This document shows positions 1-64,000 of a DNA stretch of 64,000 nt, piece by piece (position 1 is the stretch's first letter; every line of letters starts with the position of its first letter). Source of the DNA: an uncultured bacterium (GTDB taxonomy: Bacteria; Cyanobacteriota; Vampirovibrionia; Gastranaerophilales; Gastranaerophilaceae); assembly GCA_902791985.1 (NCBI GenBank), contig CADAYD010000008.1, forward strand, positions 62,001 through 126,000, in the 5' to 3' direction. The notes under the pieces are model-generated. The model was not told the origin of the DNA. It saw only the letters and a program-made list of their open reading frames with translations, and searched no databases. The position numbers were made by a program, and so were the translations under genes.

Positions 1-93
1 AAATTAAAGAATTTTTCCTCTAAAAATGAAAAATTGGAACAAATTCGCAAAATATCTTCTGAGTTAGGAGCCATTATTGATGTAAATATTTAA
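1..93 (+). CDS. 3' end of an unidentified gene
   Basis: Frame 1 is open from the first base to a TAA at 91-93 and encodes the last 30 residues of a protein, ending ELGAIIDVNI. The tail is lysine-rich and then hydrophobic, which would fit the end of a small alpha/beta or ACT-like domain, but it is too short to name. The start lies outside the window. Confidence 0.5.
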   Translation, partial: KLKNFSSKNEKLEQIRKISSELGAIIDVNI

Positions 94-137
94 TAAAGTT
101 TACAAAATTATGGCAAATTTATTTTTGTTTGGATTTA

Positions 138-146
138 TGGTATAAT
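138..146 (+). promoter_or_regulatory. Extended -10 promoter of the small secreted protein
   Basis: TGG directly precedes a perfect TATAAT (141-146), giving an extended -10 element. No good -35 is visible. The start codon follows at 195 after an AGGAG site at 184-188, so this transcript has an ordinary leader. Confidence 0.6.
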
Positions 147-194
147 ATAATTATAATAAGAAACGTAATATAAAATGAATAACAGGAGTAAGAA

Positions 195-587
195 ATGAAA
201 AAAACAGCATTATTAGCATTGGCAGTTATGATTTTAGCGCCATCATTCGCAATGGGCGAGAATTTATTGCCATTGAAGACAGTTTTGTCTGTATCCCCTT
301 CAGGATCATCATCTGCAATTTCAAGTGAAGCATCTGAATATGCAACATCTGCATCTAATACAGCAGCAACAAATGCTTCAGGCGTAAATAACGGTATTTA
401 CGAAGCAACATATGTTCCTGTAAGTCAAATAGAAACAGATCCTAATATGGTTCCGCAAAATGCAGCAGCAAAAGGTGAACCGGTTCCTGTACAAAGACAA
501 CCTCGTGTTAGAATAAGAACTAAACAGAGAAGTCAAGGTAATTCGTACTGGAATGCCGGCGGAAAAGGTTGGAGATCATACTACTAA
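195..587 (+). CDS. Small secreted protein of unknown function
   Basis: This 130-residue protein starts with a clear Sec signal peptide (Lys-Lys, then a hydrophobic core, then SFAMG around residues 17-21). The mature part is Ser/Ala/Thr-rich and low in complexity. The last 35 residues are basic and glutamine-rich and end in a glycine/aromatic tail with WNAGGKGWRSYY. No catalytic motif is visible. An AGGAG lies 7 bases before the ATG and an extended -10 promoter sits upstream. It is probably a periplasmic or surface-associated structural peptide. I do not recognise a family. Confidence 0.7.
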   Translation: MKKTALLALAVMILAPSFAMGENLLPLKTVLSVSPSGSSSAISSEASEYATSASNTAATNASGVNNGIYEATYVPVSQIETDPNMVPQNAAAKGEPVPVQRQPRVRIRTKQRSQGNSYWNAGGKGWRSYY

Positions 588-621
588 AAAGAATTTTTGG
601 GTTGTAATACCCATAGATTTA

Positions 622-656
622 TAAAAAAAAGGGCATAAACATCTTGTTTATGCCCT
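622..656 (-). terminator. Rho-independent terminator between convergent genes
   Basis: A perfect 10-bp stem (631-640 with 646-655) has a 5-nt loop. Read on the minus strand it is followed by eight T residues, so it best serves the minus-strand pair at 686-1163. On the plus strand it lies after the secreted-protein gene but has a poor T-tract. Confidence 0.8.
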
Positions 657-685
657 ATTAATTTGTAGATTTTGTCTGGTAGTCG

Positions 686-925
686 TTATTCTGCGGCAAG
701 ACCATTGTTATGAAATTCAATCAGCCTTGCCAGATGCCATTGTCTTTGACGAACATCCTCAATGTGTTGTTTGATATCTTCTAATTCCGCAAGTAAAGTG
801 TTTAAATCCTTATCTTGCAATTTGGATATCGATTCAATAGGAGTTTCTTTCTTTTGCGGAACAATATCATCATTCCAGCAACCTAAAAAGCATCCTTTTT
901 CAAATAACCATCTTTCTTCGTTCAT
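686..925 (-). CDS. Small hypothetical protein, charged C-terminal helix
   Basis: This 79-residue protein is not recognised. The N-terminal third holds two Cys (KGCFLGCW). The remainder is a predicted amphipathic helix rich in Glu, Asp, Gln and Arg. I chose the ATG at 925 because a GGAG stands 9 bases before it; an in-frame start at 979 would overlap the upstream gene. A GTG directly before the ATG is also possible. It is the second gene of a two-gene unit, 28 bp behind the 69-residue protein, and ends at the terminator at 622-656. Confidence 0.6.
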   Translation of the reverse strand: MNEERWLFEKGCFLGCWNDDIVPQKKETPIESISKLQDKDLNTLLAELEDIKQHIEDVRQRQWHLARLIEFHNNGLAAE

Positions 926-953
926 CACACATATCTCCAAAATCTTGCAGCTA

Positions 954-1163
954 TTAACCTTTATCTGACAAAAGTTCATGAAAGAAATCTGCCATTTTAA
1001 AGTTGCCGTATTTGAACGGAATAGGCTTTTTCATATACTCAGTATTAGTAATCCTGTTAAGAGTTTCCATTTCTTCATTTGATAAAGTACCAAAATCGAA
1101 GCTGGTCATCTCAGCGTAATCAATCATTAAATCTTCCACATTCATAATTTTTTTCTCAGACAT
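954..1163 (-). CDS. Small hypothetical acidic protein
   Basis: This 69-residue acidic protein shows no signal peptide or known motif. It contains FDFGTLSNEEMETLNRI and a C-terminal FHELL segment. An AAGGAG precedes the ATG by 7-8 bases, which supports real translation. It leads the two-gene minus-strand unit with the 79-residue protein, and the pair is probably co-transcribed and functionally linked. Function unknown. Confidence 0.6.
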   Translation of the reverse strand: MSEKKIMNVEDLMIDYAEMTSFDFGTLSNEEMETLNRITNTEYMKKPIPFKYGNFKMADFFHELLSDKG

Positions 1164-1288
1164 TTCTACACTCCTTAAAATATGTATTAAACTCTACATA
1201 TTTTTAATCGGAGCGTTTATAGTAAATCTTTAAAAAAAATAGAACAATTGTAACATTTATTTACAATACAATAAACGATTTAATATTA

Positions 1289-2071
1289 TTATTTTACTTC
1301 TTTTTGATAAGCCCAAGCACTGTGATTGTGAATACTTTCAAATGCTTCGCAATCCACTTCAAATTCTTTAACTACCGGATGTTTACGCAATTTTACTACA
1401 ACATCTCTTAAAACATCCTCAACAAATTTTGGATTTTCCCAAGCCTTTTCGGTTACATATTTTTCATCTTGACGTTTTAGAAGTGAATACAACGGACAAG
1501 ATGCACAAGATTCAACAAGTTCAATTAAATCCTCAAGCCAAATGTGTTCCGATTCATCATATGAGACTTTGACGCTTATAACGGCTCTTTGATTATGCGC
1601 ACCATAATCAGATATCTCTTTTGAACATGGACAAAGTGTCGTAACAGGAACCTTTACACCCAAAATAAATTTGTAATTTTTATTTTCATTAATTATTCCC
1701 TGAAATGAACATTCATAACTCATTGGGGCCGCAAGCCTCGAAATTGGCGCTTTTTTATTTATAAAATACTTAAATTTAAATTTCAATTCACCACTTTGCG
1801 CATGAAGCTTTTTGATAATTTTTTCAAGACAGCCTTTAATATCGACTCCAAGCATATTTTTTGAGCGCCACTCATTTAAGACTTCAACAAATCGGCTCAT
1901 ATGAGTTCCCTTGTAATTTCGAGGAAGCGAAACTGCAGCCCTGGCGACTCCTGATACAACCTGATCCGTATTATTTTTCCTCTGAATAATTAAAGGAACA
2001 TCAATATCAGTGATGCCAACCTTTTGGATATCTACATTTCTGTTATCTTGTGTATTTTGTACATCTTTCAT
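1289..2071 (-). CDS. folE2: GTP cyclohydrolase I type IB (FolE2)
   Basis: Converts GTP to 7,8-dihydroneopterin triphosphate, the first step towards folate and queuosine-type pterins, using a metal site unlike that of FolE. The family hallmark is present: CPCS at residues 147-150 followed by GAHNQR at about 157-162, and a C-terminal IHNHSAWAY segment. The length of 260 is normal for the COG1469 family. The ATG at 2071 starts 3 bases after the asparaginase stop, so the two are co-transcribed. FolE2 is not strictly zinc-dependent and often stands in for FolE; no folE is in this window. Confidence 0.93.
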   Translation of the reverse strand: MKDVQNTQDNRNVDIQKVGITDIDVPLIIQRKNNTDQVVSGVARAAVSLPRNYKGTHMSRFVEVLNEWRSKNMLGVDIKGCLEKIIKKLHAQSGELKFKFKYFINKKAPISRLAAPMSYECSFQGIINENKNYKFILGVKVPVTTLCPCSKEISDYGAHNQRAVISVKVSYDESEHIWLEDLIELVESCASCPLYSLLKRQDEKYVTEKAWENPKFVEDVLRDVVVKLRKHPVVKEFEVDCEAFESIHNHSAWAYQKEVK

Positions 2072-2074
2072 AAT

Positions 2075-3031
2075 CTAAACCATACTCACGATACTTCCAA
2101 CTTTTGTTCCGTTATTTATATTTATATCATGAGAAACCTCTATATTAGCCCAGTGCAAATTATTAATTAAATCAATCGTTGCAATTTCACGCGCCTGCAT
2201 ATTGGCATCGCAAATTTTTACAACAAAACCTTCTTCAATCTCGGTATTAACAACAATACAAAGTCCTCCGGCTCCAACCTTTGCTATCAGATTAGAACTA
2301 TTTTCAAGAATTTTAGTATCCGTACGATTTTCACCGCCTATTACATACGGATTATTTATAAAGGCATCTTTTATAACCGCATATTTTGGATTACAAAACA
2401 AATTGAGATAACCTTGAACCATATTAGCTAACGGCATAGAACATATCGGGACTCCGCATCCGTCTTTTGTTATAGGATATCGTTGCTTTACTCCGCATAA
2501 TTCATAAACTCGCTTTTTTATTTCGAGCTGCAAAGGATGGTTTAAATCATCATAATTTTCACTATCCCAACCGTTTAATCTGCATAAACCAAGCATCATT
2601 ATATGCTTACCTGAGCAATTGTTATGCAAGACTGAAGGTTTTTCATTATTTAAAATTAATTTTCTTTGCGCACGTGAGGACAAGGGCTCCATAACTCCGC
2701 ATTTTAAATCGGATTCAAATAATTCAAACTTATCCATGAGCTTCTGTAAAATACCAATGTGAACAGATTCTCCCGAATGAGAAGCGCAACAAATTGCTAT
2801 TTCGGAAGAGGTCAGATCGTAAGCCTTATCCAATCCGTAATCTACGATTAAAGAAGCCTGCAAAGGTTTTGCACATGAGCGCAAATAAAACGGATAATTT
2901 TTATCATCCCCTATTTTTTCAGCAACATGATTTCTTGAGCATCTTACGACGTACCCGTAATGCTCTGTTTCTACAAGTCCATCACGAATAAATGATACCA
3001 GCTTTTCAGGTTGAGTCCCTGCATTATCCAT
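2075..3031 (-). CDS. L-asparaginase II family protein (Rhizobium type)
   Basis: Likely hydrolyses L-asparagine to aspartate and ammonia in the cytoplasm. It matches the thermolabile asparaginase II family (PF06089), not the E. coli AnsA/AnsB fold. Visible signatures are RSCAKP with the Ser-x-x-Lys dyad (S52, K55), the metal-site motif NNCSGKH (C139, K142) and KDGCGVP (C192). The length of 318 is typical. The ATG overlaps the end of the upstream gene by 8 bases and folE2 follows after 3, so it is the middle gene of a three-gene operon. Confidence 0.88.
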   Translation of the reverse strand: MDNAGTQPEKLVSFIRDGLVETEHYGYVVRCSRNHVAEKIGDDKNYPFYLRSCAKPLQASLIVDYGLDKAYDLTSSEIAICCASHSGESVHIGILQKLMDKFELFESDLKCGVMEPLSSRAQRKLILNNEKPSVLHNNCSGKHIMMLGLCRLNGWDSENYDDLNHPLQLEIKKRVYELCGVKQRYPITKDGCGVPICSMPLANMVQGYLNLFCNPKYAVIKDAFINNPYVIGGENRTDTKILENSSNLIAKVGAGGLCIVVNTEIEEGFVVKICDANMQAREIATIDLINNLHWANIEVSHDININNGTKVGSIVSMV

Positions 3032-3740
3032 TTTTTTTACCGCCTGACAATAATTCTTTTATTTGTTCTTTTAATTTTTGATTCTCTTGCTTTAAATTAT
3101 TTATTTGAACTTCATAATCGTCTGCTTCAGATATTTTTGGAAGCTCATTGTGATCAAGTATAAAACGTTTTTTTGCTTCTTCTTTTATTGAAAGGATAAT
3201 ATTTAATTGTTTTTGCGAAATTAAACCCATTTCTATTAAAGATTGACCAAATTTTTTATTATTTTGTTTTGCCCTATGCTCATAATTTAAAACAGCATCA
3301 TCAAGCTGTTTTTCAGAGATTATACCATCTTGGACAAAATATTCTCCGGTTCTGTACTTCCCTGCAAGAAATCCTGCAATATTCAATATTTGAGAATTAT
3401 CAGGAATTTGTATATAACCTTCATCTACTGCAAACAAAAAATAATTTGCAACTTCTTCCATCGAAAGATAGGTGTTCAATGTGATATCAGAAATAGTTGC
3501 ACCCTTATCACAGTAATCAAATATATTATAAATATTCAAATCAAAACCTGATTGCCGATTAGTCAATTCACATCTGCCCTTATCGGATAAAATCGGTTTA
3601 AAAGTTGCAAAAGTATACGCAAGTTCCCCTTCAGGGTGAATATCTTTTTGAAGCCTTAAATAAATAATTTCTTTTATCCAGCAGGGGAAATTTGATATTT
3701 TTTCTAAAAATTTATCTAAAAAATTCCTTTGCACTTTCAC
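3024..3740 (-). CDS. Unknown cytoplasmic protein with repeated helical motif and coiled-coil tail
   Basis: A 238-residue protein with no signal peptide. Two related stretches, GEYFVQDGIISEKQLDDAV (about 133-151) and FGQSLIEMGLISQKQLNIIL (about 165-184), have the 'L-x-x-x-G-x-I-s-x-x-Q-L' pattern found in N-terminal domains of type II secretion/type IV pilus ATPases (MshEN-like). The last 35 residues form a coiled coil. The start is probably GTG at 3740 with GGAG just upstream. It leads the operon with asparaginase II and folE2. A pilus-regulatory or nucleotide-sensing role is possible but unproven. Confidence 0.6.
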   Translation of the reverse strand: MKVQRNFLDKFLEKISNFPCWIKEIIYLRLQKDIHPEGELAYTFATFKPILSDKGRCELTNRQSGFDLNIYNIFDYCDKGATISDITLNTYLSMEEVANYFLFAVDEGYIQIPDNSQILNIAGFLAGKYRTGEYFVQDGIISEKQLDDAVLNYEHRAKQNNKKFGQSLIEMGLISQKQLNIILSIKEEAKKRFILDHNELPKISEADDYEVQINNLKQENQKLKEQIKELLSGGKKNG

Positions 3741-3832
3741 ATATCTCCAATTAAAATCAGTTTAACATTAAAAGTATCGAAGTTCAATATTTGATAACAA
3801 TAAGTTATCATTTTTAAACATATTTTAAAATC

Positions 3833-3863
3833 AAAAAAGATGACTTATTAAGTCATCTTTTTT
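3833..3863 (-). terminator. Terminator of the ferritin-like gene
   Basis: A 9-bp stem (3839-3847 with 3849-3857) is extended by A/T pairs into flanking A6 and T6 runs. It lies just beyond the minus-strand stop at 3868. Confidence 0.8.
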
Positions 3864-3867
3864 ATTT

Positions 3868-5163
3868 TTATAATTCAAATTCTTCTTTAGACATTTTTTC
3901 GTATTCCTCCGGTGTTACGGTGTCGCATGTCATTCCTTTCTTCTGCATAGCCTTTTTAGCAAGTTTTGGCAAATCTGATTTTAATTTTTCATCAGAACAG
4001 ACAAGGTCGCGATTTTTTTGTTCTGCAATAACTCTGATTGTAACTTCTGATGGCGAACCGTCTTTCCCTGCTTTTTCCTGAACTCCGTAACTTGCCCAAT
4101 CATCAGGAATATCTTTTGTAAATTGATAATCTTTGTTTGAGCCTAAGCGTTTATCAATCTCGGAATGGAGAACTTTTGTAACATAATCTTTTTGTGTCGT
4201 GAAATGACAAGGATGAACAATATCTTCGCCTATAACTTCTTCGGGATCACGTTTTTCATATTTTTTGAACAGTTTTGCTGCAGTCTGCAGGTGGTCAAGT
4301 TCTATTGCCAAAAATTCTTCCCAAATCGGCATCAGCATTTCATCCTTTTCATCAGTCATACAGTTGTGGTAAGTGCAGACTTCAGTAAATTCGTGGAGCA
4401 GTAATTTTTCGTAGAAAGATTCAGACGGGTCGATTAAAGATTCATACATAGTAACATGTTCTTCTTCGACATCTTTGATTTCCGCATAAGTTTCTCTCAA
4501 CAGTTCGCTGCCGTATGCAAATCCATGTTCGCCATAGTAGTTGTGGGTTTGTTGTTCCCCTGCAACAAGAGTCAGAATATTAACTTTTGTTTGCGGGGAA
4601 GCGGTTGCTTTATCATAGTGTTTACGAAGCCTTACAATATTGCAGTTGTGATGGTTTTGGGTTGGGCGCCCTAAGATTACATCAGTCTGACCCTGTACAA
4701 CAGCATTCGGAGTAATTCCATGAATCATGTATGCCCACTGTGAATATCTGTATAAATGGTCAAAATCTTCCAACAAACCGAAATCAAATGTTTCTTTAAC
4801 ATAAGGGTCGGGTTCATTCTGCGCCATCCAAGCGGTTAAATCAACTGCTACCTGCTCATAACCCAGTGTCGTTTCCAAAACCGACTGATCACATGGCGCA
4901 AGCCAGTTTATTGTAGTTTGTTGTGCATCTTCGATACGCTTTGTTTGTGCAAGAAATTCTAGTGTATCTTCATCCTGACAAACTCTTGCAAAATTATGTT
5001 TAAAGTTCCACGCTTCAACTTCGATTCCGTTCATCAAAATCTGACGAGTACGGCTGTAACAATTAATTTCATTTTTATTGTATTTTCTGTGCGCAATATC
5101 ATGCCATGTACGCACCTGTTTTTCTAACGGTAAGCCTTTTTCTTTTAGTGCATTAAAATTCAT
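3868..5163 (-). CDS. Large ferritin-like (rubrerythrin-fold) protein
   Basis: This 431-residue protein is mostly helical. Glu/His-rich segments suit a four-helix diiron carboxylate centre: GEQQTHNYYGEHG, VEEEHVTMYESL, LHEFTEVCTYHNCM and EFLAIELDHLQTAAKLF. These occupy roughly residues 205-310. The flanks (1-200 and 330-431) are not recognised. The ATG at 5163 is chosen because AAAGGAG lies just before it; the ATG at 5181 would put that site inside the gene. It stands alone with its own terminator and has a folded leader-like element upstream (5260-5324). Iron storage, peroxide reduction or redox sensing is possible; the exact activity is unknown. Confidence 0.62.
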   Translation of the reverse strand: MNFNALKEKGLPLEKQVRTWHDIAHRKYNKNEINCYSRTRQILMNGIEVEAWNFKHNFARVCQDEDTLEFLAQTKRIEDAQQTTINWLAPCDQSVLETTLGYEQVAVDLTAWMAQNEPDPYVKETFDFGLLEDFDHLYRYSQWAYMIHGITPNAVVQGQTDVILGRPTQNHHNCNIVRLRKHYDKATASPQTKVNILTLVAGEQQTHNYYGEHGFAYGSELLRETYAEIKDVEEEHVTMYESLIDPSESFYEKLLLHEFTEVCTYHNCMTDEKDEMLMPIWEEFLAIELDHLQTAAKLFKKYEKRDPEEVIGEDIVHPCHFTTQKDYVTKVLHSEIDKRLGSNKDYQFTKDIPDDWASYGVQEKAGKDGSPSEVTIRVIAEQKNRDLVCSDEKLKSDLPKLAKKAMQKKGMTCDTVTPEEYEKMSKEEFEL

Positions 5164-5259
5164 TTTATTTTCTCCTTTCATATCAGTTAAAAAATAAAAT
5201 GAAATTTTAAGTTTTTAAATCGGCTGATATGGCAAACCTATATTGATAATTAATTGTTC

Positions 5260-5324
5260 CTACCCGATTGGACTCTGCCGAGAGAAAGGTGACTAAATGT
5301 CACGTTTCTGCCAAAGGTAGTAGG
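5260..5324. other. Predicted three-way-junction RNA fold
   Basis: Nested complementarity is visible: CTACC (5260-5264) with GGTAG (5316-5320); TTGG (5268-5271) with CCAA (5311-5314); a CTCT-GCCG-AGAG hairpin (5273-5284); and GTGAC-TAAAT-GTCAC (5289-5303), whose stem is extended by AAA/TTT pairs. Either strand could fold. On the minus strand it would lie about 100 nt upstream of the ferritin-like start codon, as a cis-regulatory leader would. It matches no riboswitch consensus I can recall. Confidence 0.45.
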
Positions 5325-5348
5325 CATGGAAATAATATTTAAATATTT

Positions 5349-5376
5349 CCTCCCCGATGGGGGAGGTTAGGAGGGG
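5349..5376 (+). repeat. Left terminal inverted repeat of the DUF559 unit
   Basis: G/C-rich 28-mer containing CCTCCCCGATGGGGGAGG, able to form its own hairpin, followed by TTAGGAGGGG. Its inverted partner is at 5748-5775. Confidence 0.8.
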
Positions 5377-5382
5377 AAATAT

Positions 5383-5721
5383 CTATTTGAGATATTCAAT
5401 AATTTTGTTAACAACTTCCTCAATATTTTCATCAATATCACAATTCCAAAATCTTATTACATTAAAACTTCTTGATTTTAAATATTTTGTTCTTTCATTG
5501 TCATAATTTATATTTTGTTGTTCATTATGTTGTCCGCCATCAATCTCTATAATCAAATTTTTTGAACGGCAGACAAAATCAACAATAAAATTTCCAATAG
5601 GATATTGGCGTCTGAAACGGCAATTATTTATTTGATTATTTCGCAGATAATACCACAGTTTCTTTTCTTGTGGAGTCATATTGTTGCGTAATTGTCTTGC
5701 TTTTATGTGTATTTCATCCAT
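5383..5721 (-). CDS. DUF559 endonuclease-domain protein
   Basis: A 112-residue protein of the DUF559 family (PF04480), which has the PD-(D/E)XK fold related to very-short-patch-repair endonucleases. Visible signatures are the N-terminal ARQLRNNMTPQEKKLWYYLR, the core FRRQYPIGNFIVDFVC, then the catalytic-type LIIEIDGGQH (Asp and Glu/Asp residues about 61-79) and VIRFWNCDI near the end. It is complete. Its tight enclosure by inverted repeats suggests it moves, or is moved, as a unit. Nicking or cleavage at the repeats is an inference. Confidence 0.85.
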   Translation of the reverse strand: MDEIHIKARQLRNNMTPQEKKLWYYLRNNQINNCRFRRQYPIGNFIVDFVCRSKNLIIEIDGGQHNEQQNINYDNERTKYLKSRSFNVIRFWNCDIDENIEEVVNKIIEYLK

Positions 5722-5747
5722 AAGTCAGTTATATCATGAAAATTGTA

Positions 5748-5775
5748 CCCCTCCAAACCTCCCCCTTTGGGGAGG
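5748..5775 (-). repeat. Right terminal inverted repeat of the DUF559 unit
   Basis: The reverse complement reads CCTCCCCAAAGGGGGAGG followed by TTTGGAGGGG, matching the left repeat except at the hairpin loop and one position in the tail. Confidence 0.8.
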
Positions 5776-5784
5776 AATATGAAA

Positions 5785-5804
5785 GTTGGGTTTACCCAGC
5801 CTAC
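5785..5804 (-). repeat. Short palindromic intergenic repeat (GTAGG...GGG type)
   Basis: On the minus strand it reads GTAGGCTGGGTAAACCCAAC, a small hairpin (TGGGT/ACCCA). It resembles the units at 14462-14489 and 28834-28854 and abuts the DUF559 unit. Confidence 0.5.
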
Positions 5805-5816
5805 AAGTTATTTATT

Positions 5817-6233
5817 TTAGAATAACAATGAATGTCCCGTGCACATTTCTTTGTTAATACTGCCGAAACGTTGTCTAATATTCTCTGTTAATCCGTGCAA
5901 ATAATCATATAAACAATATTTTTCATACGGCAATTTTCTTGAAATTTGACCTATATCAACTTTGCCATTTTTAGGGAGTTTAACTTTAGTAATAGGATTA
6001 TCAAGTACATCATATACAACCATTTTTGCTTTACCATTATATGATTGTTCATAAGCAACAAGCCTTTCCGTTTCTTGATCATAATATTTTACCCACTTCA
6101 TACCTTTAGAAGTTTCTCCGCCATATCTAGTCAATATTCTTCCTTCGCTAAACAATTCTTGTGCAACTTGTGGCATTCTTCTTCCGTATTTTCCTGCCAA
6201 CCCATCAAGAAATTTAATCAACATACCTGACAT
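5817..6233 (-). CDS. Hypothetical protein, 138 residues
   Basis: A complete cytoplasmic-looking protein with no recognised domain. The N-terminal 30 residues form an amphipathic stretch (LIKFLDGLAGKYGRR). A central beta-rich part carries RLVAYEQSYNGKAKMVVYDV, which looks like short repeated strands, and the C-terminal part is helical. The ATG at 6233 has AGGA about 9 bases upstream. It is a single gene divergent from mfd. The N-terminal style (short hydrophobic stretch, then FLDGL) resembles the 125-residue protein at 31714-32091, but I cannot assert homology. Confidence 0.6.
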   Translation of the reverse strand: MSGMLIKFLDGLAGKYGRRMPQVAQELFSEGRILTRYGGETSKGMKWVKYYDQETERLVAYEQSYNGKAKMVVYDVLDNPITKVKLPKNGKVDIGQISRKLPYEKYCLYDYLHGLTENIRQRFGSINKEMCTGHSLLF

Positions 6234-6357
6234 AATAACCTATCCTTTCAACTTTTTACCTATGTATTTATAAAGTCTTTTTCATATCAAAAATTGACTT
6301 ATTGTTACAAAAATTAACAAACAGGGTTGTAAAATAGAAAAATTATTTATAGTAAGA

Positions 6358-6393
6358 GTAGGGAGGCAGAGATACCCTCAATGCAGCCCCTAC
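6358..6393. repeat. Palindromic intergenic repeat upstream of mfd
   Basis: GTAGGG at 6358-6363 pairs with CCCTAC near 6387-6392, with a GC-richer interior than the surrounding DNA. It belongs to the common class of short palindromic intergenic repeats and lies about 90 bp upstream of the mfd start. Confidence 0.45.
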
Positions 6394-6466
6394 AATAATG
6401 AAGAAATCAGCAATAAAAGGTTTCCTACTACCAATAGGATGCCTTTTATTTTTTTTCTCGGATTCT

Positions 6467-6475
6467 TGCTATAAT
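6467..6475 (+). promoter_or_regulatory. Leaderless-type promoter of mfd
   Basis: TGC plus TATAAT (6470-6475), then exactly 6 nt (ACATTT), then ATG at 6482. Transcription would begin at or next to the start codon. There is no Shine-Dalgarno sequence. Confidence 0.65.
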
Positions 6476-6481
6476 ACATTT

Positions 6482-9400
6482 ATGTTCAACATCAACGAAA
6501 ATGATATACCCTATCCTTATGAGCGGTTCAGGGCAAGGTTAAAAGAGGGAGAGTCCTTTGCCGTAACCGGTTTGACAACTTTTTTGCGACTGTTTTTATT
6601 ATCCAAAATTAAAACTTACGCAAAGAAAAAAGTTCTGATGGTCACTTCAACCGAGCAAAATGCCCTCAAGTATCAAAGCGATTTGAAAACCATTTTTGAC
6701 CTTGATGCTGAAATTATGCCGTTTCAGGATGTTTCTATGTACGAAACGGTCAGTCCGAATTTGTATGATTATGCACGTCAAGTTGAAATTCTGATAAAAA
6801 AGCCTGATATTGTGATTTGTCCGGTAAAATCTCTGCTTGAGAAATTTCCCAACGCTGATTTTTTCAAAAAAAATTGTCTGAAAATTAAAATCGGTGACAC
6901 CCTTGATTTGGGCAAATTTTCAAAGCAACTGGTAAATTTGGGATACAAAAAAGTCACAATGGTAAGCGACATATCGGAATTCAGTATCCGAGGCGACATT
7001 GCGGATGTTTTCTCACTGAACGCTCATCCTGTCCGAATTGAACTCTGGGGAGATGAAGTTGTCGATATCCGTTATTTTGATAACGAAACCCAAAAATCAG
7101 TTGACAAAGCAAAAGAAACAACAATTTATCCCGTATATAAATTCATAACCGCAGGTCAAGAAGAACTTGTAAGAACTTTGCAGGGTGAACTTGATGATGA
7201 TGTGCCGGAAGAAAATTACTTTGAGGGGATAGAAGTTTATCAGGGATATTTTAATAATCAACTCACCGGAATTTTAGATTATTTCAAAGATTATACGCTT
7301 GTTTTTGACGAAACAACGGAAATCTATTCAAAATACGAATTATTAGATGATGAATGTGAAAAACGCAAAGAGGATTTGTCAAAATATTATAATTCAACCC
7401 CTATCTCAACAGAAGATGGAGCCGTTGTGAACAAATTTAAGAATCCTACAAATTCGGTTAAGAGTAATAGACTGAATAACCATTTCACTTATGAAGAATT
7501 TTTGAGAGAAACATCGTACTTCCAAAAAATAGGATTCAATAACTTTATTGACGGAAGCATGTTTGATTTAATAGAGTTCAATTCTCAGCCTTTGCGTAAT
7601 TTTGAAGCAAATCTTGATGATATTTCAAACTATATAACAGAACACAATAGTTATAAAATTACCATTGCAACAGATTACCCTGAACGAGTAAGAGAAATTC
7701 TCGCCGAACGTGAAATTTTTGATGTTGATTTTCAAAGCGCAACAGTTTGCGGAGGGTGTATATTAGAGGATTTCAAAACGATAATAATCACTGACAGGGA
7801 GATGTTCAATAAGCGCCCCAAAGAAATTACCTCGACCAAAAAATCTTATTACAAAGAAAAACCGGAATTTATTGAAAATATCAACGATATTAAAATCGGA
7901 GAATTTGTTGTTCATACAATTCATGGTTTGGGAATTTACAAAGGACTTTCAAAACAGGAAATAGACGGGCAGCTAAAGGATTATCTTACTATCGAATACG
8001 CAAACAAAGATAAATTGCACATTCCAGCAGAACAAATCAACCTTTTATGCCGTTACAGAGGTTCCGGTACAGCAAAACCGAAACTCTCCAAAATGGGTGG
8101 TCGAGACTGGGAAAATACTAAGACAAAAGTCAAAAAGGCCGTTGAAACAGTTGCTTACGATTTATTACGTCTTTATGCAAGACGTAAAATGCAACAGGGT
8201 ATTGAGTTTTTACCTGATACAAATTGGCAAATCGAGATGGAAGAAGCTTTTGAATACACCGAAACTCCTGACCAATTAAGGGCAATAACGGAAGTTAAAT
8301 CCGATATGGAATCTTCTCAGCCGATGGATAGACTAATTTGCGGAGATGTCGGGTTCGGGAAAACCGAAGTTGCAATGCGCGGGATTTTTAAAGCCGTAAC
8401 TTCAGGCAAACAAGCAGCAGTAATTGTTCCAACAACAATTTTGGCGTTACAGCATTACCAGACAATGGAAGAACGCTTTAGACCGTTCGGAGTAAAAGTC
8501 GAACTCTTATCAAGATTTCGTACCCCTAAAGAGCAAAAGGAAACGATTAAGCACCTCACAACAGGTGAATGTGATGTGGTTATAGGTACCCACAGACTTT
8601 TGCAGGACGGAATTGTATTTAAAGATTTGGGACTTTTAGTCATTGATGAAGAGCATCGCTTCGGAGTCCGTCATAAAGAAAGGTTAAAACAATTAAGGGA
8701 AAACATTGATATTCTTTCAATGTCTGCAACTCCTATCCCAAGAACGCTTTATATGTCTTTGTCCGGTATAAAAGATATTTCACTGATTAACACTCCACCC
8801 AAAAACCGACTTCCGATTAAAACTTTTGTCGGGAATTGGGATGAAAATATGGTTCGCAACGCAATTAACCACGAAATCGATAGAGAAGGACAAGTTTTTT
8901 ATCTTTATAATAGAGTTGAAACTATTATGGAGATGAAAACTTTACTGCAAAGAATTGTGCCTAATGCACGAATAGCAGTCGGGCATGGGCAGATGGACGA
9001 AAAAGAACTTGAAGAAGTAATCGTTGATTTTGCAAACCATGAATATGATATTTTGCTTGCCACTACAATTATTGAAAACGGCATAGATATTCCAAATGCA
9101 AATACAATGATTATTCACGGAGCAGATAAATTCGGACTTGCACAGTTGTATCAGTTAAGAGGGAGAGTCGGCCGAAGCGAAAGACAGGCATATTGTTATT
9201 GTCTTTATAAACGAAGTAAAGAATTGTCTAAAGATGCAACAGACCGCCTAAAAGCCATAAAAGAATTTACCACTCTCGGCAGCGGTTATCAGATTGCGAT
9301 GAGAGATGTTGAAATCCGTGGTGTCGGAAACATTTTAGGTACAAAACAGCACGGGCACATGGTTAATGTCGGGTTTGACACTTATTGTGAGCTTTTGGAA

Positions 9401-9919
9401 GAAGCCGTAAAAGAACTTCAAGGGGAGAAAATTGATCATACAGCCCCGACAATTGTCGATATAAATGTAACGGCATATATCCCTGACGAATGGGTAGGCT
9501 CAGCAGACCAAAAAATGATTGAATATAAACGTCTGGCGGATGTAAAATCAGTAACGGAACTTGATTATATAGTTGAGGAATGGAAAGACAGATTCTCAAA
9601 ACCACCGGAATCCGTTGAAAACTTAATCAAACTGATAAGATTACGACTTGGAGCAACAGAAATCAAAATCAGCGCAATAAGAGAGGTTCAGGATAGTATA
9701 AGAATTTACACTCCGTATTCAAAACCGGAATGGAATATCATTTCAAAAACTCTGCCTCCAAACATTTTGCGCAAAATAAAATTTACAATTGCTCCAAATA
9801 CTTGCAGTGAGGGGAAATCCATACTCATTTTAAATACATCTTATGTAAATTTTGATGAAATATTTAACATTTTGAATGATTTGTTTTATTATATACGCAA
9901 GGTTAGTTATGAATATTAA
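6482..9919 (+). CDS. mfd: Transcription-repair coupling factor Mfd
   Basis: Removes stalled RNA polymerase from damaged DNA and recruits UvrA. The domain order is classic: N-terminal UvrB-like modules, the polymerase-interacting CarD-like domain (GEFVVHTIHGLGIYKGL near residue 475), RecG-like helicase lobes with Walker A GDVGFGKTEVA (near 620) and DEEH (near 720), the TRG motif region, and a C-terminal TRCF domain. The 1145 residues are normal. I use the ATG at 6482 because the upstream in-frame ATG at 6398 would add an atypical hydrophobic leader, and a -10 box sits 6 nt before 6482. The PpiC lipoprotein gene follows after 19 bp. Confidence 0.95.
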   Translation: MFNINENDIPYPYERFRARLKEGESFAVTGLTTFLRLFLLSKIKTYAKKKVLMVTSTEQNALKYQSDLKTIFDLDAEIMPFQDVSMYETVSPNLYDYARQVEILIKKPDIVICPVKSLLEKFPNADFFKKNCLKIKIGDTLDLGKFSKQLVNLGYKKVTMVSDISEFSIRGDIADVFSLNAHPVRIELWGDEVVDIRYFDNETQKSVDKAKETTIYPVYKFITAGQEELVRTLQGELDDDVPEENYFEGIEVYQGYFNNQLTGILDYFKDYTLVFDETTEIYSKYELLDDECEKRKEDLSKYYNSTPISTEDGAVVNKFKNPTNSVKSNRLNNHFTYEEFLRETSYFQKIGFNNFIDGSMFDLIEFNSQPLRNFEANLDDISNYITEHNSYKITIATDYPERVREILAEREIFDVDFQSATVCGGCILEDFKTIIITDREMFNKRPKEITSTKKSYYKEKPEFIENINDIKIGEFVVHTIHGLGIYKGLSKQEIDGQLKDYLTIEYANKDKLHIPAEQINLLCRYRGSGTAKPKLSKMGGRDWENTKTKVKKAVETVAYDLLRLYARRKMQQGIEFLPDTNWQIEMEEAFEYTETPDQLRAITEVKSDMESSQPMDRLICGDVGFGKTEVAMRGIFKAVTSGKQAAVIVPTTILALQHYQTMEERFRPFGVKVELLSRFRTPKEQKETIKHLTTGECDVVIGTHRLLQDGIVFKDLGLLVIDEEHRFGVRHKERLKQLRENIDILSMSATPIPRTLYMSLSGIKDISLINTPPKNRLPIKTFVGNWDENMVRNAINHEIDREGQVFYLYNRVETIMEMKTLLQRIVPNARIAVGHGQMDEKELEEVIVDFANHEYDILLATTIIENGIDIPNANTMIIHGADKFGLAQLYQLRGRVGRSERQAYCYCLYKRSKELSKDATDRLKAIKEFTTLGSGYQIAMRDVEIRGVGNILGTKQHGHMVNVGFDTYCELLEEAVKELQGEKIDHTAPTIVDINVTAYIPDEWVGSADQKMIEYKRLADVKSVTELDYIVEEWKDRFSKPPESVENLIKLIRLRLGATEIKISAIREVQDSIRIYTPYSKPEWNIISKTLPPNILRKIKFTIAPNTCSEGKSILILNTSYVNFDEIFNILNDLFYYIRKVSYEY

Positions 9920-9938
9920 AAAAGAAAGAGGGATATAT

Positions 9939-11069
9939 ATGAAATCAACGAAACTTTTAGCAACTTTACTTGTTGCAGGAATGCTGTTCACAGGCTGCGG
10001 ATTAAAAAATTCTCAAGCCATAATCAAGGTTAATGATTCGACAATAACTCAAAATGATTTTGATAAACTTATGGATAAACAAATTTCCGCATCACCATTC
10101 GCAAAAATGGGTCTTGGAGATATTAAGAAAGACAAAGACGGAGTTTTGTACCTGATGACTGAACGTGCAGTTGTTACTCAATTGATTATTGAAGAACTTC
10201 TTAATCAGGAAGCTAAAAATCGAGGTATAAAAGTTTCCAACAAAGACGTTGATGAAGCAATTAGTGAAATTATAGACAAATTAGGCGGAAAAGATAATTT
10301 ATCCGAAGTTTTAAAACAAAACAACATTACTATAAGCCAATTCAAATCTGATATAAAAACTCAGGTTAAGATGAAAAAACTTGCTCAAAGTTCAGAAAAT
10401 GTAAAAGTTTCAGACAAAGAAGTTAAAGATTTTTATAACAAAAATATAGAAAAATTCAAGCATGGTGAACAGGTAAGAGCATACCACATTCTTTTACTCA
10501 CTGACCCGATGCAATTGGCGCAAGAAATTACATCAAACGGGAAGAAAGAAGTTAAAGACGAAGATTTATCGAAAAAAATTGACGCAAAAATAAAAGAGCA
10601 TGAAGAACTTGCTAAAAAACTTACAAAAGAATTACAAGCAGATAATTCAAAATTCAGTGAATATGCGAAAAAATATTCTCAAGATACAATGAGCGCACAA
10701 AAGGGCGGAGATTTAGGATATTTTGAAGCAAAAGTAATGGTTCCTGAATTTTCAAAAGCGGCATTCTCTGCAAAACCAAATACCGTTGTCGGACCTGTAA
10801 AAACACAGTTTGGTTACCATATCATTATGGTTACGGACAGAAAAGCCGCAGGTACAGAATCATTCGAAAATGTTAAGAATAACTTAAAAGAAAGTCTTAC
10901 AAATGAAAAAGAAATCAAAGCAATTGATGATATTGTTAATGCAGCAAAGAAAAAAGCAACAATTGAATACATTGACAAACAGTATAATCCGGATGAAATT
11001 ACCAATAAATTAACAAAACAATTGGAACAAATGCAAAAAGACGCAAATACCTCTCCGGCAAAAAAATAA
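9939..11069 (+). CDS. PpiC/SurA-type peptidyl-prolyl isomerase lipoprotein
   Basis: A predicted envelope chaperone of 376 residues. The N-terminus is a lipoprotein signal with lipobox FTGC (Cys20). A SurA_N-like helical domain follows (about 25-150), then a parvulin domain (about 165-310) with RAYHILL and the block KYSQDTMSAQKGGDLGYF ending GPVKTQFGYHIIMVTDRK, and then a charged helical tail. The ATG at 9939 follows AGAAAGAGGG and gives the correct signal peptide; an in-frame start at 9876 would place a membrane-like segment before it. It is co-directional with mfd and ends at a strong terminator. PrsA or SurA-like assignment is by architecture. Confidence 0.88.
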   Translation: MKSTKLLATLLVAGMLFTGCGLKNSQAIIKVNDSTITQNDFDKLMDKQISASPFAKMGLGDIKKDKDGVLYLMTERAVVTQLIIEELLNQEAKNRGIKVSNKDVDEAISEIIDKLGGKDNLSEVLKQNNITISQFKSDIKTQVKMKKLAQSSENVKVSDKEVKDFYNKNIEKFKHGEQVRAYHILLLTDPMQLAQEITSNGKKEVKDEDLSKKIDAKIKEHEELAKKLTKELQADNSKFSEYAKKYSQDTMSAQKGGDLGYFEAKVMVPEFSKAAFSAKPNTVVGPVKTQFGYHIIMVTDRKAAGTESFENVKNNLKESLTNEKEIKAIDDIVNAAKKKATIEYIDKQYNPDEITNKLTKQLEQMQKDANTSPAKK

Positions 11070-11074
11070 TCATA

Positions 11075-11109
11075 AAAAAAGCCACGACCAAACGGTCGTG
11101 GCTTTTTTA
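11075..11109 (+). terminator. Terminator after the PpiC lipoprotein gene
   Basis: A 9-bp GC-rich stem (11081-11089 with 11094-11102) with an AAAC loop, preceded by an A run and followed by six T residues. Confidence 0.9.
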
Positions 11110-11164
11110 TAACTGTTAATTATTTATTCATTTCATGCGAAAGATAAAAAGAAAATCTTACAAT

Positions 11165-11920
11165 TTATACTCCGGTCTTTTTTATTATTTCAGTTAAGCC
11201 TTTGTAATAAGCAAGGTTTAAAACCTGCTGAACATAAGAAATTACACAAATTATTGATAAAAGTAAAATTAGCTGCTCAGTCCTTGTATGCCCGTCCATA
11301 GATATACTTAGCAAAAATACGTTTATGATTGACACTAATATGCCTATAGCAACAAATTGTAATAAGAACAAAAATACTTGCACAAAAGTTTTTCTCATAA
11401 ATTCCGCTAAAATTAACGGATTAAATATATTTTTGCTATATTTAAAATCTTTAGCAAATTTTACAAAAACCATACTTATAAACGGCAACAATATAAATAA
11501 AAATCCCAAGTAAACATAAAATTCTATATTTTTTGTTCCGAAAAGAACAAATCCGATAAAAAGCATTAAACCTAAATATAGTCCCCACACAAACATTACC
11601 GGAAAAACTTTTATAAAAGACGTAAAACAGTTCATTGAAATTGATGATAACGAAGTAAACTCTGTTTCATAGGAATCATGTACAAATTTGTACATATAAC
11701 CTATAAAAAATATAAAAATCATAATAGCGAGCATTGAAAAAATTACCACTTCACAATTAGAAGGAACTGTAAAAACCGCATATAAAGTGTTGCCGGTAAA
11801 CACTGAAATAACTTCATTGAGAGCAATCGACATAATCCCGACAAGTGAAAAAATCCCAAGATGCGCGATCAAATTATCTTTTCCTGTATAAAGCTCTTTT
11901 ATAATTCCAAAAATGTTCAT
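11165..11920 (-). CDS. Polytopic membrane protein of unknown function
   Basis: A 251-residue protein with about six hydrophobic segments (around residues 20-45, 60-85, 105-130, 135-160, 185-210, 220-240), short loops and no enzymatic motif. It resembles DUF4013-style integral membrane proteins only in layout. The ATG at 11920 is preferred over a TTG two codons upstream. It is the last gene behind gmk-coaBC-nif3, and a TATAAT 8 nt before its ATG, overlapping the nif3 stop region, suggests it may also have its own promoter. Confidence 0.7.
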   Translation of the reverse strand: MNIFGIIKELYTGKDNLIAHLGIFSLVGIMSIALNEVISVFTGNTLYAVFTVPSNCEVVIFSMLAIMIFIFFIGYMYKFVHDSYETEFTSLSSISMNCFTSFIKVFPVMFVWGLYLGLMLFIGFVLFGTKNIEFYVYLGFLFILLPFISMVFVKFAKDFKYSKNIFNPLILAEFMRKTFVQVFLFLLQFVAIGILVSIINVFLLSISMDGHTRTEQLILLLSIICVISYVQQVLNLAYYKGLTEIIKKTGV

Positions 11921-11929
11921 ATACAAATA

Positions 11930-12622
11930 TTATATCAAACTAAACGGACTGTGTTCATCCGCATAAACTATTTTTACATCACTACCGATAATTTTTTCAA
12001 ACACAGGCAAAATAAGAATTTCACTTTCAAAATGTCCAATATCATAGACAACAATCGGACTTTCCAGCGCCGTATGGAATTTCAAATCGCCTGTTACAAG
12101 ACAATCTGCGCCAAGTTCTTTTGCATCGCTGATAAATTCACTACCCGAACCCGCACAAAATGCGATTTTCTTGAGCTCTTTTACTTTGTCGTTGTTAATA
12201 AGCCTTGCGTTTGGCGAAATCTGTTTCAATAATTTGCTAAAGTTTTCTATTGTTGTTTTGTAATCAACTATCCTTAAAAATTCATGTTCAATATTCATTT
12301 TATATTTTGACAATCCGAGTTTATCAATAATTGTATCGGTTGTTCCGCCTTTAGCTTTGTCCATGTTTGTGTGGGCACAGTAAATGTTTATAAAACTCCA
12401 TTCTAACGGTACATAAAAACAAGGATGATGCGAAACCAGCATATCGCAATTTTGTTCTTTTGCCTGTCTTATGATGTCATTTGTTACGGTCAAACAAAGC
12501 ATCATTTTGCGGATTCCATCATATCCGTCGACATTTACCGCCCACCCTGAACAGTCCCATTCTTCCTGAGTTTCAAGCGGTGCAAAATTTTCTATTTTTT
12601 TTGTTATTTCGTATTTATACAT
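11930..12622 (-). CDS. Nif3-like dinuclear metal-centre protein
   Basis: A member of the NIF3/YbgI family, whose proteins bind two metals and resemble GTP cyclohydrolase I-type toroids; the biochemical role is unsettled. Metal-ligand signatures are visible: LVSHHP (residues 62-67), CAHTNMD (about 90-96), CAGSGSEF, TGDLKFH and the C-terminal DIGHFESE. The length of 230 is at the short end, because the central insert of some homologues is missing. The start overlaps the end of coaBC by 19 bases, so translation is probably coupled. Confidence 0.88.
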   Translation of the reverse strand: MYKYEITKKIENFAPLETQEEWDCSGWAVNVDGYDGIRKMMLCLTVTNDIIRQAKEQNCDMLVSHHPCFYVPLEWSFINIYCAHTNMDKAKGGTTDTIIDKLGLSKYKMNIEHEFLRIVDYKTTIENFSKLLKQISPNARLINNDKVKELKKIAFCAGSGSEFISDAKELGADCLVTGDLKFHTALESPIVVYDIGHFESEILILPVFEKIIGSDVKIVYADEHSPFSLI

Positions 12623-13821
12623 TCCAAAATCTTTCTTGCGATAACATTTTTCGGTGCTTTTGAGATTTTTTTAATTGCACCGTTATTATCTAAAATCGTA
12701 ACCTCATTTTCATCGGAATTAAATCCGATATCGCTTCGCGAAATGTCGTTTGCGATTAAATAATCACAACCTTTTTTCTCAATTTTTGCTTTTGCATTTT
12801 CCATAAGATTTTCACTTTCGGCACAAAAACCGACTATAATCCCCGCCCTTTGCCCTTCGGACAATTCACCCTCAAGGGAGGCAGATGTTTTACGCTTGCA
12901 AAGTTCCGATAAAATGTCAGGATTCTTTACAAGTTCTAACGTAATCGTATTCTGTTCGCCTTTTTTTATTTTTTGTTCGGAGCGTTCTTTCACTCTGTAA
13001 TCCGCCACCGCAGCAGCCATAATGATATAATCAGCACTGTCGAATTCTTCATTCACCGCATTTTGCATATCGAGAGCGGATTTAACCAAAACTTTTTTAA
13101 ACGGAACGTCAAAATCTTTTGTGGTAATAAATACAACCTCTGCGCCCATATCGTTAGCCGTTTTTGCAAGCGCCAAGCCCATTTTGCCGGATGAATAGTT
13201 TGAAATATAACGAACCGGATCTATTTCTTCTATCGTTCCGCCCGCTGTAATTACGACCTTTTTACCCTTATACATTTGCGAATAATTCAACGCTTCATCA
13301 ACTGCATTATAAATTTTATCAAGCGAACAAAGCCTGCCTTTCCCTGTGTATCCGCAAGCCAAAAAACCGCTCTCGGGGGGTAAATATTCTACCCCTCTCA
13401 TTTGCAGAATTTTTAAATTTTGCTGCACTGCTTCATTGTTCCACATATTAACATTCATCGCAGGAGCAAGGATAATTTTTTTTGAAAACGCACAGGCAAC
13501 GGAAGTTAAGAGATTATCTGCAATCCCTTGCGCAATCTTACCTATAGTATTAGCGCTTGCAGGGGCAATGAGCATAATATCTGCCCAATCAGAAAGCGAT
13601 ATATGTTCGGGCTTCCAGTCTTTTACGTTAAATTCTTCAACAAAAACTTCGTTTTGCGAAAGATTTTGCAAGGTAAGTTTTGTGACAAAATTAAGTGCAT
13701 TCGGAGTGGCAATAATCTGAACATCTGCACCCGCTTTTTTGAAATCACGAATGAGGGTGCAGATTTTGTATGCTGCAATTCCGCCTGTTATTCCGAGTAA
13801 AATATGTTTACCTTGTAACAT
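12604..13821 (-). CDS. coaBC: Bifunctional phosphopantothenoylcysteine decarboxylase/synthetase
   Basis: Catalyses two consecutive steps of coenzyme A synthesis: CTP-dependent joining of cysteine to 4-phosphopantothenate, and FMN-dependent decarboxylation. The CoaC part (about 1-180) shows GITGGIAAYK, APAMNVNMW and the active-site region GFLACGYTGKGRL. The CoaB part (about 185-405) shows VVITAGGTIEEIDPVRYISN and a SSGKMG motif. The length is normal. The start overlaps gmk by 14 bases. The gmk-coaBC order is a widely conserved pair, usually with rpoZ between; no rpoZ is seen here. Confidence 0.95.
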   Translation of the reverse strand: MLQGKHILLGITGGIAAYKICTLIRDFKKAGADVQIIATPNALNFVTKLTLQNLSQNEVFVEEFNVKDWKPEHISLSDWADIMLIAPASANTIGKIAQGIADNLLTSVACAFSKKIILAPAMNVNMWNNEAVQQNLKILQMRGVEYLPPESGFLACGYTGKGRLCSLDKIYNAVDEALNYSQMYKGKKVVITAGGTIEEIDPVRYISNYSSGKMGLALAKTANDMGAEVVFITTKDFDVPFKKVLVKSALDMQNAVNEEFDSADYIIMAAAVADYRVKERSEQKIKKGEQNTITLELVKNPDILSELCKRKTSASLEGELSEGQRAGIIVGFCAESENLMENAKAKIEKKGCDYLIANDISRSDIGFNSDENEVTILDNNGAIKKISKAPKNVIARKILECINTK

Positions 13822-14371
13822 TTGTCCTCACAATACTTTCTATTTCTTCAACTGCGCGTTCAATGTTATCGTTTATGACCGTATAATCATATTTTTGAGA
13901 ACGTTCAAGTTCAATTTTGACCTGTGCAAGACGTTTTTGTATAGTTTCTTCATCTTCCGTATGACGCCCCCGCAGACGATGTTCAAGTTCTTCAACACTT
14001 GGCGGCGCTATAAAAATTAATATTGATTCGGGCATTTTTTCTTTGACCTGCAAAGCACCTTGCGTATCAATTTCCAATAAAACATTGTAACCTTCATCCA
14101 TTTTCTGCTGAACATATTTTTGTTTCGTACCGTAATAATTACCTGCAAAAGAGGCATATTCAAGGAATTTCCCGTCTTTTATATTTTGTTCAAATTCTTC
14201 TTTGGATATGAAAAAATAATTCACTCCGTTTATTTCATTCGGGCGGGGATTCCTTGTGGTGCAGGAAACGGACAAAATGAAATCAGAGGAATTTCGTTTC
14301 ATAAATTCATCGATAACGGTGCCTTTACCAACACCTGAACAACCTGAGATTACAAATAGTTTTTTATTCAT
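13808..14371 (-). CDS. gmk: Guanylate kinase
   Basis: Phosphorylates GMP to GDP. The P-loop GCSGVGKGT is at residues 10-18 and the GMP-binding SVSCTTRNPRPNEINGVNYF near 37-56, followed by LEIDTQGALQV and the lid region RLRGRHTEDEETI. I use the ATG at 14371 (187 residues), which gives the usual N-terminus of the family; an ATG 15 bases upstream lies inside the -10 box. Only 6 nt separate TATAAT from this ATG, so the mRNA is likely leaderless. First gene of the coaBC operon. Confidence 0.95.
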   Translation of the reverse strand: MNKKLFVISGCSGVGKGTVIDEFMKRNSSDFILSVSCTTRNPRPNEINGVNYFFISKEEFEQNIKDGKFLEYASFAGNYYGTKQKYVQQKMDEGYNVLLEIDTQGALQVKEKMPESILIFIAPPSVEELEHRLRGRHTEDEETIQKRLAQVKIELERSQKYDYTVINDNIERAVEEIESIVRTNVTR

Positions 14372-14377
14372 GGAATA

Positions 14378-14383
14378 ATTATA
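14378..14383 (-). promoter_or_regulatory. Leaderless-type promoter of gmk
   Basis: TATAAT on the minus strand ends exactly 6 nt before the gmk ATG (14371). No Shine-Dalgarno sequence can fit between them. Confidence 0.65.
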
Positions 14384-14461
14384 CAATGAATAATTAATTT
14401 TTCCTTAAAAATTTTAATTATTTTTCAAAACTGTTATATAAATGTAATATGTATGCAAATA

Positions 14462-14489
14462 GTAGGTCGGTATTGCCATGCCGACAACG
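14462..14489 (+). repeat. Short palindromic repeat in the groES leader
   Basis: Starts GTAGGTCGG and closes with CCGAC (14481-14485), forming a small hairpin immediately before the groES ribosome binding site. It resembles the units at 5785-5804 and 28834-28854. No CIRCE inverted repeat is present here. Confidence 0.5.
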
Positions 14490-14503
14490 AAAGGAGAAAA
14501 ATC

Positions 14504-14788
14504 ATGATTAAACCGTTAGGCGACAGAATTGTTATTAAAGTTATTGAAGATACAGAACAAACTTCGGGCGGAATTTTCATTCCCGACAGCGCAAAAGAAA
14601 AACCTCAAAAGGGTGAAATTGTTGCTGTAGGTTTAGGCAAACCAAATGACAAAGGCGAAAGACAGCCTATGGATGTTAAAGTCGGTGATAAAATTTTGTA
14701 TGCAAAATACGCAGGAACAGATGTAAAAGTTGACGGAACAGAATACAAAATTCTTTCTGTATCTGATGCGTTGGCAGTAATAGAATAA
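14504..14788 (+). CDS. groES: Co-chaperonin GroES
   Basis: A 94-residue co-chaperonin forming the heptameric lid of GroEL. The N-terminal [12 protein letters not shown], the mobile loop [18 protein letters not shown], and the C-terminal [16 protein letters not shown] are all typical. The ATG at 14504 is preferred: AAAGGAG stands 6-7 bases upstream and the family N-terminus starts here; an in-frame ATG at 14453 would translate the repeat. No CIRCE operator is visible, so HrcA control is not indicated by sequence. Confidence 0.96.
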
Positions 14789-14791
14789 AAG

Positions 14792-14900
14792 CAATAAGGC
14801 GATAAGTGAATAAGGCAATAAGACCATTACAAATTAATATTATTTAATCGCCCAAAAGGATAAATGAACTTGTTGCCCTATTGCCTTAATGCTCTATCAA
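14792..14900. repeat. Inverted repeat region between groES and groEL
   Basis: The 140-bp spacer carries TAAGGCAATA (14811-14820) and its inverted copy TATTGCCTTA (14879-14888). A second, looser pair (AAGGCGAT near 14796 and AATCGCCC near 14846) is nested inside. It could fold into a long hairpin and is a likely degenerate mobile or REP-like repeat within the operon. Confidence 0.5.
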
Positions 14901-14907
14901 CATATAA

Positions 14908-16575
<1,668 letters not shown>

Positions 16576-16593
16576 TAAAAAAATAAATATTGT

Positions 16594-16633
16594 AAAGAAA
16601 GCGTGTGCGCTATACAGCGCACACGCTTTCTTT
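16594..16633. terminator. Bidirectional terminator after groEL
   Basis: A perfect 10-bp GC-rich stem (16601-16610 with 16617-16626) is extended by AAAGAAA/TTTCTTT. It serves groEL and the convergent minus-strand gene. Confidence 0.9.
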
Positions 16634-16648
16634 ATATTACTAAATTAA

Positions 16649-17224
16649 TCAACCTATAGTATTTTTTGTACTATATAAAGTATTTACGACCTTTGTTTTA
16701 TGTATTTTTTTTCTCATATATTTGTAAGATTCTTCTAACATATTAAGGTGTAATAACCTGCTTTTTAAATTTTCAAGCGGTGTTAAAATCCAATGTTTTT
16801 CCACTGAAGCCTTTACATCTTCCAAATGCATGTTATATAATTCTTCGGCTTTTTTCTTAGAACTGAATTTTAATGTTTCAACTATATTCTCTGCATTATA
16901 GCCATAATCCGAACTCGTGGTTATTGTATAAATATTGATTGAATCCTTATTTCTATTGTAAGGATAAATTCTATCTGATATAATTCCATGTTGATTTTTT
17001 TTACTTATAAATTCAAATTTAAAACTTTTAAATTTATTTACACCATAAACTTTTAAATCCCAAAATTTAGTTTTTGATAATATTTTTTCAATTTTATTAA
17101 ATTCCGCAACATCAGAATCAGACATCTCTTTTATAACTTTTAAAGCACTTTTGTCTTTAATCAAACTTTTAAAATTTGGTTGAATACTATTGTCTTGATA
17201 ATAATTTATGGGGTTTATACGCAT
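16649..17224 (-). CDS. Lineage-type hypothetical protein with N-terminal 'INPI...NFKS' signature
   Basis: A 191-residue protein of unknown function, lysine-rich. The N-terminus, RINPINYYQDNSIQPNFKS, resembles those of the proteins at 38139 and 51399: a short I-S/N-P-I start, a polar linker, then F-x-G/S. A central beta-rich segment holds a conserved-looking YGVNKFKSFKFEF. The C-terminal half is helical. AAGGA stands 8 bases before the ATG at 17224. An upstream start would add a hydrophobic stretch but has no ribosome site. Convergent with groEL. Confidence 0.6.
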   Translation of the reverse strand: MRINPINYYQDNSIQPNFKSLIKDKSALKVIKEMSDSDVAEFNKIEKILSKTKFWDLKVYGVNKFKSFKFEFISKKNQHGIISDRIYPYNRNKDSINIYTITTSSDYGYNAENIVETLKFSSKKKAEELYNMHLEDVKASVEKHWILTPLENLKSRLLHLNMLEESYKYMRKKIHKTKVVNTLYSTKNTIG

Positions 17225-17339
17225 GTAAGATTTCCTTAAAATGATGAAAATGCTATAAAGCATCAATATGGGGAGTGGGGAAATAATTCATATCCCAAGT
17301 CTTTATTTCATTCTAACACAAGATAAAATTAAAACAACA

Positions 17340-18356
17340 TTATGTCGCAAAATAATTGACTAAACCGTCACGAAGTTTTTCATTTTTGCAGAGCTTTTTG
17401 AGTTTTGATATTGCTCTTGTTTCTATCTGACGAATACGTTCGCGAGAAACACCGTATTGTGTTCCTATTTCATCCAAAGTTTTTTTATGACCGTTACTGT
17501 CAAGTCCGTAGCGCAATATCAAAACATCACGCTCTTTTTGGCTTAACTGGTTCAATATTGTTCTTATATCTTCAAGCAAATTATCCTGCGAAACCCTGCT
17601 ATCGGGAGTTATTGTCGAGTTATCGACTATAAAATCAGCAATTTTAGAAGATTCTTCATCTCCGGTCGCCGGAGTATCCATACTGATTGTAGATTGTGCA
17701 GATTTTATTATAGAGGTTAATTTTTGTACTGACAATCCCATACGATAAGCGATTTCCTGCTTTGTAGGAGTTCTGCCAAGCTCAGAAGTCAAATCAAGAG
17801 TAGCCTTTCGAATTTTGCTTATTGAATCAATCATGTGAATAGGCAGCCTAATAATTCTTGCTTTATCAGCGATTGCTCTTGTTATTGATTGCTGAATCCA
17901 CCAAGTTGCATAAGTAGAAAATTTGTACCCTTTACGGTAATCAAAACGACCTGCGGCTTTGATTAAACCAACATTACCTTCTTGTATTAAATCAAGAAAA
18001 GATAAACCTCTGCCAATATATTTTTTGGCTATACTCACAACAAGTCTTAAATTCGCATTAACCAGCAAATCTTTTGCAAATCTGTCACTATTTTCTTGTA
18101 TTTTTTTAGCTAACTCGAGCTCTTCCTCAGTAGATAAAAGAGGAATTTTCCCAATCTGTCTTAAATAAATTTTTACACTATCATCAGAACTGACAGAACC
18201 TAAACTCTCTTGAACTTTAGGTCCCTCTACTGATTTTAAAACATCTTCTCCGTCCTGTTCTTCATCCTGAGTTTCTAATTGAAGTTTATGAAAATCTACA
18301 CTTTCGTCGGATATTTCATCAGGAATTATGCCAAAACTATCAAATTCTTCGCTCAT
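17340..18356 (-). CDS. RNA polymerase sigma-70 factor (RpoD/SigA family)
   Basis: A 338-residue group 1 or 2 sigma factor. Region 1.2 ([19 protein letters not shown]), region 2 with [20 protein letters not shown] and the -10 recognition part [19 protein letters not shown], region 3, and region 4.2 with the [22 protein letters not shown] are all present. The N-terminal 1.1 domain is only a short acidic segment. The ATG at 18356 follows AGAGGAT; a longer in-frame start lacks support. It follows the methyltransferase and nadA on the same strand. It may be the primary sigma factor; the many extended -10 promoters in this window fit its region 2-3. Confidence 0.9.
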
Positions 18357-18396
18357 TTTTATCCTCTTATAATTTAATAATAGCACGAAATAAATT

Positions 18397-19149
18397 TTAT
18401 TTCTTAAGTTTTTGTCTAAGAGTCTCAAAAATCACTGCACTCAATGCATTCGAAACGTTAAGAGAATTAAAGTTGTTTTGCATTGGAATTTTTACTACAA
18501 AATCGGAAGCCTTTAAAAGTGATTTAGAAACTCCTGCGTGCTCTGCGCCCATAATAATCGCAAAATTCATATCGTCATATCTGATATCATAATAATTATC
18601 TTTTGCACTTGCATCTGTTGCAATTACCCACCAGTTGTTTTCTTTTAATCTTTGCACTGCGTTAATCAGGCTATTTACTTTTATTATTGGGATAAAATTT
18701 ATAGCTCCGGCACTAATTTTTTCAACGGTTGAATTAACTAATACATTTCTGCGGGAAGGAATTATAATACCATCAACTCCGGCGCAAACGCAAGTCCTTA
18801 TAATTGCTCCAAGATTGTGAGAATCCTCTACCCCATCCAAAATTACAAGTGAACCAAATCCGGCTTTTTGCTTAATTCTGCTTATAAATTCTTCTAATTC
18901 CATATATTTTATGGGTGAAATTTGTGCAATTATTCCCTGATGATTAAATTCTTCATACGGTTGAAATTTTTCTTTCCCAACAAATTGAAAAATTATTCCT
19001 CTGCTTTGCGCTAATTCTTTAATTTTTGCTATTTTAACATCAGTATGAATGTTTTTTGAAATCAAAATTTTATTTATTTCTCTGTTACCCGCATTTAGGG
19101 CCTCAAGAACAGAATTTTTACCGTAAATAATATCAAAATTATCTTCCAT
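18397..19149 (-). CDS. rlmB: TrmH/SpoU-family RNA 2'-O-methyltransferase (RlmB-like)
   Basis: A 250-residue SPOUT methyltransferase, probably acting on 23S rRNA (RlmB-type) or tRNA with S-adenosylmethionine. The substrate-binding N-terminal domain begins [15 protein letters not shown]. The catalytic knot carries [23 protein letters not shown]-like positions and the trefoil motif [15 protein letters not shown], with [15 protein letters not shown] near the end. Its ATG overlaps the nadA stop by one base, showing translational coupling. Confidence 0.9.
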
Positions 19150-20057
19150 TATTTTGAAACCTCAAGCATTCTATCAAGACATCTGACGGCCCTTTGCGCT
19201 ATGTCTTTATCAACAAAAATTTCATTTTCTTCTGTTTCTAAAACATGCAGAATATCTTCTAATGATGTCATTTTCATGTTCGGACAAATCAGATTACTTT
19301 TTATAGGTATAATGTTTTTGTTAGGATAATCTCGCTTTAATCTGTCGGTTACACCTTGTTCTGTTGCAATAACAAATGTTTTATCTTTACTTTTTTCAAC
19401 AAATTTCATTATTCCTGCAGTTGAACCCACATAATCAGCAATAGAACTGACTGACATGTGACACTCGGGATGAGCAAGAATCAGTGCCTCCGGATATTTA
19501 TTTCTTGCGTTTTCAATATCTTGCGGTCTTATTTGCAAATGGGTAGGGCAAAATCCGGGGTATGTAATAACTTCAACATTTCCTAACTGTTTTTCAACCC
19601 ATTTACCCAAATATGTATCAGGTACAAATAAAATTTTACTTTTCCCAAGGCTTTTTACAATTTTTTCGGCATTTGAACTTGTACAACAAATATCACATTC
19701 CGCTTTAACTTCCGCCGTTGAATTTACATAACAAACAGTCGGAAGCGATGGATGCTGCGCTAAAAATTCTTTTAACTGCCTGTGACTGAGCATATCTGCC
19801 ATCCTGCAGCCCGCCTCAATTTGCGGAAGTAAAACTTTTTTGTTTGGAGATAAAAGTTTTGCAGTTTGCGCCATGAAATAGACACCTGCAAAAACAATAA
19901 TGTCCGCATCCGTTCTTGATGCTATTTGGCTCAAATATAGGGAATCTCCAACATAATCCGCAACCTTATCAATTTCAACCGGTTGATAACAATGAGCAAG
20001 AATTATGGCATTTTTCTGCTTTTTTAATATTTTAATTTTTTCTAATATATTAGACAT
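19149..20057 (-). CDS. nadA: Quinolinate synthase A
   Basis: Condenses iminoaspartate with dihydroxyacetone phosphate to quinolinate in NAD synthesis, using an oxygen-sensitive [4Fe-4S] cluster. Typical segments are AIILAHCYQPVEI, VGDSLYLSQIA, VCYVNSTAEVKAECD, ILAHPECHMSV and the C-terminal NLICPNMKMTSLEDIL with a cluster Cys. The length of 302 is normal. Aspartate oxidase (nadB) and nadC are not in the window. First gene of the operon with the methyltransferase and sigma factor. Confidence 0.95.
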   Translation of the reverse strand: MSNILEKIKILKKQKNAIILAHCYQPVEIDKVADYVGDSLYLSQIASRTDADIIVFAGVYFMAQTAKLLSPNKKVLLPQIEAGCRMADMLSHRQLKEFLAQHPSLPTVCYVNSTAEVKAECDICCTSSNAEKIVKSLGKSKILFVPDTYLGKWVEKQLGNVEVITYPGFCPTHLQIRPQDIENARNKYPEALILAHPECHMSVSSIADYVGSTAGIMKFVEKSKDKTFVIATEQGVTDRLKRDYPNKNIIPIKSNLICPNMKMTSLEDILHVLETEENEIFVDKDIAQRAVRCLDRMLEVSK

Positions 20058-20169
20058 AAATAGATATTATTATCCTTTCAAGGGTGTAAATTTATGTTAA
20101 GATTTTTTTATTTATAAAATATATTGTATAATAAAAATAGGATTATAGTAAATAAATATAAGGTTATAT

Positions 20170-21888
20170 ATGTCAAATTTTTTGGATAGCATTTTGGGAG
20201 GCGCAACAGAGGTATACATTGCGATATCTCCATCAAATCGTTTGGAACTTGGGGTTTTAGATCTTCATACTAAACTCATTAAACATTACGTTTTGGCCTC
20301 TATAGAATACAATGAGTCATTAAGAGAAGTTGCGGATTATGAAATTTTAAAGGTTAAAATTCAAAAATTGTTTGAAGAATGTGGCTTACAACCGGCAAAA
20401 TGCAACGTTCATTTAAGTGTTCCGACAATATGGTTTTCGTTCAAAGATAATATACCTTTAACAACCGATGAAGAAAGCATGAAAAATATTGTTTTGAGTG
20501 AACTTGACCAGACATATATATTTAAGAGAAAAGATCCTGTTCCATTCTGGTTTAATGCTCCTGCTGAACTTGAAACAGACACTAAAAGTATCTTTTACAC
20601 CGCTATTCAAGCAGATGTTATGGATACTTACAGAGAAATTTTCAAAGAAATGGGCGCAAACTTAGTTGAAATAACCTGTTCTTTAATTTCCGATTTAAAA
20701 GCACTTGCAACATACGGCTTTGCGGAAGAAGAGATGAACAATAGCGAAGCTAACTGGAACTTAATGATTGTTAACAACAGCGGTTTTGAATTGTTCACTC
20801 TTAAAGGGAAGAAAATTTCGCAATATTACGAAGAACCACTGCCGGTAAAATCATTTGAAGGAGAAGAAATATACTCCGCAATAAATAATGCGGCTCAAAT
20901 CGCATTAATGAGTACCTTAGGGGAATCTTTGGTAATAATATCCGAAACAGATCTTGTATCAGCAAAGGAATTATCTAAAAAACTTCAATTTAAAGGAAAA
21001 GTAACTATAATTGAAGATAATAAATTTAGAAAAGAACCCTTTTCAGGAATTACTCAAGCATTAATTCCTGCATTACAGCCTGAAGTTTCATTCCATTTAT
21101 TAGGTATGTTTCCGGATTCAGCAATAATCCCTATAACAATAAATTTTCTTTTTGCAATAGAAGGATTTGCAAGAAATGATATATGGGAAATTCAAATCAG
21201 CGCAGATAAAACTATAGTTCTGACAAAATCAAAAGCAATGCTCTATAGTTTAATTTTTCTTGCTATTGTGGGTATCCCGTTAATATTTGGAATAGTATCT
21301 ACATCAATGTTGGTTAATAAATATCAAAGCCAAGTTGAAGAACTTGATTCTGAATTAAATAATATAAATGCTCAACTTGCTAAATATAATAACAAAGGAC
21401 CTGCAAGTTTTGATCCTTTTCAAGAGATTGAAAGAGTCCTGAAAAACAATAGAACAAAAATAATGGCATATGCAGCATTAGGAGAATCCGTACCCAAAAA
21501 CTTGTATTTGAGTTATTTTATGACCGGAGATGACGGCTATATTGATATTCAGGGTTGCGCAAATACAGTTGAAGATGTTTACGTATTTTTCCAAAATTTG
21601 AAAGATTCCCTCGTTGAATCTAAGTTAAGACTAAGTAAACTGGATTTAAAAACATCTTCGCTCGATGATGTAATTGAAAACAACTCCGGTTTTAACAACG
21701 CTCCTTACGTATTTGAAATTACAAATATGGATGAGGGACAATTATCAGCATTTATGAATGCATTAAGAGGAGCTGCGCAGCCTGATAATCAACAAAATGG
21801 AGGAGCTGCACCAAATTCTCCGGCAGCATCAAATACACCTGCTGCACCACCTGCTGCACCACCTCAAAATACAACACCTACCAACTAA
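20170..21888 (+). CDS. PilM-PilN-type fusion protein of a type IV pilus/secretion assembly
   Basis: The 572-residue protein combines an actin-like PilM-style N-terminal part (1-340; VYIAISPSNRLELGVLDLHT at the start) with a single membrane segment (about 357-380), a coiled coil and a PilN-like periplasmic domain, ending in a 45-residue Pro/Ala/Asn linker. Separate PilM and PilN proteins are usual, so this is a fusion by architecture. PilO follows after 22 bp. The assignment rests on layout and neighbour more than on sharp motifs. Confidence 0.7.
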   Translation: MSNFLDSILGGATEVYIAISPSNRLELGVLDLHTKLIKHYVLASIEYNESLREVADYEILKVKIQKLFEECGLQPAKCNVHLSVPTIWFSFKDNIPLTTDEESMKNIVLSELDQTYIFKRKDPVPFWFNAPAELETDTKSIFYTAIQADVMDTYREIFKEMGANLVEITCSLISDLKALATYGFAEEEMNNSEANWNLMIVNNSGFELFTLKGKKISQYYEEPLPVKSFEGEEIYSAINNAAQIALMSTLGESLVIISETDLVSAKELSKKLQFKGKVTIIEDNKFRKEPFSGITQALIPALQPEVSFHLLGMFPDSAIIPITINFLFAIEGFARNDIWEIQISADKTIVLTKSKAMLYSLIFLAIVGIPLIFGIVSTSMLVNKYQSQVEELDSELNNINAQLAKYNNKGPASFDPFQEIERVLKNNRTKIMAYAALGESVPKNLYLSYFMTGDDGYIDIQGCANTVEDVYVFFQNLKDSLVESKLRLSKLDLKTSSLDDVIENNSGFNNAPYVFEITNMDEGQLSAFMNALRGAAQPDNQQNGGAAPNSPAASNTPAAPPAAPPQNTTPTN

Positions 21889-21910
21889 GATTAAAAGGAT
21901 TTAATAAAAT

Positions 21911-22501
21911 ATGGATAACGAAAAATTAAAACAATTTTTAGTACCGATATCAATAGTAATAGTTACATTATTAATCGCAGTTTATTTTGGAATGAAACTA
22001 TTAAATAATGTTCAGACTGTAGTTAACAACAAAAACACTGTTTCAACCAAGCAGCAGGAATTAACAGAGAAAAAAGAGCAATTAGAAAAATTAAAAAAAC
22101 AAGAAGTGGAAGAAGCACAAAAATTAGCAGAAAGTGCTTCAAAAAGTAAACCTTTTTACAAACCGGCAGCAACAGGGATGAACACTGAAGCTGTTATAGC
22201 AGGCGAATTTACAGAAATTCTTGAGTTAATCCGTGCAAATAAAATAAAAGTTCGTACAATAAAATATGAATACGACCCTCAAGATGATGCTTTTATTAAA
22301 GGTGCAGCAGGGAAATATAAATCAGCACGCTTAAATATGGAAATGATTGCAGATTATACAAGCTATAATAACTTCTTAAAAGAACTTTATAAGCATGACC
22401 ATTTTTTGGATATTCAGTCAGTTGAAATTGTTCCATACAAGAAAAACAAACAAATTTTACTTATAAATTTCAAACTTAAACTATATTCTCAAGAATTGTA
22501 A
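21911..22501 (+). CDS. pilO: PilO-like type IV pilus assembly protein
   Basis: A 196-residue bitopic protein: a short cytoplasmic start, one membrane helix (about 12-32), a charged coiled coil (about 45-85) and a ferredoxin-like periplasmic domain with the PilO-style segment YTSYNNFLKELYKHDHFLDI. It would pair with the PilN part of the upstream fusion in the alignment subcomplex. An AAAGGATT site precedes the ATG. Its TAA abuts the stop codon of the convergent radical SAM gene with no base between. Confidence 0.75.
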   Translation: MDNEKLKQFLVPISIVIVTLLIAVYFGMKLLNNVQTVVNNKNTVSTKQQELTEKKEQLEKLKKQEVEEAQKLAESASKSKPFYKPAATGMNTEAVIAGEFTEILELIRANKIKVRTIKYEYDPQDDAFIKGAAGKYKSARLNMEMIADYTSYNNFLKELYKHDHFLDIQSVEIVPYKKNKQILLINFKLKLYSQEL

Positions 22502-23353
22502 TCAACGAAAATTACTAAAATTTATCCCAAACATTTCGTGTAAAGATTTACAGCAAGTTTGGCAATATTCGGTTTCTAAGGGAACAATTTTTGAAAAATC
22601 TTTTAAATTAGACCCGCACCGACCTCGATAATCATTTGCCAAAAACGGGCAAGAGTACACCCCCTTTGAAGTCAACATCCGTCCATATTCACATTCTAAT
22701 CTTCCCCAACTTTCGACCGAAAATTCATCCTCTCTAACAGTATTGTCATGGAAAGGATTTATTATTATATGCGATTTATCAATCCCGTAATCAAAAAATT
22801 TTTCTAAAAATTTTTCACATATAGTTCTTTCATCTTCATTATAATAATTTGTTACGGATATTATCGGAGTAAAATTGTATTTAACCAAATGCTTTATCGC
22901 AAAACTTCCATGCCTGTACGCACCTCTATAGCGAGAATCGTCATTTTTAATTTCATCATAATGATCAAAACTTATCCTGAATATTATTTCATTTTTGGAT
23001 TCATCCTCGACCTTTTTCAAAAATCTTGCTTTCTTTTCATTTATAAAAGAACCGTTTGTACAAATACAAACATTTGAATATTTTAGGCACAATCTTAAAA
23101 TAGAATTGAAATCATGATGTGTCATGGGTTCAGCACCGGTCAAATAAATACATTTTAAACTCATAGAGCCAATATCTTTAAGTGAATTTTCTACGGTTTC
23201 AATATCTATAAAATTTTCACCTTTTTTAAACTGAGGGAAATCAATGTAACAGTGAGTACATTTTTGGTTACAGCAATCAGATGTTAATTCAATAAACAAA
23301 TTATCAAAACTTTTCATATGTGCCAATTTTGATTTGCGGATAGTTGTATTCAT
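22502..23353 (-). CDS. Radical SAM protein with C-terminal cysteine cluster
   Basis: The 283-residue protein has the CxxxCxxC motif in SDCCNQKCTHCY (C28, C32, C35), the usual GAEPMTH-type SAM-binding strand and ICTNGSF. The C-terminal part carries further cysteines (CPFLANDYRGRC, CQTCC) in a SPASM-like pattern, suggesting extra [4Fe-4S] clusters and a peptide or small-molecule modification role. AAGGAGC precedes the ATG at 23353. It is divergent from the aldolase-like gene with an 88-bp gap. The substrate is unknown; no obvious precursor peptide is adjacent. Confidence 0.8.
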   Translation of the reverse strand: MNTTIRKSKLAHMKSFDNLFIELTSDCCNQKCTHCYIDFPQFKKGENFIDIETVENSLKDIGSMSLKCIYLTGAEPMTHHDFNSILRLCLKYSNVCICTNGSFINEKKARFLKKVEDESKNEIIFRISFDHYDEIKNDDSRYRGAYRHGSFAIKHLVKYNFTPIISVTNYYNEDERTICEKFLEKFFDYGIDKSHIIINPFHDNTVREDEFSVESWGRLECEYGRMLTSKGVYSCPFLANDYRGRCGSNLKDFSKIVPLETEYCQTCCKSLHEMFGINFSNFR

Positions 23354-23426
23354 ATATTTAGCTCCTTTTTTATAATAGATATTAAACTTATAAGCATAAA
23401 AATAAATCACCCGCTAAGGCACTTTA

Positions 23427-23435
23427 TGTTAGAAT
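23427..23435 (+). promoter_or_regulatory. Leaderless-type promoter of the aldolase-like gene
   Basis: TGT plus TAGAAT (23430-23435), 6 nt (ATTTAT), then ATG at 23442. No ribosome binding site. Confidence 0.55.
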
Positions 23436-23441
23436 ATTTAT

Positions 23442-24140
23442 ATGGTAAAGATTCTGGATTGCACTTTAAGAGATGGCGGGCATCAAAATAATTGGATTTT
23501 TGATGATACATTTGTGAATAACTTGCTGCAAAAATCAAAAAGCGAAAATTTTGACTATTTTGAAATAGGATACCGCAACCGAATCGATAAAGAAGGAAAA
23601 GGTAATTTTTTTTACTGCACGAAAAATGTTATAGAAAAATATACATTTAATAAAAATAATTTAAAAATCGGCGTAATGGCAGATTATAAAAGAATAGATC
23701 TTGATGATTTTAAATCTGCAAAAGAAGATAATATTGATTTTATACGTATTGCTTGTCATCCCGATAAAATTAAAGAAAGTATAATTTGCTGCGAAAAATT
23801 AAAAAACAATGGCTACAATATTTTTCTGCAACTTATGGAAATCCCGAATCTTGAGAATTCTCATTACAAAATTTTAGAGGAATGGAACAGCAAGGAAATC
23901 CTTATAAGCCTTTATATTGCAGATACATATAGCAGAGCAAAACCTCAAGATATAAAGAATTATTTTGACAATTTGTATTCAATTGGTTTTGAACGTGTGA
24001 GCTTTCATTCCCACAACGGCAAGGGCTTAGCACTCGAAAATACAATTACAGCCATTGAATGTGGTGCATACTCAATAGATGTTTCTCAAAACGGTCTTGG
24101 AGGAAATCTCAATTATAACGATTTTAAAAATTGTTTGTAG
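23442..24140 (+). CDS. DRE-TIM metallolyase (HMGL/aldolase family), short form
   Basis: A 232-residue TIM-barrel enzyme with the metal-binding ILDCTLRDGG at the N-terminus and the histidine pair VSFHSHNGKGLALENT near residues 188-203, then DVSQNGLGGN. These identify the HMG-CoA lyase/isopropylmalate synthase/4-hydroxy-2-oxovalerate aldolase group. It stops about 30-60 residues earlier than most members, just after the last barrel strand, so the activity may be altered or the end lost. The gene overlaps the convergent receiver gene by 28 bases. Substrate unknown. Confidence 0.82.
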   Translation: MVKILDCTLRDGGHQNNWIFDDTFVNNLLQKSKSENFDYFEIGYRNRIDKEGKGNFFYCTKNVIEKYTFNKNNLKIGVMADYKRIDLDDFKSAKEDNIDFIRIACHPDKIKESIICCEKLKNNGYNIFLQLMEIPNLENSHYKILEEWNSKEILISLYIADTYSRAKPQDIKNYFDNLYSIGFERVSFHSHNGKGLALENTITAIECGAYSIDVSQNGLGGNLNYNDFKNCL

Positions 24141-24502
24141 ATTTGTGCATCAGAATTTCTGACAGTAAACTTAGAGAGATAATTAACCCCGTATTTCTTA
24201 GCAATTTGCTCTATGGACGGAGTTGCGGATATTATAACAATGTTTGTATTTTTATACTCATCAAACATATGGATTTGCTCAATGAGCCATTCTCCGGCAA
24301 GTTTTGGTAAATAATTACTTTCCATTTGTAAATCAGTAAAAATAACATCATAAGGATTATCTATCGAAATTTCAATTTTAGATAGCGCCTCATTCGCATT
24401 GAAGGCTACATCTATTTGAGACTTATTTAATCCAAGATATTCAAGATTGGTTTGGTGAAACTTAATCCACCCCGGGACATCATCGACAATTAATATTTTC
24501 AT
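24113..24502 (-). CDS. Single-domain response regulator (receiver only)
   Basis: A 129-residue CheY-like receiver with the acidic pair D7-D8, phospho-acceptor D57 in VIFTDLQM, a switch Ser in VIISAT and the conserved Lys in YLSKFTV. No output domain is fused, so it should act by protein contact. There is no histidine kinase nearby. The 3' end overlaps the convergent aldolase gene. It lies 12 bases after recJ on the same strand, so it may be expressed behind recJ. Confidence 0.85.
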   Translation of the reverse strand: MKILIVDDVPGWIKFHQTNLEYLGLNKSQIDVAFNANEALSKIEISIDNPYDVIFTDLQMESNYLPKLAGEWLIEQIHMFDEYKNTNIVIISATPSIEQIAKKYGVNYLSKFTVRNSDAQIYKQFLKSL

Positions 24503-24514
24503 AAATAATCCTCT

Positions 24515-26863
24515 CTAACAATTCAAAATTTGCTCTAAATCATCTTCAAGCAAGCTTTGACGAAAAATGTCACATTCCTGCGCGAGTTCAAAAATTCTGT
24601 CATACTCAGGACTGCTCAATATTTTCGAAGCATTATCAATATTTTTAGCCGAAATTACGCAATAATTATCAAACTTTTGAGTTATTTCCACGCACTCATA
24701 TTGTGCGAATAAATTAAGTAAAGAATTCACAACCTCAAAAGATTTTCCTAAAAAGCTTGCACAACGAACGTATTCGACTTTCCCACCATTATTATTCAGC
24801 GCAAATTTTATCATCCCGTTAAAAGTATTTAATAACGAAACTTCATCATAAATCTTTGGTTCAAAATTCATGAAATGCAAGCCTTTTGGCTTTGCCATAT
24901 TTAAGATGTAATCAAAAGTTTCCCTATCTGCCGGATAATCAAAAAACATTACAAAATCACACTCCGGCACATTTTCACGAGTAAAAACACGAGAACTTAT
25001 GGCAGGATATGGTTTAATACTGTCCAAAACCGATTTACATTCAGCAAAGACTCCGATTTTTGTTGCAGTATTTTTCAAATAATCATTCACATTATTCAAA
25101 AAATCCGTTTTTTGCCGATAATCATAAATCTTGAGTTTTTCTTCTACTGACTCACTATCAACGAGCTTATCGCTATGAATATCATCAACAATCAATTGTA
25201 TCAATACATTTCCGTTATACTCATTCTTTTGCGGATGAAATGCCAAATCAAGCCTGTCCCCGATATTCAACGGCACATCTCCCCTGTTCCACCAAATAGC
25301 AGGGAAATTATAACCGTCTTTTGAAACCATAAGTCGCAGATGTTTTCCATTTTCGCCCATCAACCGCTTTTCTGTTACCACAAAATCATCCGTTTCAAAA
25401 ATCGGACTCGGATTATTTGCTCCAAATGGCTCGAGTTCAGACAAATGTTCAATAAAATCAAGTGTTATATCGGGCGCTTCCAGTTTCAAATCTATATTTA
25501 TAAACGGTTTTAAGTCCTGCCCCGCAACATAGTGCGCAATTGTTTCATTAAGTGCTTTTTTAATATCGATAAATGATGATTTTTCTTCACTAAAACTTAA
25601 ACCGGCCGCAAGTTTATGCCCGCCAAAACCATCTAAAAATTCAGAGTTTTCACTTATTACATCATATAAAGGCACACCCTCAATACTTCTTGCCGAGCAA
25701 CGATAAACCCCGTCTTTTTTTGTCATTAAAAATGTCGGCTTATAGTATTTTTCTACAAATTTTGACGCAACAATTCCGATTATCCCGATGTGCCAATCTT
25801 CGTGAAACAAAATTATCGCCGGTTCTTTTGTTCCTTCTTTCAAATACATTTGCTCTGCCTGCTCAAATGTATCGTCACAAAGTCTTTGACGAACAGAATT
25901 CAACTCATTCAAGGTTTCAATTGCAACTTTTACTTCCTGTACATTATCTGAAATTAAAACTTTTACTGCGTTGTCAACACTATCAAGCCTGCCTGATGCG
26001 TTTATTCGCGGAGCAATTCCAAATGCGATATTTTCGGATGTTATACCCTTTGAAATATCATAATTTGCACTTTCTAAGAGCAATTTCAATCCTTCATGAC
26101 GCCCCTGCGAAATTAAATCCAAACCTTTAGTAACAAAATATCTGTTTTCGCCCAGAAGCGGGACAATATCCGCAACAGTTCCAACCGCCACAAACGGCAG
26201 TATTTCATTAACAAATGCTGCTTTGTTGTAATGAGCCAAAAGAGCCTGTGCAACTTTGAATGCAACTCCGCAACCGGCAAGATAGGTCAAATATTCTATT
26301 TGTTTGGCACTTAATTTTTCATCTAATGCGTTGGGCGCTTTTGGGTTTATTATGGCATATGCATCAGGTAATATTTCAGGTGCTTCGTGGTGATCGGTAA
26401 TAATTACGTCAATCGTTTTAAAACTGTTTACAAATTTAACCGCATCAACATCTGATATCCCGCAATCAACAGAAATTATTACCTTTGGCTTTATGGTCGT
26501 CATAATTTTTACAAGAGCTTTTGTATCAAAACCGTGACCTTGAACTTCTCTGTCAGGGATAAAATAACTCAAATTTGCACCCAAAAATTGAAAAGTCTTA
26601 TATAAAATTGAAGTTGATGTGACTCCATCCGCATCAAAATCACCATAAATTAAAATTGGCTCATTATTATCAATAGCGTTTGAAAGCCTTTCTACGGTCT
26701 TTTTCATATCATTGAAAACGTATGGTGAAGTCAATTCCATTTCAAGGGGATTTAGAAAATTTTTAATCTCTGCAGGCGATGTAATTCCTCTTGAGGACAA
26801 AAGCTTTTCTATTAAAGAACCCTTAAATTCCTCATTACTTTTTAAAACCCATTCTTTTTTCAT
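24515..26863 (-). CDS. recJ: Single-stranded-DNA exonuclease RecJ
   Basis: A 5'-3' single-strand exonuclease used in recombination and repair. The DHH phosphoesterase core has YGDFDADGVTSTSIL, SVDCGISD and VIITDHHEAPE; the DHHA1 region includes GFGGHKLAAGLSF; an OB-fold follows (about 460-560). The C-terminal 220 residues form an extra domain resembling that seen in Firmicute and cyanobacterial RecJ, giving 782 residues in total. The ATG at 26863 is weakly served by TAGAG. Confidence 0.93.
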   Translation of the reverse strand: MKKEWVLKSNEEFKGSLIEKLLSSRGITSPAEIKNFLNPLEMELTSPYVFNDMKKTVERLSNAIDNNEPILIYGDFDADGVTSTSILYKTFQFLGANLSYFIPDREVQGHGFDTKALVKIMTTIKPKVIISVDCGISDVDAVKFVNSFKTIDVIITDHHEAPEILPDAYAIINPKAPNALDEKLSAKQIEYLTYLAGCGVAFKVAQALLAHYNKAAFVNEILPFVAVGTVADIVPLLGENRYFVTKGLDLISQGRHEGLKLLLESANYDISKGITSENIAFGIAPRINASGRLDSVDNAVKVLISDNVQEVKVAIETLNELNSVRQRLCDDTFEQAEQMYLKEGTKEPAIILFHEDWHIGIIGIVASKFVEKYYKPTFLMTKKDGVYRCSARSIEGVPLYDVISENSEFLDGFGGHKLAAGLSFSEEKSSFIDIKKALNETIAHYVAGQDLKPFINIDLKLEAPDITLDFIEHLSELEPFGANNPSPIFETDDFVVTEKRLMGENGKHLRLMVSKDGYNFPAIWWNRGDVPLNIGDRLDLAFHPQKNEYNGNVLIQLIVDDIHSDKLVDSESVEEKLKIYDYRQKTDFLNNVNDYLKNTATKIGVFAECKSVLDSIKPYPAISSRVFTRENVPECDFVMFFDYPADRETFDYILNMAKPKGLHFMNFEPKIYDEVSLLNTFNGMIKFALNNNGGKVEYVRCASFLGKSFEVVNSLLNLFAQYECVEITQKFDNYCVISAKNIDNASKILSSPEYDRIFELAQECDIFRQSLLEDDLEQILNC

Positions 26864-26944
26864 ACTCTAAAATTCCCTATCAATATAATGATAGCATAAA
26901 TAAAACATATTCGTGATATAATTGCTGCTAAAAAGAGGTAAATT

Positions 26945-27769
26945 ATGAATGAAATTAGAATAACCAAAATGCACGGCTGCGGAAACGATTTTGTTTTTAT
27001 GAATTACGATGAATTTGTAAAAACAGAAATGAACCTTGAAGATTTGTCAAAAAAGCTATGTGACAGACACTTTGGCATCGGTGCAGATGGGTTGATTATC
27101 CCTATACCATATAACGGTGATGATGCCGACATTGAATGGCGTTATTACAATTCTGACGGAACAACTGCACAAATGTGCGGAAACGGAATGAGATGTTTTG
27201 CCCGCTATGTTTACGATAAGGGGCTTGTTAATAAAAAATCATTTGCAGTAAAAACACTTGCCGGAATAAAAAAACCGGAAATTCTTGATAACGGTTTAAT
27301 CAAAGTTAATATGGGCAAACCGATACTCAAAGAGTCGGAAATACCATTTAAAGGAGAAAGACAAATCAAAGATTTTAAAATTACACCTGTATCCATGGGG
27401 AATCCACACTGTGTAATATTTACCGATGAAATTCCACTTGAGATGGCAAAAAAATACGGCCCTGAGCTCGAAAAGCACCCATATTTCCCGCAAAAAACCA
27501 ATGTAGAATTTGTAAAAATTATTTCAAAAGATGAAATAGAAATGGCAGTATATGAACGAGGATGCGGAATAACACTTGCTTGCGGTACAGGGGCTTGCGC
27601 AAGTGTTGTTGCATCAGTATTAAATAACTTAACAGAAAATAATGTCAGGGTAAATCTTCCCGGAGGCTCTGTAAATATTGAATGGCAAGGTTCTAACAAT
27701 GATACGAACCACGATATTTTCTTAATCGGACCTGCTGAATATACCTTCCGTGCAGATTTCATGTTGTAA
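26945..27769 (+). CDS. dapF: Diaminopimelate epimerase
   Basis: Interconverts LL- and meso-diaminopimelate for lysine and peptidoglycan. The two active-site cysteines stand in MCGNGMRCFARY and LACGTGACASVV. TKMHGCGNDFV at the N-terminus and NPHCV-type segments are typical. The 274 residues are normal. AGAGG precedes the ATG, and a TATAAT-like box (GATATAAT) lies about 20 bases before it. It implies a diaminopimelate-type peptidoglycan. Confidence 0.96.
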   Translation: MNEIRITKMHGCGNDFVFMNYDEFVKTEMNLEDLSKKLCDRHFGIGADGLIIPIPYNGDDADIEWRYYNSDGTTAQMCGNGMRCFARYVYDKGLVNKKSFAVKTLAGIKKPEILDNGLIKVNMGKPILKESEIPFKGERQIKDFKITPVSMGNPHCVIFTDEIPLEMAKKYGPELEKHPYFPQKTNVEFVKIISKDEIEMAVYERGCGITLACGTGACASVVASVLNNLTENNVRVNLPGGSVNIEWQGSNNDTNHDIFLIGPAEYTFRADFML

Positions 27770-27834
27770 ATAATTTTTTTTTCATGATAAGATTGACACA
27801 TACAAAATATAAATAGTAAAAGGAGAAGTACACA

Positions 27835-28125
27835 ATGAAAAAATACGAATTAATGTGCGTATTCAAGCCAAATCTTGACGCAGAAGAAGTTGATAAAATT
27901 ATTGAAAAAATCAACTCCGTTATCACTGAATATGGCGGAAACGTTGACTCAGTAGACAAAGCAGGCAGAAAAAAATTAGCTTATGATATCCAAAATTATA
28001 GAGACGGATATTTTGCAACAACAGTTTTATCATTGCCGGCAGACAAAGTAGCTGAATTCAAAAGACAATTAAGATTAAATGACAATATCTTAAGAACAAT
28101 GTTTATGGAAACAGTTGGAGTGTAG
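27835..28125 (+). CDS. rpsF: 30S ribosomal protein S6
   Basis: S6 pairs with S18 on the 30S platform. The 96 residues begin KKYELMCVFKPNLDAEEVD and contain RKKLAYDIQNYRDGYF, the family signature region. AAAAGGAG precedes the ATG. It is the first gene of the conserved rpsF-ssb-rpsR order. The usual S6:S18-binding leader motif was not looked for by computation. Confidence 0.95.
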   Translation: MKKYELMCVFKPNLDAEEVDKIIEKINSVITEYGGNVDSVDKAGRKKLAYDIQNYRDGYFATTVLSLPADKVAEFKRQLRLNDNILRTMFMETVGV

Positions 28126-28133
28126 CAAAAATA

Positions 28134-28237
28134 AATTCTGAAACAAGTTCAGAATTGCGGTATGTAGCTAGGCATTGTGCCCACATTCTCTTGGTAAATG
28201 CTATGAGCAATAGAGAATAACTCTTGGGACTATGCCG
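28134..28237 (+). other. Structured intergenic RNA between rpsF and ssb
   Basis: A perfect 9-bp hairpin (28134-28142 with 28148-28156) without a T-tract is followed by a possible three-way junction: CGGTAT (28158-28163) with ATGCCG (28232-28237), hairpin GGCA-TTG-TGCC (28171-28181) and stem ATTCTCT (28185-28191) with AGAGAAT (28212-28218). It ends 8 bases before the ssb ribosome binding site. It may be a cis-regulatory element or a repeat; I do not recognise it. Confidence 0.45.
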
Positions 28238-28257
28238 ATATGATAAAGGAAGTATTT

Positions 28258-28671
28258 ATGACTTTAGCAAAGGCAGCCGTAACAGGCATAGTATACAGAG
28301 AACCAAAAACAGGATATACTCAAAACAATATCGCAGTATCGTCATTTGTGATGAATATCGGCGAAGGCGGCGAAGAAACACTTGTGAGAGTAATTTCAAA
28401 ACGTCAGGCTTTATCTGATATAATCGATACACTGTCTAAAAACCAAAAAGTTTTAGTCGGCGGCAGGCTCCAAACAGGAGTAAGCAAACTCGATGACGGA
28501 ACAGAAAAAAAAGTTTTTGAAATAGAAGCATCTTCAATTGAACTTATGGGCGGAAGTTCTACTTCTGCAGAAGTCCACGAAGAAGGTGATATTCTGAGTT
28601 TTGGAGAAATGGAAACATCAAGCGCTTCGGAGACTGAAGTTTTGATGGATGATGGAGAAATACCGTTTTAA
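28258..28671 (+). CDS. ssb: Single-stranded DNA-binding protein
   Basis: The 137-residue SSB has one OB-fold (about 1-105), with the typical VTGIVYREPKTGYTQNNIAV and GGRLQTG, a flexible acidic tail, and the partner-binding tip DDGEIPF. The ATG at 28258 is preferred because AAAGGA lies 7 bases before it; the in-frame ATG at 28240 precedes that site. It belongs to the rpsF-ssb-rpsR operon, although repeats now separate all three. Confidence 0.93.
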   Translation: MTLAKAAVTGIVYREPKTGYTQNNIAVSSFVMNIGEGGEETLVRVISKRQALSDIIDTLSKNQKVLVGGRLQTGVSKLDDGTEKKVFEIEASSIELMGGSSTSAEVHEEGDILSFGEMETSSASETEVLMDDGEIPF

Positions 28672-28689
28672 GTGTGTGAGCCGATGTAG

Positions 28690-28800
28690 ATTGCCGGTGT
28701 CGGTTTGCCGACGGGCAAAACGAGCAGAGCACGAAACATAATACCACCGCCGTTGTGACTGAAACGAAGTGAAAGAAACGAAGCAATCTTTGATTGCACA
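28690..28800. repeat. Intergenic repeat cluster between ssb and rpsR
   Basis: First an imperfect hairpin TGCC..GTCGG-TTTG-CCGAC.GGCA (about 28693-28719), then a segment with GAAACGAAGTGAAAGAAACG and GAAGCAATC. The latter resembles the widespread 'GCGAAGCGACG..GGCAATC' class of palindromic intergenic repeats. GC content is above that of the neighbouring genes. Confidence 0.5.
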
Positions 28801-28833
28801 GACAGGAAAACAAATATATAATAAATAAGTAAT

Positions 28834-28854
28834 GTAGGTTGGGGCAAAGCCCCA
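28834..28854 (+). repeat. Short palindromic repeat before rpsR
   Basis: GTAGGT then TGGGGC-AAA-GCCCCA (28840-28854): a strong small hairpin 31 bases before the rpsR start. Same style as the units at 5785 and 14462. Confidence 0.55.
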
Positions 28855-28885
28855 CGAAGTAAGGCTAGAAAGGCAAATAAAAAAC

Positions 28886-29113
28886 ATGGCAAAAACAGAA
28901 GATAAGAAAAAGCACAAGAATTGTTCATTATGTGCTGACAAAATCGAAACAATCGATTACAAAGACGCTTCAAAATTAAGAAGATACTTAACTGAAGCAG
29001 GAAAAATCATTCCAAGACGTATCACAGGCAACTGTGCAAAACATCAGAGAATGATTGCAAAAGCTATCAAACAAGCAAGAGAAGCCGCAATCATTAGTTA
29101 TGTTTTCGATTAG
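28886..29113 (+). CDS. rpsR: 30S ribosomal protein S18
   Basis: A 75-residue S18 with the family core YKDASKLRRYLTEAGKIIPR and a typical C-terminal REAAIISYVF. It carries Cys pairs (CSLCADK) and a later CAKHQ, making it a zinc-binding (C+) S18 variant. AGAAAGG stands 13 bases before the ATG, an unusually long spacing. It closes the rpsF-ssb-rpsR group. Confidence 0.95.
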   Translation: MAKTEDKKKHKNCSLCADKIETIDYKDASKLRRYLTEAGKIIPRRITGNCAKHQRMIAKAIKQAREAAIISYVFD

Positions 29114-29130
29114 TCACGATTTAATTGAGT

Positions 29131-29168
29131 AAAAAAATCCCTCATTTAATACAAATGAGGGATTTTTA
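29131..29168. terminator. Bidirectional terminator after rpsR
   Basis: A 13-bp stem AAATCCCTCATTT/AAATGAGGGATTT (29135-29147 with 29153-29165), with an A run before and a T run after. It separates rpsR from the convergent secreted-protein gene. Confidence 0.88.
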
Positions 29169-29192
29169 TATGTTTGTCAAAGTTGTTAACTA

Positions 29193-29999
29193 TTACTGCG
29201 GAGCGTTTAACAATCCGTAAACCGCATCCCAACCGCTTATACCACCTCTGATTTTGAATTTTGCAATCTTATCAGCGGTTGTTTTTTGTGCTTTTTTGTA
29301 TGATTTTTCATACGCTTTTGTAAGTTTTTTGCTTGCTTTTCTTGTTTCAACTGCACTTTGAGCATAGGTTAAAAAGTTTCTGTATTCGTTGCAGCCATAA
29401 CCGACTTTCAATTTTTCAGGATATACATATTCAATGTAATCATAGATATTCAATGCTTTTTCAGCATTTGCAGGACGACCTATGATTGTGTCCCAATATG
29501 TGCCTGTTTGTTTTGTGTAAACAACAATTGCAGCAAGCGGATTGTAACCTGCAGTAACCATCAAATTAACCGCAACCAAATCTGCTTCTTTATCTTCTTT
29601 TGTAGTCTGATAGTTAGATGCAAAGGTCTGAACCGTTGCAGATGTTGTAATATTTGTGTTTGTTGTGGATTGAAGTAAATTCATAACTTTATTTTTAGAA
29701 GCATGACCAAAAATGATGTGACCTAATTGATTTGCAACAACTGCGGCTGTTTCGTTGTCATTTCCGGCAAAAGCAAGTTCCGCACTTGAAACATTGACAA
29801 TTTTTGTTGAGATAAATTCAGAATTGTTTGGAGTATCCGAAACAACCATAAATTTAACATTTGTTGCAGGAATACCGCTTTTGGTAAGCAATTTTTCCCC
29901 GACTTCCTGTACTTTAGATGCAGGATTGTAAGTTGTTGCAGCAGTAGATGGAATAGCAACTGCTATTGCAACAAAAAGACTTAATAATACCTTTTTCAT
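29193..29999 (-). CDS. Secreted M48-like protein with degenerate zinc motif
   Basis: A 268-residue protein with a signal peptide (cleavage near STAA, about residue 21). The layout matches M48 (BepA/LoiP-like) metalloproteases: a helix with VVANQLGHIIFGHAS and, downstream, KEADLVAVNLMVTAGYNP, which normally carries the third zinc ligand. But the HExxH motif reads NQxxH: the first His and the catalytic Glu are replaced, so peptidase activity is unlikely. The C-terminal 70 residues are basic and helical. A chaperone-like or scaffolding role in the periplasm is inferred. Confidence 0.72.
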   Translation of the reverse strand: MKKVLLSLFVAIAVAIPSTAATTYNPASKVQEVGEKLLTKSGIPATNVKFMVVSDTPNNSEFISTKIVNVSSAELAFAGNDNETAAVVANQLGHIIFGHASKNKVMNLLQSTTNTNITTSATVQTFASNYQTTKEDKEADLVAVNLMVTAGYNPLAAIVVYTKQTGTYWDTIIGRPANAEKALNIYDYIEYVYPEKLKVGYGCNEYRNFLTYAQSAVETRKASKKLTKAYEKSYKKAQKTTADKIAKFKIRGGISGWDAVYGLLNAPQ

Positions 30000-30154
30000 A
30001 AAACTTTCTCCTTAATTATTAGCGGCATGACAATGTCTGCCTAATCAATGTAATACTCGTATTTACTCAATACACATCAATATTTTAATCCAAATAAATT
30101 CATTTGCAAAAAAAATTTCACTCAAGCAAATAATTCTTACTGCAAATTTTATAT

Positions 30155-30298
30155 TTAAAATTTGAATACGGTATCTAATAACTCCATAATTTCTGTTATT
30201 GATAATTCAATTCTTTTCTTTTGATATTCGGAATTGTATTTATTAATAATTTCGTTATTAAATATTTCTTCCTGTGAAGATAATACATTTACGCACAT
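30155..30298 (-). CDS. Small hypothetical protein, 47 residues
   Basis: This open reading frame has an AGAAGG about 7 bases before its ATG and encodes an acidic, helical peptide with ITEIMELLDTVFKF at the end. It fills much of the 400-bp gap between the M48-like and M16-like genes. The amino-acid composition is like that of neighbouring genes. The remaining parts of this gap show only AT-rich DNA. Function unknown. Confidence 0.45.
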   Translation of the reverse strand: MCVNVLSSQEEIFNNEIINKYNSEYQKKRIELSITEIMELLDTVFKF

Positions 30299-30404
30299 TA
30301 CAAACCTTCTTTCTTTGTTAATTTTGTCTTACACAAATTACAAGATTTGTGAATATAGTAAATTGATTAAAAATTAAATAACATTTACAAAAATTAACAA
30401 TTGT

Positions 30405-31622
30405 TTATTCCGGTTTAATTATTGACAAGACATATTTATCATCAGCAAAGTATTTTTGAGCACATTTGAGGATATCATTGGCACTTACGGATTGAACCTG
30501 CTGCTTTATATTATCCGAGTAATTATATCCTAAACCTAACACATCAAACTTTGCATAAGAACAAGCCTGTTGAATATTTGTTTCTTCTAAAAACTCGTAT
30601 TTACCGACAATATTTGTTTTTGCGTTTTCCAGTTCTTCCTGTGTTACAGGGGCGGATTTAATCTTTTGTATTTCTTCATTAAATCCTTGCAGGCAAGTGT
30701 CAATATTTGTTGGAGCAGTTGCAATATATATCATAAAATTTCCTGCAAGTTTATAGGTTTCATAAGAACTGCGAACAACATAAGCAAGTCCTTTTTTATC
30801 ACGCAGTTCCAAAAAAAGCCTTGAACTCAAGCCACAAGAACCTAAAATTATATTCAAAAGCACAATGGCAGGATAATCTGCTTCACCATACGTTGGAAGC
30901 AACCAGCCTTTAATAATATGCGCCTGATTTAAGTCCGCACGAATGGTTTGAGCGGTTTTAACAGATTCAAGTTTTGGTTTTGGTATCATAAAGTTACCGG
31001 CCGTTGATATAGGCAATCTGCCTATGGTTGAGTTAATTTCGTCTATAATTTGGGCTTTATCTATCGTACCAACAACCGCCAAACTCTTTTTACTGTTGTT
31101 TAGTATGTATTTGAAAGCATTAATTACATCTCCTTTTGAAACTTTGCCAATATTATCCAAAATACGCACCAAAGAATTTCCGTAATAGTGGTTTTCAAAC
31201 ATCTCGCGATAATATGCATCCATAGCAGTTGTACGAGGCGAATCAAGCTCTGCAGATATTTCGCCGATTAGTTTTGTTCGTTCTTTTTCAAATTCTTCAA
31301 AAGTGGAATTTTTCAAAATATCATCCATCAATTCAAGCGCTTTTGAAAAATCTTCATTTAAACAGACAAATTTTATTCTCAAATAATTCGGAAACAGCTC
31401 GCTTGAAAAATCTATTGCGTATTTTTCAAATTCATTTGCCAACTGCTCAGAATTATATTTTTTTGTACCTTGCAGCAAAAGTCTTGCCATAAGAGTATAA
31501 ATCCCTGCTGTTTCTTCCGGCTGATTTATTGAAAAATTCAAGCACAGTGCCATCCTCGGAGTATTTTTGTTTTGTTTATATATAAATTGAACATCATTTT
31601 GTAATTTGGAAACTTCAGTCAT
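30405..31622 (-). CDS. M16-family (insulinase/PqqL-like) peptidase homologue lacking HxxEH
   Basis: A 405-residue two-domain M16B protein. The region where active members have HxxEH reads GIYTLMARLLLQGTKKYN, so zinc cannot be bound. The second half has RDKKGLAYVVRSSYE, the R/Y pair that non-catalytic partner subunits use to build the active site of a heterodimer. It therefore looks like the inactive subunit, but no active partner is next to it. There is no signal peptide. A gap of 91 bp separates it from the minus-strand hypothetical upstream. Confidence 0.83.
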   Translation of the reverse strand: MTEVSKLQNDVQFIYKQNKNTPRMALCLNFSINQPEETAGIYTLMARLLLQGTKKYNSEQLANEFEKYAIDFSSELFPNYLRIKFVCLNEDFSKALELMDDILKNSTFEEFEKERTKLIGEISAELDSPRTTAMDAYYREMFENHYYGNSLVRILDNIGKVSKGDVINAFKYILNNSKKSLAVVGTIDKAQIIDEINSTIGRLPISTAGNFMIPKPKLESVKTAQTIRADLNQAHIIKGWLLPTYGEADYPAIVLLNIILGSCGLSSRLFLELRDKKGLAYVVRSSYETYKLAGNFMIYIATAPTNIDTCLQGFNEEIQKIKSAPVTQEELENAKTNIVGKYEFLEETNIQQACSYAKFDVLGLGYNYSDNIKQQVQSVSANDILKCAQKYFADDKYVLSIIKPE

Positions 31623-31670
31623 AATCGCCTCTCTTATAGTATGAGTTTAACATAAGCGGATATAAAAAAC

Positions 31671-31700
31671 AAATAAGGTGCGAAATTTCGCACCTTAAAA
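31671..31700 (-). terminator. Terminator after the 125-residue hypothetical gene
   Basis: A perfect palindrome AAGGTGCGAAATTTCGCACC (31675-31694, extended to 31696), followed on the minus strand by an AT-rich tract with several T residues. Confidence 0.7.
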
Positions 31701-31713
31701 TAATTTGTAAATA

Positions 31714-32091
31714 TTATATTTTAAAATAATTTGCACTTTGTTTTAATACATCAACAAATTCTTTCCAATCTTTCAAATATTCACCAACTTCTTTTGGTGT
31801 ACCTACGAAAAACGGTTTATTATTTGCACCAAATAAAACAATAGTTTTTGATGAACTATCCCCCAAAAAACCCTTCGGGTAAGAAACAATTTGTTTTACA
31901 TATTGGCTGAGTCTATTACCTTTTCCAAGAACAATAGATTTCATCCCGCCGTCTTTTAATACATTTGTTCCGGTTTTAAAATAATGTGTATATGGTACGC
32001 CAAGAGTTGTTCTAGTAGATTTTAACATCGTGCCTGTAAACTTTGCAACTTGATTTGACGCAACACCAATAATTTTTGAGACTACTGCCAT
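31714..32091 (-). CDS. Hypothetical protein, 125 residues, with early 'KFTGT' motif
   Basis: The protein begins with a short amphipathic stretch (VVSKIIGVASNQVAKFTGT), similar in feel to the F-x-G N-termini of other lineage proteins here. The second half contains TIVLFGANNKPFFVGTPKEV, suggesting a beta-rich fold. No enzymatic motif. AAAGGGG stands before the ATG at 32091, which I prefer to an in-frame start at 32127. It is divergent from comM and has its own terminator. Function unknown. Confidence 0.6.
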   Translation of the reverse strand: MAVVSKIIGVASNQVAKFTGTMLKSTRTTLGVPYTHYFKTGTNVLKDGGMKSIVLGKGNRLSQYVKQIVSYPKGFLGDSSSKTIVLFGANNKPFFVGTPKEVGEYLKDWKEFVDVLKQSANYFKI

Positions 32092-32234
32092 AATTACCCC
32101 TTTCATACTTTTTACTAATGTAAACACCTTTTTATACTTTTATAAAAAAATTTACTTCAAAAATATTGACCAAATAAAAAACTATATTTACAATTTGTTA
32201 CAAGAAACTCCAAATGGCAACGAATCCTGTTTTA

Positions 32235-32243
32235 TGCTATACT
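32235..32243 (+). promoter_or_regulatory. Leaderless-type promoter of comM
   Basis: TGC plus TATACT (32238-32243), 6 nt (ATGCCT), then ATG at 32250. No ribosome binding site between them. Confidence 0.65.
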
Positions 32244-32249
32244 ATGCCT

Positions 32250-33791
32250 ATGGTAAACAGAGTTAAATCAGGAACAGTAATCGGGTTAAAGGCGTACGAA
32301 GTTTCGGTAGAAACAGATGTTATCTATTCGCTACCGGGATTTTCTATAGTTGGACTTCCTGATACTGCGGTTAATGAAGCCCGAGATAGAGTAAAATCTG
32401 CAGTAAAAAATTCAGGCTACACTTTTCCGGCACACAAAGTTGTGGTGAATCTTGCACCTGCCGATGTTAAAAAGAACGGAACAAGTTTTGATTTGCCCAT
32501 AGCAATAGGAGTTTTAATTGAAGAAGAAGTTTTAACCGCAGAAAAAGTCGAAAACTATGCATTTATAGGGGAACTTGCGCTTGACGGTTTGGTTCGACCT
32601 GTAACAGGGGTTCTCCCTCTTGTTTTAGGTTTGAAAGAACAAGGAATTAAAAATATAATCGTTCCTAAAGAAAATGCTAAAGAAGCAGCACTCATAGACG
32701 GTGTTAACATTTACGGAGCACAAAATTTATCTGAAATTGTTGCTCATTTTACCGACACTCCGATATCTGTTACAAAAATAGATGTTAAAGATTATTTAGT
32801 AAAGAAATCAAACGAAGAATACATATTTGATTTTAAAGACGTAAAAGGTCAGCAAAAGGCCAAAAAGGCGCTTGAAATTGCAGCAGCCGGAGGTCATAAC
32901 GTTCTAATGACGGGTTCTCCGGGTTCAGGTAAGACAATGATGGCAAAATGTTTCCCGTCAATTCTTCCGCCTTTGGAACTTGAAGAAGCCTTAGAACTAA
33001 CTAAAATCTATAGCGTATCCGGACTTTTATCTCCGGATGAACCTTTGGTTGTAAAACGACCGTTCCGAGGAGTACATCACACAGCTTCAGCAAACGGCAT
33101 CATAGGCGGCGGAAGTAACCCAAAACCCGGTGAAATTACCCTTGCACATAGAGGAGTATTGTTTTTAGATGAAATGGTTGAATTTCCAAGGCAAGTATTA
33201 GAAGTCTTAAGGCAGCCATTAGAAGATGGTGAAATTATTATTTCAAGAGCATCACATTCTGTTAAATATCCTGCTAAATTTATTCTTTTGGGTGCGATGA
33301 ACCCTTGTCCATGCGGATTTTTGGGCGACAAGGAAAAACAATGCACATGCACAGATTTTCAAATAAGCAGATATCTTTCAAAACTTTCCGGACCGTTATT
33401 AGACAGAATTGATTTGCAAATTGATGTTCCAAGACTAACACCCGCAGAACTTCTTAATGCCGAACCACCCAAAGAATGTTCAGCAGATATTAGAAAAAGA
33501 GTAATAAAAGCAAGACAAATTCAACTTGAACGGTATAAAAACGAAGGGATTTTAACAAATTCCGAATTAACCCCAAAATTAATAAAAAAATATTGCATCC
33601 TTGATGAGCAATCAAAGGAAATATTAAAATCCGCTATTGTTAAATACCAACTATCAGGCAGACGTTATGACAGAATACTAAAACTTGCGCGCACAATTGC
33701 AGACATTGACGAAAGCAAAAATATTACTTCAATTCATTTGAGCCACGCCCTTCAATTCAGAATGTTCCAACTCGAAGAATACGGAAAATAA
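32250..33791 (+). CDS. comM: ComM/YifB-family AAA ATPase (Mg-chelatase-like)
   Basis: A hexameric helicase that assists branch migration during natural transformation in other bacteria. The 513 residues contain an N-terminal Lon-like substrate domain (with FSIVGLPDTAVNEARDRVK), the AAA core with Walker A GSPGSGKTMMAKC and Walker B HRGVLFLDEM, a zinc-like CPCGFLGDKEKQCTC segment, and the C-terminal Mg_chelatase_C domain with LSGRRYDRILKLARTIAD. The ATG at 32250 gives the normal family start and sits 6 nt from the -10 box. Confidence 0.93.
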   Translation: MVNRVKSGTVIGLKAYEVSVETDVIYSLPGFSIVGLPDTAVNEARDRVKSAVKNSGYTFPAHKVVVNLAPADVKKNGTSFDLPIAIGVLIEEEVLTAEKVENYAFIGELALDGLVRPVTGVLPLVLGLKEQGIKNIIVPKENAKEAALIDGVNIYGAQNLSEIVAHFTDTPISVTKIDVKDYLVKKSNEEYIFDFKDVKGQQKAKKALEIAAAGGHNVLMTGSPGSGKTMMAKCFPSILPPLELEEALELTKIYSVSGLLSPDEPLVVKRPFRGVHHTASANGIIGGGSNPKPGEITLAHRGVLFLDEMVEFPRQVLEVLRQPLEDGEIIISRASHSVKYPAKFILLGAMNPCPCGFLGDKEKQCTCTDFQISRYLSKLSGPLLDRIDLQIDVPRLTPAELLNAEPPKECSADIRKRVIKARQIQLERYKNEGILTNSELTPKLIKKYCILDEQSKEILKSAIVKYQLSGRRYDRILKLARTIADIDESKNITSIHLSHALQFRMFQLEEYGK

Positions 33792-33795
33792 ATTT

Positions 33796-34161
33796 TTAGT
33801 TCAAAATTCCTGATAATTCATTGAACATAATCATATTAAAATCAGATATAGTGAGATGCGGATTATTTTTCATGAACTTTTTTACATCAAACTTACTTTT
33901 GTATTTATCGAGTTTATCAAGAATTTTTTGATTATCCTCATACTCTGATTTACGTTTTGATATATACTCATTCATCAAATAAATAATATCATCTTCAGTT
34001 AACTCAGGGCGTTGACTGATGCTAACTTCATCTTGGTCATCATCTTCAAGATAATTTCTTTCTTCTTCATCTTTTTGCTGTTGCTGCTGCTTGCTTTCCT
34101 GCCCTGCAGAAAACGCTGATTCAATTTTTTGAAAAGGATTTCCGTTTACAGAATTAAACAT
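33796..34161 (-). CDS. Hypothetical protein with Gln/acidic low-complexity region
   Basis: A 121-residue protein: a short N-terminal segment (FNSVNGNPFQKIESAF), a Gln run and acidic stretch (about 24-45), then a helical domain with LTEDDIIYLMNEYISKR and DVKKFMKNNPHLTISDFN. AAAGGA lies 7 bases before the ATG. It sits 13 bp downstream of rarA on the same strand and probably shares its transcript. No known family. Confidence 0.6.
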   Translation of the reverse strand: MFNSVNGNPFQKIESAFSAGQESKQQQQQKDEEERNYLEDDDQDEVSISQRPELTEDDIIYLMNEYISKRKSEYEDNQKILDKLDKYKSKFDVKKFMKNNPHLTISDFNMIMFNELSGILN

Positions 34162-34174
34162 GTTTGTGTCCTTT

Positions 34175-35422
34175 CTATTTATTTGTTAAATCTTTCGTAT
34201 ATTTTACACCAATAAGTTCGTCAGGTAAAAATTGCTGTTCAACGTCAGGTGCACTGTGCGTATAGACATAACCCTGGCCAAACCCGTATTTTGAGGCATC
34301 TTTGTAGTGCGCATCTCTGAGGTGCATCGGCGGAGGATAGTCTTTGCCGTTTGCAATATCGCCTAAAGCACTGTCTATTGCCATAATCGTTTCGTTTGAT
34401 TTTGGGGCACGTGCAACATAAATAACGGCCTGCGCAAGCGGAATTCGACCTTCAGGTAAACCCAGTAATTCTACCGCTTTATAAGCGTTTATTGCAACAT
34501 TAAGAGCATTTGGATCTGCGTTGCCGACATCCTCAGCACTGCAAGTAATTAAACGGCGAGCGATAAAACGAGGATCTTCTCCTGCAGTTATCATTTTAGC
34601 AAGATAATAAATTGCAGCATCAGGATCTGATCCTCTCAAACTTTTTTGAAACGCCGAAGCGCAGTCATAATGCTCCTGTTGCGAATATCTTGTATTCCTT
34701 TGCTGGCAAATTTCTTCAATTGTTTTAACCGACAAAAACCTTTTCCCGTCTTTTAAATCACTTGCAAAATAAGCGTTTTCAACGATATTCAGGGCATATC
34801 TCGCATCTCCTCTTGCAAGATTAATTATAAAATCCAAAACTCCGCTCTCGCAGTCCATCTGAGAATAAGTATTTGCAAGATAGCCAAAACCTTTTTTAAT
34901 AATACTTGCCATACTCTCATCATCAATAGAATTAAGCCTGATAACCTGAACTCTTGATAACAGAGCCGGAACAACTTGGAAAGAGGGATTTTCGGTAGTA
35001 GAGCCAATTAAAAATAACGTTCCGTTTTCCAAATGAGGTAAGAGCGCATCCTGCTGAGTCTTTGAATATCTGTGAATTTCATCAATAAACAAAATTGTTT
35101 TCTGCCCTGCTCTCAAACATTCTTTAGCCTTTTCAACGGCATCTTTAATATCTTTTACTCCGGAAGTCACCGCCGAAATTTCAATAAAATTTGCATTTGT
35201 TTTTGTGGCAATAAGTCTTGCAAGGGTAGTTTTCCCGCAGCCGGGAGTTCCCCAAAAAATAAGTGAAAAGAGCCTGTTTGTTTTGAGCAAATTTAAAAGC
35301 GGACTTTTGGGTGAAATAACATTGCTCTGGCCTAGAAAATCTTCAATAGTCTTCGGACGAAGCACCTCTGCTAGAGGTGTTTGCCTTGTTTGATTTTCAA
35401 GTTCCGTAAATAAATTGTTCAT
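34175..35422 (-). CDS. rarA: Replication-associated recombination protein RarA (MgsA)
   Basis: A clamp-loader-like AAA+ ATPase acting at stalled forks. It has Walker A GTPGCGKTTLARLIA, Walker B LFIDEIHRYSKTQQD, sensor 1 GSTTENPSFQV, and the C-terminal tetramerisation region with SAEDVGNADPNAL and PPPMHLRDAHYKDA. The 415 residues are typical. The ATG at 35422 lies 6 nt from a TGA-TATAAT box, so the mRNA is probably leaderless. Confidence 0.95.
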   Translation of the reverse strand: MNNLFTELENQTRQTPLAEVLRPKTIEDFLGQSNVISPKSPLLNLLKTNRLFSLIFWGTPGCGKTTLARLIATKTNANFIEISAVTSGVKDIKDAVEKAKECLRAGQKTILFIDEIHRYSKTQQDALLPHLENGTLFLIGSTTENPSFQVVPALLSRVQVIRLNSIDDESMASIIKKGFGYLANTYSQMDCESGVLDFIINLARGDARYALNIVENAYFASDLKDGKRFLSVKTIEEICQQRNTRYSQQEHYDCASAFQKSLRGSDPDAAIYYLAKMITAGEDPRFIARRLITCSAEDVGNADPNALNVAINAYKAVELLGLPEGRIPLAQAVIYVARAPKSNETIMAIDSALGDIANGKDYPPPMHLRDAHYKDASKYGFGQGYVYTHSAPDVEQQFLPDELIGVKYTKDLTNK

Positions 35423-35428
35423 AGTATA

Positions 35429-35437
35429 ATTATATCA
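35429..35437 (-). promoter_or_regulatory. Leaderless-type promoter of rarA
   Basis: On the minus strand TGA-TATAAT, then 6 nt (TATACT), then the rarA ATG at 35422. Confidence 0.65.
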
Positions 35438-35463
35438 GGGGTAAATATAAAATCAATTATTCA

Positions 35464-35542
35464 AAATGAAAGATGGCTTCATGCCATTGTTAAGAGCATA
35501 GCGACATGGCAATCTATTTTCCCCTCTGAATGACGGAATGAG
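35464..35542. repeat. Palindromic intergenic repeat upstream of the binding-protein gene
   Basis: TGCCAT (35482-35487) and ATGGCA (35506-35511) flank AGAGCATAGCGAC, and CAATCT with TGAATGACGG follows. It reads as a degenerate copy of the common 'CATTGCGAGGAGCGAAGCGACG.GGCAATCT' repeat class. It ends within a few bases of the gene start at 35548, leaving little room for a promoter. Confidence 0.55.
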
Positions 35543-35547
35543 AGGTT

Positions 35548-36732
35548 ATGATAAAAAAAATATTAACTTTAATATTTACAACAATTTTAATTGCTTCTGC
35601 AATATTTTTTATCTGCAAAAAACCATCCGCGGATAGTGAAGTGGTATTTTGGACTTTGCAGATGAGCGATTTTTCGTCGTACATAAACGGGGTTATAAAT
35701 GACTTTGAAAAGGAAAATCCCAATATAAAAATCAAATGGGTTGATGTGCCGTTCAGCGAAGGTGAAAAGCGAACACTTGCTTCGGTTTTGAGCGATAATC
35801 CGCCTGATTTGGTTAATCTTAACCCCGATTTCAGCGCAACTCTTGCTCATAAAGGAGCGCTACAAGAAATTCAAAAAAAACAATTAACCCAATTTAATGA
35901 AGAAATTCTAAAAGCACTTGAAACCGACGGCAAAATGTTTTCAATTCCGTGGTATGCAACAAGTGCAATAACTATTTATAACAAAGATTTGCTTTCATCA
36001 GTTCCGAAAACTTATGAACAGATGGCAAATATTGCGCCAGATATTCGCAAAAAAAACGCATACATTACCCTGCCAAACATTACAGAAAACGATACGATGC
36101 TAAAAATTTTGAATAAATATCCAAAAAATAAAAAACAATATGTATTTGCTTTGTTTAAAAATTTATATTCAAAAGATTTAATCCCAAAAGAGACGGTCAC
36201 AATGACTTTGCAAGAAGCGTTAGAAAAATATATGTCCGAAAATATTGCACTAATCGGTGCAGGCGCAAATTTTTTGAATATGATTAAAGAAAATGCCCCG
36301 CAAACTTACGCTAAAACTGATGTCGCAGAACAAATTAAAGGTGATTTAGGGCAAAATGATTTTTCTTTGATGAATTTTGTAATTCCTTTAAGGGCAAAAC
36401 ATAAAGACGAAGCCTTGAAATTTGCGCTATTTCTAACAAACGATAAAAACCAGCTTGAACTTGCAAAACTCACAAATGTTCTTGCAGTCAACAAAAAGAC
36501 GCTTGAAAACGATTTTTACAAAAAATATGATAAAAACGACCTTATGGCAAAGGCAAGAGTAATAAGCGCAGGGCAGTTAAACCACTTACAGCCCGTATTC
36601 AGAACACAGAAAAATCAAAAAGAAATAAATAATCTTGTAAATAACACCGTTCAAAATATACTCTTAAATAAAGGTGAAACTGAAAAAATATTATCAGAAC
36701 TCGATAAAAATATAAAATTATTGGAAAAATAG
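35548..36732 (+). CDS. ABC-type sugar-binding protein (extracellular, family 1)
   Basis: A 394-residue solute-binding protein with an N-terminal membrane-type signal (about 5-23, Cys at 23 in FFICKK, possibly lipidated although the lipobox is weak). The mature start VVFWTLQMSDFSSYINGVIN is typical, as is NPPDLVNLNPDFSATLAHKG. The C-terminal part has the usual lobe-crossing segments. No permease or ATPase genes are adjacent, so it is an orphan; a dehydrogenase gene follows after 10 bp. The substrate is probably a carbohydrate, by family. Confidence 0.82.
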   Translation: MIKKILTLIFTTILIASAIFFICKKPSADSEVVFWTLQMSDFSSYINGVINDFEKENPNIKIKWVDVPFSEGEKRTLASVLSDNPPDLVNLNPDFSATLAHKGALQEIQKKQLTQFNEEILKALETDGKMFSIPWYATSAITIYNKDLLSSVPKTYEQMANIAPDIRKKNAYITLPNITENDTMLKILNKYPKNKKQYVFALFKNLYSKDLIPKETVTMTLQEALEKYMSENIALIGAGANFLNMIKENAPQTYAKTDVAEQIKGDLGQNDFSLMNFVIPLRAKHKDEALKFALFLTNDKNQLELAKLTNVLAVNKKTLENDFYKKYDKNDLMAKARVISAGQLNHLQPVFRTQKNQKEINNLVNNTVQNILLNKGETEKILSELDKNIKLLEK

Positions 36733-36742
36733 AGGTAAACAT

Positions 36743-37708
36743 ATGAAAGCATTAGTATTTGATAAAGAACTGAAACTTGTTGATAACTATGAAAAACCGA
36801 TTCCTCAAAAAGGTGAAGCACTTGTGCGTGTTACTTTGGCAGGAATTTGCAACACCGATTACGAAATTACCAAAGGTTATATGGGTTATGAAGGAATTTT
36901 AGGACACGAAGCAGTCGGAATTGTTGAAGATGTTAATTCCGATGATAAATCCTTAATCGGCAAGAGAGTTGTTCCTGAAATCAGTTACGGTTGCAAAGAC
37001 CCAAATTGCGAATGGTGTGCGCAAAAAAATTATCGTCACTGTCCAAACAGGCACACGCTTGGTATTTGGCGTAAAAACGGAGTTTTTGCACAGTATTTTA
37101 CCATGCCTGTAGAAGTTCTGTTTGAAGTTCCCAAAAACGTACCTGACACTCAGGCTGTCTTTGTCGAACCGCTTGCCGCTGCGCTTGAAATAAATGAGCA
37201 GTTGCATATCAAACCGATGGACAAAGTTGTAGTTCTGGGCGACGGGAAACTGGGATTAATAACTGCCCTTGCACTCAATGCGCAAAATCTTAACGTAACT
37301 TTAGTCGGGAAACATCAAAATAAACTAGATATAGCCAAAGCACAAGGGGTTAAAACGGCTCTGCTAAACGATTTTAAAATCGAAAAAATTTATGATGTCG
37401 TAGTCGAAGCAACAGGGAGCGTAAACGGATTTGAAACCTCACTGTCACTGACAAAACCAAGAGGTATACTTGTGTTAAAAAGTACGGTAGCAACAGGCAA
37501 AGAACTGAACCTTGCACCGATAGTTATTGATGAAATTACAGTGCTTGGCTCACGTTGTGGTCAGTTTCCGCCTGCTTTGAGACTGCTTGAATCGGACAAA
37601 ATTGATTTTTCACCGCTGATTTCAGGAGTTTATTCAATGGACAATGCAAAAGAAGCATTTGAAAAGAACAAAGAAAAAGACACCATAAAAGTGCTTTTAA
37701 AGATGTAA
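36743..37708 (+). CDS. Zinc-containing medium-chain alcohol/polyol dehydrogenase
   Basis: A 321-residue MDR-family dehydrogenase. The catalytic zinc region is GICNTDYEITKGYMGYEG followed by LGHEAVGIVE. Structural-zinc cysteines lie in YGCKDPNCEWCAQ and YRHCPNR. The nucleotide-binding motif is VVVLGDGKLGLIT (G-D-G-K-L-G, near 165-170). It resembles sorbitol/threonine dehydrogenases. The binding-protein gene lies 10 bp upstream, suggesting joint use of a sugar or sugar alcohol. Ends at a strong terminator. Confidence 0.86.
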   Translation: MKALVFDKELKLVDNYEKPIPQKGEALVRVTLAGICNTDYEITKGYMGYEGILGHEAVGIVEDVNSDDKSLIGKRVVPEISYGCKDPNCEWCAQKNYRHCPNRHTLGIWRKNGVFAQYFTMPVEVLFEVPKNVPDTQAVFVEPLAAALEINEQLHIKPMDKVVVLGDGKLGLITALALNAQNLNVTLVGKHQNKLDIAKAQGVKTALLNDFKIEKIYDVVVEATGSVNGFETSLSLTKPRGILVLKSTVATGKELNLAPIVIDEITVLGSRCGQFPPALRLLESDKIDFSPLISGVYSMDNAKEAFEKNKEKDTIKVLLKM

Positions 37709-37722
37709 TTTTCATATAATGA

Positions 37723-37757
37723 CAAAAGTACGGCACGAATTTCGTGCCGTACTTTTG
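37723..37757. terminator. Bidirectional terminator, dehydrogenase/rpmB
   Basis: A 16-base arm (37724-37739) pairs perfectly with 37741-37756, including AAAAGTACGGCACGAA. Flanked by A and T runs; serves both convergent genes. Confidence 0.9.
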
Positions 37758-37775
37758 TTCATTTTTAAAATTTAA

Positions 37776-37964
37776 TTATGCTTTAGTAACTTTTCCACGT
37801 CTGATACAAGAAGTACATACTCTGATTCTTTTTGTAACACCGTTTACAACAGCCTTTACTGTCTGCAAGTTAGGTTCTTGAGTATGAACATTCTGTTTCA
37901 TAGAGAAAGATCTGTCAGCAGATTTTCTTGGAGCCTTACCGCATATTTCACAACATTTTGCCAT
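37776..37964 (-). CDS. rpmB: 50S ribosomal protein L28
   Basis: A 62-residue L28 with CCEICGKAPRKS, a central basic loop and a C-terminal VCTSCIRRGKVTK. Two CxxC pairs make this the zinc-binding form. The length is normal. It stands alone on the minus strand and ends at the shared terminator. Confidence 0.95.
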   Translation of the reverse strand: MAKCCEICGKAPRKSADRSFSMKQNVHTQEPNLQTVKAVVNGVTKRIRVCTSCIRRGKVTKA

Positions 37965-38138
37965 AATTTATATTCCTTTTCTAGTCTTTTAAATCTTCAA
38001 CATTATCTATATTATCCTAAAAATACTATTTTGCAAGTTAGACAGCAAAGAAAGTGTTAAATTTTGTAAAAAACATTTATTTACAAGCAAAAAATATTTT
38101 CACAAGTTTTAAAAAGGGAAAAATTAAGGAGACTTAAT

Positions 38139-39021
38139 ATGAATACTATTTCACCAATTACCCCAAATTATACACAAGCAAAAAGACAAAATGTTCAATT
38201 TACCGGAAACTTAGGCGACAAATTTGTTAATCGAATTTTGAACGGTTCTACTGTTAAACCGGCCGAAGTCGTAAAAGAAATGAAAGGAACTTTCGGTATA
38301 AAAACCGATAAAGCAGAAGATATCATGGAATCTTTTATCGGCAAAGTTAAACAATTATTTAATGACAAAATGTCTTTAACAAATAAAATCAATGAACAAG
38401 AAAGAAAAATTAATGCATTTCCTAACGAAAAACGAGATGCTATTTGGGATGCAGAAGCAAAAGTTCGTGAAAGTTTTCAAAACACAATCAAATCTAAAAA
38501 TGAAGAAGTTGCATTAAAAGACAAAGAAGTAAAAGAAATGAAAGCGCAACTTGAAAAATATCAACAAGTTGTAAAAGTAAAATCCGTAGAAGAAATCGAT
38601 ACAATAATGCCTGATAAAGCGATTGAGCTTATTGATGAAATGATTAAAAACAAAATCCCTTCAAGAAAAAGTATGGCAGACTTTTTATTAACAGGTAAAG
38701 GGCAAGAAGATGCTTTAGCTCAACTTGAAAGAAATAATATGGTTATGAAAGCCCACAGAGATGGTATTACAGAAATTCCTGAAGTCAAAGCAAAAATTGA
38801 TAATGATATGCGACATTCAGGTGTATGGTTTAGTAATGATTCATACTATACATTAAATATGATTGAAGATGCTTTAAAAGGTTGTTCAAAAGGCGGATAT
38901 CTGAAAAGTCCTTGTAGAATACTCTCCGGAAGATTCAAAAGTTTTGGTTACCGGTGATAATGGTGTAACCTGGGCAGAAAATTACAGATGGTTAGCAGAT
39001 TATGGCAACAGTAATTGGTAA
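38139..39021 (+). pseudogene. Lineage-type coiled-coil protein with a 3' frameshift
   Basis: The frame from 38139 codes for 272 residues and ends at 38957 with an unlikely tail (SPCRILSGRFKSFGYR). From about 38911 the next frame continues sensibly, with VEYSPEDSKVLVTGDNGVTW and then ENYRWLADYGNSNW, to a TAA at 39019-39021, directly before a terminator. One inserted base in the run AGTCCTTG near 38907-38914 would explain both. The N-terminus TISPITPNYTQAKRQNVQFT is the same kind of signature as at 17224 and 51399. A long coiled coil follows (about 65-150). AAGGAG precedes the ATG. Function unknown. Confidence 0.7.
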
Positions 39022-39037
39022 AAATAATATAAATATG

Positions 39038-39072
39038 AAACAGGACAGATTGTAATGTCTGTCCTGTTTTTA
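39038..39072 (+). terminator. Terminator after the frameshifted gene
   Basis: A 12-bp stem AAACAGGACAGA/TCTGTCCTGTTT (39038-39049 with 39058-39069), then T residues. Its position just after 39021 supports the longer reading of the upstream gene. Confidence 0.88.
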
Positions 39073-39081
39073 TGGTAAAAT
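39073..39081 (+). promoter_or_regulatory. Leaderless-type promoter of the 124-residue gene
   Basis: TGG plus TAAAAT (39076-39081), 6 nt (ACAGTT), then ATG at 39088. Confidence 0.55.
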
Positions 39082-39087
39082 ACAGTT

Positions 39088-39462
39088 ATGAAAAAAGTAT
39101 TATTAAGTTTATTTGCTTTAAGCGTTTACAAAATGAAGGTTATGCGCTGTGAAGTTGTTGAAACAGTATACCAAAACGATGTCGAAAAAGCTGTAACAGG
39201 TTATCACAGAACATACAGACTTGATGATGAATACAAAAATATTTATCTTGAAAAAGATTTTATAAACGGTTTAGCATATTATGATAATGACAAAATCATA
39301 TATAATGAGCAAACTATGACCGATTTTTCGATTGTATCCACTCATGCAGAAATAGACAGAAAAGAAATGAAAATTACAATTTCTTCCCGAATAGAATATG
39401 ATAATCCGGATTTTGGAGTTCAAGAAGCAGTCGGAGTCGGAGAATGTAAGTATTTACAATAA
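39088..39462 (+). CDS. Small hypothetical protein with an incomplete signal peptide
   Basis: A 124-residue protein. The first 9 residues (MKKVLLSLF) equal those of the M48-like protein at 29999, but the hydrophobic core is short and breaks off at VYKMKVMRCE with no A-x-A site, so a deletion or a remodelled signal is possible. The rest is acidic and beta-rich. No known domain. rnhB follows after 12 bp, probably on the same transcript. Confidence 0.55.
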   Translation: MKKVLLSLFALSVYKMKVMRCEVVETVYQNDVEKAVTGYHRTYRLDDEYKNIYLEKDFINGLAYYDNDKIIYNEQTMTDFSIVSTHAEIDRKEMKITISSRIEYDNPDFGVQEAVGVGECKYLQ

Positions 39463-39474
39463 AGGTTATTTTTA

Positions 39475-40107
39475 GTGAATAATTTATTTGATTTTGACAA
39501 AAAACTTGGAATTGTTATAGGTACAGATGAAGCAGGCAGAGGACCGGCAGCAGGGGGAGTTTTTGCATCTTGCGTGTATTTTCCTGAAATAAAAACAGAA
39601 CTAAAACGAGCACTCGAGAAACTAAACGATTCAAAAAAATTATCTAAAAATGCAAGAGAAGATTTATATGAAATAATACTAAACAACTCTGCTAATTCAA
39701 CTGTTTGTATTGAAGTTGAAGAAATAGAAAAAATAAATATTCTCAATTCTTCTCTCAAAGCAATGAAATTGGCTTGCGAAAATGTTATAAAACAAGCAAA
39801 TTTAACAGATTTTTTAACAATTATTGATGGAAACAGATTTATTAAAAACTATAATTATCCTCAAAAATTTATAGTGAAAGGTGACGGAAAATCCGCATCA
39901 ATTGCTGCTGCAAGTATACTGGCTAAAGTCACACGTGACAGGTACATGGAAGAACTTGATAAAGAATTTCCGCAATACGGTTGGGCTCATAATGCAGGGT
40001 ATTTAACCAAAGAACACCTTGATGCAATTGATAAGTACGGACTTTGTAAATATCACCGCCAGTCATTTTTGAAAAAACATTTTGAGAAGCAGTTGAGTTT
40101 GTTTTAA
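39475..40107 (+). CDS. rnhB: Ribonuclease HII
   Basis: Removes ribonucleotides from DNA and RNA primers. Catalytic motif IGTDEAGRGPAAG (Asp-Glu near residues 16-17), then NDSKKLSKNAREDLY, the second catalytic Asp in TIIDG, VKGDGKSASIAAASILAKVT and the C-terminal YGLCKYHRQSF. The 210 residues are normal. It starts at GTG (39475) with AAAGG about 10 bases upstream. Confidence 0.94.
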   Translation: MNNLFDFDKKLGIVIGTDEAGRGPAAGGVFASCVYFPEIKTELKRALEKLNDSKKLSKNAREDLYEIILNNSANSTVCIEVEEIEKINILNSSLKAMKLACENVIKQANLTDFLTIIDGNRFIKNYNYPQKFIVKGDGKSASIAAASILAKVTRDRYMEELDKEFPQYGWAHNAGYLTKEHLDAIDKYGLCKYHRQSFLKKHFEKQLSLF

Positions 40108-40241
40108 AAAGTTGCGATATATTACGAATTTTCCTATTTTAAAATAATCTGCTAAAATTTTGATGGAGATATGTGACTTTTCGCCAAAATGTATTATATA
40201 TACATGATACAGGGTGAAGAAGTGAAGTTTTAAAGGGTAGT

Positions 40242-41447
40242 ATGGTAATCAACACAAACGATATACAAGAATCCATTTCTACAAAAGAGTTGTTTAGAGA
40301 ATACAACTGGTATCAAAATGCGTTTTCTTCCGTATTGCAAGAAGCAAGCGATAACTTTTTTACCAAAAATTTTAAAATAGAATTTGTCGGACTAAGTAAA
40401 AACATAAATTGCCTTTTGAACAATGAATCTTGTTTTGTTACCAAAATAAAAATTGATGATGAATACGATATGTTCTTCAGATTGACCGAAAAAACTATCG
40501 ATATTATTTTGGAAAAAACTTTAGGTAAATCAAAAAATAAATTTAATATAAACAAAATATCCGAACTGGAAGCAAAAATTATCACTGCGTTTAACAGTTT
40601 TATGTTTGATTCACTAAAACCTAAAATGAATGAACCTGATCCAAAACTTCTAAAACGTAATAATTTTGATATGGTAAATATGACATTTATTTTAAAAGAT
40701 ATTGCTCAGGATTCAAAAGAAGCAGGCAAAATTATTGTAACATTACCTTTAGCATTATTATCTCCGGAAAAAATTGAGTCATCCGGAAAAACTTTTAAAA
40801 ATACAGATTTCCCTGAAAGTGAAATTTTTGCAAAAATTATAATGGGAACGATGAAATTCCCGCTATATGATATTAAAAGCCTTGAAACAGATGACGTTGT
40901 AGTCTTTGAAAACAGTGATATACATAAAATGACATTAGAGATGGGTGAAGAACATTTGGATATAAATCTTAATCCGAATATGGATTTATTAATCCCTGAA
41001 TATAATGATATGGAAGGAGAAGATATGGCTGCTCGCAATATATGGGACAGTATAGAAGTTGAAATGAATGCCGAATTTGATGCAGTAAAAATAACTTTGG
41101 CAGAATTGAAAAATATAGAGGATGGCCTTGTTGTAGATTTAACTTCTTTGTATGACAACAATGTAACCCTAAAAGTTGAAGGGAAACCAATAGCAAGTGG
41201 AACGCTTGTTATTGTAAATGACAGATACGGAGTAAAAATCAATAATATTATTGCAAAAGGCGATGTATCCACAGCAGGTGAAGCAGGAGAAAATAATGAA
41301 AGCAATGAAAATAATGCTCCAAATGAAGTGATGAATGAAACAGAAAATTATACAAACGAATCCGGATCTCAAGGAGGAGAAGAAGAAGAAGAGGAAGAAG
41401 AAGATTTTGATTACAGCGATTTTGAATTGGAAGACGATAATTTGTAA
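40242..41447 (+). CDS. FliY/FliN-like rotor-switch or export-cup protein (SpoA domain)
   Basis: The 401 residues comprise an N-terminal CheC/FliM-like middle domain (about 15-240), a C-terminal SpoA (FliN/SctQ) domain (about 265-345, with VEVEMNA-like start, VTLKVEGKPIASGTLVIVND) and a 55-residue acidic tail with a run of eight Glu. The FliM CheY-binding peptide is missing at the N-terminus. Layout is closest to FliY. It leads an export-gate operon: fliO starts 22 bp downstream. AAAGGG precedes the ATG. Confidence 0.75.
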   Translation: MVINTNDIQESISTKELFREYNWYQNAFSSVLQEASDNFFTKNFKIEFVGLSKNINCLLNNESCFVTKIKIDDEYDMFFRLTEKTIDIILEKTLGKSKNKFNINKISELEAKIITAFNSFMFDSLKPKMNEPDPKLLKRNNFDMVNMTFILKDIAQDSKEAGKIIVTLPLALLSPEKIESSGKTFKNTDFPESEIFAKIIMGTMKFPLYDIKSLETDDVVVFENSDIHKMTLEMGEEHLDINLNPNMDLLIPEYNDMEGEDMAARNIWDSIEVEMNAEFDAVKITLAELKNIEDGLVVDLTSLYDNNVTLKVEGKPIASGTLVIVNDRYGVKINNIIAKGDVSTAGEAGENNESNENNAPNEVMNETENYTNESGSQGGEEEEEEEEDFDYSDFELEDDNL

Positions 41448-41469
41448 TTACTAATAAAGAGGAATTAAA

Positions 41470-42099
41470 ATGCCACATTATATGATTAGTTTTATAGTAT
41501 ACATATTTGCAATGTCAGGTTTAATAGCATTGGCTATGCTCATATACAAAAAAGTTATGAACGTATCTTCAGTAAAAAATAAAGCCAAAATGCTTTCTAT
41601 TGAAGAAACCATGAGTATCAATCCGAGAAAAACACTGCTAATAGTAAGAGCAGGGAATGAAAGATTTTTAATTGCTTCGGATGTTGATAAAACAAGTTTG
41701 ATAGCAAAATTAGGACAAAATGAGGGCCTTAACGAGAAATCTGAAATCATAAAAGAAACAAAAGTGCCACAAAGCAGAGTCATAGATTTACAAAAAGTAA
41801 AAAATGCAATTGATAAAGAGAATGTTGACATTTTATTTCCTAAAAAAGCTACAAAACAATCATCAAAACCACAATCTCCAAGCCCAAAATCCACAGGACA
41901 AAAGCAATTGTCCAAAAACACTGAGAAACCGGTTCATTTCGAAGTTATAAACCAAAAAAATCCTAATGCACCGGAAAGAAACAGGCAACATTCTTATACA
42001 GTAAATCGTAGACGAAATGTTACACTTGAAGTCGGAGCGGTAAAGAATCATGGATTATCTACAATTAAAGAGATTCTCCATAAAGTAAACGAATTATAA
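41470..42099 (+). CDS. fliO: FliO-like export apparatus protein
   Basis: A 209-residue single-pass membrane protein: one hydrophobic helix (about 4-25), then a cytoplasmic beta domain with ETMSINPRKTLLIVRAGNER and FLIASDVDKTSLIAKL, the pattern of FliO. The C-terminal 100 residues are basic, Pro/Ser/Gln-rich and longer than in classic FliO. FliO helps FliP assembly. It lies between the SpoA protein and fliP, as in flagellar operons. Confidence 0.78.
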   Translation: MPHYMISFIVYIFAMSGLIALAMLIYKKVMNVSSVKNKAKMLSIEETMSINPRKTLLIVRAGNERFLIASDVDKTSLIAKLGQNEGLNEKSEIIKETKVPQSRVIDLQKVKNAIDKENVDILFPKKATKQSSKPQSPSPKSTGQKQLSKNTEKPVHFEVINQKNPNAPERNRQHSYTVNRRRNVTLEVGAVKNHGLSTIKEILHKVNEL

Positions 42100-42110
42100 A
42101 AAGGCTAAAC

Positions 42111-42749
42111 ATGGATCAAGTAAGCACATTAAATCCGATAATACAAATATTAATAGTAATGACAGTATTTTCACTATTGCCATTTATGTTTTGTGCAATG
42201 ACAAGCTTTTTAAGATTTGTAATAGTTTTTTCAATGTTAAAAACCGCAATGGGCACTCAGCAGGTTCCTCCAGCCATTGTTATTATCGGATTATCAATGA
42301 TTTTAACGTTCTATACAATGGGTTCGACCTTCCAAAAAATGTATGATATGGGTTCTGTACCTTATCAGCAAAAGCACGATATGGTTCTGGCATTAAATGA
42401 AGGCTCAAAACCATTAAAAGAATTTATGTTGAAACAAACAAGAGAAGGAGATTTAGAATTTTTTGTAAATATGACACACAAAACACGTCCAAAATCTCCG
42501 GATGATTTATCAATATGGGAAGTTGCTCCTGCTTATATAGTCAGTGAATTGAAAACTTCATTTGAAATAAGTTTCATAATCTTTGTACCGTTCATAATTC
42601 TTGACCTTGTTGTAGCAAATATTTTGCTGGCTTTAGGTATGTTTATGTTATCCCCTACGATTATTTCTATGCCGTTTAAGCTGCTAATATTTATTGCCGT
42701 TGACGGATGGGCACTCATTGTACAGGGATTAGTATCGAGTTACAACTGA
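42111..42749 (+). CDS. fliP: Flagellar-type export gate protein FliP
   Basis: A 212-residue FliP/SctR family protein of the export gate. Typical segments: FLRFVIVFSMLKTAMGTQQVPP, the central periplasm-facing domain, VSELKTSFEISFIIFVPF, VANILLALGMFMLSPTIISM and PFKLLIFIAVDGWALIVQGL. It lacks the cleavable N-terminal signal peptide seen in many FliP, which explains its shortness. Fol­lowed by fliQ and fliR. Confidence 0.93.
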   Translation: MDQVSTLNPIIQILIVMTVFSLLPFMFCAMTSFLRFVIVFSMLKTAMGTQQVPPAIVIIGLSMILTFYTMGSTFQKMYDMGSVPYQQKHDMVLALNEGSKPLKEFMLKQTREGDLEFFVNMTHKTRPKSPDDLSIWEVAPAYIVSELKTSFEISFIIFVPFIILDLVVANILLALGMFMLSPTIISMPFKLLIFIAVDGWALIVQGLVSSYN

Positions 42750-42791
42750 CGATATTGTAATTGTCGACAAATTTTAATAAAAGGATAAAAA

Positions 42792-43283
42792 ATGTTAGAA
42801 GTTTTACTTGAATATATGGCAAAAGGATTTTTAATAATGCTGGCAATATCTATGCCGTGCGTACTTTGTGCTGCGGGTATAGGTCTTGTTGTTGGTATTT
42901 TGCAAGCCGTAACACAGGTCCAAGAACAAACAATTGCTGCAGCCCCTAAAATTTTGGGCGTTTTTCTTGTCATTATTATAGGCGGAGTCGGGTTTATTAA
43001 ACTTTTGACTAATTTATTCCAAGAAGGTGTTGTTCTTGCTTTCAATACCGTTCCTCACAATGAAAAATTTGTTCTTGATTCTAATTATCATCAATATACG
43101 ACCCCATTTGCAAGAGAAATGAACGACAGATTTAAAAATGTTGATTCAGTTGATTATATTATGAAACATCCCGGTAAATTGCCTTATATAGATAAGTACA
43201 AACGCGAAAAATATTTACCGGCACAAAAAACACCAATGCCAAAAACAAATTTCGTTGAAACAAAAAGAATTATGGGGCAATAG
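42792..43283 (+). CDS. fliQ: Export gate protein FliQ with a long C-terminal extension
   Basis: Residues 1-85 are a standard two-helix FliQ (AGIGLVVGILQAVTQVQEQT, AAPKILGVFLVIIIGG, LLTNLFQEGV). Family members end near 90 residues; here about 75 further residues follow, polar and basic, with HQYTTPFAREMNDRFKNVD and many Lys/Pro near the end. The extension would face the cytoplasm or periplasm near the gate. AAAAGGAT precedes the ATG. The extra domain is unrecognised. Confidence 0.9.
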   Translation: MLEVLLEYMAKGFLIMLAISMPCVLCAAGIGLVVGILQAVTQVQEQTIAAAPKILGVFLVIIIGGVGFIKLLTNLFQEGVVLAFNTVPHNEKFVLDSNYHQYTTPFAREMNDRFKNVDSVDYIMKHPGKLPYIDKYKREKYLPAQKTPMPKTNFVETKRIMGQ

Positions 43284-43288
43284 CATTA

Positions 43289-44071
43289 ATGGATAATATA
43301 ATTTCAGAATTAATAAAACTTTTTCCTCAAATAAATTCTTATTTTATGGCAGGATTCTTAATTTTTTGCCGATTATTGGGATTTTTTCGGTTTGCGCCTA
43401 TATTCAGCAGAAAAGAAATCTTTGGAATAGTCAAAATATCATTTGCTTTACTTATAACGGTCTTAATAGTCCCATTATTATCTCCGGAACAAGTAATGGC
43501 AAATACTGATTCTTTTTTACTGTCAGTTTTATTAAATTTCGTAGTAGGCGCAATAATGGGTTATATGGCAAGGTTAATTGTAATCGCAGTAGATTGCGGT
43601 GCTGAAATGATTAATATGCAAATGGGTCTTACCTCAGCGACAACCTTAGACCCGTCAAGTTCAGGGCAGGTATCAATATTATCTAATATTATAGCGCTTA
43701 TGGGAATATTAATATTTATAAACGTCGGAGGAATATATTGGCTTTTTAAAGCCATAATGCGCAGTTTTGAAATATTCCCATTGTATGCAATAAGTATTCC
43801 ATTGATAAAAATAGCAAACATGGATTTACTCATAAAATTATCTTCAAACACTCTATATATGGGGTTGCAAATTGCTTCTCCTATTTTACTGGCTACTCTG
43901 GCACAAGACATCATTCTAGGCGTAATTTCAAGAACAGCACCTCAGGTTAACGTTTTTCAATTAAGCTTCTTGTTCAAACCTGTATTAGGAGCAGCTATTA
44001 TGGTTTGGATTTTACCTATGCTTATGAATGTAATTGAGCAATACTTCTTGAGCTTTGCGAATATTATTTAG
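43289..44071 (+). CDS. fliR: Export gate protein FliR
   Basis: A 260-residue polytopic FliR/SctT protein that completes the FliP-FliQ-FliR export gate. Typical features are GFLIFCRLLGFFRFAPIFS near the start, several membrane helices, and QMGLTSATTLDPSSSGQVSI. It begins 5 bp after fliQ. Its 3' end overlaps the convergent galE remnant by 4 bases. FlhA and FlhB are not in the window. Confidence 0.93.
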   Translation: MDNIISELIKLFPQINSYFMAGFLIFCRLLGFFRFAPIFSRKEIFGIVKISFALLITVLIVPLLSPEQVMANTDSFLLSVLLNFVVGAIMGYMARLIVIAVDCGAEMINMQMGLTSATTLDPSSSGQVSILSNIIALMGILIFINVGGIYWLFKAIMRSFEIFPLYAISIPLIKIANMDLLIKLSSNTLYMGLQIASPILLATLAQDIILGVISRTAPQVNVFQLSFLFKPVLGAAIMVWILPMLMNVIEQYFLSFANII

Positions 44072-45063
44072 CCAACCATATTATTTAGCATCTTTTCCCA
44101 TTCATAAGCACTCGAAATGCTATCTTTTAATGTTTTATCAGGATGCCAGCCTAAAACTTTCTTTGCCTTTGTATAATCTGCAATCAATACAGCCGGATCA
44201 CCTTCTCTTCTTGAAATTTTATTCCTGTTTATAGTTATATTAGTAACTTTTTCACACTCAGCAAATACCTCTTTTACTGAATAGCCTTTGTTTGTTCCAA
44301 TATTAAAAAAGTTTGTTTCTTCGCTGCTGTTTAAATATTCAAGAGATTTCAAATGAGCATTTATTAAATCTTCAACATTTACATAATCTCTTGCGCAAGT
44401 TCCGTCTTTTGTGTCATAATCATCACCATATATGTCAAAAGTTTTTCCGCCGCAAAAGGTCGATTTTAGAATATTCGGAATTAGATGTGTTTCAGGGTCG
44501 TGCCATTCACCTATCCGACCTTTAGGATCTGCACCAACAACGTTAAAATAGCGTAATCTAATCGATTTTAAACCATATAACCTATCATAATCATCCATAA
44601 TTTTTTCAATTATTAATTTTGTTTGACCATAAGGGTTTACGGGATTTTGCGGATGCTTTTCATCTATAGGATAATATATAGGATTTCCATATATTGCAGC
44701 AGATGATGAAAATATCACTTTTTTAACATCATTTTCTAACATTGCTCTTAAAAGTCCGATTGTTCCGTAAATATTATTGTAATAGTATTATGTAGGATTT
44801 ATAACGGATTCTTGAACTTGAGAAAACGCAGCAAAATGGAATACGGCATCTATTTTATTCTCTTTAAAAACTTTGTTTATATCATCAAATTTATTTAAAT
44901 CACCTTGATAAAATTTTACCTTGCCATATTTTTTAAGAATTTCAATTGTTTCAATATGACCTATTGAAAGATTATCAAATACAGCGACTTCTATACCTTT
45001 TTCTATAAGAGCCATAACACAATGGCTTCCGATATATCCTGCACCGCCAGTGACTAAAATCAT
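44068..45063 (-). pseudogene. galE: UDP-glucose 4-epimerase interrupted by one in-frame stop
   Basis: The reading frame codes for a full-length epimerase of 331 positions: GGAGYIGSH at the start, FHFAAFSQVQESVINPT, then TAA (44788-44790), then YYYNNIYGTIGLLRAM, the catalytic Tyr/Lys in NPYGQTK and the C-terminal GYSVKEVF region. Related enzymes have a sense codon here (NPxxYYxNN), so a single substitution such as AAA to TAA would do it. There is no other lesion. GGAG precedes the ATG. It is probably a recent null allele or a sequence error; the second half could restart at 44742. Confidence 0.85.
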
Positions 45064-45185
45064 ATTTTATCTCCGTTTTTCACATTCTATCATAAGAAAT
45101 TTGTACTATATACTTCGTTACATTATATTATTCAATAGAACATATTGTGATAAAATATTGAAAGTAAGTTTTAAGGGAGAACATA

Positions 45186-46559
45186 ATGAAATCAATTATA
45201 CTTGCAGGCGGTTCAGGCAGCAGATTATGGCCATTATCAAGAGATATGTATCCTAAACAACTATTAAGTTTAGATAAAGATTTGAGCCTGTTACAGCAAA
45301 CTTATGCACGTGTAAGAAATCTTTCCGAAGCAAGAGATATTGTCACCATAACAAACGTAAAACATTACTCCGATATAAAATTACAACTAAATAAAACAGA
45401 TAAAGATAATGTTATAATTGCAGAACCTCTGGGTAAAAACACCGCACCCGCAATTGCTTGCAGTCTTGAATATTTCAAACAAAAAAACGATATTGACGAT
45501 ATTGTTTTAATTGTTCCGTCTGACCATTTAATAGAGGATAACGAGGGTTTTTATGAAACTGTTCGGGGTGGTATCGAGTTTGCCAAACAGGGCTATATTG
45601 TAACTTTTGGAGTCAAACCGACATATCCTGAAACAGGTTTTGGATATATTAAGACAAACGGAAACATTGTTGAATGTTTTGTAGAAAAACCTGATATACA
45701 AACCGCTCAGAAATATTTAGATGACGAAAATTGTTTTTGGAACGGCGGAATATTTATGGGCAAGATTTCAGTATTTTTAGAAGAATTTGAAAAATATGCT
45801 CCAGAGATATATTCTAATTTATCACAACTTGATTATTCACAAGGAACAAAAATTCAATACGGAATATACGAGCAAATGCCAACAATATCAATAGATTATG
45901 CCATAATGGAAAAATCCGACAAAATTGCCTTTATTGAATTAAAATCAGATTGGAAAGATTTGGGGTCATGGCAATCTTTGTATGATGTAAAAGAAAAAGA
46001 CGAAAACAAAAATGTATTAACAGGTAAAGTTATTACAGAAAATGTAAAAAATTCATTCATATATTCACAAAAAGAGCTTGTTGCGGTTGCGGATTTGGAA
46101 GATGTTGTTATTGTTGAAACAGAAGATGCAATTATGGCTTGCCCTATGAGCAAAACACAAGACGTAAAAAAATTATACGAAAAACTTAAATCACAGCAAA
46201 GTGATACAACTCAATTACACAAAACCGTTTTCAGACCTTGGGGATATTATACTTGTATGAACGGCGGAAAAGGCTATTTAACAAAAACTATTTGTGTACT
46301 GCCGAAACAGAAACTATCAATTCAATCTCACAATTATCGTTCGGAACACTGGGTAGTATTGGAGGGGCGTGCTCTTGTCATTAAAGACGAAAAAGAGTAC
46401 TATTTGAACCCCGGCGATAGCATAGATATCCCGTTAAAAGCAAAACATTCACTCCAAAACCCTTATGATGAAGAACTAAAAATAATAGAAGTACAAAAGG
46501 GGGATTATATATCAGAAGACGATATTATCCGATATGAAGATTGCTACGGAAGAGTTTAA
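45186..46559 (+). CDS. manC: Mannose-1-phosphate guanylyltransferase/mannose-6-phosphate isomerase
   Basis: Makes GDP-mannose for surface polysaccharides. The 457-residue type II enzyme has the nucleotidyltransferase domain (LAGGSGSRLWPLSR at the start, FVEKPD, WNGGIFMG near 180-190) and a C-terminal cupin isomerase domain with HKTVFRPWGYYTCMNG, SIQSHNYRSEHWVVLEG and LNPGDSIDIP. AAGGGAG stands before the ATG. It lies divergent from galE, in a small nucleotide-sugar locus. Confidence 0.94.
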   Translation: MKSIILAGGSGSRLWPLSRDMYPKQLLSLDKDLSLLQQTYARVRNLSEARDIVTITNVKHYSDIKLQLNKTDKDNVIIAEPLGKNTAPAIACSLEYFKQKNDIDDIVLIVPSDHLIEDNEGFYETVRGGIEFAKQGYIVTFGVKPTYPETGFGYIKTNGNIVECFVEKPDIQTAQKYLDDENCFWNGGIFMGKISVFLEEFEKYAPEIYSNLSQLDYSQGTKIQYGIYEQMPTISIDYAIMEKSDKIAFIELKSDWKDLGSWQSLYDVKEKDENKNVLTGKVITENVKNSFIYSQKELVAVADLEDVVIVETEDAIMACPMSKTQDVKKLYEKLKSQQSDTTQLHKTVFRPWGYYTCMNGGKGYLTKTICVLPKQKLSIQSHNYRSEHWVVLEGRALVIKDEKEYYLNPGDSIDIPLKAKHSLQNPYDEELKIIEVQKGDYISEDDIIRYEDCYGRV

Positions 46560-46649
46560 TTAAAATTATGGAGTACCAAATAATACTCTTGATAAGATTA
46601 TTAGTGCATTAAAAAAGAATAATACTATTATTATATTTAGCCAATAAAT

Positions 46650-46907
46650 TTACATATTCCAATCAATTTCACTGATTTGTTTTTTGATAATCGGATTTGG
46701 AATATCAATATCCCCAGCCAGCATGAGTAATAATTCTATTCTGTTTTTTGCGTTTATTTTATCAAATATTGCAGACACATGTGCTTTTGCTGTAGATATT
46801 GATATACATAATTTTTGAGATATCTTCGGATTAGATAACCCTTTATGAAGTAAAACTAACACTTCAATCTCTCTTGCTGTTAAATATTTAAAATTTTTTT
46901 CCTTCAC
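46650..46907 (-). CDS. Orphan LuxR-type DNA-binding domain protein
   Basis: An 85-residue protein consisting almost only of a GerE/LuxR helix-turn-helix: YLTAREIEVLVLLHKGLSNP, SISTAKAHVSAIFDKI and INAKNRIELLLM. No receiver or sensor domain precedes it. It starts at GTG (46907), with AAGGA 7 bases upstream. It may be a stand-alone regulator like GerE, or a partner of a separate receiver. Target unknown. Confidence 0.85.
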   Translation of the reverse strand: MKEKNFKYLTAREIEVLVLLHKGLSNPKISQKLCISISTAKAHVSAIFDKINAKNRIELLLMLAGDIDIPNPIIKKQISEIDWNM

Positions 46908-46987
46908 ATTTTTATCCTTCTTTTATATATTTGATAATACTATCAAATAGGTCAGATGGATATTAGACAAAAGTATAAAATAAATCA

Positions 46988-47020
46988 AAAAAAAGATGCC
47001 TAATAAAGGCATCTTTTTTG
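46988..47020 (-). terminator. Terminator of pckA
   Basis: A 13-bp stem AAAAAAGATGCCT/AGGCATCTTTTTT (46989-47001 with 47007-47019), followed by T residues on the minus strand. Confidence 0.88.
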
Positions 47021-47047
47021 GGATTTATTTTATGCACAAAAAGAATA

Positions 47048-48649
47048 TTATTTAACTGTGCTCAATGGCTTTGGGCCTGCATTAACAATTTCTGCCGGCA
47101 TATTCGGATATTTTTCGCTAAAGTTATCCGCAAACATCTGAGCCAATTTATTAGCAGCTTCATCATAAGCGGCTTTATCAGCCCACATTCCTCTTGCATC
47201 AAGCATTTCAGCCGGTACATTCGGACAAGATGTCGGATAATCCACATTGAATACATCATGATGTTTGAATTCAACGTTATCAAATGAACCGTTCAACGCA
47301 GCTGTAACCATTGCTCTTGTGTAAGAAAGTTTCATTCTCTTAGCACCTGATGATGCGCTTCCGCCTGCCCAACCTGTATTTACTAAATAAACCTTAGTAC
47401 CGTATTGGTCTAATTTGTCGCCTAACATTTTAGCGTAAACACTTGCATCCATAGGCATAAACGGTTCACCAAATAATGTTGAGAATGTTGGGACAGGTTC
47501 TGTAATTCCTCTTTCAGTACCGGCAAGTTTAGAAGTGAAACCGGTTACAAAGTGGTACATTGCAGCGTTTTTATCCAATCTTGAAATCGGAGGTAAAACG
47601 CCGAATGCATCAGCCGTCAGGAATACAACAACCTTCGGAATACCACCCATTGAAGGGATAGCAGAGTTGTTAATGTAATTAACAGGATAACCGACACGAG
47701 TATTTTCTGTTAATGAACCATCTGCAAAATCAAGTTCTCTTGTCTCTGGATTCATAATTACGTTTTCAACAAGTGAACCGAATTTGATTGCATGATAAAT
47801 ATCAGGCTCATTTTCTTCGGTTAAGTTGATACATTTTGCATAACATCCGCCTTCAAAGTTGAATACCCCATCAGGTGACCAGCCATGCTCATCATCACCG
47901 ATTAGTTTTCTTGCCGGGTCAGCCGAAAGAGTTGTTTTACCTGTTCCTGAAAGACCGAAGAAAACTGCCGTTTCATGAGTTTGCGGATCCATATTTGCGC
48001 TGCAGTGCATAGGAAGTACGTTTTTCTTAGTCATAACGTAGTTCATTGTAGCGAAAACTGATTTTTTGATTTCGCCTGCATACTGAGAGCCTGCAATAAT
48101 AATTTCGTGTGCTTCATAATCTATTGCGATACAAGCTTCTGAATTTGTACCGTCGATTTCAGGATTGCATTTGAACCCAGGAGCACAAATGATTGTATAA
48201 TCTGCTTCTCCGTAGTTTGCTAATTCATCTGCAGTAGGACGAATTAATAATTGGTGAATGAACATGTTTTGAGATGCAAGTTCATTTATAACTCTGAATT
48301 TTTGAGTGTATTTTTTATCTGCACCTGCAAAACCGTCAAAAATAAATACTTCTTTTCCGTTCAAATAATTAATCATTTTAGATTTAATTGAATTGAAAGC
48401 TTCTCTTGAGATTGGACGATTAACTTTGCCCCAAGCAATGTCATCGTGAATAGTCGGGGTATCAACAATAAATTTATCCTTAGGTGAACGGCCTGTATAT
48501 TTTCCGGTGGTAACAACAAGAGCACCTGTTTCAGATAATGTACCTTCTCCACGTCTTAACGCTGCTTCAGTTAACTGAGCAGGAGTCCAGTTTCTGTGAA
48601 CTGCAGATGGAGAAGTGATACCTAATTTTTCAATACCATAAGTTTCCAT
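47048..48649 (-). CDS. pckA: ATP-dependent phosphoenolpyruvate carboxykinase
   Basis: Interconverts oxaloacetate and phosphoenolpyruvate. The 533-residue protein has the kinase P-loop GLSGTGKTTLSADP, metal-binding LIGDDEHGWSPDG, SEYAG-type substrate residues, MHCSANMD and the C-terminal NTGWAGG. The ATG at 48649 follows AAGGAGG; an upstream in-frame start has no such support. Used either for gluconeogenesis or, in gut anaerobes, for fermentation to succinate. Divergent from the phosphoesterase gene. Confidence 0.96.
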   Translation of the reverse strand: METYGIEKLGITSPSAVHRNWTPAQLTEAALRRGEGTLSETGALVVTTGKYTGRSPKDKFIVDTPTIHDDIAWGKVNRPISREAFNSIKSKMINYLNGKEVFIFDGFAGADKKYTQKFRVINELASQNMFIHQLLIRPTADELANYGEADYTIICAPGFKCNPEIDGTNSEACIAIDYEAHEIIIAGSQYAGEIKKSVFATMNYVMTKKNVLPMHCSANMDPQTHETAVFFGLSGTGKTTLSADPARKLIGDDEHGWSPDGVFNFEGGCYAKCINLTEENEPDIYHAIKFGSLVENVIMNPETRELDFADGSLTENTRVGYPVNYINNSAIPSMGGIPKVVVFLTADAFGVLPPISRLDKNAAMYHFVTGFTSKLAGTERGITEPVPTFSTLFGEPFMPMDASVYAKMLGDKLDQYGTKVYLVNTGWAGGSASSGAKRMKLSYTRAMVTAALNGSFDNVEFKHHDVFNVDYPTSCPNVPAEMLDARGMWADKAAYDEAANKLAQMFADNFSEKYPNMPAEIVNAGPKPLSTVK

Positions 48650-48780
48650 ATTAGAATCCTCCTTTATAATACGTTCCATGCATAATAATTGTACTATAAA
48701 CACTAAAAATTTGCAATATTATATGAGATTCTTCGCCGACTAAATTTGAATTGCCAAAGTTTTTATAATAATCTTTTAAT

Positions 48781-49413
48781 ATGAGCAGATTAATTGCAAT
48801 AACAGATATACACGGAGAATACGAAAAATTGTGTTCTCTTTTAAACAAAATAGCACCCCAAAAAGACGATACCATAATCTTTATGGGCGACTATATCGAC
48901 AGAGGTGCAAAATCAAAACAAGTCGTTGATAAAGTAATTTCGATGAACGAAGTCTGCCACTGCGAATACTTAATCGGCTCACACGAATACGCACTTTTAC
49001 ACTCCAACAGTGACAAATATTATGAATATTTATTTTGGAACTATGGTGGAGATGCAACGGCTGAATGTTATGGAAGTTATGAAAATATATTCAAAATTCA
49101 CGGAGAATTTTTTAATTCATTAAAACCATATTATTTGACAGAAAAATACTTATTTATCCATGCCGGAATTCGCATCGGAATACCGCTTGAATTTCAAAAT
49201 TTGGTTGATATGGTTTATATACGGAGTGAATTTTATAATAAAAAACATAATTTAGCGCAAAAAATTATTTTTGGGCACACAGAATTTGACAAACCGCAAA
49301 TTTGGGAGGATAAAATTTGCATAGATACAGGCTGCGGGAAATATAAAAACAGCCCTCTGACGGCATTTGTATCCGAAAATGAAACAGAATACTTTATCAA
49401 TTCAAATAATTAA
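48781..49413 (+). CDS. Metallophosphoesterase (PP2A/ApaH-like)
   Basis: The 210-residue protein has the calcineurin-like motifs ITDIHGEYEKL, FMGDYIDRGAKS, a variant third motif LIGSHEYAL (usually GNHE), and the later histidines in FIHAGIR and IFGHTEF, with IDTGCG at the end. It resembles serine/threonine phosphatases and diadenosine tetraphosphatases. The Asn-to-Ser change in the third motif may weaken metal binding. A TATAAT box lies 11 bases upstream, so the leader would be very short. Confidence 0.86.
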   Translation: MSRLIAITDIHGEYEKLCSLLNKIAPQKDDTIIFMGDYIDRGAKSKQVVDKVISMNEVCHCEYLIGSHEYALLHSNSDKYYEYLFWNYGGDATAECYGSYENIFKIHGEFFNSLKPYYLTEKYLFIHAGIRIGIPLEFQNLVDMVYIRSEFYNKKHNLAQKIIFGHTEFDKPQIWEDKICIDTGCGKYKNSPLTAFVSENETEYFINSNN

Positions 49414-49422
49414 TTTTCAAAT

Positions 49423-51399
49423 TTAATCAATTTGGTTTCTTAAATCTAATCTGTGATAAGTTAATTCATAAACTTTTTGTGCAATTTTTTCTGCCCAATC
49501 CTCATAACCATCTAACTGACCTGATTTTGACATATTGTTAACCACTATCAACTGTTTTTTAAGATTATCTGCAAGTTTTTTATTCTCACTGTACCAATTG
49601 TTTACATCTTTTCTCGATTTTAATTTGTTACAGCTTTTGCACAATCCGATAAGATTATATTTATCACCTTCCCCGCCTTTTATTTCCGGAACAAGGTGAT
49701 CCGCAGTTGCTACATTTTGCTGAAATAATCGGAATAATAGCGAATATACCCCATCCTTATCATTATATTTACTCTTTTCCTCTTCATTAACATACATATG
49801 TTTATATGCAATAGATTTAAGGTTGCGCAAAAGAACAAATATAGGTCTTACAGGATAATTTTGGAAATCAAGATTTTCCAAACATTCCTTATATAAAGGA
49901 GTTAATTCATAATTTTTAAACTTTCCTTCAGAAACATATTTCAAAAGTCTTGAGGTAAAAATATCATAAATATTGAGCCCCTCTTTTGGATAATGTTCGG
50001 CTACATACGAACGATTTACCAAAAATCCGCTAATTGCCTGTTCAACTGATTTTTCGCAATAATGTGCTTCCTGTCTTGCATATTTTTTTAAAAATTCTTC
50101 ATTCGATATATTTGGATTTTTTTCAACAATTGATAAAAATATTTCCGCTAATACTTTGTTATGCACACCAATATATTTCATATTGTTTCTCAAAACATTC
50201 GCATATTCATACGGAGTATCGCACTTTTTTAATTCATATTCTATTTCTTTTCTTTTTGTATGAGTGAGCATTGTAGAACCACATTCAGCACAAGGGATAT
50301 CAACTTCAGTTTGCTCAATCGGAGCAAAAGACACATGACGTTTCATTAAGCGCTCAACACTTTTAATTGATTTAATCTCATTTGGGGTAAATTCAATCTT
50401 CTGTTTTGACATAATATTTACGGAATATATTAATGAATTTATGTATTCTGGAGCATTATCTATTTTATTACCACCCATAAGATATGAAATATCAGTTAAA
50501 TATGCCCGTAAATTATCTTTTATTTCCCTCAAATCAGTATTCTGCCAAAAAATATTTTTTACTTGCATTGGATAACAATTTTTACACAATAATATACTGT
50601 TATTTGGTAAATCCTTATGTTTTGGATATTTTGAAATTGGAGCAATCTCACTTAATGAAGGGTAAAATATTCTTTGTATAACATATTCCGCCAAATTCTC
50701 TTGAGGTATTTGTGATAATTCACTTGAATTAAACAACATATAATACCCGTTGGAATTAAACAAAAGCCTTAAAATTTTGCTTGCAAATACATTCTTTTGC
50801 TCTTTATTTAACCCAAGAGTATCCGCAAACAACATAATTTTATCTTTTTGCAAATTATAAGTTTGCTTTGTTCTAATTTCATCTAAAATATCAATAGCCT
50901 TTATTTGCCTGTCTTGAGGAAAATCCTGAGAATAAATTTTCATATAATCTTTTATCTCTCTTACTGTATTCTTTTTGTGATGAAATGAGATTTCACTCAT
51001 CTCTTTAAAAAGTTCCAAAACAGACAATTCCTTATAATTATTAATATTTTCTATATCTTTAAATATATGTCTGAATTTTTTTGGTATAAATTTTTTATTT
51101 TCCCTTAAAAGATTTACCCATTCTTCTGCACTCTTAATATTTTTAGCTTTTTCTTTTATTAACTCATAATCTTGAGGAGTGAGCATTTGAGTCCCGCATG
51201 AAGGACAATGAACCCCGCTGTAGCACTGCGCCTGCTCCAGTTTTATAGGAGTAGTCTTATTCTCAAAAACTCCGCAAAAACTTAGGTCCAACTTATCGTG
51301 AGTGGCGAAACCGCCGTTAAATATCAGCGGTATATTTATATTGTTTTGAGAATTGTATTTATTGATGAATTCTGAAATCTTTATCGGAGATATGATCAT
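49423..51399 (-). CDS. Two-module cysteine-rich protein with C-terminal HNH endonuclease domain
   Basis: A 658-residue protein. Two related modules begin with CPSCGTQMLTPQDYELI (about residue 50) and CAECGSTMLTHTKRKEI (near 375). Each continues with a helical segment (EEWVNLLRENKKFI; YEYANVLRNNMKYI). A CKNC pair lies between. The C-terminus is an HNH fold: TADHLVPEIKGGEGDKYNLI then LCKSCNKLKSRKD. The N-terminus IISPIKISEFINKY plus LSFCG resembles the lineage signature. The start is uncertain (51399, 51420 or 51447 in frame); 51399 is chosen for its resemblance to related N-termini. Probably acts on nucleic acid; role unknown. Confidence 0.65.
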   Translation of the reverse strand: MIISPIKISEFINKYNSQNNINIPLIFNGGFATHDKLDLSFCGVFENKTTPIKLEQAQCYSGVHCPSCGTQMLTPQDYELIKEKAKNIKSAEEWVNLLRENKKFIPKKFRHIFKDIENINNYKELSVLELFKEMSEISFHHKKNTVREIKDYMKIYSQDFPQDRQIKAIDILDEIRTKQTYNLQKDKIMLFADTLGLNKEQKNVFASKILRLLFNSNGYYMLFNSSELSQIPQENLAEYVIQRIFYPSLSEIAPISKYPKHKDLPNNSILLCKNCYPMQVKNIFWQNTDLREIKDNLRAYLTDISYLMGGNKIDNAPEYINSLIYSVNIMSKQKIEFTPNEIKSIKSVERLMKRHVSFAPIEQTEVDIPCAECGSTMLTHTKRKEIEYELKKCDTPYEYANVLRNNMKYIGVHNKVLAEIFLSIVEKNPNISNEEFLKKYARQEAHYCEKSVEQAISGFLVNRSYVAEHYPKEGLNIYDIFTSRLLKYVSEGKFKNYELTPLYKECLENLDFQNYPVRPIFVLLRNLKSIAYKHMYVNEEEKSKYNDKDGVYSLLFRLFQQNVATADHLVPEIKGGEGDKYNLIGLCKSCNKLKSRKDVNNWYSENKKLADNLKKQLIVVNNMSKSGQLDGYEDWAEKIAQKVYELTYHRLDLRNQID

Positions 51400-51575
51400 A
51401 GTATTCTTTATAAATCTCATAAAAATTTTTTTTTGCGAAAATAACATCGGTTGTTACAAAACCGAAATAAAATCAATCAATATTCATACAGATTTTCATG
51501 TTTGGGCTATACTTGTAGCAGATGAAATAATTCAGGTTGGATTTACCTTGTAAAGCTGAAAGGATAAATAGTTAA

Positions 51576-53096
51576 ATGAAGAAATTTTTAACCTTTTTAA
51601 TGTTATTACTAAGCGGAATACAAAGCGCAAATGCTATGAATGTCGATGCGTTTATGGATAAACACGTTGCTCCGATTTCAGATTTTATAGCAAATATTAT
51701 CTTTTATCCTATAAAATATACACACGGATCAACGCATATAGAGGTTCCTCTGATTATATTCTGGATACTTTTTGCAGGGATATTTTTCACCATTTATTTC
51801 AAAGGTATAGCCATTTGGGGATTCAAGCATGCCCTTGATTTAATAATCAAACCAAAAAAAGACGGCTCGGGCGAAGGTGAAGTTTCATCATTCCAAGCAC
51901 TTGCTACAGCACTATCAGGTACCATCGGAATAGGGAGTATTGCCGGAGTTGCAATTTCAATTTCAATCGGCGGTCCGGGTGCTGCGTTTTGGATATTTTT
52001 CGGCGCAATTTTAGGAATGTCAATAAAATTTGTCGAAGCAACATTGGCAGTAAAATACAGACGGTTCAACCTTGACGGGTCAATATCAGGCGGTCCTATG
52101 CACTATATTGCGCATGGTTTAACCAGAAAAAACATGCGCTGGCTCGGGCAACCATTATCCGTAATCTTTGCCATCCTTTGTATCGGAGGAGGTATTACAG
52201 GCGGCAATATGATTCAAATTAACCAAACAGCACATCAGATTATATTTATAACAGGCGGAGAACACAGTATATTTCATGGGTTTGCATGGGTAATCGGGCT
52301 TGTTGCAGCTATACTCATAGGACTTGTTGTCGTCGGCGGAATTAAGAGTATTGCTAAAGTTACAACTATTTTAACTCCTACAATGTGTTTGTTATACATA
52401 ATATCCGGTTTAATTGTTATAGGTGCAAATATAACACAGCTCCCTCATGCTGTAGAACTTATAGTCAGAGAAGCATTCCATCCGACAGCAGTTGCAGGCG
52501 GATTTTTCGGGGTAATTATTATAGGCTTAAGACGTTCTGTTCAATCAAATGAAGCGGGGACTGGCGCAGCGGCAATCGTTTATGCGACAGCACAAACAAA
52601 AGAACACGTTTCACAAGGTTTTGTTGCTCTCTTAGAAACATTCTTAACCGGAGTTCTTTGTTTGTTTACTTCTTGCGCTATTGTATTTTCAGGAGTTCTT
52701 GATAAAACGACAATCGGGCAAATTTCGGGAATTGAACTTGCATCAAACGCTTTCCAATCCGTTATTCCGTTTTTCCCAATTATTTTATCAATAATTGCAG
52801 TGTTATTTGCAATGTCGACCCTTATTTCTTGGGCATATTACGGTCAAAAAGCTTGGACTTTTTTACTTGGCGAAGGAAAGAAACGTGTGTTCACGTTTAA
52901 CATGATTTATTGTTTATTTATTATAATCGGCTCTTGTATGAATGTCGCATCAATTATTAACATAACCGATGCGATGATGATTGCGATGTGCGTACCAAAC
53001 GTTATAGTCCTTTATATTTTATGTAAAGATGTTAAAAAAGACCTCAAAGAGTATTGTAACACGCACGAAATTGCAAAATGGGTCAATAAAGGGTAA
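51576..53096 (+). CDS. Sodium:alanine/glycine symporter (AGCS family)
   Basis: A 506-residue transporter with about 11 membrane helices. Family signatures: ATALSGTIGIGSIAGVAISI, FVEATLAVKYR, GGPMHYI, RRSVQSNEAGTGAAAIVYAT and SWAYYGQKAW. The N-terminal 20 residues look like a signal sequence (GIQSANA), which is unusual but seen in some members. AAAGGAT precedes the ATG. It imports Ala or Gly with sodium. An ACT-domain gene follows after 17 bp. Confidence 0.93.
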   Translation: MKKFLTFLMLLLSGIQSANAMNVDAFMDKHVAPISDFIANIIFYPIKYTHGSTHIEVPLIIFWILFAGIFFTIYFKGIAIWGFKHALDLIIKPKKDGSGEGEVSSFQALATALSGTIGIGSIAGVAISISIGGPGAAFWIFFGAILGMSIKFVEATLAVKYRRFNLDGSISGGPMHYIAHGLTRKNMRWLGQPLSVIFAILCIGGGITGGNMIQINQTAHQIIFITGGEHSIFHGFAWVIGLVAAILIGLVVVGGIKSIAKVTTILTPTMCLLYIISGLIVIGANITQLPHAVELIVREAFHPTAVAGGFFGVIIIGLRRSVQSNEAGTGAAAIVYATAQTKEHVSQGFVALLETFLTGVLCLFTSCAIVFSGVLDKTTIGQISGIELASNAFQSVIPFFPIILSIIAVLFAMSTLISWAYYGQKAWTFLLGEGKKRVFTFNMIYCLFIIIGSCMNVASIINITDAMMIAMCVPNVIVLYILCKDVKKDLKEYCNTHEIAKWVNKG

Positions 53097-53113
53097 ATAA
53101 AAGGAGAAGAACC

Positions 53114-53389
53114 ATGAGTTCAAAAATATTTGTTACGGTTTCAGGGGTTGATAAGGTCGGAATAGTTGCAAAAGTTACAACTGTTTTAGCTCAGTATGAG
53201 GTTAATATAGAAGACATAAAACAAACCTTGATGCAAGGACATTTTGTGATGTTTATGCTTTGTGACATTGAAAAATCTTCATATACTTTTAAAGAAATAA
53301 AAGAAGCAATTACAAAAACCGGCGCAGAAATGGGCATGGAAGTTTGGGTTCAGAAAAAAGAAATTTTTGATAATATGCACAATATTTAA
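53114..53389 (+). CDS. ACT-domain protein (UPF0237 type)
   Basis: A single ACT domain of 91 residues: VTVSGVDKVGIVAKVTTVLA, the beta strand VNIEDIKQTL and the helix-strand ending MGMEVWVQ. Stand-alone ACT proteins of this type bind amino acids and are thought to be regulatory. AAAAGGAG precedes the ATG and it is co-directional with the AGCS symporter, so sensing of the imported amino acid is a fair guess. It overlaps the convergent acyltransferase gene by 4 bases. Confidence 0.9.
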   Translation: MSSKIFVTVSGVDKVGIVAKVTTVLAQYEVNIEDIKQTLMQGHFVMFMLCDIEKSSYTFKEIKEAITKTGAEMGMEVWVQKKEIFDNMHNI

Positions 53390-54141
53390 CTGTAAATTTT
53401 TCTTCCTATTTCTTTTGTCAATTCCGTTTTGAAAGTCACCTCATCCGGATATTTTTTGATAAATTCTTCAACATTAATTTCAGAAACATATGAAATATCG
53501 TATATTGTCGGTTCGGAACCGGCTTCATAAAAGGGTTTATGACTCCGCAAAAAGTCAGAATTTGAATCAATTTTTAACGCTATAATATTTTTTTTAGACT
53601 TTAGTGCCAATAAAGATGCCCCACGTCTTATTTTTGGAGTTTCATTTTGTTTGTGACGACCACCCATCGGGAAAATAATAATATTCATCTCATTATCAAG
53701 AATCTCACAAGCATCTGCCGTCCATTTTTCAGAATTTTGACCTTCAGGAATAAACAGTAACTTTACTATACCTCTAAAAAATGGATTTTTAGTGAGTTTT
53801 TGCGCCACAAAACAAGTTGAATGAGGAATAATTGAAATTAAAATTACGATATCCAAAAAACTCGGGTGTGTTGAAACAATAATTTTATTCTTTATATTTT
53901 TTAGTTTTTCAACATCTGCATTAATTTTAATAATTTTTGAAATTTTTAAAAGCAAAATCATAAAATACCAGCTTTTTTGTAACGTTTCAGAGTATTTTAG
54001 TTTATTAAAATCTGTACTTTTAATAAAAATATTTTGGACAGGGAAAACAAAATACCTTATCACAAGTGCGCCAAGCCCAAATATAATAAAAAAAAGGCAA
54101 ACAAGTAAACTTCGTATTAATTTTATAAGATTCTTATTCAT
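53386..54141 (-). CDS. Lysophospholipid acyltransferase (PlsC-like, ApeD-like)
   Basis: A 251-residue membrane-anchored acyltransferase: a hydrophobic N-terminal segment (about 8-35), the acceptor/catalytic motif STHPSFLDIV (H-x4-D), FVAQKLTKNPFFRG, the FPxGxR-type motif IIFPMGGRHKQ and GASLLALKSK. I use ATG 54141; an in-frame TTG at 54147 is less likely. It overlaps the KS-like gene upstream by 8 bases. In aryl polyene clusters such an enzyme attaches the chain to a lipid; that role here is inferred. Confidence 0.82.
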   Translation of the reverse strand: MNKNLIKLIRSLLVCLFFIIFGLGALVIRYFVFPVQNIFIKSTDFNKLKYSETLQKSWYFMILLLKISKIIKINADVEKLKNIKNKIIVSTHPSFLDIVILISIIPHSTCFVAQKLTKNPFFRGIVKLLFIPEGQNSEKWTADACEILDNEMNIIIFPMGGRHKQNETPKIRRGASLLALKSKKNIIALKIDSNSDFLRSHKPFYEAGSEPTIYDISYVSEINVEEFIKKYPDEVTFKTELTKEIGRKIYS

Positions 54142-54751
54142 AGTCAATTCTTTCCAGCTTAAAAAGATAAGATTTCAAATTTGCACTTTTTTTAGTGAAA
54201 ATTTTAATATAATCTTCAAAATTATCAAAAATTTTACCATTATTCTGATATTTTAATATATATTTTGGTGAATTTTTTATTAATTTTTTGTTTATAACAA
54301 ATGAAAAAGAATAAAAATTGTCATCTTTTTTATCAGCATAGCAAAATAATATTTTATTATATTTAGAAATCAAACATGATAACAATCCGGAAGAAATAGA
54401 ATTGTGAAAAGCAGAAATCGCATTATAAGGAACGGATTTTTTTGAATTAAGTAAAAATACTCCGACAGGATAATTGTGTACAGACCCTGAAAATAAAGCA
54501 GGAGAAACTGCATCCGATGTTGAATATTGTTCAATTATTTTGACTAAACGTTCGACTTCCCCGTATTCAGACGCAAAAACAACGTATTCAATGTCATTAT
54601 CCATACATTTATTCATTGTATAGAACGCCGCTTTATCAAGACTACTAAGTCTGCGACGTACAAGTGAAGGAATAAAATCTAAATTCAAATCCGAGCTGTT
54701 TTTTACATACTCAAATTTTTCAACATTAAATTCAATAATATTTGATTTCAT
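54134..54751 (-). CDS. Beta-ketoacyl-synthase-like protein (ApeC/chain-length-factor type)
   Basis: The 205-residue protein matches the short ketoacyl-synthase N-terminal type (PF13723): SLVRRRLSSLDKAAFYTMNK, VVFASEYGEVERL, SPALFSGSVHNYPVGVFL and YNAISAFHNSISSGLLSCLI. The active-site Cys and later His residues are absent, so it is not a complete synthase; in aryl polyene systems ApeC pairs with ApeO. A TATAAT box ends 6 nt before its ATG. Divergent from the KS gene at 54781 by only 29 bp. Confidence 0.75.
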   Translation of the reverse strand: MKSNIIEFNVEKFEYVKNSSDLNLDFIPSLVRRRLSSLDKAAFYTMNKCMDNDIEYVVFASEYGEVERLVKIIEQYSTSDAVSPALFSGSVHNYPVGVFLLNSKKSVPYNAISAFHNSISSGLLSCLISKYNKILFCYADKKDDNFYSFSFVINKKLIKNSPKYILKYQNNGKIFDNFEDYIKIFTKKSANLKSYLFKLERIDYE

Positions 54752-54757
54752 GCTAAC

Positions 54758-54763
54758 ATTATA
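54758..54763 (-). promoter_or_regulatory. Leaderless-type promoter of the KS-like gene
   Basis: TATAAT on the minus strand, 6 nt (GTTAGC), then the ATG at 54751. A second TATAAT overlaps it by one base just upstream. Confidence 0.55.
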
Positions 54764-54780
54764 TTATAAACGGAGCTAAT

Positions 54781-55914
54781 ATGACTATAACTATAACAAG
54801 TTATAACGCACTGTGCAATTTGGGTAACAACATAGAGACCATTTATCAAAATGCCATTGAAGGAAACAACTCTCGATATGAGAATATTGACAATTTTTTG
54901 CCGAATACAATTCTTCACGCAGGAATAATTAGCTCTGATTTACCTGAAATTAAGGATGAAAATTTTAATATTCGCGCAAACAAAATTTTATTAAAAAATC
55001 TTGAACTTTTAAAAAAAAATATTGAACAAATTAAGAATAAATATTCATCCGATAAAATCGGAATTGTATGTGCATCAACAAATTCCGGAGTTCAAGAATA
55101 TGAAAAATCGAAAAATCCAAACCATTATGAGCTTGGAAACAGTGCGGATTTTCTTCGCAAATATCTCAAGTTAAATGGTTTTTACTCCACAGTTTCAACA
55201 GCATGTTCATCCGGAATAAAAGCCTTTTCTTTAGCCAGAGATTTACTTAATAACAATGTCTGCGATGCTGTAATTGTTGCCTGTGTTGACACACTATCGA
55301 AAGTCCCTGCATTTGGGTTTAATTCATTAGAAGTGCTCTCTGATAAAACCTCAACTCCTTTCAGTAAAAATCGACTCGGAATGAATATATCAGAAGCAAG
55401 CACAATATTTATTTTAGAAAAAAATGTACAAGGGATAGAAATTCTTGGGATTGGAGAAAGTACAGATATATATCATCCAACTACTCCTGATCCTAAAGGA
55501 AAAGAGGCCACAAACGCAATAAATCAAGCACTTAAAGAAGCCAAATTAATACCTGAAGATATAGATTATATAAACGCTCACGGAACAGGTACTATAGCAA
55601 ATGATATTATGGAAGCAAATGCTATTTGGGATGTTTTTAAAGATAAAGTTCCGATTAGTTCTACAAAACCTTTGACAGGTCACTGTCTTGGAGCAGCTGC
55701 CGGAATAGAAATTGCTCTTTGCACAAAATTGATTGACAATTTTGACGGAAGATTATATCCTAACATTCCTTATGATAATTTTGATAATTCTTTGCCCAAA
55801 ATAAATCTTGTATCAAAAGATGCAACTTATAAGAAATGCAATATTTGTATGTGTAATTCTTTCGGATTCGGAGGAACAAATGCCATAATTATTTTAGGGA
55901 AAAATTATGAATAA
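54781..55914 (+). CDS. Beta-ketoacyl-ACP synthase (ApeO-like)
   Basis: A 377-residue condensing enzyme with the full Cys-His-His set: STACSSGIKAF (Cys near 143), NAHGTGTIANDIMEA and TGHCLGAAAGIEI, then the C-terminal NSFGFGGTNAIIIL. First gene of a five-gene run. CGGAG precedes the ATG. The next gene overlaps its end by 8 bases. Position and neighbours match apeO of aryl polyene clusters. Confidence 0.88.
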   Translation: MTITITSYNALCNLGNNIETIYQNAIEGNNSRYENIDNFLPNTILHAGIISSDLPEIKDENFNIRANKILLKNLELLKKNIEQIKNKYSSDKIGIVCASTNSGVQEYEKSKNPNHYELGNSADFLRKYLKLNGFYSTVSTACSSGIKAFSLARDLLNNNVCDAVIVACVDTLSKVPAFGFNSLEVLSDKTSTPFSKNRLGMNISEASTIFILEKNVQGIEILGIGESTDIYHPTTPDPKGKEATNAINQALKEAKLIPEDIDYINAHGTGTIANDIMEANAIWDVFKDKVPISSTKPLTGHCLGAAAGIEIALCTKLIDNFDGRLYPNIPYDNFDNSLPKINLVSKDATYKKCNICMCNSFGFGGTNAIIILGKNYE

Positions 55915-56362
55915 TAAAGAGTATTTATCAAAAATTTTACCGCACAAAGAACCTATGATATTAATTGACGATATTATAGACTATTCAATTGAAGAACAAT
56001 GGCTGAAGTCTTGTGTTACCATCGTTCAAGATTGTATGTTTTTTTCAAAAGAACTAAATGGAGTAGACTCTGCCGTAGGCATTGAATACATGGCACAAAC
56101 AATCGGATGCTATGCCTATTTTAAGAAAAAAAAGCAGAAACCTCAAATAGGATTTTTGCTGGGGACAAGACTATACAATAATTCCATAAAGAAATTCGAA
56201 TTGGGTAAAACTTATTATATTTTAGTAAAAGAAATATTTGTTGCAGAAATATACTCTTTTGAATGTTTCATTTATAATGATAAAGATGAAGAAGTTGCAA
56301 GTGCAACAATAAGTGTATATCAAAATGAAGAAGAAGATATGAAGGGGATACTTAATGGTTAA
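55907..56362 (+). CDS. Hotdog-fold 3-hydroxyacyl-ACP dehydratase (ApeP-like)
   Basis: A 151-residue FabA/ApeP-type dehydratase. It starts with the family motif YLSKILPHKEPMILIDDI carrying the catalytic His, and has GIEYMAQTIGCYAY in place of the usual E-x-MAQ helix. The C-terminal strands (YNDKDEEVASATISVYQ) are typical. ApeP functions with ApeI in E. coli; no ApeI is seen here. Overlaps both neighbours by 8 bases, so translation is coupled. Confidence 0.83.
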   Translation: MNNKEYLSKILPHKEPMILIDDIIDYSIEEQWLKSCVTIVQDCMFFSKELNGVDSAVGIEYMAQTIGCYAYFKKKKQKPQIGFLLGTRLYNNSIKKFELGKTYYILVKEIFVAEIYSFECFIYNDKDEEVASATISVYQNEEEDMKGILNG

Positions 56363-57077
56363 AACGGTTATTATTACGGGTTCAAGCAGAGGCATAGGCA
56401 GAGAAACAGCAATTTATCTGGCAAAAAACGGTTTTGATATTGTGCTGCATTGTAATAAAAATACCCAAAAAGCGCTTGAAGTAAAAGAAATAATTGAGCA
56501 ACTGGGACAAAATGCACGAGTTTTACAATTTGATGTTTCTGACAGAGAACAAACAAAAGAAGTATTATTAAAAGATATTGAACAAAACGGAATGTATTAC
56601 GGAGTAGTTGCCAATGCAGGTATTACTGCAGACAATTTATTTCCTGCTATGGATGATGACCAGTGGGACAGAGTTATAAATACAAACCTAAACGGATTTT
56701 ACAATACTATAAAACCTTTGATAATGCCTATGATACAGCAAAGACAAGGTAGAATAGTTGCACTTTCATCAGTATCAGGACTTGCAGGGAACAAAGGTCA
56801 GGTGAATTACAGTGCATCAAAAGCCGCAGTTATAGGTGCAGTTAAATCTTTAAGTAAAGAAATTGCGAGACGCAATATCACTGTCAATTGTATTGCTCCG
56901 GGAATGATTGAATCTGATATGACTTCAGAAATTCCATTTGATATTATAAAGGATATTATCCCTATGCGCAGAATTGGTACCGCAAAAGAAGTTGCAAGCG
57001 CAATCAATTACCTATTCAGCGAAGATGCATCATATATTACAGGTCAGGTCATTTCTATAAACGGAGGAATGTATTAA
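56355..57077 (+). CDS. 3-ketoacyl-ACP reductase (FabG/ApeQ-like)
   Basis: A 240-residue short-chain dehydrogenase: TGSSRGIGRETAIYLA, NAGITADNLF, catalytic Ser in ALSSVSGLAGNKGQ, then Tyr/Lys in YSASKAAVIG, and INGGMY at the end. NADPH-dependent reduction of the ketone made by the synthases. Sits between dehydratase and second synthase exactly as apeQ does. Confidence 0.92.
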   Translation: MVKTVIITGSSRGIGRETAIYLAKNGFDIVLHCNKNTQKALEVKEIIEQLGQNARVLQFDVSDREQTKEVLLKDIEQNGMYYGVVANAGITADNLFPAMDDDQWDRVINTNLNGFYNTIKPLIMPMIQQRQGRIVALSSVSGLAGNKGQVNYSASKAAVIGAVKSLSKEIARRNITVNCIAPGMIESDMTSEIPFDIIKDIIPMRRIGTAKEVASAINYLFSEDASYITGQVISINGGMY

Positions 57078-58303
57078 TGACTAAAAGAGTTGTAATAACA
57101 GGAATGGCACTAATTAGTCCTCTTGGCTCAACTTTGGATAGTGCCTACGAAAGACTACAGACTCTTGAAAATTGTATTGAATACGACGAAAATCTTAAAC
57201 AATATAACGGATTGCATACAAGATTATGTGCCAGAGTAAAAGATTTTGTACAACCGGAAGATTTCACACGTAAAGTAACACGAACAATGGGTGAAATTGC
57301 TATAATGGCAGTAGCAAGCGCAAAGCAAGCACTTAAAGATGCCGGATTACTTGATAACCAGATAATTACAAACGGTCAAACAGGAGTAAGTTACGGTTCT
57401 TGCAACGGCTCTATGGATGCTATTATGGGTTTTTACTCAATGTGTGTTGATCATGAAATTAAAAAACTTAACTCCGGTTCTTATGTGCAAATGATGTCAC
57501 ATACAGCTGCTGTTAATATTTCACTTTATTTCAAAACCCATGGCAGATTGATTCCAACTTCATCGGCCTGCACATCAGGTTCTATGGGGATAGGTTATGC
57601 TTATGAAGCAATAAAATCAGGATTACAGACTGTAATGATTGCAGGCGGATCAGATGAATACAGCCCTAGCAATATCGGAGTTTTTGATACATTATTTGCA
57701 ACAAGTGTTAAAAATAATACCCCCCAATTGACTCCCTCACCTTTTGATAAAGACAGAGACGGACTTGTAATCGGAGAGGGTGCAGCAACATTAATTCTGG
57801 AAGAATACGAACACGCAAAAGCACGCGGGGCAAAGATTTATGCTGAAATTATCGGTTTTGCAACAAATACAGACGGAACACATATTACAAATCCCAATTC
57901 TGAAATGATGGCCGAAGTTATGAAGCAATCGCTTGAAAGCGCAAATTTAGTTCCGAGCCAAATCGGGTACATAAATGCTCACGGAACAGGTACAATTAAT
58001 GGTGATATTGCAGAATCTCAAGCTACACACAAAATTTTTGGTGCTGAAACCCCGATAAGTTCACTAAAAAGTTACACCGGACATACATTGGGAGCATGCG
58101 GGGCAATAGAAGCAATTATGAGTATTTTAATGATGAACAATGAATGGTTCTGTCCAACGTTAAATCTTAAAAATATCGACCCTAATTGTGCAAAATTGGA
58201 TTATATAATGAATGAACCACGAGCAATTAAAACAGAATACATCATGACAAATAACTTTGCATTTGGTGGAATAAACACATCACTCATTCTAAAAAGGGTC
58301 TAA
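57077..58303 (+). CDS. Beta-ketoacyl-ACP synthase (ApeR-like)
   Basis: A 408-residue second condensing enzyme with Cys in PTSSACTSGSMGIGYAYEAI, NAHGTGTINGDIAE, and SYTGHTLGACGAIEA, ending NNFAFGGINTSLIL. Its ATG shares one base with the reductase stop. Two synthases, one dehydratase and one reductase suffice for an iterative polyene assembly line; the acyl carrier proteins must be elsewhere. Confidence 0.9.
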   Translation: MTKRVVITGMALISPLGSTLDSAYERLQTLENCIEYDENLKQYNGLHTRLCARVKDFVQPEDFTRKVTRTMGEIAIMAVASAKQALKDAGLLDNQIITNGQTGVSYGSCNGSMDAIMGFYSMCVDHEIKKLNSGSYVQMMSHTAAVNISLYFKTHGRLIPTSSACTSGSMGIGYAYEAIKSGLQTVMIAGGSDEYSPSNIGVFDTLFATSVKNNTPQLTPSPFDKDRDGLVIGEGAATLILEEYEHAKARGAKIYAEIIGFATNTDGTHITNPNSEMMAEVMKQSLESANLVPSQIGYINAHGTGTINGDIAESQATHKIFGAETPISSLKSYTGHTLGACGAIEAIMSILMMNNEWFCPTLNLKNIDPNCAKLDYIMNEPRAIKTEYIMTNNFAFGGINTSLILKRV

Positions 58304-58825
58304 ATGAATATTTTTTACATTGATATTGAAAAATTTAAAGATAACCATACTAAAGAAACATTATGCGAATATTGCGATAGGGATTTTGCAAGTGAAAAAA
58401 GATATTGGGAATATACAACCGGCAGATATTTGATAAAAAATATTGCAAAAAAAATATATAAAATTAGTAATGTACAAATAATTACAGATGAAAACGGCAA
58501 ACCGCAATTTAAGGATGCCGATTTGAAATTTAGTTTGTCACATTCAAAACGATATGTTATAGCAAACTTTGATAATAACATTTGCGGAATTGATATTGAA
58601 TATATTAAAGAACGTGATTTTGAAAAATTATCGCAACATTACAATAAAATCTTTAAAAATGCCGATGATTTTTATAAATTTTGGACACTAAAGGAAGCCT
58701 CATACAAACAAAACAGTCCTGTTAATGATTACTATACAACCGTTTTTAAGGGTAATTACTATTTGACAGTAACATCAGAAAAAATTTTTGATAAATCTAT
58801 TGAAATTATTGAATATACATTATAA
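58304..58825 (+). CDS. 4'-phosphopantetheinyl transferase (Sfp type)
   Basis: A 173-residue holo-ACP synthase for carrier proteins. Motifs: ENGKPQF, LKFSLSHSKRYVIA, CGIDIEYIKERDF and FWTLKEASYK. It begins directly after the KS stop. Its place at the end of the locus implies that it activates the missing carrier proteins of this pathway. The end overlaps the convergent autotransporter remnant by 6 bases. Confidence 0.9.
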   Translation: MNIFYIDIEKFKDNHTKETLCEYCDRDFASEKRYWEYTTGRYLIKNIAKKIYKISNVQIITDENGKPQFKDADLKFSLSHSKRYVIANFDNNICGIDIEYIKERDFEKLSQHYNKIFKNADDFYKFWTLKEASYKQNSPVNDYYTTVFKGNYYLTVTSEKIFDKSIEIIEYTL

Positions 58826-59455
58826 TTTATCAACATATGCTTGTATTTTAGTTCTGGTAGTATTATAAAGATGGTTCTTTTCGTAATCCGACAGACTTTT
58901 TATCACTTTTTTATTTGAATCTTGAGCAACATTAACAGAAGAAGATTTATTCATAGCATCAAGTAATCTTCTGAAGAAAGATTTTTTATTAGTATTTTGT
59001 GCCTTTTGAGATTGTTTATTTTCAACTTTAGCAGCTTCAGACTTTCCTTTTGTTGTTTTAACAACATTTTTTTGTTCTTGAACGGATACCTTACCTGAAG
59101 TTATCTGTTTTATTTCTTTGATATTTTGCGGATTGTCATTTGAGCCTTTACCTATTGTCCACCTGAATCCTGCAGACAAAGCAACACCGTTTCTACCGCC
59201 GCTTCGTGCCATAGCCTGTAAAAATCCTGTAAATCTATCACCCCAGCGTTTTTGTAATCCTAATCCATACTGGAAGTACGGAGCAACAGTCATTTGAGGG
59301 AGGGCAATGTCCTCTGCAGTATATCTCGTTTTGTCAATAGTATTCCATACCATTCTGATACTTGCATAAGGCTGCCATCCACCTTTTAAATTCCCAATCA
59401 ATTTAAGACCGGGGGCGATTTGAATACCATTCAGGGATTTGCCATTAATACTTCA
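58820..59455 (-). pseudogene. 5'-truncated autotransporter beta-barrel remnant
   Basis: The frame is open from about 59455 (after a TGA) and encodes barrel-like strands: LNGIQIAPGLKLIG, GGWQPYASIRMVWNT, VAPYFQYGLGLQKRWGD and GVALSAGFRWTIG. A 110-residue Lys/Gln/Ser tail follows the barrel, which is abnormal because autotransporter barrels end at the C-terminus. There is no proper ATG and no upstream passenger before the divergent gene at 59550. It is probably a fragment; expression from a TTG at 59401 is possible but unlikely. Confidence 0.6.
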
Positions 59456-59534
59456 ATTTCCAAATTTACAAAAATTTAATTTACGGTTAACAATAGGGAA
59501 ATTCGTATAAATACATTGATTTTAGCACATTTTA

Positions 59535-59543
59535 TGCTACAAT
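59535..59543 (+). promoter_or_regulatory. Leaderless-type promoter of the WcbI-like gene
   Basis: TGC plus TACAAT (59538-59543), six T residues, then ATG at 59550. Confidence 0.6.
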
Positions 59544-59549
59544 TTTTTT

Positions 59550-60749
59550 ATGAAAATGATAATATATTGCGTTGGCTGCAATTACAATGATTATAAAATA
59601 GTTAATTTTTTAATCAACGAAAAACGAGAAGATGTTCTCTCAATTGTAACACATAATGCCACAAATGTAACAAATTTTAGAAATATACCGGTTTTAACAT
59701 TTGATAAATTCAAAGAATTTCTTCAAGAAAAGGATAAAAAAGATTTTAAAATTATTATATTTTATAATACACTCACAGAATACAACATTGCTTCATCCTG
59801 TTTACAAAAACTAGAATTAATTGAATTTGAAAATTATATACAGTACAACTTATTTAATAAAAAACTGGCAATATATTGGGGAAATTGCCATGCAATGATT
59901 ACAGCACAATTGCTAAGTTCTAATCCGGAGTTTAATAAGATTTATTCATTTTATAATACTCAGAATTTATGGGATTGTACTGAAAAAAATATTAACTACC
60001 ACGCATTGAAAAATTGTGAATTAGTTATATATCAAGATATACGTGAGAATAACAGTATAGGCCCGTTTGCATCTTCTGAAAATATGAAAAAATATCTGCA
60101 AGAAGATTGCCAACTAATAAAAATACCAAACATTTACGGTTATTCCAAATTCTTCTACCCTCAGACAGAACCAAATGCGAGAACCGCCGTAAATACGGCT
60201 TTTTATATGGATAACAAATGGTGGCTCTGGTACAGAGATAAATTTATTGATGAATATATTGAAAATAATCCGAATTATTCCTTAGAAGCACTGATAGAAC
60301 ATTTAAAAAACAGGGAAATAGATACTCAATATTTGGATGAACAAATCCGTCTTTTCTGGGAGAAAATTTCTAGAATGGATGAACAATGCCACGTTAAAAT
60401 AAAAGATTTTATAATTAAAAATTTCCACGACAAGCAGCTGTTTATAGATATTGAACATCCGAATTTTATTCTCCTTGAAGAATATGCAAGACAAATTTGT
60501 TCTATTTTGGGCATTAATTGTGATATTTTTTCAGAAAAAAATTGCGCACTTTATGGACATTCAATTCCCATTTACCCGCAAGTAAAAAAATATTTTAATT
60601 TAAAATGGGATGATATTTGTTGTAAACAATATAAAACTAAAGAATCCTTAACAGGAGCTATGATTGATTTTGACGAATATGTTAAACAGTACTGTAAAAT
60701 CCATAAATATTGCTCAGAATTTAATAATCAGGAATTGAAATTAAATTAA
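59550..60749 (+). CDS. WcbI-like polysaccharide biosynthesis protein
   Basis: The 399-residue protein holds, from about residue 108, the sequence LAIYWGNCHAMITAQLLSSN, the signature of the WcbI family (PF18588), whose members are putative acetyltransferases in capsule synthesis. The first 100 residues look like a Rossmann-style nucleotide or sugar domain (IIYCVGCNYNDYKIVNFLI). The C-terminal 150 residues are helical with few motifs. It stands alone and is leaderless by promoter geometry. Probably modifies a surface glycan. Confidence 0.75.
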   Translation: MKMIIYCVGCNYNDYKIVNFLINEKREDVLSIVTHNATNVTNFRNIPVLTFDKFKEFLQEKDKKDFKIIIFYNTLTEYNIASSCLQKLELIEFENYIQYNLFNKKLAIYWGNCHAMITAQLLSSNPEFNKIYSFYNTQNLWDCTEKNINYHALKNCELVIYQDIRENNSIGPFASSENMKKYLQEDCQLIKIPNIYGYSKFFYPQTEPNARTAVNTAFYMDNKWWLWYRDKFIDEYIENNPNYSLEALIEHLKNREIDTQYLDEQIRLFWEKISRMDEQCHVKIKDFIIKNFHDKQLFIDIEHPNFILLEEYARQICSILGINCDIFSEKNCALYGHSIPIYPQVKKYFNLKWDDICCKQYKTKESLTGAMIDFDEYVKQYCKIHKYCSEFNNQELKLN

Positions 60750-61371
60750 TAATTTTGTTGTTGTAAAAGAATAGTTGTAAAGACACACTCCAGATGATTA
60801 TTTGTAACAGATATAACTATCTATTATAATTCTTTGGTATTCAGATTTAAAGACCGCTTCACATTCGTACATAAATTCCTGTACAAATTTTTTGACTGAA
60901 ATGTAGTAATAATAAGAAAGTAATTTTTGTATATTAAAAAAATATAAGTCTGTATTACTTTATATGATTGCTTTTGAGTCCTGTTTAGAAATTTGTCAAA
61001 AAAAATACGAAGAAATATTAAGCGATATTGACAGATTTTTTGTTTCTATATAATAGGTGTAATTTATTAGAAATTTCTTTATCTTTCAATAAAACTTATT
61101 ATATTTTTTATGCAACCAATTTTAAACCTTTAATTTTTGGCGTGGGAGAAATTTCCCAACGAAAACCCAATAAAATCGTTATATAAAAAATAAAAAAATT
61201 CCTTTTAAAATATTGTCAATAGCATAATTAAGCCATTTTTCAAAATTGGGGAAAAGTTTATGTAGAAATGTTAACAAGTTTTATCTCATCTTACATATTG
61301 CTTTTATTCCCTAACCATAAACTAACAATTTCGTTTTAGCATTTATATTAGAACAGTTTAATTTATAAAAA
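60750..61371. other. Long AT-rich intergenic region
   Basis: No convincing gene in 620 bp. A 29-residue frame at 60964-61053 (start TATATG, no ribosome site) is weak. Inside it TTGACA (61028-61033) and TATAAT (61049-61054) are 15 bp apart, a possible promoter with a short spacer. A small hairpin GGGAGAAATTTCCC lies near 61145-61160. The last 120 bp before 61372 probably hold the promoter of the efflux genes. Confidence 0.4.
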
Positions 61372-62775
61372 ATGAAAAAGATTACAGATATATTGTTAAA
61401 ATACATACAACACACAATCATTTTATTACTGTTGTTAGGAATTGTCGGAACAAATAATGTTGTTTATGCAATATCCGAAACAACATACTCCGACATTTCA
61501 AAACAACAAAAAAATAAAGAAGATGATAGAAAATTTGAATTAAATCTGTTTTGGGAAGATTATGCGGATGAATATTTATCAACATATATTCTGGAGGCTT
61601 TAGATAAAAATCCGACACTAAAAATTGCAAACGACAGATTGCGTCAATCTCAAGCTTTATTAGGAACAATTAATGCTCAAAGACTACCCCATATTGGGAT
61701 TAATCCAAGTGTTTATCCGTATAGATCCCTATCAGGAAAGAATTATAGTTCATACAATGATATTTCTATGCCTTTATTTTTTAATTGGGAAATAGATATA
61801 TTCGGTAAGCTTTCTGACAAGGTACAATCAGGAAGATATGACGTTAAAATCGCAAAAGAAAATGTTAATATACAAAAATTATCTCTAACCTCAGAAGTTT
61901 GTGCTATGTATTTTAATATTATTCTTACTGATGAGCTGATAGAAAATGAGGAAGAGATTCTAAAAAATCTTGAAGAAGTTCTTAAACTAAAAAAACAACT
62001 GTACGAAGGCGGCATAATAAAATATGATGATTTGTATATTACAGAGTATGAAAAAATAAATACCCAAAATGAATTGAATTCACTATATAAACAACGAGAT
62101 ATTTTGTCGCACGCATTTTCATTTTTAAGAGCTGCTGCACCTCAAGAAGATATTAATCACAGAACTATGGAAGAAATGACTCTTCCATTTTTACCTGATA
62201 CGGAAATCAATTCAGATTTAATATTTAACAGACCTGATGTTATACAAGCCGAATACGCAATAAAAAAAGCTGCATTTGATGTTAAAGTTGCAAAAAAAAT
62301 GTTTCTTCCTTCATTTAATTTGAATGAAATTGTTGGCTTTGAGAGTTTTAGAGCAAGCAGATTATTTAACTGGGAAAGTATTGTTTATCAGTTTGGTGCC
62401 GGATTATTGCTTGATTTATACACAGGGGGGTATAAAAAACACTTTCTAAAATATAATAAAGAGCTTGCTCTTGAAAAATTACACAAATACGATTACACAA
62501 TACTTGATGCCGTAAGAGAAACGGAAGATTGTCTATCAAGCTATAAGACTGATTATAAGGCATACGTTGATTTTAAAGATATGATGGAAAATTCACAACA
62601 CTATTACAATGTTGCACATACACGATATTTGACAGGTATTGGAAACAGAATAGATGAACTTGATGCAAGACGTCAATATTTAATAAATGAAAATGCAATG
62701 AATAAAGCAAAAGCCGCATCATTAATAGATACGGTAAGTTTATATAAGGCATTAGGGAGCAGAATTCATGAGTAA
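61372..62775 (+). CDS. Outer membrane efflux protein (TolC/OprM-like)
   Basis: A 467-residue outer membrane factor. A signal peptide is present (hydrophobic 14-27, cleavage near VVYA). Two repeats of long helices plus strands follow: ALDKNPTLKIANDRLRQSQA, NWEIDIFGKLSDKVQSG, LIFNRPDVIQAEYAIKKAAF and TGIGNRIDELDARRQ are the usual NodT-family landmarks. No lipobox Cys. It forms the outer tunnel of a tripartite pump; the RND gene overlaps its end by 8 bases. Confidence 0.9.
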   Translation: MKKITDILLKYIQHTIILLLLLGIVGTNNVVYAISETTYSDISKQQKNKEDDRKFELNLFWEDYADEYLSTYILEALDKNPTLKIANDRLRQSQALLGTINAQRLPHIGINPSVYPYRSLSGKNYSSYNDISMPLFFNWEIDIFGKLSDKVQSGRYDVKIAKENVNIQKLSLTSEVCAMYFNIILTDELIENEEEILKNLEEVLKLKKQLYEGGIIKYDDLYITEYEKINTQNELNSLYKQRDILSHAFSFLRAAAPQEDINHRTMEEMTLPFLPDTEINSDLIFNRPDVIQAEYAIKKAAFDVKVAKKMFLPSFNLNEIVGFESFRASRLFNWESIVYQFGAGLLLDLYTGGYKKHFLKYNKELALEKLHKYDYTILDAVRETEDCLSSYKTDYKAYVDFKDMMENSQHYYNVAHTRYLTGIGNRIDELDARRQYLINENAMNKAKAASLIDTVSLYKALGSRIHE

Positions 62776-64000
62776 ATTTATAAAAGCAGCTTTAAAATAT
62801 TATTACACAGTATTTGTATTTGCTCTTTTTATTCTAATTTTGGGTATAGTTGCAATATTTTCCACGCCAACGGATATTTTTCCGGAAATAAATACTCCCG
62901 CTGTTGTTGCGGTGTGGAATTATAACGGGATGCCTGCAAAAGATGTAGAAAATCGTATAGTTTCAATTGCAGAACGTGCGTATTCCGCGAATATGAATGA
63001 TGTTGAACATATTGAATCCCAGTCATTATATGGTGTCGGGGTAATAAAAGTATTTTTGCATCCCGGAGCTGATGTTAATACTGCAATAACACAATTAAGT
63101 TCAGCATCACAAGTTGCATTAAATAATATGCCGCTTGGTATAAGACCACCACAGGTTGTAAAATATACTCCGACAACGATACCAGTATTACAGGTTGTTG
63201 TATCTTCAAAAACCATACCTTTATTAGATGTATCTGATTTAGCTCAAAACATAATAAAAGTGCAAATGTCTAAAGTCGAAGGTTCACAAATACCATTACC
63301 TATGGGTGGATTAAACCGCCAAATAATGGTTGATTTGGATATGCAAAAAATGGAAGCACGAGCTCTTACACCTTTAGCAATAACGGATACTCTTGCGGAA
63401 CAAAATGTCATATTACCGTCAGGAAATGCCAAGATAGGCGGCTTTGATTATTATATAACCTTGAATAATGCAACAAGAACAATTGATGAAATGAATAAAT
63501 TCCCAATAAAATCAAAAGAAGGAGAAACTGTTTATTTACGTGATATAGCCTACATTCATAACGGAAATGCCGTTCAAGAAAATGTTGTTCGCCACGACGG
63601 AGTAGCAGGAAGCTTAATGACTGTTTATAAAGCAGGAAAAACCTCAACTATTAAAGTTGTTGACGGATGTAAAAAAATAATTCCGATAATAAAAAAAATG
63701 GTTCCGTCAGAAATTCAAATGAATGAATTATTTGACCAATCCATATTTGTTAAAAGTTCTATTCATAGTGTCGTTTTTGAAGGAACTCTTGCTGCTATTC
63801 TTACAGCATTAATGATTTTACTGTTTTTAGGCAGTAAACGTTCTACGTTTATTGTTGCGGTTTCTATACCTTTATCAATATTATTTGCAATAATTTGTCT
63901 GGCATTATGCGGGCAAACTTTAAATATTATGACACTTAGCGGTATGGCTCTTGCTATTGGTATGCTTGTAGATAATTCAACAGTTGTACTTGAAAATATT
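62768..64000 (+). CDS. RND efflux transporter, N-terminal part (runs off the window)
   Basis: The frame runs from ATG 62768 through the window end (411 codons). It begins with a membrane helix (VFALFILILGIVAI), then STPTDIFPEINTPAVVAVWN and GMPAKDVENRIVSI, the first porter segments of AcrB/MexB/CzcA-type pumps. Later come GTLAAILTALMILLFLG and the loop SGMALAIGMLVDNSTVVLEN, containing the conserved Asp region of transmembrane helix 4. No membrane-fusion protein gene separates it from the outer membrane factor; it may follow beyond the window. Confidence 0.93.
   Translation, partial: MSKFIKAALKYYYTVFVFALFILILGIVAIFSTPTDIFPEINTPAVVAVWNYNGMPAKDVENRIVSIAERAYSANMNDVEHIESQSLYGVGVIKVFLHPGADVNTAITQLSSASQVALNNMPLGIRPPQVVKYTPTTIPVLQVVVSSKTIPLLDVSDLAQNIIKVQMSKVEGSQIPLPMGGLNRQIMVDLDMQKMEARALTPLAITDTLAEQNVILPSGNAKIGGFDYYITLNNATRTIDEMNKFPIKSKEGETVYLRDIAYIHNGNAVQENVVRHDGVAGSLMTVYKAGKTSTIKVVDGCKKIIPIIKKMVPSEIQMNELFDQSIFVKSSIHSVVFEGTLAAILTALMILLFLGSKRSTFIVAVSIPLSILFAIICLALCGQTLNIMTLSGMALAIGMLVDNSTVVLENI

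Follow-up and report, generated by a model that had tools for sequence, protein, structure and literature searches.

A DUF559 nuclease gene framed by inverted triplex-code repeats, probably a member of a widespread REPtron-like mobile family

The repeats closest to those described here are the intrastrand triplex repeats PIT/TM (TMECO), which were treated by Holder et al. 2015 (PMC4666352), where Hoyne and Maher are also cited, and which occur in 23 copies in E. coli K-12 and in more than 260 genomes (PMC4666352). TMECO forms a stable triplex in vitro, CD and NMR being the physical criterion. A stable triplex is absent from the in vivo footprints of the E. coli TMs, and TMs have neither promoter nor terminator activity (PMC4666352). 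The same paper reports no gene association and names no enzyme, and the words 'endonuclease' and 'DUF' are absent from its text. Intrastrand triplex repeats have been catalogued in hundreds of bacteria, tied to genome instability and seen to fold in vitro, with their origin and the protein that reads them left open; our searches found no published mobiliser of PIT/TM repeats. A second system, REP/RAYT (REPtrons and TIRtrons; PMC3733652), resembles the present locus in its layout: one small nuclease gene is flanked by palindromic repeats in inverted orientation, lone repeats and clusters occur elsewhere, and the repeat families are gene-specific. On the side of the enzyme, the E. coli protein YcjD was earlier assigned to the PD-(D/E)XK superfamily, near Vsr (PMC1189080), and the Caulobacter DUF559 protein VsrA induces the SOS response when the cell has no methyltransferase of a given kind and is seen by its authors as a mismatch-repair enzyme (PMC12907096). 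Searches for DUF559 with 'inverted repeat' or 'triplex' found no paper (subscription papers and preprints lay outside the search, and priority is unproven). The repeat and the enzyme fold are known separately, and their union as one element family is absent from the literature searched.

The locus under study lies in a 64-kb window, by which we mean the whole stretch of DNA analysed, from a 1.9-Mb genome of Ca. Gastranaerophilales. A DUF559 (PF04480) gene at 5383..5721 on the minus strand encodes a predicted PD-(D/E)XK nuclease of 112 aa (Pfam E 2.7e-39; 133.8 bits against a curated cut-off of 20.6). To its left, on the plus strand, a hairpin of the PIT/TM triplex-code type (5349..5376) reads CCTCCCC-GATG-GGGGAGG-TTA-GGAGGGG and comprises a 5' arm CCTCCCC (5349-5355), a loop GATG (5356-5359), a 3' arm GGGGAGG (5360-5366), a linker TTA (5367-5369) and a mirror foot GGAGGGG (5370-5376). 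The right repeat (5748..5775, minus strand, read 5775-5748) is an inverted copy, CCTCCCC-AAAG-GGGGAGG-TTT-GGAGGGG, with its 5' arm at 5775-5769, loop AAAG at 5768-5765, 3' arm GGGGAGG at 5764-5758, linker TTT at 5757-5755 and mirror foot GGAGGGG at 5754-5748, so that both feet are directed at the gene. The initial annotation, made from the letters of the window, had described 28-mer inverted repeats matching at about 25 positions, a CCTCCCC/GGGGAGG hairpin within each, and an endonuclease gene as the sole content between them. Our analysis bears out this description: the repeats are identical at 25/28 positions as an inverted pair, compared with 19-23/28 for the best inverted 28-mer pair no more than 600 nt apart in 20 Markov-resampled windows, each hairpin has a 7-bp stem and a 4-nt loop, and the DUF559 open reading frame alone occupies the interval. 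The third block of each repeat, the mirror-symmetric purine foot, had been overlooked. When the foot is included, the full triplex-type motif occurs at these two positions of the 64-kb window and no others, and in none of 30 resampled windows.

The same genome holds further hairpins of this kind. A second DUF559 gene on contig C14 has hairpins of a different sequence on both sides, a copy without a gene, CCTCCCCTCAATAGGGGAGGTTAGGAGGGG, lies by itself on contig C4, and others are scattered through the genome. Such lone copies, whose occurrence the initial annotation had proposed to check, are thus present, and were counted by pattern rather than in a full census.

A total of 197 distinct repeat elements were parsed. 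They have a common design of pyrimidine arm, loop (mostly 3-5 nt), purine arm, linker and purine foot, the linker being 3 nt in 153/181. The 3' arm read backwards, without complementing it, gives the foot, and this match is perfect in 156/197 elements with A and T pooled; compared with shuffled arms, this mirror rule gave a z of 21 (12.9 in the window's bacterial family and 12.4 in other phyla). A foot formed as a direct copy of the arm was considered and rejected, with 69 perfect cases vs 156 for the mirror. An arm G is opposite a foot G in 1075/1095 positions, while the foot base opposite an arm A is A in 175 cases, T in 142 and G in none. An antiparallel intrastrand triplex has the base code G·GC, A·AT and T·AT. 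The mirror between foot and arm is this code, which the window repeats follow exactly (arm GGGGAGG, foot GGAGGGG).

The design is that of PIT/TM repeats, which likewise consist of a pyrimidine arm, a short loop, a purine arm, a 3-nt linker and a mirror purine third strand, and which are scattered, multi-copy and sometimes arranged as inverted pairs. The PIT/TM motif is defined by a stem of 6-15 nt, short loops and a third strand that follows the triplex code, all within one DNA strand, and both window repeats have 7-nt arms, a loop of 4, a linker of 3 and an exact mirror foot. The window differs from the PIT/TM repeats of E. coli in having 7-nt CCTCCCC arms, not CCCTCNCCC; its arms (CCTCCCC/GGGGAGG) depart from the literal TMECO consensus CCCTCNCCCN3-6GGGNGAGGGN3GGGNGAGGG, which other DUF559 loci approach. 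The motif flanking DUF559 genes is the known PIT/TM repeat. The window repeats are tied to DUF559, whereas PIT/TM repeats were described apart from any enzyme (PMC4666352).

The pairing of DUF559 genes with inverted repeats was evaluated in 91 DUF559 domains from the window's bacterial family, 89 of them with full flanks, and was scored positive when the local inverted-repeat score between a gene's own left and right flanks was at least 15. A cognate inverted repeat was detected at 73% of the 89 genes, about one quarter having none. Among 243 control ORFs taken from the same loci the frequency was 0.8%, and among mismatched flank pairs it was 9%. Within each locus the left arm matches the right one, and the arms vary between loci. 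A named-genome scan of other phyla (Pseudomonadota, Desulfobacterota, Chloroflexi, Moranbacteria, Nitrospira, Spirochaetes and others) gave 63 DUF559 loci, of which 75% had a cognate inverted repeat vs 1.6% of 309 control ORFs, a percentage slightly too high because locus L228 scored from a masked N run and L219 from a C homopolymer. Viral contigs held only 17 DUF559 loci. Loci with more similar proteins also tend to have more similar repeats (Mantel r 0.21 and 0.27, with 0 and 2 of 500 permutations as high), and shared neighbourhood ancestry may add to this correlation.

A strict triplex-motif detector, applied within 250 nt of each gene, located the motif near 61.8% of DUF559 genes in the window's family and 61.7% in other phyla, with inverted motifs on both sides in 36% and 30%, respectively. 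The same detector found one motif near 2.9% (family) and 9.7% (other phyla) of control ORFs, and inverted pairs near 0%. Within the same distance it found no motif at 29 RAYT genes or at 16 Vsr genes; inverted repeats of other kinds, present at 45% of the RAYT genes, served as the positive control. The association with triplex repeats is specific to DUF559. Tandem triplex-type arrays beside DUF559 genes (contig C28:32075-32488 of G074, by L075, and the 3' side of L069), with periods of 132 nt and about 45 nt, recall BIMEs.

The number of repeats also follows the gene. The hairpin pattern CCTCYCC-N2-8-GGRGAGG was counted in 146 genomes of the window's bacterial family, the hairpins flanking DUF559 genes included. 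Their inclusion makes low counts too high; the tens to hundreds observed in many genomes are not inflated by it. At least two hairpins were present in 44/51 genomes with a strong DUF559 match vs 20/95 without (odds ratio 23.6, p 1e-14), and the mean number was higher with DUF559 in 15 of the 17 genera holding both kinds of genome. Since eleven DUF559-negative genomes have at least 5 hairpins and up to 54, a present-day DUF559 gene is not required for hairpin presence. Hairpins numbered 28-54, with no strong DUF559 match, in G028, G046, G083, G092 and G105. Hairpin-rich genomes of this kind have either lost DUF559, carry it in an assembly gap, or are subject to another enzyme. RAYT was considered as the mobiliser of the triplex repeats and rejected, as 0/29 RAYT flanks have the motif, the whole window genome has no Y1_Tnp match, and the copy-number contrast persists among genomes without RAYT.

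The window element is intergenic, with no intron or intein recognised around it, and in its embedded relatives the reading frame stays open through both repeats. DUF559 with both repeats was found in frame within PriA, PrmA, a GHMP kinase (IspE-like), an M14 peptidase, UvrD-type helicases and a radical-SAM protein. The PriA unit lies ahead of the Walker A segment, within a variable linker, and, in one genus, is present in two genomes (G094, G035) and absent from two others (G114, G065). In another genus the PrmA unit is present in 2/38 genomes, where the insert spans repeat to repeat, and most of the others have one frame of about 300 aa. Empty relatives have loop-coding sites without the repeat, and the repeats arrive together with the gene. 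On a tree of DUF559 domains, a single origin suffices for PriA and for the radical-SAM protein, and the insertions into M14, UvrD-type and IspE-like genes must have arisen more than once; the M14 peptidase site was entered by unrelated DUF559 lineages. Palindromic units also lie in frame in protein-coding genes as Rickettsia palindromic elements. Going by description alone, these resemble the DUF559 units in being palindromic and in frame; to our knowledge, they contain no nuclease gene. Target-site duplications of at least 3 nt, the direct duplications typical of a classical DDE insertion sequence, were seen in 3/65 DUF559 units vs 2.5 expected by shuffling and are not detectable above that background.

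At the window site itself, a precise filled and empty pair for the 427-bp unit was sought in six same-genus relatives, and none was present. The site is polymorphic by a larger block, since the relatives lack the continuous segment 5250..6461 (1,212 bp), and their adjacent protein is 92-95% identical. This difference is either an insertion in the window genome or a deletion in the relatives. Beside the DUF559 element, the block contains a 138-aa ORF (5817-6233, minus strand) with no Pfam match.

An AlphaFold2 model of the window protein (pLDDT 89) was compared with known structures and was closest to 3hrl, a Neisseria DUF559 protein (Z 15.4), followed by I-Bth0305I (Z 12.1) and Vsr (Z 10.5); TnsA, at 7.3, scored too low to count. 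Sequence searches agree in returning 3hrl (5e-33) and 3r3p, which is I-Bth0305I (2e-4), and E19, D48, E59, D61 and H65 are invariant in 40 DUF559 sequences. The modelled protein has a nuclease fold of the Vsr/I-Bth0305I-like PD-(D/E)XK kind in common with these two enzymes. It differs from Vsr in lying outside the Pfam Vsr family (PF03852), and Vsr genes of the same bacterial family lack such repeats. Pfam matches of the window gene are to DUF559 and MTES_1575 only, and PF03852 has no match in the window genome. The SOS induction by Caulobacter VsrA is compatible with an active nuclease.

The link between DUF559 and the repeat extends to E. coli, where the motif was first described. In K-12, ycjD is a DUF559 gene and TM copy 9 (1351204-1351239) adjoins it. 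An intact element at ycjD was considered and rejected, as the 5' repeat is missing and the paired layout is lost, and the E. coli element is degraded. A 12-nt difference at the ycjD end corresponds to the foot of the triplex motif lost in K-12 (L131 2896-2920 vs L296), which agrees with the 12-nt ycjD length difference reported for ST69 and ST182 (PMC12817139). The ycjD gene is missing from about 38% of the strains matched, and in some lineages among these the eef operon is found at the same place.

We regard the window element as probably belonging to a widespread family of small mobile elements that resemble REPtrons and combine triplex-coded ends with a PD-(D/E)XK nuclease akin to Vsr and to homing endonucleases. 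As in a REPtron, an inverted pair of palindromic repeats encloses the gene, and such repeats are also found on their own; RAYT belongs to the HUH tyrosine transposases and its gene flanks lack the triplex motif, whereas DUF559 is a PD-(D/E)XK nuclease. The initial annotation had read the locus as a REP-type element in which a Vsr-like nuclease takes the place of a transposase. The core of that reading stands on the comparative evidence: sister elements at PriA and PrmA have both filled and empty sites, most homologues carry repeats, and synteny is not conserved. The evidence gave no support for a 427-bp unit as the piece inserted here, for target duplications, or for an autonomous or active element. 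In this family an inverted foldback pair frames the gene, and gene-less repeats are scattered in the same and related genomes. When single-stranded, each repeat can fold back into a hairpin with the foot lying as third strand on its 3' purine arm, in keeping with the antiparallel triplex code. In the mechanism that we infer as the most probable one, a hairpin or triplex extruded while DNA is replicated or repaired would be recognised by the DUF559 protein at its cognate ends and nicked or cut there. Repair would then copy the gene-bearing unit or a lone repeat to new sites, including in frame into protein loops, and on lone repeats the enzyme would act in trans. A broader proposal, which we put forward tentatively and at somewhat less than even chances, is that these elements form an undescribed class, with intrastrand-triplex hairpin ends read as folded DNA and moved by a single-domain Vsr-like PD-(D/E)XK nuclease without a transposase. 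From this class the PIT/TM repeats of more than 260 genomes, those of E. coli with its ycjD included, would derive, and its members would enter housekeeping genes in frame.

The main rival to a mobilising nuclease is a passenger role, in which the repeats are spread by some other enzyme, or by replication and repair at the foldback itself, and DUF559 genes ride between them. The eleven DUF559-negative genomes with 5-54 hairpins, the absence of target duplications and a polymorphic block at the window site larger than the unit all speak for such a role. We nevertheless consider it unlikely, because the same gene family lies between cognate repeats in many phyla, Vsr and RAYT genes are not so flanked, copy number follows DUF559 with or without RAYT, and protein and repeat co-vary. 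The kinship of fold and sequence with I-Bth0305I, and the entry of unrelated lineages into one M14 peptidase site, would also suit a homing-type selfish nuclease that cuts lone repeats or loop-coding sites and has its gene copied by break repair, the repeats being target or protection sites and not transposon ends. This appears quite improbable, as the repeats accompany the gene into coding loops that are repeat-free in empty relatives, and lone repeats are multi-copy at unrelated sites. Hairpins near both ends of the gene could be only transcription terminators or mRNA ends, or the gene could be a resident Vsr-like repair enzyme, as the role given to Caulobacter VsrA by its authors (PMC12907096) would suggest. 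We consider either highly improbable, given that in-frame units read through both repeats, lone copies occur genome-wide, a terminator does not account for the mirror foot, TMs lack promoter and terminator activity (PMC4666352), and the true Vsr family is without such repeats.

Under the preferred reading of DUF559 as mobiliser, the enzyme is the first candidate spreader of the PIT motif, a widespread repeat of unknown origin, and the question of that origin becomes testable with small proteins, E. coli YcjD included. The reading further points to a role for this large domain family of unknown function, and to a way in which short repeats, without a transposase, may spread and enter protein-coding genes.

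Other repeats were also seen. A lone repeat of the same class lies elsewhere in the corresponding intergenic region of L103 and L108, two of the six same-genus relatives, and is absent from L102 and L106. In L110, a CGTC-like REP (CGTCATTCTGAGGCGTGAGCGCCGAAGAATC) occupies a position syntenic to the window site; CGTC repeats are without association with transposase genes (PMC3733652). In L010 and L108, other palindromic repeats, GTTGGGGTTTCTACCCCAAC and GTTGGGCTGAAAGCCCAACTTAC, adjoin triplex-type repeats and apparently form a separate repeat family.
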